From NCBI GenBank assembly GCA_013290035.1, contig JABCYT010000015.1, positions 1-15,556 on the forward strand: a DNA stretch of 15,556 nucleotides, in the 5' to 3' direction. The position numbers and the translations under genes were made by a program. Positions 1-15,556 of the stretch are shown piece after piece. This stretch comes from Alphaproteobacteria bacterium (GTDB lineage Bacteria > Pseudomonadota > Alphaproteobacteria > Reyranellales > Reyranellaceae). Under the pieces are notes generated by a model. It ran no database searches and was not told where the DNA came from. It saw nothing but the letters and a program-made list of their open reading frames with translations. Position 1 is the first letter of the stretch; the number at the start of each line of letters is the position of its first letter.

Positions 1-251
1 GTCGCCGCGCGCTCGAGTGCACCGGGCACGGCATGCTGAAGGCCGCGGTGACGGCGCCCGCCGAGGACGGCAAGGCCAACCAAGCCATAATCGAGCTGCT
101 TGCCGCCGAATGGCGGCTGCCGAAAACCGCCTTCGCGGTCGTGCGTGGGGTTGCGGCCCGCGACAAGACGCTGAGCATTTCCGGCGAGCCCGCGTCGCTC
201 GCCGATCGGATCGGGCAATGGATGCGGGAGCAGGCGAGGGGTGATGTCTGA
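1..251 (+). CDS. DUF167 (YggU-type) protein, 3' part only
   Basis: The reading frame is open from base 3 to a TGA at 249-251, so the N-terminus lies outside the window. About 82 codons are visible. The stretch [11 protein letters not shown], followed by an amphipathic helix ([10 protein letters not shown]) and then [16 protein letters not shown], matches the conserved core of the small DUF167 family (VxAPPxDGKAN...LLAxxLxVPKSxVxIVxGxxSRxKxxxI). The molecular function of the family is not established. Its stop overlaps the start of folD (GTG at 241 or ATG at 244), so the two genes are probably co-transcribed and translationally coupled; I recall this pairing from other alphaproteobacteria. A Met at 33 is inside the conserved domain and is unlikely to be the true start. 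Confidence 0.85.
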
Positions 252-1149
252 CGCCAAACTGATCGACGGCAAGGCGATCGCCGCCGGCCTGCGAAAGCGC
301 GTGGGCGCGGGCGTCGGCCAACTGGTCGCCAAACGGGGCGTGAAGCCCGGTCTGGCGACAATCCTGGTCGGCGCCGATCCGGCAAGCCAGGTCTATGTCC
401 GCAGCAAGGGCAAGATAGCGGCCGAGCTCGGCATGACGAACTTCGATCACCGCCTGCCGGCTGAGACGACGGAAGCGGACCTGCTGGCGTTGATCGCCAG
501 GCTCAACGGCGATGCTCTCGTGCACGGTATCCTGGTGCAATTGCCGCTGCCCCGGCACATCGATACCGCGCACGTGCTGCTGGCCGTCGATCCGGCCAAG
601 GACGTCGATGGCTTTCATCCCTTCAATGTCGGACGGCTGGGCTCGAGCGCACCCGGCGCGCCGCTCGACTTTCCCGTGCCGTGCACGCCGCTCGGCGTGT
701 CGATGCTGCTGCACGAGACGCTGGGACCGATAACCGGATGCCACGCCGTGGTGATCGGCCGATCGAACCTGGTCGGCCGGCCGGTGGCGCAGCTCCTGCT
801 GCGCGCCGATTGCACGGTCACCATCGCCCATTCGCGCACGCGCGACCTGCCGGCGCTCAGCCGCCAGGCCGATATCCTCGTGGTGGCGATCGGCAGACGA
901 GAATTCGTGCGCGGCGACTGGATCAAGCCGGGCGCGGCGGTGATCGATGTCGGCACCAACCGCATCCCCGACGACAACGGCAAGAACCGGCTGGTGGGCG
1001 ACGTCGCCTTCGCCGAGGCGCTGCCGGTCGCGGGCCATCTCACGCCGGTGCCAGGCGGCGTCGGACCGATGACGGTGGCGTGCCTGATGTTCAATACTTG
1101 GCAGGCCGCGCGCCGCGCCGTGGGCCTGGCCGTCGCCGCCGCCGACTAG
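244..1149 (+). CDS. folD: Bifunctional methylenetetrahydrofolate dehydrogenase/cyclohydrolase FolD
   Basis: Interconverts 5,10-methylene-THF, methenyl-THF and 10-formyl-THF in cytosolic one-carbon metabolism. The protein is 301 aa, the usual family length. In order it shows YVRSK with catalytic Tyr51 and Lys55, the VQLPLP segment with Gln99, [12 protein letters not shown] with Asp122, PCTPLG, a Rossmann NADP-binding segment [13 protein letters not shown] (about 170-182), VIDVGTNR, and the C-terminal signature [10 protein letters not shown] (268-277). All expected catalytic residues are present, so the enzyme should be active. A GTG at 241 is directly in front of the ATG at 244 and could also serve as start. 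Either start overlaps the end of the DUF167 gene. The stop TAG shares a CTAG palindrome with the stop of the convergent metal-binding protein gene. Confidence 0.97.
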
Positions 1150-2045
1150 TTCTTCAGCATCCCCGCCACCAGCGCCGTCACGTTGTGGCGCATCATCGCC
1201 TCGTAGGTCGGCGCCGCGCCGCCGGGCGCCGATAGCGCGTCGCTGTAGAGGCGCGGGCCGACCACGGCGCCCGATTCGCGGGCGATCTGCTCGATCAGGC
1301 CGGGGTTGGTCATGTTCTCGACGAACAGCGCCTTGATCTTCTGCTCGCGCACCAGACGGATCAGCGTCGCCACGTCGCGGGCCGATGGCTCGCTGTTGGT
1401 GTTGTAGCCGCGCGGCGCCTCGAACTGCACGCCGTAGGCCTCGGTGAAGTAGCGAAACGAGTCGTGACCGGTGATCGCCTTGCGCTGGCCGGCCGGCACC
1501 TTGGCGATCTCCGCCTTGATCCAAAGGTCGAGCTCGGCGAGGCGCTGGTCGTAGGACCGGGCGCGCTCGCGATAGTGCGCGGCATTCGCCGGATCGGCTT
1601 CGATCAGGCCCGCGGCGATGTTGGCGACGTAGCGGCGGACACGGCCGACATCCTGCCAGCAATGCGGATCGGGGCCGGGCGTGTGGCCGTAGCCCAGCGA
1701 TGGCGCCTCCAGGGTCGGCACGCCGGTCGTCGCCACGATGAGGCGGCCCTTGAAGGGCGCCGCCTCGGCGAGACGGTCGATCCAGCCTTCGAAGCCCAGC
1801 CCGTTGCTCACCATGGCCTGAGCCGCGGCCAGCGTGCGCGCGTCGGTCGGCCTGGGCTGGTAGGTATGGGCGTCGGTGTTGGCGCCGACCAGCACGGCGA
1901 GGTCGACCCGGTCGCCGGCCACCTGGGCCACCAGGTCGCCCAGGATGGAGAACGTCGCCACCACCTTGGGCCTGGTTTGGGCGGAAGCGGGCAGGGCGGC
2001 CAACGACAGCGCCGCCGCGAGCAGGAGGCGGCCGAACATCATCAT
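1146..2045 (-). CDS. Zinc/manganese ABC transporter periplasmic binding protein (ZnuA/AztC type), orphan
   Basis: Periplasmic receptor of a metal ABC importer (cluster A-I family). With the ATG at 2045 it has 299 aa. It begins with MMMFG, a hydrophobic stretch and an ASA|Q signal-peptidase site near residue 22. The four expected metal ligands are visible: His60 (DAHTYQP), His128 (DPHCW), His194 (GHDSF) and Asp269 (YSDAL). The loop before DPH contains one extra His (121) but no long His-rich insertion of the kind seen in E. coli ZnuA. An upstream GTG at 2060 would put the Zur operator inside the coding sequence, so I reject it; ATGs at 2042 and 2039 are also possible. No Shine-Dalgarno is visible, so the mRNA may be nearly leaderless. 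No ATPase or permease gene lies nearby. The Zur box argues for zinc rather than manganese. Confidence 0.88.
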
Positions 2046-2059
2046 GTTACAATATAACA
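2045..2059 (-). promoter_or_regulatory. Zur operator (zinc-uptake regulator box)
   Basis: The 15 bases TGTTACAATATAACA form an interrupted palindrome, TGTTA-N5-TAACA. They differ at one position from TGTTATANTATAACA, the core of the known gammaproteobacterial Zur box; similar boxes are described in alphaproteobacteria. The site covers a -10-like TATATT on the minus strand (2051-2056) and touches the ATG at 2045, a position where bound Zur-Zn would block transcription of the metal-binding protein gene. A second -10-like TATACT lies at 2061-2066. No good -35 is visible. The assignment is from pattern matching only. Confidence 0.75.
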
Positions 2060-2069
2060 CAGTATAGTA

Positions 2070-2561
2070 TCAGAGTGGAAAGTCGAGCCAGCGTGGTTCA
2101 TGGCCGGTGGCCGCGAAGAAGCGCAGCAGGTCCTGGGCGGCCATCGCCGTCGTCATGGTGTTGACCAGGGGATGGACATTGACCGGCCCGCCGTCGCCGA
2201 GGCCGCGGTCGAGCGCCAACCGTACCGTGCGCGCCTCGTCGTTGATCAGCGCCAGCGGCGTCACCGAGCCTGGCTCGACGCCGAGATGGCGTTTCAGGCG
2301 CTCGGCGCTGCCGAAGGAGAGCCGGCCGGCGCCCAGCACCTCGCCCAGGCGCCTGAGGTCGATGGCGCGATCCTCGAGCGCCACCACCAGCCACATCTCC
2401 TCCTTCTTGTTGCGCAGGAAGAGATTCTTGACGTGATGTCCCGGCAGATCGCCGCGCAGCGCCTTGGCTTCCTCGACGGTGAACACCGCCGGATGCTCGA
2501 TGCTGCGCTGTGCGATGCCGAGCTGTTCGAGGCGGGCGAAGAGTTGTTGCGGGCTGAGCAT
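2070..2561 (-). CDS. Prolyl-tRNA editing protein, ProXp-ala type (YbaK/aaRS-associated domain)
   Basis: A stand-alone trans-editing hydrolase that should deacylate mischarged Ala-tRNA(Pro) in the cytosol. It is 163 aa, the normal family size, and consists of a single YbaK/ProX domain. Visible markers are EHPAVFTVEEAKAL (22-35), GHHVKNLFLRNKKE (41-54) with Lys45-Asn46, LGVEPGSVTPLALINDE and the C-terminal HPLVNTMTT. Lys45 and Asn46 fall at the same numbers as the key residues known from Caulobacter ProXp-ala, which argues against the Cys-tRNA(Pro) editor YbaK. Its ATG is 17 bases from the divergent rfbA start, with no clear Shine-Dalgarno. The metal-binding protein gene follows 24 bases downstream on the same strand but has its own operator. 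Confidence 0.88.
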   Translation of the reverse strand: MLSPQQLFARLEQLGIAQRSIEHPAVFTVEEAKALRGDLPGHHVKNLFLRNKKEEMWLVVALEDRAIDLRRLGEVLGAGRLSFGSAERLKRHLGVEPGSVTPLALINDEARTVRLALDRGLGDGGPVNVHPLVNTMTTAMAAQDLLRFFAATGHEPRWLDFPL

Positions 2562-2578
2562 CGGGTTACAGAACTCGC

Positions 2579-3445
2579 ATGAAGGGCATTGTTCTCTCCG
2601 GCGGCAGCGGTACGCGGCTTTACCCGATGACGCGGGCGGCCAACAAGCAGCTCCTGCCGGTCTACAACAAGCCGATGGTCTACTACCCGCTCAGCACACT
2701 GATGCTGGCGGGTTGCCGAGAGATCCTGCTGGTCGTCAATCCGCACGACGTGGAGTCCTATCGCCGCCTGTTCGCCGACGGCCGGCAGTGGGGCCTCGAG
2801 ATCAGCTATGCCGTGCAGCCCAAGCCGGGCGGCATTGCCGAGGTGTTCCTGCTCGGCCGGGCGTTCATCGGCAAGGACAGGTTCGGCCTGATCCTGGGCG
2901 ACAATCTCTTCTACGGCGATTCGCTGCCGGCAGTAGCCGAGCGCGGCGCGACAGGAAAGGGCGCGGTGGTCTATGCCTATTGGGTGTCCGATCCTGCTGC
3001 CTACGGCGTTGTCGAATTCGATGCGCACGGCCGGCCGGTCAGCATCGTCGAGAAGCCCAAGCAGCCCAAGTCGAACTGGGCGGTGACCGGGCTCTATTTC
3101 TACGATGCGGACGTTTGCGACGTCGCTGCGCAGATACCGCGCTCGGCGCGCGGCGAACTGGAGATCTCCGACGTCAATGCGCATTACCTCAGGCAGGGAC
3201 GCCTCACCGTCGAGAGGCTGGGCCGCGGCTATGCCTGGCTTGACACCGGCACGCCGTCCAGCCTGCTGCGCGCCGCCCAGTTCGTCGAGACCGTCGAGGA
3301 TCGCCAGGGCCTGCAGATCGGCAGTCCCGAGGAGGTCGCCTGGCGCAAGGGCTATATCGACGATGCGGGCCTCGCCCGGCTGATCGAGCCGATCCGGGAA
3401 AGCGAATACGGCAAGTATCTGCAGCGTCTTCTGGCGCGCGGCTGA
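2579..3445 (+). CDS. rfbA: Glucose-1-phosphate thymidylyltransferase
   Basis: Makes dTDP-glucose from dTTP and glucose-1-phosphate, the first step of the dTDP-L-rhamnose pathway for surface polysaccharides. It is 288 aa, the usual RmlA length. The N-terminus carries GGSGTRLYPMT (8-18) with Arg13, followed by KQLLPVYNKPMVYYPLST with Lys23. LILGDNLFYG gives the metal-binding Asp108, then come EKP with Lys160, ARGELEISDVN and GYAWLDTGT with Asp223. The canonical QPxPDGLAQAF segment reads QPKPGGIAEVF here, a mild divergence. rfbB, rfbC and rfbD are not in the window, so the rest of the pathway must be elsewhere. The start is fixed by the conserved MKGIVLSGG; no Shine-Dalgarno is obvious in the 17-base gap to the divergent editing gene. 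Confidence 0.95.
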   Translation: MKGIVLSGGSGTRLYPMTRAANKQLLPVYNKPMVYYPLSTLMLAGCREILLVVNPHDVESYRRLFADGRQWGLEISYAVQPKPGGIAEVFLLGRAFIGKDRFGLILGDNLFYGDSLPAVAERGATGKGAVVYAYWVSDPAAYGVVEFDAHGRPVSIVEKPKQPKSNWAVTGLYFYDADVCDVAAQIPRSARGELEISDVNAHYLRQGRLTVERLGRGYAWLDTGTPSSLLRAAQFVETVEDRQGLQIGSPEEVAWRKGYIDDAGLARLIEPIRESEYGKYLQRLLARG

Positions 3446-3523
3446 GGTTTTGGCGGGGTTGCAAAGCGGGCCGAAAAGCCCTATCAACGCCGCCTTCCGG
3501 CATCCTACCCGCCGGATCGGAGC

Positions 3524-3598
<75 letters not shown>

Positions 3599-3650
3599 TT
3601 ATTTCTTCCGGACTTTTCAGCCCTTTTGCGGCGGTCGGCCGCCGGGGCCG

Positions 3651-5360
3651 TCAGATGCGAAACGTCAGCTTGAGCTCGCATTGCCCGTCCTTCGCGAACG
3701 ACTCGACGCGGTCGGCATGGATGCCGGACAGGTAACCAGACAGTCCGCTGATGAACGCCTGCTCCTCGACGTAGTCCCTTCTCGGCCGGGCATCGGTCAC
3801 GTGGGGAAGCGCGCCCGGGTAGCGAAGCGAAATGGTGACGTCGTACCCATCCCATCCGGCGCGAACGGCAATGGACTCCTCCGCCTGCCCGTCCGTGGCG
3901 ATCTGGTCGAGCAGATCCCCGACAACGGCGCTGATGCGGGCAGTGTCGGCGGCGGGCAGTTTCCAGGCCTTGCCTTCGGAAACGATGAATTGCTCGAGCT
4001 GCGAGCGGCTGACCTTGCGGTCGTGAAGCTCGATCTGCACGCCGCCGTAGCTCCACCGCCCGAGCAGGAAGAGGAGATTCAGAAGAACCGCGATCGAGGT
4101 CGCCACGGATATGGCGGATTGCGTGATCGGCTGCGTCCAGCTGGGAAGCCGGTGGAAGAATTCCGGATAGAGCAGAACACCGACGGCACAGAGCACAGGC
4201 ACACCGACCAGAAACGTGCCGCGCAGGGCGAGCGGGCGGCTGAGCGCCACCTGTATGCCGCCGACGAACATGAACGTACCATTGAAGAATAGCGCGCCCG
4301 CCATCACCGGCTTCGGCATATGGACGATGAGCGACGCGAGCTTCGGCAGGCAGGCGAGCACGACGAGCCACAGCGCGATCGACCACGCGACCCACCGGCT
4401 CGTGACCCCGGTTGCTTTCTGGATGCCGACGAGGCTGGGACTGGCGCTCAGTCCCGGCGCGGAGAACAGTCCTCCGATCGCGCAGCCGATGCCGTCCGCG
4501 GTCACGCCGCCCGAGATCGACTTCATGTCGGGCCGCGTCCATGTGGCGTCGTTGATCTGCTGGCAGGTCGTGAGCGTGCCCACGGTGCGCAATCCGGAGG
4601 CGACGGCTGCGATGACGAAGGGCAGGACGAGACCGCTGTCGAACGTGACGCCCTGCGGAAAAGTGAGCGGCAGCGCGAAGGCGGCGCTGTCGTGCAATCC
4701 GGCGAAGAAGTCGGGCTTCAACTGCCCGAAACATGCCGCGACGAGGTAGCCCGTGACGATTCCAATGAGCGCGCAGAAGACACGAAGCGGCCCGCGCCCC
4801 CAAACGCTGAGCGCGACCATCGTCACGAGCGTGACGCCGAAGGTGATTTCCACGCCGCCGAACTCGGAGCTGCCGGGGAGGTCCGGACTCCAGGCAATAC
4901 GCATGCCGATGCGCGCAAGATCGAGCCCGACCGCCATGAGAATGATGCCGGAAACGACCGCCGGGAAGATCTTGCGAAGCTTGCCCACGATTCTGGCGAG
5001 GCCGCATTCCGCCAGGCCGGCAACGAGGATCATTCCCGCGACCAGGGGCATTCCGCCCTTCGCCGCGGCGACCAGGCATGCCGACAGGTAAATTGCCGAG
5101 ACGACCGGGGGGCAGAGATAGCCCGAGCCGATAGGCCCGCGGCGCATCGCCTGCAGCAGTGTGTAGATCGCAATGCCCAGCATCGCCATCGACATGAAGC
5201 CGACCGCGCGGTCTGCTGGAAGTCGCGCCGCCTCGACGACAAGCGCCACGAGAACGAGATAGGGGCACATGACCGCGATGTTCTGAAAGCCGAGACCGAT
5301 CCAGCTCGCGAGTGGCGGGCGCTCATCGAGACCGAAAATCAGATCCGCAGGTTTTTCCAT
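3651..5360 (-). CDS. NCS2-family (xanthine/uracil permease-like) protein with C-terminal cytoplasmic extension
   Basis: From the ATG at 5360 the protein has 569 aa, against about 430-480 for typical NCS2 permeases. Residues about 20-435 carry the NCS2 transmembrane core, including IGLGFQNIAVM (TM1), RGPIGSG, FPAVVSGII, SGGVTADGIG and ATGVTSRW. Two normally essential sites are altered. The TM8 Glu (LETIG in E. coli XanQ) is Arg258 (LRTVG), and the signature Gln-Asn of QNNGVIQ is replaced in SLVGIQK (309-315). The TM1 His is Asn26. Residues about 441-569 are soluble and resemble, weakly, a degenerate histidine-kinase-type ATPase fold (RISAVVGDLLDQI near 475, WDGYDVTISL, a final DGQCELKLTF strand). 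Substrate is unknown, and a transport role is not certain. An in-frame start at 5486 would run into the upstream LysE gene and is unlikely, because a strong promoter sits at 5371-5398. Confidence 0.85.
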   Translation of the reverse strand: MEKPADLIFGLDERPPLASWIGLGFQNIAVMCPYLVLVALVVEAARLPADRAVGFMSMAMLGIAIYTLLQAMRRGPIGSGYLCPPVVSAIYLSACLVAAAKGGMPLVAGMILVAGLAECGLARIVGKLRKIFPAVVSGIILMAVGLDLARIGMRIAWSPDLPGSSEFGGVEITFGVTLVTMVALSVWGRGPLRVFCALIGIVTGYLVAACFGQLKPDFFAGLHDSAAFALPLTFPQGVTFDSGLVLPFVIAAVASGLRTVGTLTTCQQINDATWTRPDMKSISGGVTADGIGCAIGGLFSAPGLSASPSLVGIQKATGVTSRWVAWSIALWLVVLACLPKLASLIVHMPKPVMAGALFFNGTFMFVGGIQVALSRPLALRGTFLVGVPVLCAVGVLLYPEFFHRLPSWTQPITQSAISVATSIAVLLNLLFLLGRWSYGGVQIELHDRKVSRSQLEQFIVSEGKAWKLPAADTARISAVVGDLLDQIATDGQAEESIAVRAGWDGYDVTISLRYPGALPHVTDARPRRDYVEEQAFISGLSGYLSGIHADRVESFAKDGQCELKLTFRI

Positions 5361-5370
5361 CGCTGCCGCG

Positions 5371-5398
5371 AGTATAGGCAGCGTGGCCGTGGTGACAA
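5371..5398 (-). promoter_or_regulatory. Sigma70-type promoter of the NCS2-like gene
   Basis: On the minus strand TTGTCA (5398-5393) and TATACT (5376-5371) are separated by exactly 16 bases; each hexamer matches the sigma70 consensus at five of six positions. Transcription would begin near 5364, only a few bases before the ATG at 5360, so the mRNA would be almost leaderless. This agrees with the lack of a Shine-Dalgarno sequence and supports the 5360 start. The promoter gives the gene expression independent of the upstream operon. Confidence 0.6.
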
Positions 5399-5472
5399 CT
5401 CTGCCGCGCTTCAGGACGGTGATCCGGACAAGATGATGAACCAGCGATACTTGCTCCGCGTCATCTCTCTCG

Positions 5473-6087
5473 TCATCGGTCGGCAAAAGCGAGCTTGGCG
5501 CCCAGCAGCGCGAAGGCGCCGGCGAAGCTGCGGCGCATCCAGGTCAGCACCTGCGGGCGCGAGATCACGTGGTTGCGGATCGCGGCGGCGAACAGGCCGT
5601 AGCCGACGAAGACGACGAAGGTCAACGCCATGAAGACGCCGCTCAGCTCCGACATGCGCAGCAGCGGGTCGGGCTCGGCGGGGCTCACGAACTGCGGCAG
5701 GAAGGCGAAAAAGAAGATCGACAGCTTGGGATTGAGGATATTGATCAGGACGGCCGAGACGATCACCTGGGTGGCCGAACGGGCGCCGACCTCTTTCTCG
5801 ACCTTGAGCGCGCCGTGCTCCTTCAAGGTCATCCACGCCATGTAGAGAAGATAGGCGACGCCCAGATACTTGAAGGTCTGGAAGGCAAGCGCGCTGGTAT
5901 GCAGCAGCGCCGCCAGCCCCAGGATCGCCGCCGCCATGTGCGGCACGATGCCCAGCGTGCAGCCGAAGGCCGCGACGACGCTGGCGCGCGGGCCGCGCGA
6001 CAGGCCGGTCGCCATGGTGAACAGCACGCCGGTGCCGGGCGAGACGACGATGATCAGCGTCGTGAGCAGGAAATCGATGCTCATCAT
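5473..6087 (-). CDS. LysE/RhtB-family exporter
   Basis: An inner-membrane exporter of about 204 aa, the usual family size, predicted to have six hydrophobic segments. The N-terminal SPGTGVLFTMATGLSRG (17-33) matches the LysE/RhtB hallmark SPGP...G...G, with Thr in place of the second Pro; later, NILNPKLSIFFFAFLPQF matches the conserved NPK...FF..F.PQF. Family members export amino acids or related small metabolites; the substrate here cannot be told. The start ATG at 6087 overlaps the TGA of the thiolase gene in an ATGA (6084-6087), so the two genes are translationally coupled. A second ATG at 6084 is also possible. It is the last gene of the dioxygenase-thiolase-exporter unit. Confidence 0.9.
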   Translation of the reverse strand: MMSIDFLLTTLIIVVSPGTGVLFTMATGLSRGPRASVVAAFGCTLGIVPHMAAAILGLAALLHTSALAFQTFKYLGVAYLLYMAWMTLKEHGALKVEKEVGARSATQVIVSAVLINILNPKLSIFFFAFLPQFVSPAEPDPLLRMSELSGVFMALTFVVFVGYGLFAAAIRNHVISRPQVLTWMRRSFAGAFALLGAKLAFADR

Positions 6088-7361
6088 GCCGCCTCCAGCA
6101 GCATGACGCTGCCCTGGCCGCCGTCGGCGCAGATGCTGACGATGGCGCGCTGGCCCTTTTTCATGGCGGCAAGCTCCTTCACGGCCTGGCTGATGATGCG
6201 GGCGCCGGTGGCGCCGAAGGGATGGCCGATGGCGGTGCTGCCGCCATGGGGATTCAGGCGCTCCCTGGGAAACGCGCCGAAATCCCGCGGCACCTTGGCC
6301 TTGTCGCGCAGGAAGTCAGCGTCTTGCAGCGCTTTCAGATGGAAGGCTACTTGGGCGGCGAAGGCCTCGTGGATCTCCCAGAGATCGATGTCGGCATAGC
6401 TGAGGTCATGGCGCGCCAGCAGGCGCGGGATGGCGAAGGCCGGCGCCATCAACAGGCCCTCGACGCGGAAATCGACCGAGCCGATCTCCCAATCGATCAG
6501 TTTTGCCCGCGGCGTCGTTGGCGGAAGACGCTCCAGGCCCTTCGACGAGGCGACCCAGATTGCGGCCGCGCCGTCGGTGAGCGGCGAGGAGTTGCCGGCG
6601 GTCAGGCTGCCCTTGCCGCTGGTGCGATCGAACGTGGGCAGCAGGCGCGCGAGCTTCTCCAGCGACGTGTCCTTGCGCGGAATGGTGTCGCGGCTGACGT
6701 CGCCGATCGGGATCACGAGATCGTCGAAGAAGCCCTTTTCCCATCCCGCCACGGCGCGCTGATGGCTGGCGAGCGCGATCTCGTCCTGCTCCGGCCGCCC
6801 GATCCGCCATTCCTTGGCGGTGATCTCGGTATGCTCGCCCATGCTGAGGCCCGTCGTGCGGTTGACGATCGCCGGAATGTACAGCCGGATGTCCTGAAGC
6901 TGCACGTGCGTCACCTGGTCGATCTTCTGGCCGAGCGAGCGCGCCTGCTGGAACTTGCGCAGCCAGTCCGACAGGCGCTGGCCCAGCCCGATCTGGATGC
7001 GGCTGAGACTGTCGACGCCGCCCACCAAAGCGAGATTGTAGCTGTCGCCGTCGATCATGCCGGCGGCCTCGATGGCGCCCATCATGCTGGTCGAGCAGGC
7101 CATGACGGTCGAGAAGGCGGGCACCGTGGCGTCGATGTCGGCATCCATCAGCACCTCGCGGGCGATGTTGCTGAAGGTGAGGCTGGGCACCACGACGCCC
7201 CACACGGCGAAGTCGGGCTTGCCGCCCTTGAGCTCGGCGACCATGTGGCGCGCCACCGGCACCGAGAGCTCGATGGCGTCGAAGGCTGCCAGCGGGCCAT
7301 CGACCTTGGCGAAGGGCGTGCGCACGCCCGCCGCCAGCCAGACATCGACAGGCCGCGGCAT
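6084..7361 (-). CDS. Thiolase family protein (acetyl-CoA C-acyltransferase)
   Basis: Catalyses CoA-dependent cleavage of 3-ketoacyl-CoA, or the reverse condensation, in the cytosol. It is 425 aa, slightly longer than the roughly 390 aa biosynthetic thiolases and close to FadI-type enzymes. The nucleophile Cys89 lies in VMACSTSM, His331 in EIHEAF, His380 in GGSTAIGHPFGATGAR, and Cys411 in CADGGQGS, so the full catalytic set is present. The start is well fixed: TAGGAGGA lies just upstream, with its first bases forming the stop of the dioxygenase gene, and ATG follows at 7361. The gap to the dioxygenase is only 9 bases and the exporter overlaps the stop, so all three form an operon. Substrate chain length and direction are unknown. 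Confidence 0.93.
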   Translation of the reverse strand: MPRPVDVWLAAGVRTPFAKVDGPLAAFDAIELSVPVARHMVAELKGGKPDFAVWGVVVPSLTFSNIAREVLMDADIDATVPAFSTVMACSTSMMGAIEAAGMIDGDSYNLALVGGVDSLSRIQIGLGQRLSDWLRKFQQARSLGQKIDQVTHVQLQDIRLYIPAIVNRTTGLSMGEHTEITAKEWRIGRPEQDEIALASHQRAVAGWEKGFFDDLVIPIGDVSRDTIPRKDTSLEKLARLLPTFDRTSGKGSLTAGNSSPLTDGAAAIWVASSKGLERLPPTTPRAKLIDWEIGSVDFRVEGLLMAPAFAIPRLLARHDLSYADIDLWEIHEAFAAQVAFHLKALQDADFLRDKAKVPRDFGAFPRERLNPHGGSTAIGHPFGATGARIISQAVKELAAMKKGQRAIVSICADGGQGSVMLLEAA

Positions 7362-7370
7362 CGAATCCTC

Positions 7371-8255
7371 CTAGGCGGCCTGTTCGAGCGTCGAGGCGAC
7401 GTCGCGCGTGGTGACCCTCCTGAGGTCGCGCACCTTGGTGGTGTCGAACGGCCGGGCGCGATGCATGGTGCAGCGATTGTCCCAGATCACCAGGTCGCCC
7501 TGCTTCCAGGTGTGGGCGTGGACGAACCGGCGTTGCGTGGCGTGCTCGATCAGGTCCATCAGCAGCAGCCTTCCGTCGGCGATCGGCATGCCGATGATGT
7601 GCGAGGCGTGCGCGGCGACATAGAGCGTCTTGCGTCCCGAGCCGGGATGCGTGCGCACCACCCGCTGCGGCACCGGCGGCAGGCTGGCGCGCTCTTCCGG
7701 CGTGTAGGTGGTGACGGCGAGCTGGCCGCGCGAATGCCAGATCGAATGCTCGGCGATCAGCCCTTCGAGCTGCTTCCTGGTCTTGTCGGGCAGCGCATCG
7801 TAGGCCGCGCGCAGGTCGGCGAATTCCGTGTCGCCGCCCTCGTCGGGCACGACATGGGCGTAGAGCATGGAGAGCGCCCCCGGCACGGCGCGGAACGAGG
7901 CGTCGGTGTGCCACAGGCGGTTGGCCAGCCAGTCGAGCCGGCGCTTGCTGGCGGGCGCCAGCACGTTGCCGTCGCCGTCGAGATTGGAGATGTCGGCGAT
8001 GTCGTTCGAGGCGATGCGATGCTTGATGGCGGTGTGCCTGGCCTTCTGCGCCGACGACTGGATCGGGCCGAAATGGCGGGCGAAGTCGATCTGCTGGTGG
8101 TCGGTGAGCGTCTGGTCGTGAAAGACCACGATCGCATAGCGGTTGATCACGTCCTCGATGGCGTCGCGGTCGGCGGGCTGCAGCGGACGGGCAAGGTCGA
8201 CGCCGGAAATCTCGGCCACGAATTCGGGGTGCGTCGGCGTGACGGTGATGCTCAT
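7371..8255 (-). CDS. TauD/TfdA-family Fe(II)/2-oxoglutarate dioxygenase
   Basis: A 294 aa enzyme, the normal family length, using Fe(II), O2 and 2-oxoglutarate to hydroxylate or cleave a small organic molecule. The iron triad is His116-x-Asp118 (LWHTDASF) and His265 (NRCTMHRARPFD), and 2-oxoglutarate-binding arginines are in VRDLRRVT (276-280). WHTDASFRAVPGALSMLYA and GGDTEFADLRAAYDALP recall the TfdA-alpha/2,4-D dioxygenase-like branch more than taurine dioxygenase, but the substrate cannot be assigned. AGGAGG (8266-8261 on the minus strand) sits five bases before the ATG at 8255. It is the first gene of the operon with thiolase and exporter, and it faces the divergent dehydrogenase across 54 bases. 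Confidence 0.93.
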   Translation of the reverse strand: MSITVTPTHPEFVAEISGVDLARPLQPADRDAIEDVINRYAIVVFHDQTLTDHQQIDFARHFGPIQSSAQKARHTAIKHRIASNDIADISNLDGDGNVLAPASKRRLDWLANRLWHTDASFRAVPGALSMLYAHVVPDEGGDTEFADLRAAYDALPDKTRKQLEGLIAEHSIWHSRGQLAVTTYTPEERASLPPVPQRVVRTHPGSGRKTLYVAAHASHIIGMPIADGRLLLMDLIEHATQRRFVHAHTWKQGDLVIWDNRCTMHRARPFDTTKVRDLRRVTTRDVASTLEQAA

Positions 8256-8309
8256 AACCGCCTCCTGCGGCTATAGTATCGGACCCGTCATTGTCTCCCA
8301 GGAAACGCC
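8256..8309. promoter_or_regulatory. Divergent promoter region between the dioxygenase operon and the dehydrogenase gene
   Basis: These 54 bases must hold the start signals for both directions. Seen directly are AGGAGG for the minus-strand gene (8261-8266 as CCTCCT) and AGGAAA (8300-8305) for the plus-strand gene. A TATAGT at 8272-8277 is a possible plus-strand -10, and TACTAT on the minus strand (8278-8273) a possible opposing -10; the two overlap, which would make the promoters compete. No convincing -35 elements were found, so the exact promoters are uncertain. Confidence 0.4.
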
Positions 8310-9308
8310 ATGCCGCAAACGATCAAGCTCGCCCTGCTCGACGATTACCAGAAAGTAGCCCTGCGCATGGCCGATTGGGACCGGCTGAAGAAACGCGGCG
8401 TCGAGATCACGGTCTTTCACGAACCCTTCGCGTCGGTCGAGGATGCGGCCAAGAAGCTCGCGCCGTTCCAGGTGCTGGGCCTGCTGCGCGAGCGCACGGC
8501 CTTCCCGCGCGCCCTGATCGAGAAGCTGCCCAACCTCAAGTTCATGGTGCTGACGGGCGCGCGCGCCTCGAGCCTCGACGACAAGGCGGCGAGCGAGCGC
8601 GCCATCCCGATCAGCAACACGCCGGGCGGCGGCTCCAACGCCTCGACGGCCGAGCTGTGCTGGGCGCTCTTGATGTCGTGCGCGCGCGACCTCGCCAAGG
8701 GCGAGCGCCTGATGCGGACCGGCGGTTGGCACGACGGCATCAAGCAGATGCAGGTTCTCGAGGGCAAGCGGCTGGGCGTGATCGGCCTCGGTCGGCTCGG
8801 CAGCCGCGTCGCGGGCTACGGCAAGGCCTTCGGCATGGATGTCGTCGCCTGGAGCCAGAACCTCACCGAGGAGAAGGCGGCCAAGGGTGGCGCCAGGCTC
8901 GTCACCAAGGACGAGCTTTTGAAGACCTCCGACTTCGTCACCATTCATCTCGTGCTGTCGGAGCGCACGCGCGGCCTCTTAGGCGCCGCCGATCTCGCCA
9001 AGATGAAGAAGACCGCGATCCTTATAAACACCTCGCGCGGGCCGATCGTCGACGAGGCCGCCCTGATCGCCGCTCTCAAGGCCGGCACCATCGCCCATGC
9101 CGGCCTCGACGTGTACGACAAGGAACCGCTGCCCAAGGGTCATCCGCTCACCCAGCTCGACAATGTCACCCTGGTGCCGCATCTCGGCTACGTCGTCGAG
9201 GACAGCTATCGCCATTTCTATGCCGGCACGATCGAGGACGTCGAGGCGTGGCTCGACGGCAAGCCGATCAATGTCATCAATCCCGAGGCGCTGAAGAAAA
9301 CAGCGTGA
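8310..9308 (+). CDS. D-2-hydroxyacid dehydrogenase (NAD-binding, D-isomer specific)
   Basis: A 332 aa cytosolic oxidoreductase interconverting 2-ketoacids and D-2-hydroxyacids. The NAD-binding motif GVIGLGRLGSRVA (156-168) fits GxGxxG. The catalytic triad is Arg243 (NTSRGPIVDE), Glu272 (DVYDKEP) and His291 (LVPHLGY). LSERTRGLLG is the family's usual TxxTxxLI region. The class includes glycerate, glyoxylate, phosphoglycerate and lactate dehydrogenases; no ACT domain is present, so it is not a regulated SerA, and the precise substrate is open. AGGAAA is placed correctly before the ATG. It is divergent from the dioxygenase operon, which hints at related regulation but does not prove a shared pathway. 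Confidence 0.92.
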   Translation: MPQTIKLALLDDYQKVALRMADWDRLKKRGVEITVFHEPFASVEDAAKKLAPFQVLGLLRERTAFPRALIEKLPNLKFMVLTGARASSLDDKAASERAIPISNTPGGGSNASTAELCWALLMSCARDLAKGERLMRTGGWHDGIKQMQVLEGKRLGVIGLGRLGSRVAGYGKAFGMDVVAWSQNLTEEKAAKGGARLVTKDELLKTSDFVTIHLVLSERTRGLLGAADLAKMKKTAILINTSRGPIVDEAALIAALKAGTIAHAGLDVYDKEPLPKGHPLTQLDNVTLVPHLGYVVEDSYRHFYAGTIEDVEAWLDGKPINVINPEALKKTA

Positions 9309-9314
9309 TCTCAT

Positions 9315-9350
9315 TCATGTTCCTCTCCCCCACTCATGTTCCTCTCCCCC
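9315..9350 (+). repeat. Short tandem direct repeat at the edge of the palindromic element
   Basis: The 17 bases TCATGTTCCTCTCCCCC occur at 9315-9331 and again at 9334-9350, an offset of 19. The second copy is the outer part of the left arm of the large inverted repeat, so the first looks like a partial duplication of the element's end. Confidence 0.85.
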
Positions 9351-9444
9351 TTAGGGGAGAGGCTAGGTGAGGGGGTGCAGCACGAAGATCGCCTCCTGCA
9401 TCACCCCCTCACCCAACCTCTCCCCTAAGGGGGAGAGGAGCATG
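9334..9444. repeat. Long imperfect inverted repeat (REP/MITE-like intergenic palindrome), possible terminator
   Basis: The left arm (about 9335-9380) and right arm (about 9396-9444) are nearly complementary around a centre of about 15 bases, with only small mismatches and an extra ATG-like triplet on one side. Each arm also contains its own hairpin: CCTCTCCCC (9341-9349) with GGGGAGAGG (9354-9362), and CCTCTCCCC (9417-9425) with GGGGAGAGG (9430-9438). Similar CCTCTCCCC...GGTGAGGGGG palindromes are, from memory, very common between genes of many proteobacteria. It lies after the dehydrogenase stop and may end that transcript or stabilise its 3' end, though no run of T follows. It separates the dehydrogenase from the sigma-factor operon. 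Confidence 0.85.
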
Positions 9445-9463
9445 ATTCGACGTGTTCGATGGA

Positions 9464-9490
9464 TGTCGATTCTGGCTAGTCACGAACGTC
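9464..9490 (+). promoter_or_regulatory. ECF42-type promoter of the first DGPF gene
   Basis: TGTCGA (9464-9469) and CGTC (9487-9490) are separated by exactly 17 bases. These match the -35 TGTCGA and -10 CG(A/T)C reported, as I recall, for ECF42 sigma factors in Streptomyces. The same pair with the same spacing precedes the second DGPF gene, and an ECF42-type sigma factor is encoded downstream. Transcription would start roughly 35-40 bases before the ATG. Confidence 0.75.
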
Positions 9491-9498
9491 TATGAGGT

Positions 9499-9514
9499 GA
9501 CGGACAAGGCCGTC
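9499..9514 (+). promoter_or_regulatory. Leader hairpin upstream of the first DGPF gene
   Basis: GACGG (9499-9503) can pair with CCGTC (9510-9514) across six bases. It lies between the predicted promoter and the Shine-Dalgarno AGGAG (9523-9527). The same position in the second DGPF leader holds a longer hairpin built on the same bases. The stem is short, so support rests on that parallel. Confidence 0.35.
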
Positions 9515-9533
9515 GTCAACGCAGGAGATCGAC

Positions 9534-9917
9534 ATGACCCAATATATGCTGCTGCTGCACCAGGTCCCCAACTACAACATGGACCTGCCGCGCGAGAAGA
9601 TGCTGGAAATGACCAAGCGCTACATGGCCTGGGCCGACGGCCTGCGCCACAAGGGCAAGCTGGCGGGCGGCGAGAAGCTCGCGGCCGGCGGGGTGCGCCA
9701 CATCAAGGTCAAGGACGGCAGGCCGGTCATCAGCGATGGGCCCTATGCCGAGGCCAAGGACGTGATCGGCGGCTACTTCGTGATCGAGGTCAAGGACGCC
9801 GCCGAAGCCGAGGCGATCGCCAAGGACTGTCCGCACCTCGGCCTCGCCGCCACCAACTGGGTGGAGATCCGGCCGATCGACTCGATGCAGGAGCAGCGCA
9901 AGGCGGCTGCCGGCTGA
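9534..9917 (+). CDS. DGPF/YCII-domain protein (first of two)
   Basis: A small cytosolic protein of 127 aa made of one YCII/DGPF ferredoxin-like domain. It opens with MTQYMLLLHQ and carries DGPYAEAKDVIGGYFVIE (68-85), the segment that names the family (here DGPY). It ends with CPHLG...NWVEIRPID. Biochemical function is unknown; family members are regularly encoded next to ECF42 sigma factors and are reported to be their targets. AGGAG (9523-9527) lies six bases before the ATG. It shares most of its sequence with the next gene, and both have the same upstream promoter motif and leader layout, which points to tandem duplication. Confidence 0.92.
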   Translation: MTQYMLLLHQVPNYNMDLPREKMLEMTKRYMAWADGLRHKGKLAGGEKLAAGGVRHIKVKDGRPVISDGPYAEAKDVIGGYFVIEVKDAAEAEAIAKDCPHLGLAATNWVEIRPIDSMQEQRKAAAG

Positions 9918-9946
9918 GCATCCGGCCGCAGCCGACCTCGACGAAT

Positions 9947-9973
9947 TGTCGATTCGAGAGGGACCGCAGCGTC
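9947..9973 (+). promoter_or_regulatory. ECF42-type promoter of the second DGPF gene and sigma factor
   Basis: TGTCGA (9947-9952), then 17 bases, then CGTC (9970-9973): identical motif and spacing to the promoter of the first DGPF gene; both continue as TGTCGATTC. The sigma gene overlaps the second DGPF gene, so this promoter would also drive the sigma factor itself, giving positive autoregulation. Confidence 0.75.
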
Positions 9974-9979
9974 GATCAG

Positions 9980-10005
9980 GTGACGGCGAGACGAATGGCC
10001 GTCAC
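9980..10005 (+). promoter_or_regulatory. Leader hairpin upstream of the second DGPF gene
   Basis: GTGACGGC (9980-9987) and GCCGTCAC (9998-10005) are perfect complements around a 10-base loop. The stem ends five bases before the Shine-Dalgarno AGGAGG (10010-10015). It occupies the same place as the weaker hairpin in the first DGPF leader. It could affect mRNA stability or ribosome access; no known riboswitch is recognised. Confidence 0.5.
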
Positions 10006-10020
10006 AACCAGGAGGTCGAT

Positions 10021-10413
10021 ATGGCTCAATACATGCTGCTGCTGCACCAACTTCCCGATACCAACGCGGCGTTGCCGCCCGCGGTCATGACGGACGTGGT
10101 GCGTCGTTACTATGCCTGGGCGGAGACGATGCGCCAGAAGGGCAAGCTGGTCGGCGGCGAGAAGCTCGCCGTCGGCCGGGTGCGCCACATCCGCATGCGC
10201 GACGGCACGCCGCTCTCGAGCGACGGCCCCTATGCCGAGGCCAAGGACGTAATCGGCGGCTATTTCGTGATCGAGGCCAAGGATGACGCCGAGGCCGACA
10301 CGCTGGCGCTCGACTGCCCGCATCTGTGGAACGCCACCAACTGGGTCGAACTCCGGCCGATCGACCTGATGACGGCCGCGCAAGCCCCGGTTCAGGCGAA
10401 GGCCGCCCGCTGA
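10021..10413 (+). CDS. DGPF/YCII-domain protein (second of two)
   Basis: 130 aa, one YCII/DGPF domain, closely similar to the preceding gene product: MAQYMLLLHQ at the start, LVGGEKLAVGRVRHI, the identical run DGPYAEAKDVIGGYFVIE (68-85), and NWVELRPID near the end. The start at 10021 is chosen because AGGAGG is five bases upstream and the N-terminus then aligns residue for residue with its neighbour; the in-frame start at 9946 would cover the predicted promoter. The C-terminal tail (about residues 118-130) is Ala-rich and differs from the first copy. The stop TGA overlaps the likely start codon of the sigma factor. Function is unknown, but it is probably part of the sigma factor's own regulon. 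Confidence 0.92.
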   Translation: MAQYMLLLHQLPDTNAALPPAVMTDVVRRYYAWAETMRQKGKLVGGEKLAVGRVRHIRMRDGTPLSSDGPYAEAKDVIGGYFVIEAKDDAEADTLALDCPHLWNATNWVELRPIDLMTAAQAPVQAKAAR

Positions 10414-11642
10414 GCGACCAGGTCCACACCCTCGTCGCCTCGCTGGCGCGCGACTCGGCCCACCGCCTGGTCGCCGCGCTGGCGAGGCGATTGGGTGCGG
10501 GCCGCATCGCGACGGCCGAGGACGCCGTCCAGCACGCGCTCCTGCAGGCGCTGTCGCTGTGGCCCTTCAAGGGCGTGCCGGCCAGGCCCGAAGCCTGGCT
10601 GGCGATCGTCGCCCGCAACCGCGCGCTGGACTTGTTGCGCAACGAATCGCGCGGCCTGGCGCTCGTCGAGGATCTCATCCCCTTGTCACCCCCGACCGTT
10701 GAAAGCGAAGGTCGCTTCGACCGCGAGCTGAACGACGACGAACTGGCGCTGCTGTTCGCGGTTTGCCATCCCGCGCTGTCGCCCGAGCTGCGCGTGACCT
10801 TCGCGCTCAAGACCGTGTGCGGCCTCACCGTGCCGCAGATCGCCGCCGGCATGCTGGGCGAGCCCACGGCCATCGCCCAACGCCTGGTGCGGGCCCGCCG
10901 CCAGCTCGAGGCCGCCGGCGTCGCCATCGAGGCGCCGCCGCCCGAGGTGCTGCCGGAGCGTGCCGAGACGGTGCGTACCGCGCTCTATCTCATGTTCAAC
11001 GAGGGCTATTCGGCCTCCTCGGGCGAGGCGCTGGTCCAGCCCGAGTTCTGCGTCGAGGCGGTGCGGCTGGCGCGGGCGCTGGCGCAGCATCCCATGACGA
11101 TGAGCCCGGCAAGCGACGCCTTGGCGGCGCTGCTGTCACTGACCGCCGCGCGCCTGCCGACCCGGGTCGGTCCCGACGGCGTGGCGCAACTGCTGGAAGA
11201 CCAGCCGCGCGACCAATGGGACCGCGGTCTGATCGCGCTGGGCCTTGCCCATCTCCAACGTTCGGCCGAGGGCGCCGAGCTCACGGTCTGGCATCTGCGC
11301 GCCGAGATCGCCGCGTTGCACGCGACCGCGCCCAGCGCCGCCGAGACCGACTGGCCGAGCATCGCGGCGATCTATGACCACCTGCTCGACCTCGATCGCT
11401 CACCGGTGGTCGAGCTTGCGCGCGCCGTCGCGATCGGGCGCGCCCAGGGTGCGGCGGCCGGGCTGGCGGCGCTGCCGTCGATCGAAGGCAGTCCCTACAG
11501 CGAAGCTGCTCGCGGCGTGTTCCTGTCGGAGCTCGGTCGCGTCGAGGAAGCCCGCCAGCATTTCGAGAAAGCGCAGCGGCTCGCGCGCACCGAGCCGGAG
11601 CGCCGCCTGATGGCGCGGCGTCTCATGAGCCAGCGCGAATAA
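10410..11642 (+). CDS. ECF42-type RNA polymerase sigma factor with C-terminal extension
   Basis: An alternative sigma factor of about 410 aa, twice the size of a simple ECF sigma. Region 2 is at about 37-78 (AEDAVQHALLQALSLWP, then ARPEAWLAIVARNRALDLLRN), and region 4 at about 125-168 (LRVTFALKTVCGLTVPQIAAGML...ARRQLE). It continues with RAETVRTALYLMFNEGYSASSGE (184-206) and a long helical, TPR-like tail (DRGLIALGLAHL, SPVVELARAVAIG, ARQHFEKAQRLA). This is the layout of group ECF42, which lacks a classical anti-sigma factor and whose C-terminal part is thought to control activity. The start is uncertain: the best candidate is a CTG at 10410, overlapping the upstream TGA as CTGA, with GAAGG seven bases before. 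The only in-frame conventional start upstream, GTG at 10326, lies deep inside the DGPF gene. Confidence 0.9.
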   Translation: MSDQVHTLVASLARDSAHRLVAALARRLGAGRIATAEDAVQHALLQALSLWPFKGVPARPEAWLAIVARNRALDLLRNESRGLALVEDLIPLSPPTVESEGRFDRELNDDELALLFAVCHPALSPELRVTFALKTVCGLTVPQIAAGMLGEPTAIAQRLVRARRQLEAAGVAIEAPPPEVLPERAETVRTALYLMFNEGYSASSGEALVQPEFCVEAVRLARALAQHPMTMSPASDALAALLSLTAARLPTRVGPDGVAQLLEDQPRDQWDRGLIALGLAHLQRSAEGAELTVWHLRAEIAALHATAPSAAETDWPSIAAIYDHLLDLDRSPVVELARAVAIGRAQGAAAGLAALPSIEGSPYSEAARGVFLSELGRVEEARQHFEKAQRLARTEPERRLMARRLMSQRE

Positions 11643-11732
11643 TTCGGGATTCATTGAAATCGAGATGCTAGCGTCGGCATTCGGCTTGGCCATGACAGCT
11701 TGCGCGACGAAAGGCTGAAAAAGACGACCAAA
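11643..11732 (+). other. Intergenic gap before the MscS-type gene
   Basis: Ninety bases between the sigma factor stop and the ATG at 11733. No convincing promoter, terminator or repeat was found; TTGAAA at about 11654-11659 could be a -35 but lacks a good partner. A TTG at 11700 could extend the downstream protein by 11 residues. Confidence 0.4.
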
Positions 11733-13835
11733 ATGACAGCACTCCGCATGATCGTGCTGGCAACGATCCTCATCGTTGGAAACATCGTCGAGGTCAGCGG
11801 ACAAACGCCTCCGACTCTGCCGCCCGGCATGACGCAGGCTCAGTTCGATGCACTGGTCGATGCTATCGGCAAGGCCGTGGCCGACAAGCTGAAGAACGAA
11901 GGAGCGATCGCGACGCCGCGGCCGGCACCTGCTCCGCCTCCGGCCGCAGGCAATGTGGTCGCCGATCAACTGGCCGCTTTTGTCGACAAGGCTGAGCATG
12001 TCCTTCAGGGCGCTCCCGTCCTCGGCGCCAATCTCGCCGCCATCACCAGTCTTCTCGACGAGAGCAACCAGGGTGGACGAAGCGTTCGCCGATTTTTCCT
12101 GCTGCTGGCCGTCGCGGCGGGCGTGTCCCTCGCCGCGGAACCGATCCTGCGCAAATCGCTGGGCGTTTTCCGTCGCCGGCTCGCATCGGGAACGGCCCCC
12201 GAGCGGGGGCTCGCCTCGCTGGTCAATCTTGGCCTCCTGGTCCTGCTCGACGGCCTTGGCGTGCTCGCCGTCTGGATCATCGTCACCGGCGAGCTGGGCG
12301 TTCTGTTTCCCGGCTATACCGGACAGGATCGATTGGCCGCGGCGGTGCTGACGGGTCTCTTCCGGTGGCGCCTTTTTGTCCTGGGATTTCGCGTCCTGCT
12401 GCAGCCTGATCTGCCGGCAGCGCGTCTTTGCACCGTTCCCGATCGCGATGCGCGGGTGATGTATACCTGGCTGTCGGTCGTTGTGTTCGTGATGATCGTC
12501 GGGGTCATCCTGACCGGCGTGGCGGCGGCAATCCACTCGCCGCCCGACGCGGTCTCGACGGCCCGGGTGATCATGGCGCCGCTCGTCGTCGTGGTATTTC
12601 TGTGGTTCGTGGTTCAGTCCGAGAATGCCGTACGGCACTGGTGCAACGGCCTCACCGGCGCGCCACGCGTGTACCGCTTCATTGGCGATCATTGGATCGC
12701 CGTTGCCGCACCATTTTTCCTCCTCATGGGAGCGGCCCTGATCTATGGCGCCGTCTCGGAGCTGGCGGACGTCGGAGCCGCACTGCGTCTGACCATCGGT
12801 TTGATCGTCGGCCTTTTGATCTTCGAGACCTTGCTCGGAGCGCTGCTGCAGCGCGTCGATTCGGCGCTGCCCGGACGGACGCCTGCAAGCGACGCGGCCA
12901 AGCTTCCGGACGTCCTTGCCCGCTGCCTGCGTGTCGCCGTTCTGATCGGCGTCGGCGTCGCATTGGCGAATGCCTGGGCCGTCAACGTGCTCGGCCTGGT
13001 CGATGCAAGCCAGTGGAATGCCCTCAGTCTCGAAATGCGCACCGCGGGCGCGACTCTATTCGTGGGCTTCGTCATCTGGGAGTTGCTCAAGTTCGTCACC
13101 GACCCGTACGTTGTGCCCAAAGCCGGCATGGCGTCCAAGGCGAGAGGCAGCAGCCCGGCGCTATCCCCGCATGCCTCGCGCCTCTCCACTCTCGTGCCGC
13201 TGCTGCGCGCCGCGCTGGGCATCGTGATCGCGCTGGTCGCCGTGCTGATCGTGCTGGCGGACCTCGGCGTCAACATCACGCCGCTGCTGGCCGGCGCCTC
13301 CATTCTCGGTCTCGCCGTCTCCTTCGGCAGCCAGGCCCTTGTGAAGGATATTGTGTCGGGCATCTTCTACCTGACCGACGATGCGTTCCGCGTTGGCGAA
13401 TACATCGAATGCGGCCAGACCAGAGGTATCGTCGAAGGCTTCACCTTGCGCTCGATCAGGCTCCGCCATCCGAGCGGCCAGCTCCATACGATCCCTTTCG
13501 GCGATCTCGGCAAGATAGCGAACTTCAGTCGCGACTGGGCGATCGTAAAATACGATTTCAGCTTTCCCCGCGACGCGGACATCGACAAGGTGCGCTCGGC
13601 CGTGGAGGGCATCGACAGCGAACTGCGGCGCGACCCGGACTATGGCCGCAAGATCCTCGAACCGCTCAAGACGCAGGGTGTCGTGGGAATAACCGACAAT
13701 GCGCTGGTCATCCAATTCAGGTTCGCCGCCGAGCCGGGCAATCCGGAAGTCATCCAGCGCGAGGTCATGCATCGCCTGATGCACGCATTTCAGGACCAAG
13801 GTATCGAGTTCGGCAGCGCAACCGCGGTGTCCTAG
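11733..13835 (+). CDS. Large MscS-family mechanosensitive ion channel (YbiO-like)
   Basis: An inner-membrane channel of 700 aa from the ATG at 11733; MscS itself is about 286 aa, so this is one of the large multi-domain forms. Residues 1-25 form a signal peptide-like segment ending VSGQ. A periplasmic, Pro/Ala-rich stretch follows (to about residue 75), then many hydrophobic helices. The pore-lining helix and start of the beta domain are at about 516-555: LLAGASILGLAVSFGSQALVK, then IVSGIFYLTDDAFRVGEYIE. HTIPFGDLGKIANFSRDW (about 587-604) is the typical end of the beta domain. Such channels release solutes on osmotic downshock. A TTG start at 11700 is possible but the ATG places the signal segment better. 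The gene converges on the methyltransferase gene, 17 bases apart. Confidence 0.92.
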   Translation: MTALRMIVLATILIVGNIVEVSGQTPPTLPPGMTQAQFDALVDAIGKAVADKLKNEGAIATPRPAPAPPPAAGNVVADQLAAFVDKAEHVLQGAPVLGANLAAITSLLDESNQGGRSVRRFFLLLAVAAGVSLAAEPILRKSLGVFRRRLASGTAPERGLASLVNLGLLVLLDGLGVLAVWIIVTGELGVLFPGYTGQDRLAAAVLTGLFRWRLFVLGFRVLLQPDLPAARLCTVPDRDARVMYTWLSVVVFVMIVGVILTGVAAAIHSPPDAVSTARVIMAPLVVVVFLWFVVQSENAVRHWCNGLTGAPRVYRFIGDHWIAVAAPFFLLMGAALIYGAVSELADVGAALRLTIGLIVGLLIFETLLGALLQRVDSALPGRTPASDAAKLPDVLARCLRVAVLIGVGVALANAWAVNVLGLVDASQWNALSLEMRTAGATLFVGFVIWELLKFVTDPYVVPKAGMASKARGSSPALSPHASRLSTLVPLLRAALGIVIALVAVLIVLADLGVNITPLLAGASILGLAVSFGSQALVKDIVSGIFYLTDDAFRVGEYIECGQTRGIVEGFTLRSIRLRHPSGQLHTIPFGDLGKIANFSRDWAIVKYDFSFPRDADIDKVRSAVEGIDSELRRDPDYGRKILEPLKTQGVVGITDNALVIQFRFAAEPGNPEVIQREVMHRLMHAFQDQGIEFGSATAVS

Positions 13836-13852
13836 GCACGCCGATAAGGTGT

Positions 13853-15103
13853 CTATGTCCTGAAGCGCAGCAGCAGGTGATTGACGCCGTTCAGCTTGAC
13901 GTAGAGATCCTCGAACTGCGCATAAAAATCCTCCCACTGCGGCAGGCCGCCCTGGGCGCCCAGCGAGGTGTAGATCTCCGCCACCGTCTTGCGGCCGTCG
14001 ATCTGGGCGATGATGCGCGGCGCCAGCGCCGGCAGCTGGGCGCGCCACGGGAAGCCGTCGAGATTGGCGATCAGCGGCGCGCCGGGCTGCAGGCCGGCGG
14101 CGAGCTTCTGCGCATCCATCTCGCGCAGCACCGGAATGGCCGAGGTGTCCTCCGGCCGCGCCACCGTATCGAAGCCCGCCTGCGTGGCGTAGAAGATATG
14201 GGTGCGCAGATTGCCGGCCAGCCGCTCGGCGAAGGCCGCGCGCTCGAGCAGCGGCAGCGAGCTCGCCTGGCGGGCGATGATCGGATCGCTCATGTAGGTA
14301 GCGGGCTCGTAGCGCACCGGCTCGAGGAAGGCCACGACCCGCAGGCCCGACTCGGCCGCCATCTTGCCGATCTCGGGCACGGTGAAGGCGCGGTCGCAGC
14401 TGTGCAGCAGCAGGTCGTAGAGCCCGGCATCGCCGCCGGTGACGTGGTCGTTGAGGTAGGGATTGCGGCGGAACAGGTTGGTGGTCGGCAGGAAGCGGAT
14501 CAGCCGCTTGGCCATCGCCAGCCGGTCTTCCAGCGCCATCGACAGCGGCGCCAGGGTGCGCAGCAGCTCCTGCAAGGGATAGACGCCGCTGCGGCCATAT
14601 TCGCCGTAGAGCATGACGCCCATGCCGCCCTCGGGCTGCAGGACGCTCGCCAGTGCGCGCAGGCCGGCGGCCGGATCGGGCAGGTGATGCAGCACGCCGG
14701 TGCAGTCGATGTAGTCGAACTGGCCGATCGGCATCGTCGGCAGATCGAGCAGCGAGCCGGTCAGGAACTGGATGTTGCGCAGCCCGCGCGCCTTGGCGCG
14801 GCCCTCGCAGATCTGGCGCGAGGCGGCCGAGAGGTCGAGATAGACGACCTCGCCCGGGCAGCGCCGGTCGACCAGCTGCTGGGCGATCATGATGCAGGCA
14901 TCGCCCGTGCCGCCGCCCGCCACCAGGGCGCGGAACGGGCGCGCGAAATTCAGCCGGCCGGAGAAGAGGTAGTGGTTGACCTCGAGAAGGTGGCTCGGTG
15001 TGCCGGTGATCAGGCGGATGGCTTCGTCGCGCGGGTCCCGCGGCGGATAGGGCAGCGCCTCGTACTGGGCGCGAACGTTATCCAACGACGAAGAAACGGT
15101 CAT
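13853..15103 (-). CDS. Class I SAM-dependent methyltransferase with extra C-terminal domain
   Basis: 416 aa. The N-terminal half is a class I methyltransferase: ALVAGGGTGD (59-68, SAM-binding motif I), VVYLDLSAAS with acidic Asp90 (motif II), and FDYIDCTGVLHHLPDP (129-144). The start includes YEALPYPPRDPRDE, a segment I associate with a group of alphaproteobacterial methyltransferases of unknown target. The C-terminal part (about 345-416: LPALAPRIIAQIDGRKTVAEIY..., then a Leu/Val-rich end) looks like a small winged-helix or PqqD-like domain that could bind a peptide or protein substrate; this is inference from IDGRKTVAEI only. Its substrate is unknown. It is divergent from the SpoU-type methyltransferase gene. 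Confidence 0.85.
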   Translation of the reverse strand: MTVSSSLDNVRAQYEALPYPPRDPRDEAIRLITGTPSHLLEVNHYLFSGRLNFARPFRALVAGGGTGDACIMIAQQLVDRRCPGEVVYLDLSAASRQICEGRAKARGLRNIQFLTGSLLDLPTMPIGQFDYIDCTGVLHHLPDPAAGLRALASVLQPEGGMGVMLYGEYGRSGVYPLQELLRTLAPLSMALEDRLAMAKRLIRFLPTTNLFRRNPYLNDHVTGGDAGLYDLLLHSCDRAFTVPEIGKMAAESGLRVVAFLEPVRYEPATYMSDPIIARQASSLPLLERAAFAERLAGNLRTHIFYATQAGFDTVARPEDTSAIPVLREMDAQKLAAGLQPGAPLIANLDGFPWRAQLPALAPRIIAQIDGRKTVAEIYTSLGAQGGLPQWEDFYAQFEDLYVKLNGVNHLLLRFRT

Positions 15104-15179
15104 TCTGGCCTTGTTTCACGGCGGGCAGGGGGCTACCCGGGGGATTAGTGCAACAAATCCCACCTCCATGAAAGGGGCC

Positions 15180-15556
15180 ATGAAAGGCTATTTCGGCGTC
15201 GGAGTGGAAGGCGTCAGCAAGGCCATGAACGTTGGCACCTTGTTTCGTACCGCCCATGCTTTCGGCGCCGCCTTCGTGTTCACGCTCAAGGCCCAGTACA
15301 ACAGGCGGGAGGGGTTTTTGAGCGACACTTCCGACACCCCGCGCTCGGTCCCGACCTACAATTTCGCCGACCTCGAAGCCTTCCGCCTGCCGCAGGGCTG
15401 CCGGCTGGTCGGCGTGGAGATCACCGACCAGGCGATCGAGCTGCCGAGCTTCCGTCATCCGCGCCAGGCGGCCTACATCCTGGGGGCCGAGCGCGAAGGC
15501 CTGTCGCGCGATGTGCAGTCGCTGTGCGATTACGTGGTGAAGATCCCCACCCGCTT
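15180..15556 (+). CDS. SpoU/TrmH-family RNA 2'-O-methyltransferase, 5' part only
   Basis: The frame runs open to the window end, giving 125 codons. NVGTLFRTAHAFGA (about 17-30) is the SpoU motif I with its conserved Asn and Arg, and YILGAEREGLS followed by CDYVVKIPTR is motif II/III, cut off by the end of the window. The family makes a trefoil-knot SPOUT fold and methylates ribose of tRNA or rRNA with SAM. The protein begins directly with the SPOUT domain, as in TrmL- or TrmH-like short forms. An in-frame ATG at 15168 would add four residues; ATGAAAGG is repeated at both sites, so the choice is not firm, but the G-rich stretch between them may act as ribosome binding site for 15180. Confidence 0.88.
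   Translation, partial: MKGYFGVGVEGVSKAMNVGTLFRTAHAFGAAFVFTLKAQYNRREGFLSDTSDTPRSVPTYNFADLEAFRLPQGCRLVGVEITDQAIELPSFRHPRQAAYILGAEREGLSRDVQSLCDYVVKIPTR

Follow-up and report, generated by a model that had tools for sequence, protein, structure and literature searches.

The closest described counterparts of the locus reported here belong to the ECF42 group of sigma factors. In the accessible parts of the sources, the members of this group in Streptomyces venezuelae (Sven_0747, Sven_4377, and Sven_7131) and Pseudomonas putida (ECF-10) likewise have a YCII gene adjoining the sigma gene. The group is further marked by some 200 additional C-terminal residues with TPR and, as far as the available portions of PMC8999054 and PMC6180224 describe it, has no identifiable anti-sigma gene nearby. 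The YCII neighbour of ECF42 is regarded as conserved in a review, which in its available part suggests for it a role in regulation (PMC8999054).

The promoter motif had already been predicted for group ECF42, and a 2018 paper describes TGTCGG-N17-CGTC upstream of SMc01151, a YCII gene of Sinorhizobium meliloti (PMC6180224, available part, as for the following statements on this organism). The RpoE10 operon SMc01151-SMc01150 has the same gene order as the present locus, YCII and then the ECF42 gene, and the same N17-CGTC, but differs in its TGTCGG element and its one YCII gene, as compared to TGTCGA and two YCII genes here. The RpoE10 targets SMc01149 and SMb20475 carry TGTCGG-N17-CGTC with mapped starts (PMC6180224; spacers counted here), and the target operon, which encodes hydrophobic-ligand and glyoxalase-like proteins, resembles by gene kind an SRPBCC-VOC operon of the genome studied here. 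The ECF41 factors likewise have a C-terminal extension in place of an anti-sigma factor, a -10 CGTC, and a -35 starting with TGTC (RpoE9 site, accessible part of PMC6180224). They differ in their CMD target and SnoaL-like extension, whereas the sigma factor described here has DUF6596 and YCII as its presumed target.

With respect to the ECF42 group, the locus differs in having two YCII genes with their own promoters, a probable CTG start of the sigma gene, and a conserved stem-loop in the leader. No description of the leader stem-loop or of the CTG start was found in the ECF42 literature searched, which includes the available parts of PMC8103513 and PMC11119718 and has subscription papers largely outside it.

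The window, i.e., the whole stretch of 15,556 nucleotides that was analysed, is read here, with a probability of roughly 0.88, as carrying an ECF42 sigma-factor module whose sigma factor reads the promoters P1 and P2. Comparison with related sequences shows the promoter, its spacing, the gene set, and the domain make-up. The features are the following.

9334..9445, no strand assigned: long imperfect palindrome separating the upstream gene from P1, its 52-nt arms being 88% complementary
9464..9490, + strand: P1, ECF42-type promoter (-35 TGTCGA 9464-9469, 17-bp spacer, -10 CGTC 9487-9490)
9496..9517, + strand: P1 leader stem-loop (arms GGTGACGG 9496-9503 and CCGTCGTC 9510-9517)
9523..9527, + strand: Shine-Dalgarno-like AGGAG of YCII1, from the sequence
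9534..9917, + strand: YCII1, YCII/DGPF-type protein of 127 aa (PF03795, E 5.6e-15)
9947..9973, + strand: P2, ECF42-type promoter (-35 TGTCGA 9947-9952, 17-bp spacer, -10 CGTC 9970-9973)
9979..10006, + strand: P2 leader stem-loop (arms GGTGACGG 9979-9986 and CCGTCACA 9999-10006)
10010..10015, + strand: Shine-Dalgarno-like AGGAGG of YCII2, from the sequence
10021..10413, + strand: YCII2, 130 aa (PF03795, E 2.4e-11)
10410..11642, + strand: ECF42-type sigma factor, 410 aa from the probable CTG start (sigma2, sigma4, DUF6596, TPR-like C-terminus)

The palindrome at 9334-9445 is outside the promoter proper, and one related 22-mer occurs elsewhere in the genome. The 43 Rfam matches are all below the gathering score and all in the palindrome region (9320-9449), none of them falling on the leaders.

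The relatives of the sigma factor point to a Reyranella-like alphaproteobacterium as the host; the preliminary reading of an ECF42-type promoter pair in an alphaproteobacterium is right. The top-scoring relatives are metagenome proteins; a lower-ranked one, with 84% identity, is named Reyranella, and the nearest sigma locus in named genomes (best 80 of at least 590 relatives) is a Reyranella MAG, at 76%. The assembly consists of 822 contigs and 4.45 Mb and is 74% complete; it contains a single DUF6596 match, and its only YCII matches are the two of the window.

The sigma gene follows the YCII genes, and its assignment to the ECF42 type in the preliminary description is borne out by the domains. 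Sigma70_r2 is matched with E 7.5e-12 and Sigma70_r4_2 with E 6e-5 and 23.1 bits, below the cut-off of 25.7; the family profile of the sigma factor matches solved ECF sigma factors over positions 12-169. About 240 residues follow sigma4 as a C-terminal extension, in which DUF6596 is recognized (E 7e-29), and residues 290-410 of the predicted structure align with TPR chains. Sigma2 together with sigma4, the DUF6596 extension, the YCII/DGPF neighbours (two, directly upstream), and the TGTCGA/CGWC promoter make up the ECF42 pattern. The pattern of ECF41 is not seen, as Pfam gives no SnoaL family in the sigma factor but DUF6596 instead, and the partner is YCII, not CMD. Among the nearest genes scanned, no anti-sigma gene is in sight, as had been observed earlier, the flanking genes being those of a 2-hydroxyacid dehydrogenase and an MscS channel. 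A separate anti-sigma factor is probably absent from the control, and the activity of the sigma factor would be set by its own C-terminal DUF6596/TPR extension, perhaps by way of the YCII proteins, according to a hypothesis in the available part of PMC8999054.

Both TGTCGA-N17-CGTC sites reported in the preliminary description are present, at 9464-9490 and 9947-9973, with a 17-base spacer, and each precedes a DGPF/YCII gene, the -10 ending 43 and 47 nt before the two ATGs. The resemblance of the two leaders amounts to 83% identity over 48 nt around SD/ATG and to 70% over 40 nt from the -35 to GGTGACGG. On both strands of the window, TGTCGA-N(10 to 25)-CGTC occurs only as P1 and P2, both with N17. 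If spacers of N15-19 are allowed, the window has 2 matches versus 0.27 expected, and 2 are reached in 7/200 shuffles, so that the window alone is moderate evidence. A search of the whole genome finds TGTCGR-N17-CGTC at 20 places versus 8 for the motif backwards; this count is an undercount because the assembly is 74% complete, and the open-frame test on the 20 places does not discriminate between them, since chance frames cover P1 and P2 too.

Such counts are what could be cited for the view that the motif is merely frequent in GC-rich DNA and that its second copy is a fresh duplication. This view is hardly credible in the face of the position-specific conservation described below and of the history of the two genes. 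On the tree, YCII1 lies in a clade of 17 (with 16 others, support 98/98), and YCII2 lies outside it; YCII1 and YCII2 are thus not sisters, and a recent tandem duplication as the origin of the two promoters is rejected. Because, in addition, the spacers of P1 and P2 are identical at only 7/17 bases while the -35 and -10 boxes are identical, both promoters have been kept through divergence. The reality of the motif is settled by their position and by the comparison across relatives and, as judged from sequence, the P1/P2 motif is an ECF42 promoter. Locus L123, in a second genome, likewise has a pair of YCII genes that are individually preceded by a promoter; its extra copy is very divergent, and for this reason the two cases look independent.

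For the comparison across relatives, DUF6596 genes of the same family and phylum provided 95 loci, to which the window was added; the set has 94 YCII open frames, 7 of which were dropped because the upstream sequence was shorter than 120 nt. TGTCGN-N17-CG[AT]C is found within 300 nt upstream of 72 of the 87 scored YCII genes and is absent from 15; the count within 150 nt is likewise 72/87. Spacers other than 17 are rare, four in total for lengths of 14-20 (300 nt) and 0 to 3 occurrences for each length of 10-25 (150 nt). As for the controls, the reversed motif gives 0 at N17, resampled sequence a mean of 0.17 and a maximum of 2, and other tiles of the same loci 23/4376. The motif is kept in close relatives, being found at 29/30 genus-level YCII genes (the two of the window included), at 27/32 other YCII genes of the family, and at 16/25 from other Pseudomonadota. 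Because the loci were selected through their sigma gene, the closeness of sigma gene and motif is given by construction.

In the genus, the consensus extends to TGTCGATTC...CGAACGTC, from which P2 deviates with its -10 flank GCAGCGTC. TGTCGATTC-N14-CGTC has 46 matches in 38/61 family genomes, versus 0 for the backwards control, and in the genome of the window it matches P1 and P2 only. Thirty-two of the 46 matches were assigned to YCII genes, 2 to carboxymuconolactone decarboxylase (CMD) genes, and 12 to neither, with sequence retrieved for 9 of these 12. The two CMD cases are L146 (G021:C40) and L147 (G041:C83), where the extended motif lies 37-38 nt upstream of genes named from sequence; no ECF42 sigma match was found in these two loci. 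The extended motif is not exclusive to YCII genes.

Across phyla, named genomes were scanned with a 20-sequence profile, and the best 80 of at least 590 confirmed relatives were considered, 79 after removal of Reyranella. A YCII gene is present in 72/79 loci of this best-80 set; in 39 of these 72, the N17 motif lies no farther than 200 nt from the called start, and in 33 it is absent over this distance. The YCII loci with the motif, among these best 80 of at least 590, span at least 11 named phyla plus one unassigned record; within 200 nt the motif is found at 0/3 Bacteroidota and 0/1 Armatimonadota loci of the same set. Anywhere on the sigma strand, TGTCGA-N17-CGWC occurs in 55 of the 79 loci, as compared to 5, 4, 3, and 8 for N15, N16, N18, and N19, 2 for the reversed motif, and 3 on the opposite strand. 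In Acidobacteriota, L211 and L240 have YCII promoters with a 16-base spacer, with four TGTCGA-N16-CGAC matches. The Streptomyces locus L221 carries TGTCGA-N17-CGTC before YCII; the motif given for Streptomyces ECF42 by Liu et al. in 2018 is reportedly -35 TGTCGA and -10 CGWC. Sigma factor, promoter, and target are indeed found together in many phyla, as had been proposed for this DNA, but the proposal does not hold as a new claim, because ECF42 promoters, including the S. meliloti YCII site, have been published (PMC6180224).

The last base of the -35 element goes together with one residue of the sigma factor. In the alignment with E. coli sigma E, sigma-4 residue A156 falls on an arginine, which we take to be R171 and which presumably contacts DNA. 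Sigma factors with E or Q at this position (26 loci) have a -35 ending in G in 26/26, and those with A or S (87 loci) have a -35 ending in A in 81, T in 5, and G in 1. In all, the pairing of E/Q with a final G and of A/S with a final A or T fits 112/113 scored loci, the exception being L263. Outside the count are L145, which lacks the residue, and 64 loci that have no N17 promoter; L186, whose contig has the same length, appears to repeat L110. The named-genome set is biased because, of its two seed patterns, one accepted no residue but A or E at this position. The residue changes once on the tree, and the link between base and residue is therefore one independent event; a general sigma-promoter code is not established from this single event. 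The sigma factor of the window is A-type, and the adjoining P1 and P2 have TGTCGA.

A second kind of promoter is present in the same genome. At L133 (G000:C62:5524-5550), TGTCGG-N17-CGTC precedes an AHSA1/SRPBCC gene followed by a glyoxalase-type gene, an operon singled out among the 20 genomic places by its downstream gene. TGTCGG-N17 is found upstream in 17/20 close SRPBCC orthologues (at least 74% identity, the genome of the window included); in two of the remaining three no start was located, and distant orthologues have the element in 0/8. In the 61 family genomes, the SRPBCC gene and an E-type sigma factor are both present in 17, the sigma factor only in 6, the gene only in 3, and neither in 35 (Fisher 1.4e-7, genomes counted singly and kinship uncorrected); G046, one of the gene-only genomes, carries a further ECF42, L048, which is not among the typed factors. 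No E-type sigma factor was found in the genome of the window, although the SRPBCC gene is present, and this is perhaps due to the incomplete assembly (74%). Neither the link between -35 base and residue nor a TGTCGG operon with a second subtype was found described in the literature searched, including the available parts of PMC11256431 and PMC11497404.

As the MAG is 74% complete, other sigma factors may be missing from it, and P1 and P2, though real, might be read mainly by one of these, such as a paralogous ECF42 of the E type or a factor resembling ECF41. Both A-type and E-type ECF42 are indeed found in 9/61 family genomes, and CMD, before which the extended motif occurs in L146 and L147, is the target of the ECF41 factor RpoE9 in S. 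meliloti. Nevertheless, this explanation is improbable, since the E/Q-type factors go with TGTCGG in 26/26 and the A/S-type with TGTCGA in 81/87, the local pair being A-type with TGTCGA, and since the motif stands at 29/30 genus-level YCII genes adjoining the orthologous sigma gene, in loci that were selected by sigma.

In the preferred reading, the sigma factor encoded at 10410-11642 would direct RNA polymerase to P1 and P2, with a YCII1-YCII2-sigma transcript expected from P1 and a YCII2-sigma transcript from P2. If the genes are cotranscribed, P1 as well as P2, and not only the latter, would read into the sigma gene and might close a positive feedback. The operon could instead have a housekeeping start and an ECF42 site that is weak or silent, without positive feedback. 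The case of S. meliloti points this way: the YCII-sigma operon of RpoE10 itself, SMc01151, showed no rise when RpoE10 was overexpressed, and its mapped start overlaps the motif (PMC6180224, available part). The retention of the site before YCII in many genomes, and in at least 11 named phyla among the best 80 of at least 590 relatives, is not easily reconciled with a silent site, and the housekeeping start is considered rather unlikely, though to be taken seriously.

Between the -10 and the Shine-Dalgarno sequence, the leaders of the genus have the form GGTGACGG ... CCGTCACC. A perfect inverted repeat of at least 6 is found in 19/29 genus leaders, versus 2.2 by shuffling (maximum 8), and in 20/31 with two more loci, one of which apparently repeats L110. 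Among leaders of TGTCGG promoters it is found in 1/26, namely L263, whose sigma factor is A-type, and a 6-bp repeat is found in 19/60 other A-type leaders versus 6.25 by shuffling (maximum 16). The alignment A2 contains 25 of 30 leaders and omits L106 and L112, with long inserts, L110, L122, and the first YCII copy of L123, whose leader has no such stem. Standard pairs occupy 95.3% of 192 pair cells, and both sides have changed in 4/8 pairs; these two values are reached in 0/500 shuffles, and the number of further pair types in 31/500. When the arms are slid out of register, pairing falls to 20-72%. RNAalifold, with no structure given, arrives at the 6 pairs on the inner side of the stem, of which 3 have double changes; some compensatory changes are common to few close relatives and so are not independent. 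Fold stability is not unusual for the P1 leader (z 0.14) and is marked for the P2 leader (z -3.1).

A covariance model of the leader (R1) has 29 matches with E below 1e-4 in 28/61 genomes, all placed at this operon by coordinates and two of them in the window, most of these leaders having built the model; the P2 leader, itself among them, is matched with E 1.6e-6. There are 22 weaker matches elsewhere (E 0.001 to 0.05), and nothing convincing appears in 92 other loci beyond the genus (best E 0.11). In L106 and L112, the loop is 36 nt long and folds into an additional hairpin.

Each transcript would begin at or near this stem-loop. The published start at S. meliloti SMc01149 lies 9 nt after the -10 (available part of PMC6180224), and for this reason the stem would be trimmed. 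With a start at this distance here, the three outermost bases of the 5' arm would go untranscribed, yet they are conserved, as would be expected if the palindrome were a DNA operator for some regulator instead of an RNA stem-loop. The arms, however, are as little as 4 nt (L102) and as much as 36 nt (L106 and L112) apart, unlike a single-dimer dyad, and the two longest gaps hold the further hairpin, so that the operator appears possible but doubtful and the RNA stem-loop is preferred.

The sigma gene probably starts, as judged by comparison of orthologues, at a CTG within CTGA (10410-10413) that overlaps the YCII2 stop. In 15/28 orthologues, that of the window included, there is no usable in-frame ATG, GTG, or TTG from -36 to +6 and a CTG is present; in 13 of the 15, this CTG and the YCII stop overlap as CTGA. 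The other 13/28 have ATG, GTG, or TTG within this range. The set comprises 28 of 36 sigma loci, the 8 scoring below 480 bits, L119 among them, being excluded. In L114, L115, and L122, an in-frame stop lies 21, 39, and 12 nt upstream, and no ATG, GTG, or TTG occurs from the stop to +60. Codons 10-28 look translated, because 513/893 base differences among 14 CTG loci are at third positions. Confident helices are predicted at residues 2-15 and 17-28, and these would be lost if translation began at the following in-frame TTG (10491). A frameshift fusion is disfavoured because YCII and sigma do not keep the same relative frame from one orthologue to another. On the best tree, 6 switches between CTG and canonical start are counted, and 4-6 in bootstraps; strongly supported branches force 2 of them. 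In the genome of the window, GTG at 10326 is a possible canonical alternative. Translation of the sigma factor would probably proceed from the weak CTG start, coupled to YCII2 termination, and this would keep the factor scarcer than the YCII proteins.

The locus is an ordinary, self-contained regulatory unit of a widespread and known kind, with nearby details, the hairpin and the start codon, that look new. A more far-reaching picture, in which the Reyranella ECF42 operon has two extra layers (a compensatory leader stem-loop and a coupled CTGA sigma start) and, given the A/E difference in sigma-4 and the last -35 base linked to it, the genus two insulated ECF42 circuits, is offered tentatively and is unlikely to hold in full. 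ECF42 sigma factor, promoter, and YCII target occur as one unit in many phyla, seen from sequence alone, and P1 and P2 are concrete sites for the question of how ECF42 sigma factors are switched on without an anti-sigma factor. The linked -35 base and sigma-4 residue provide a testable specificity rule. Finally, the CTG start and the leader stem-loop suggest that the ratio of sigma factor to YCII is itself controlled; if the CTG coupling is true, the sigma factor would be made only by inefficient initiation and would stay below its YCII partner.
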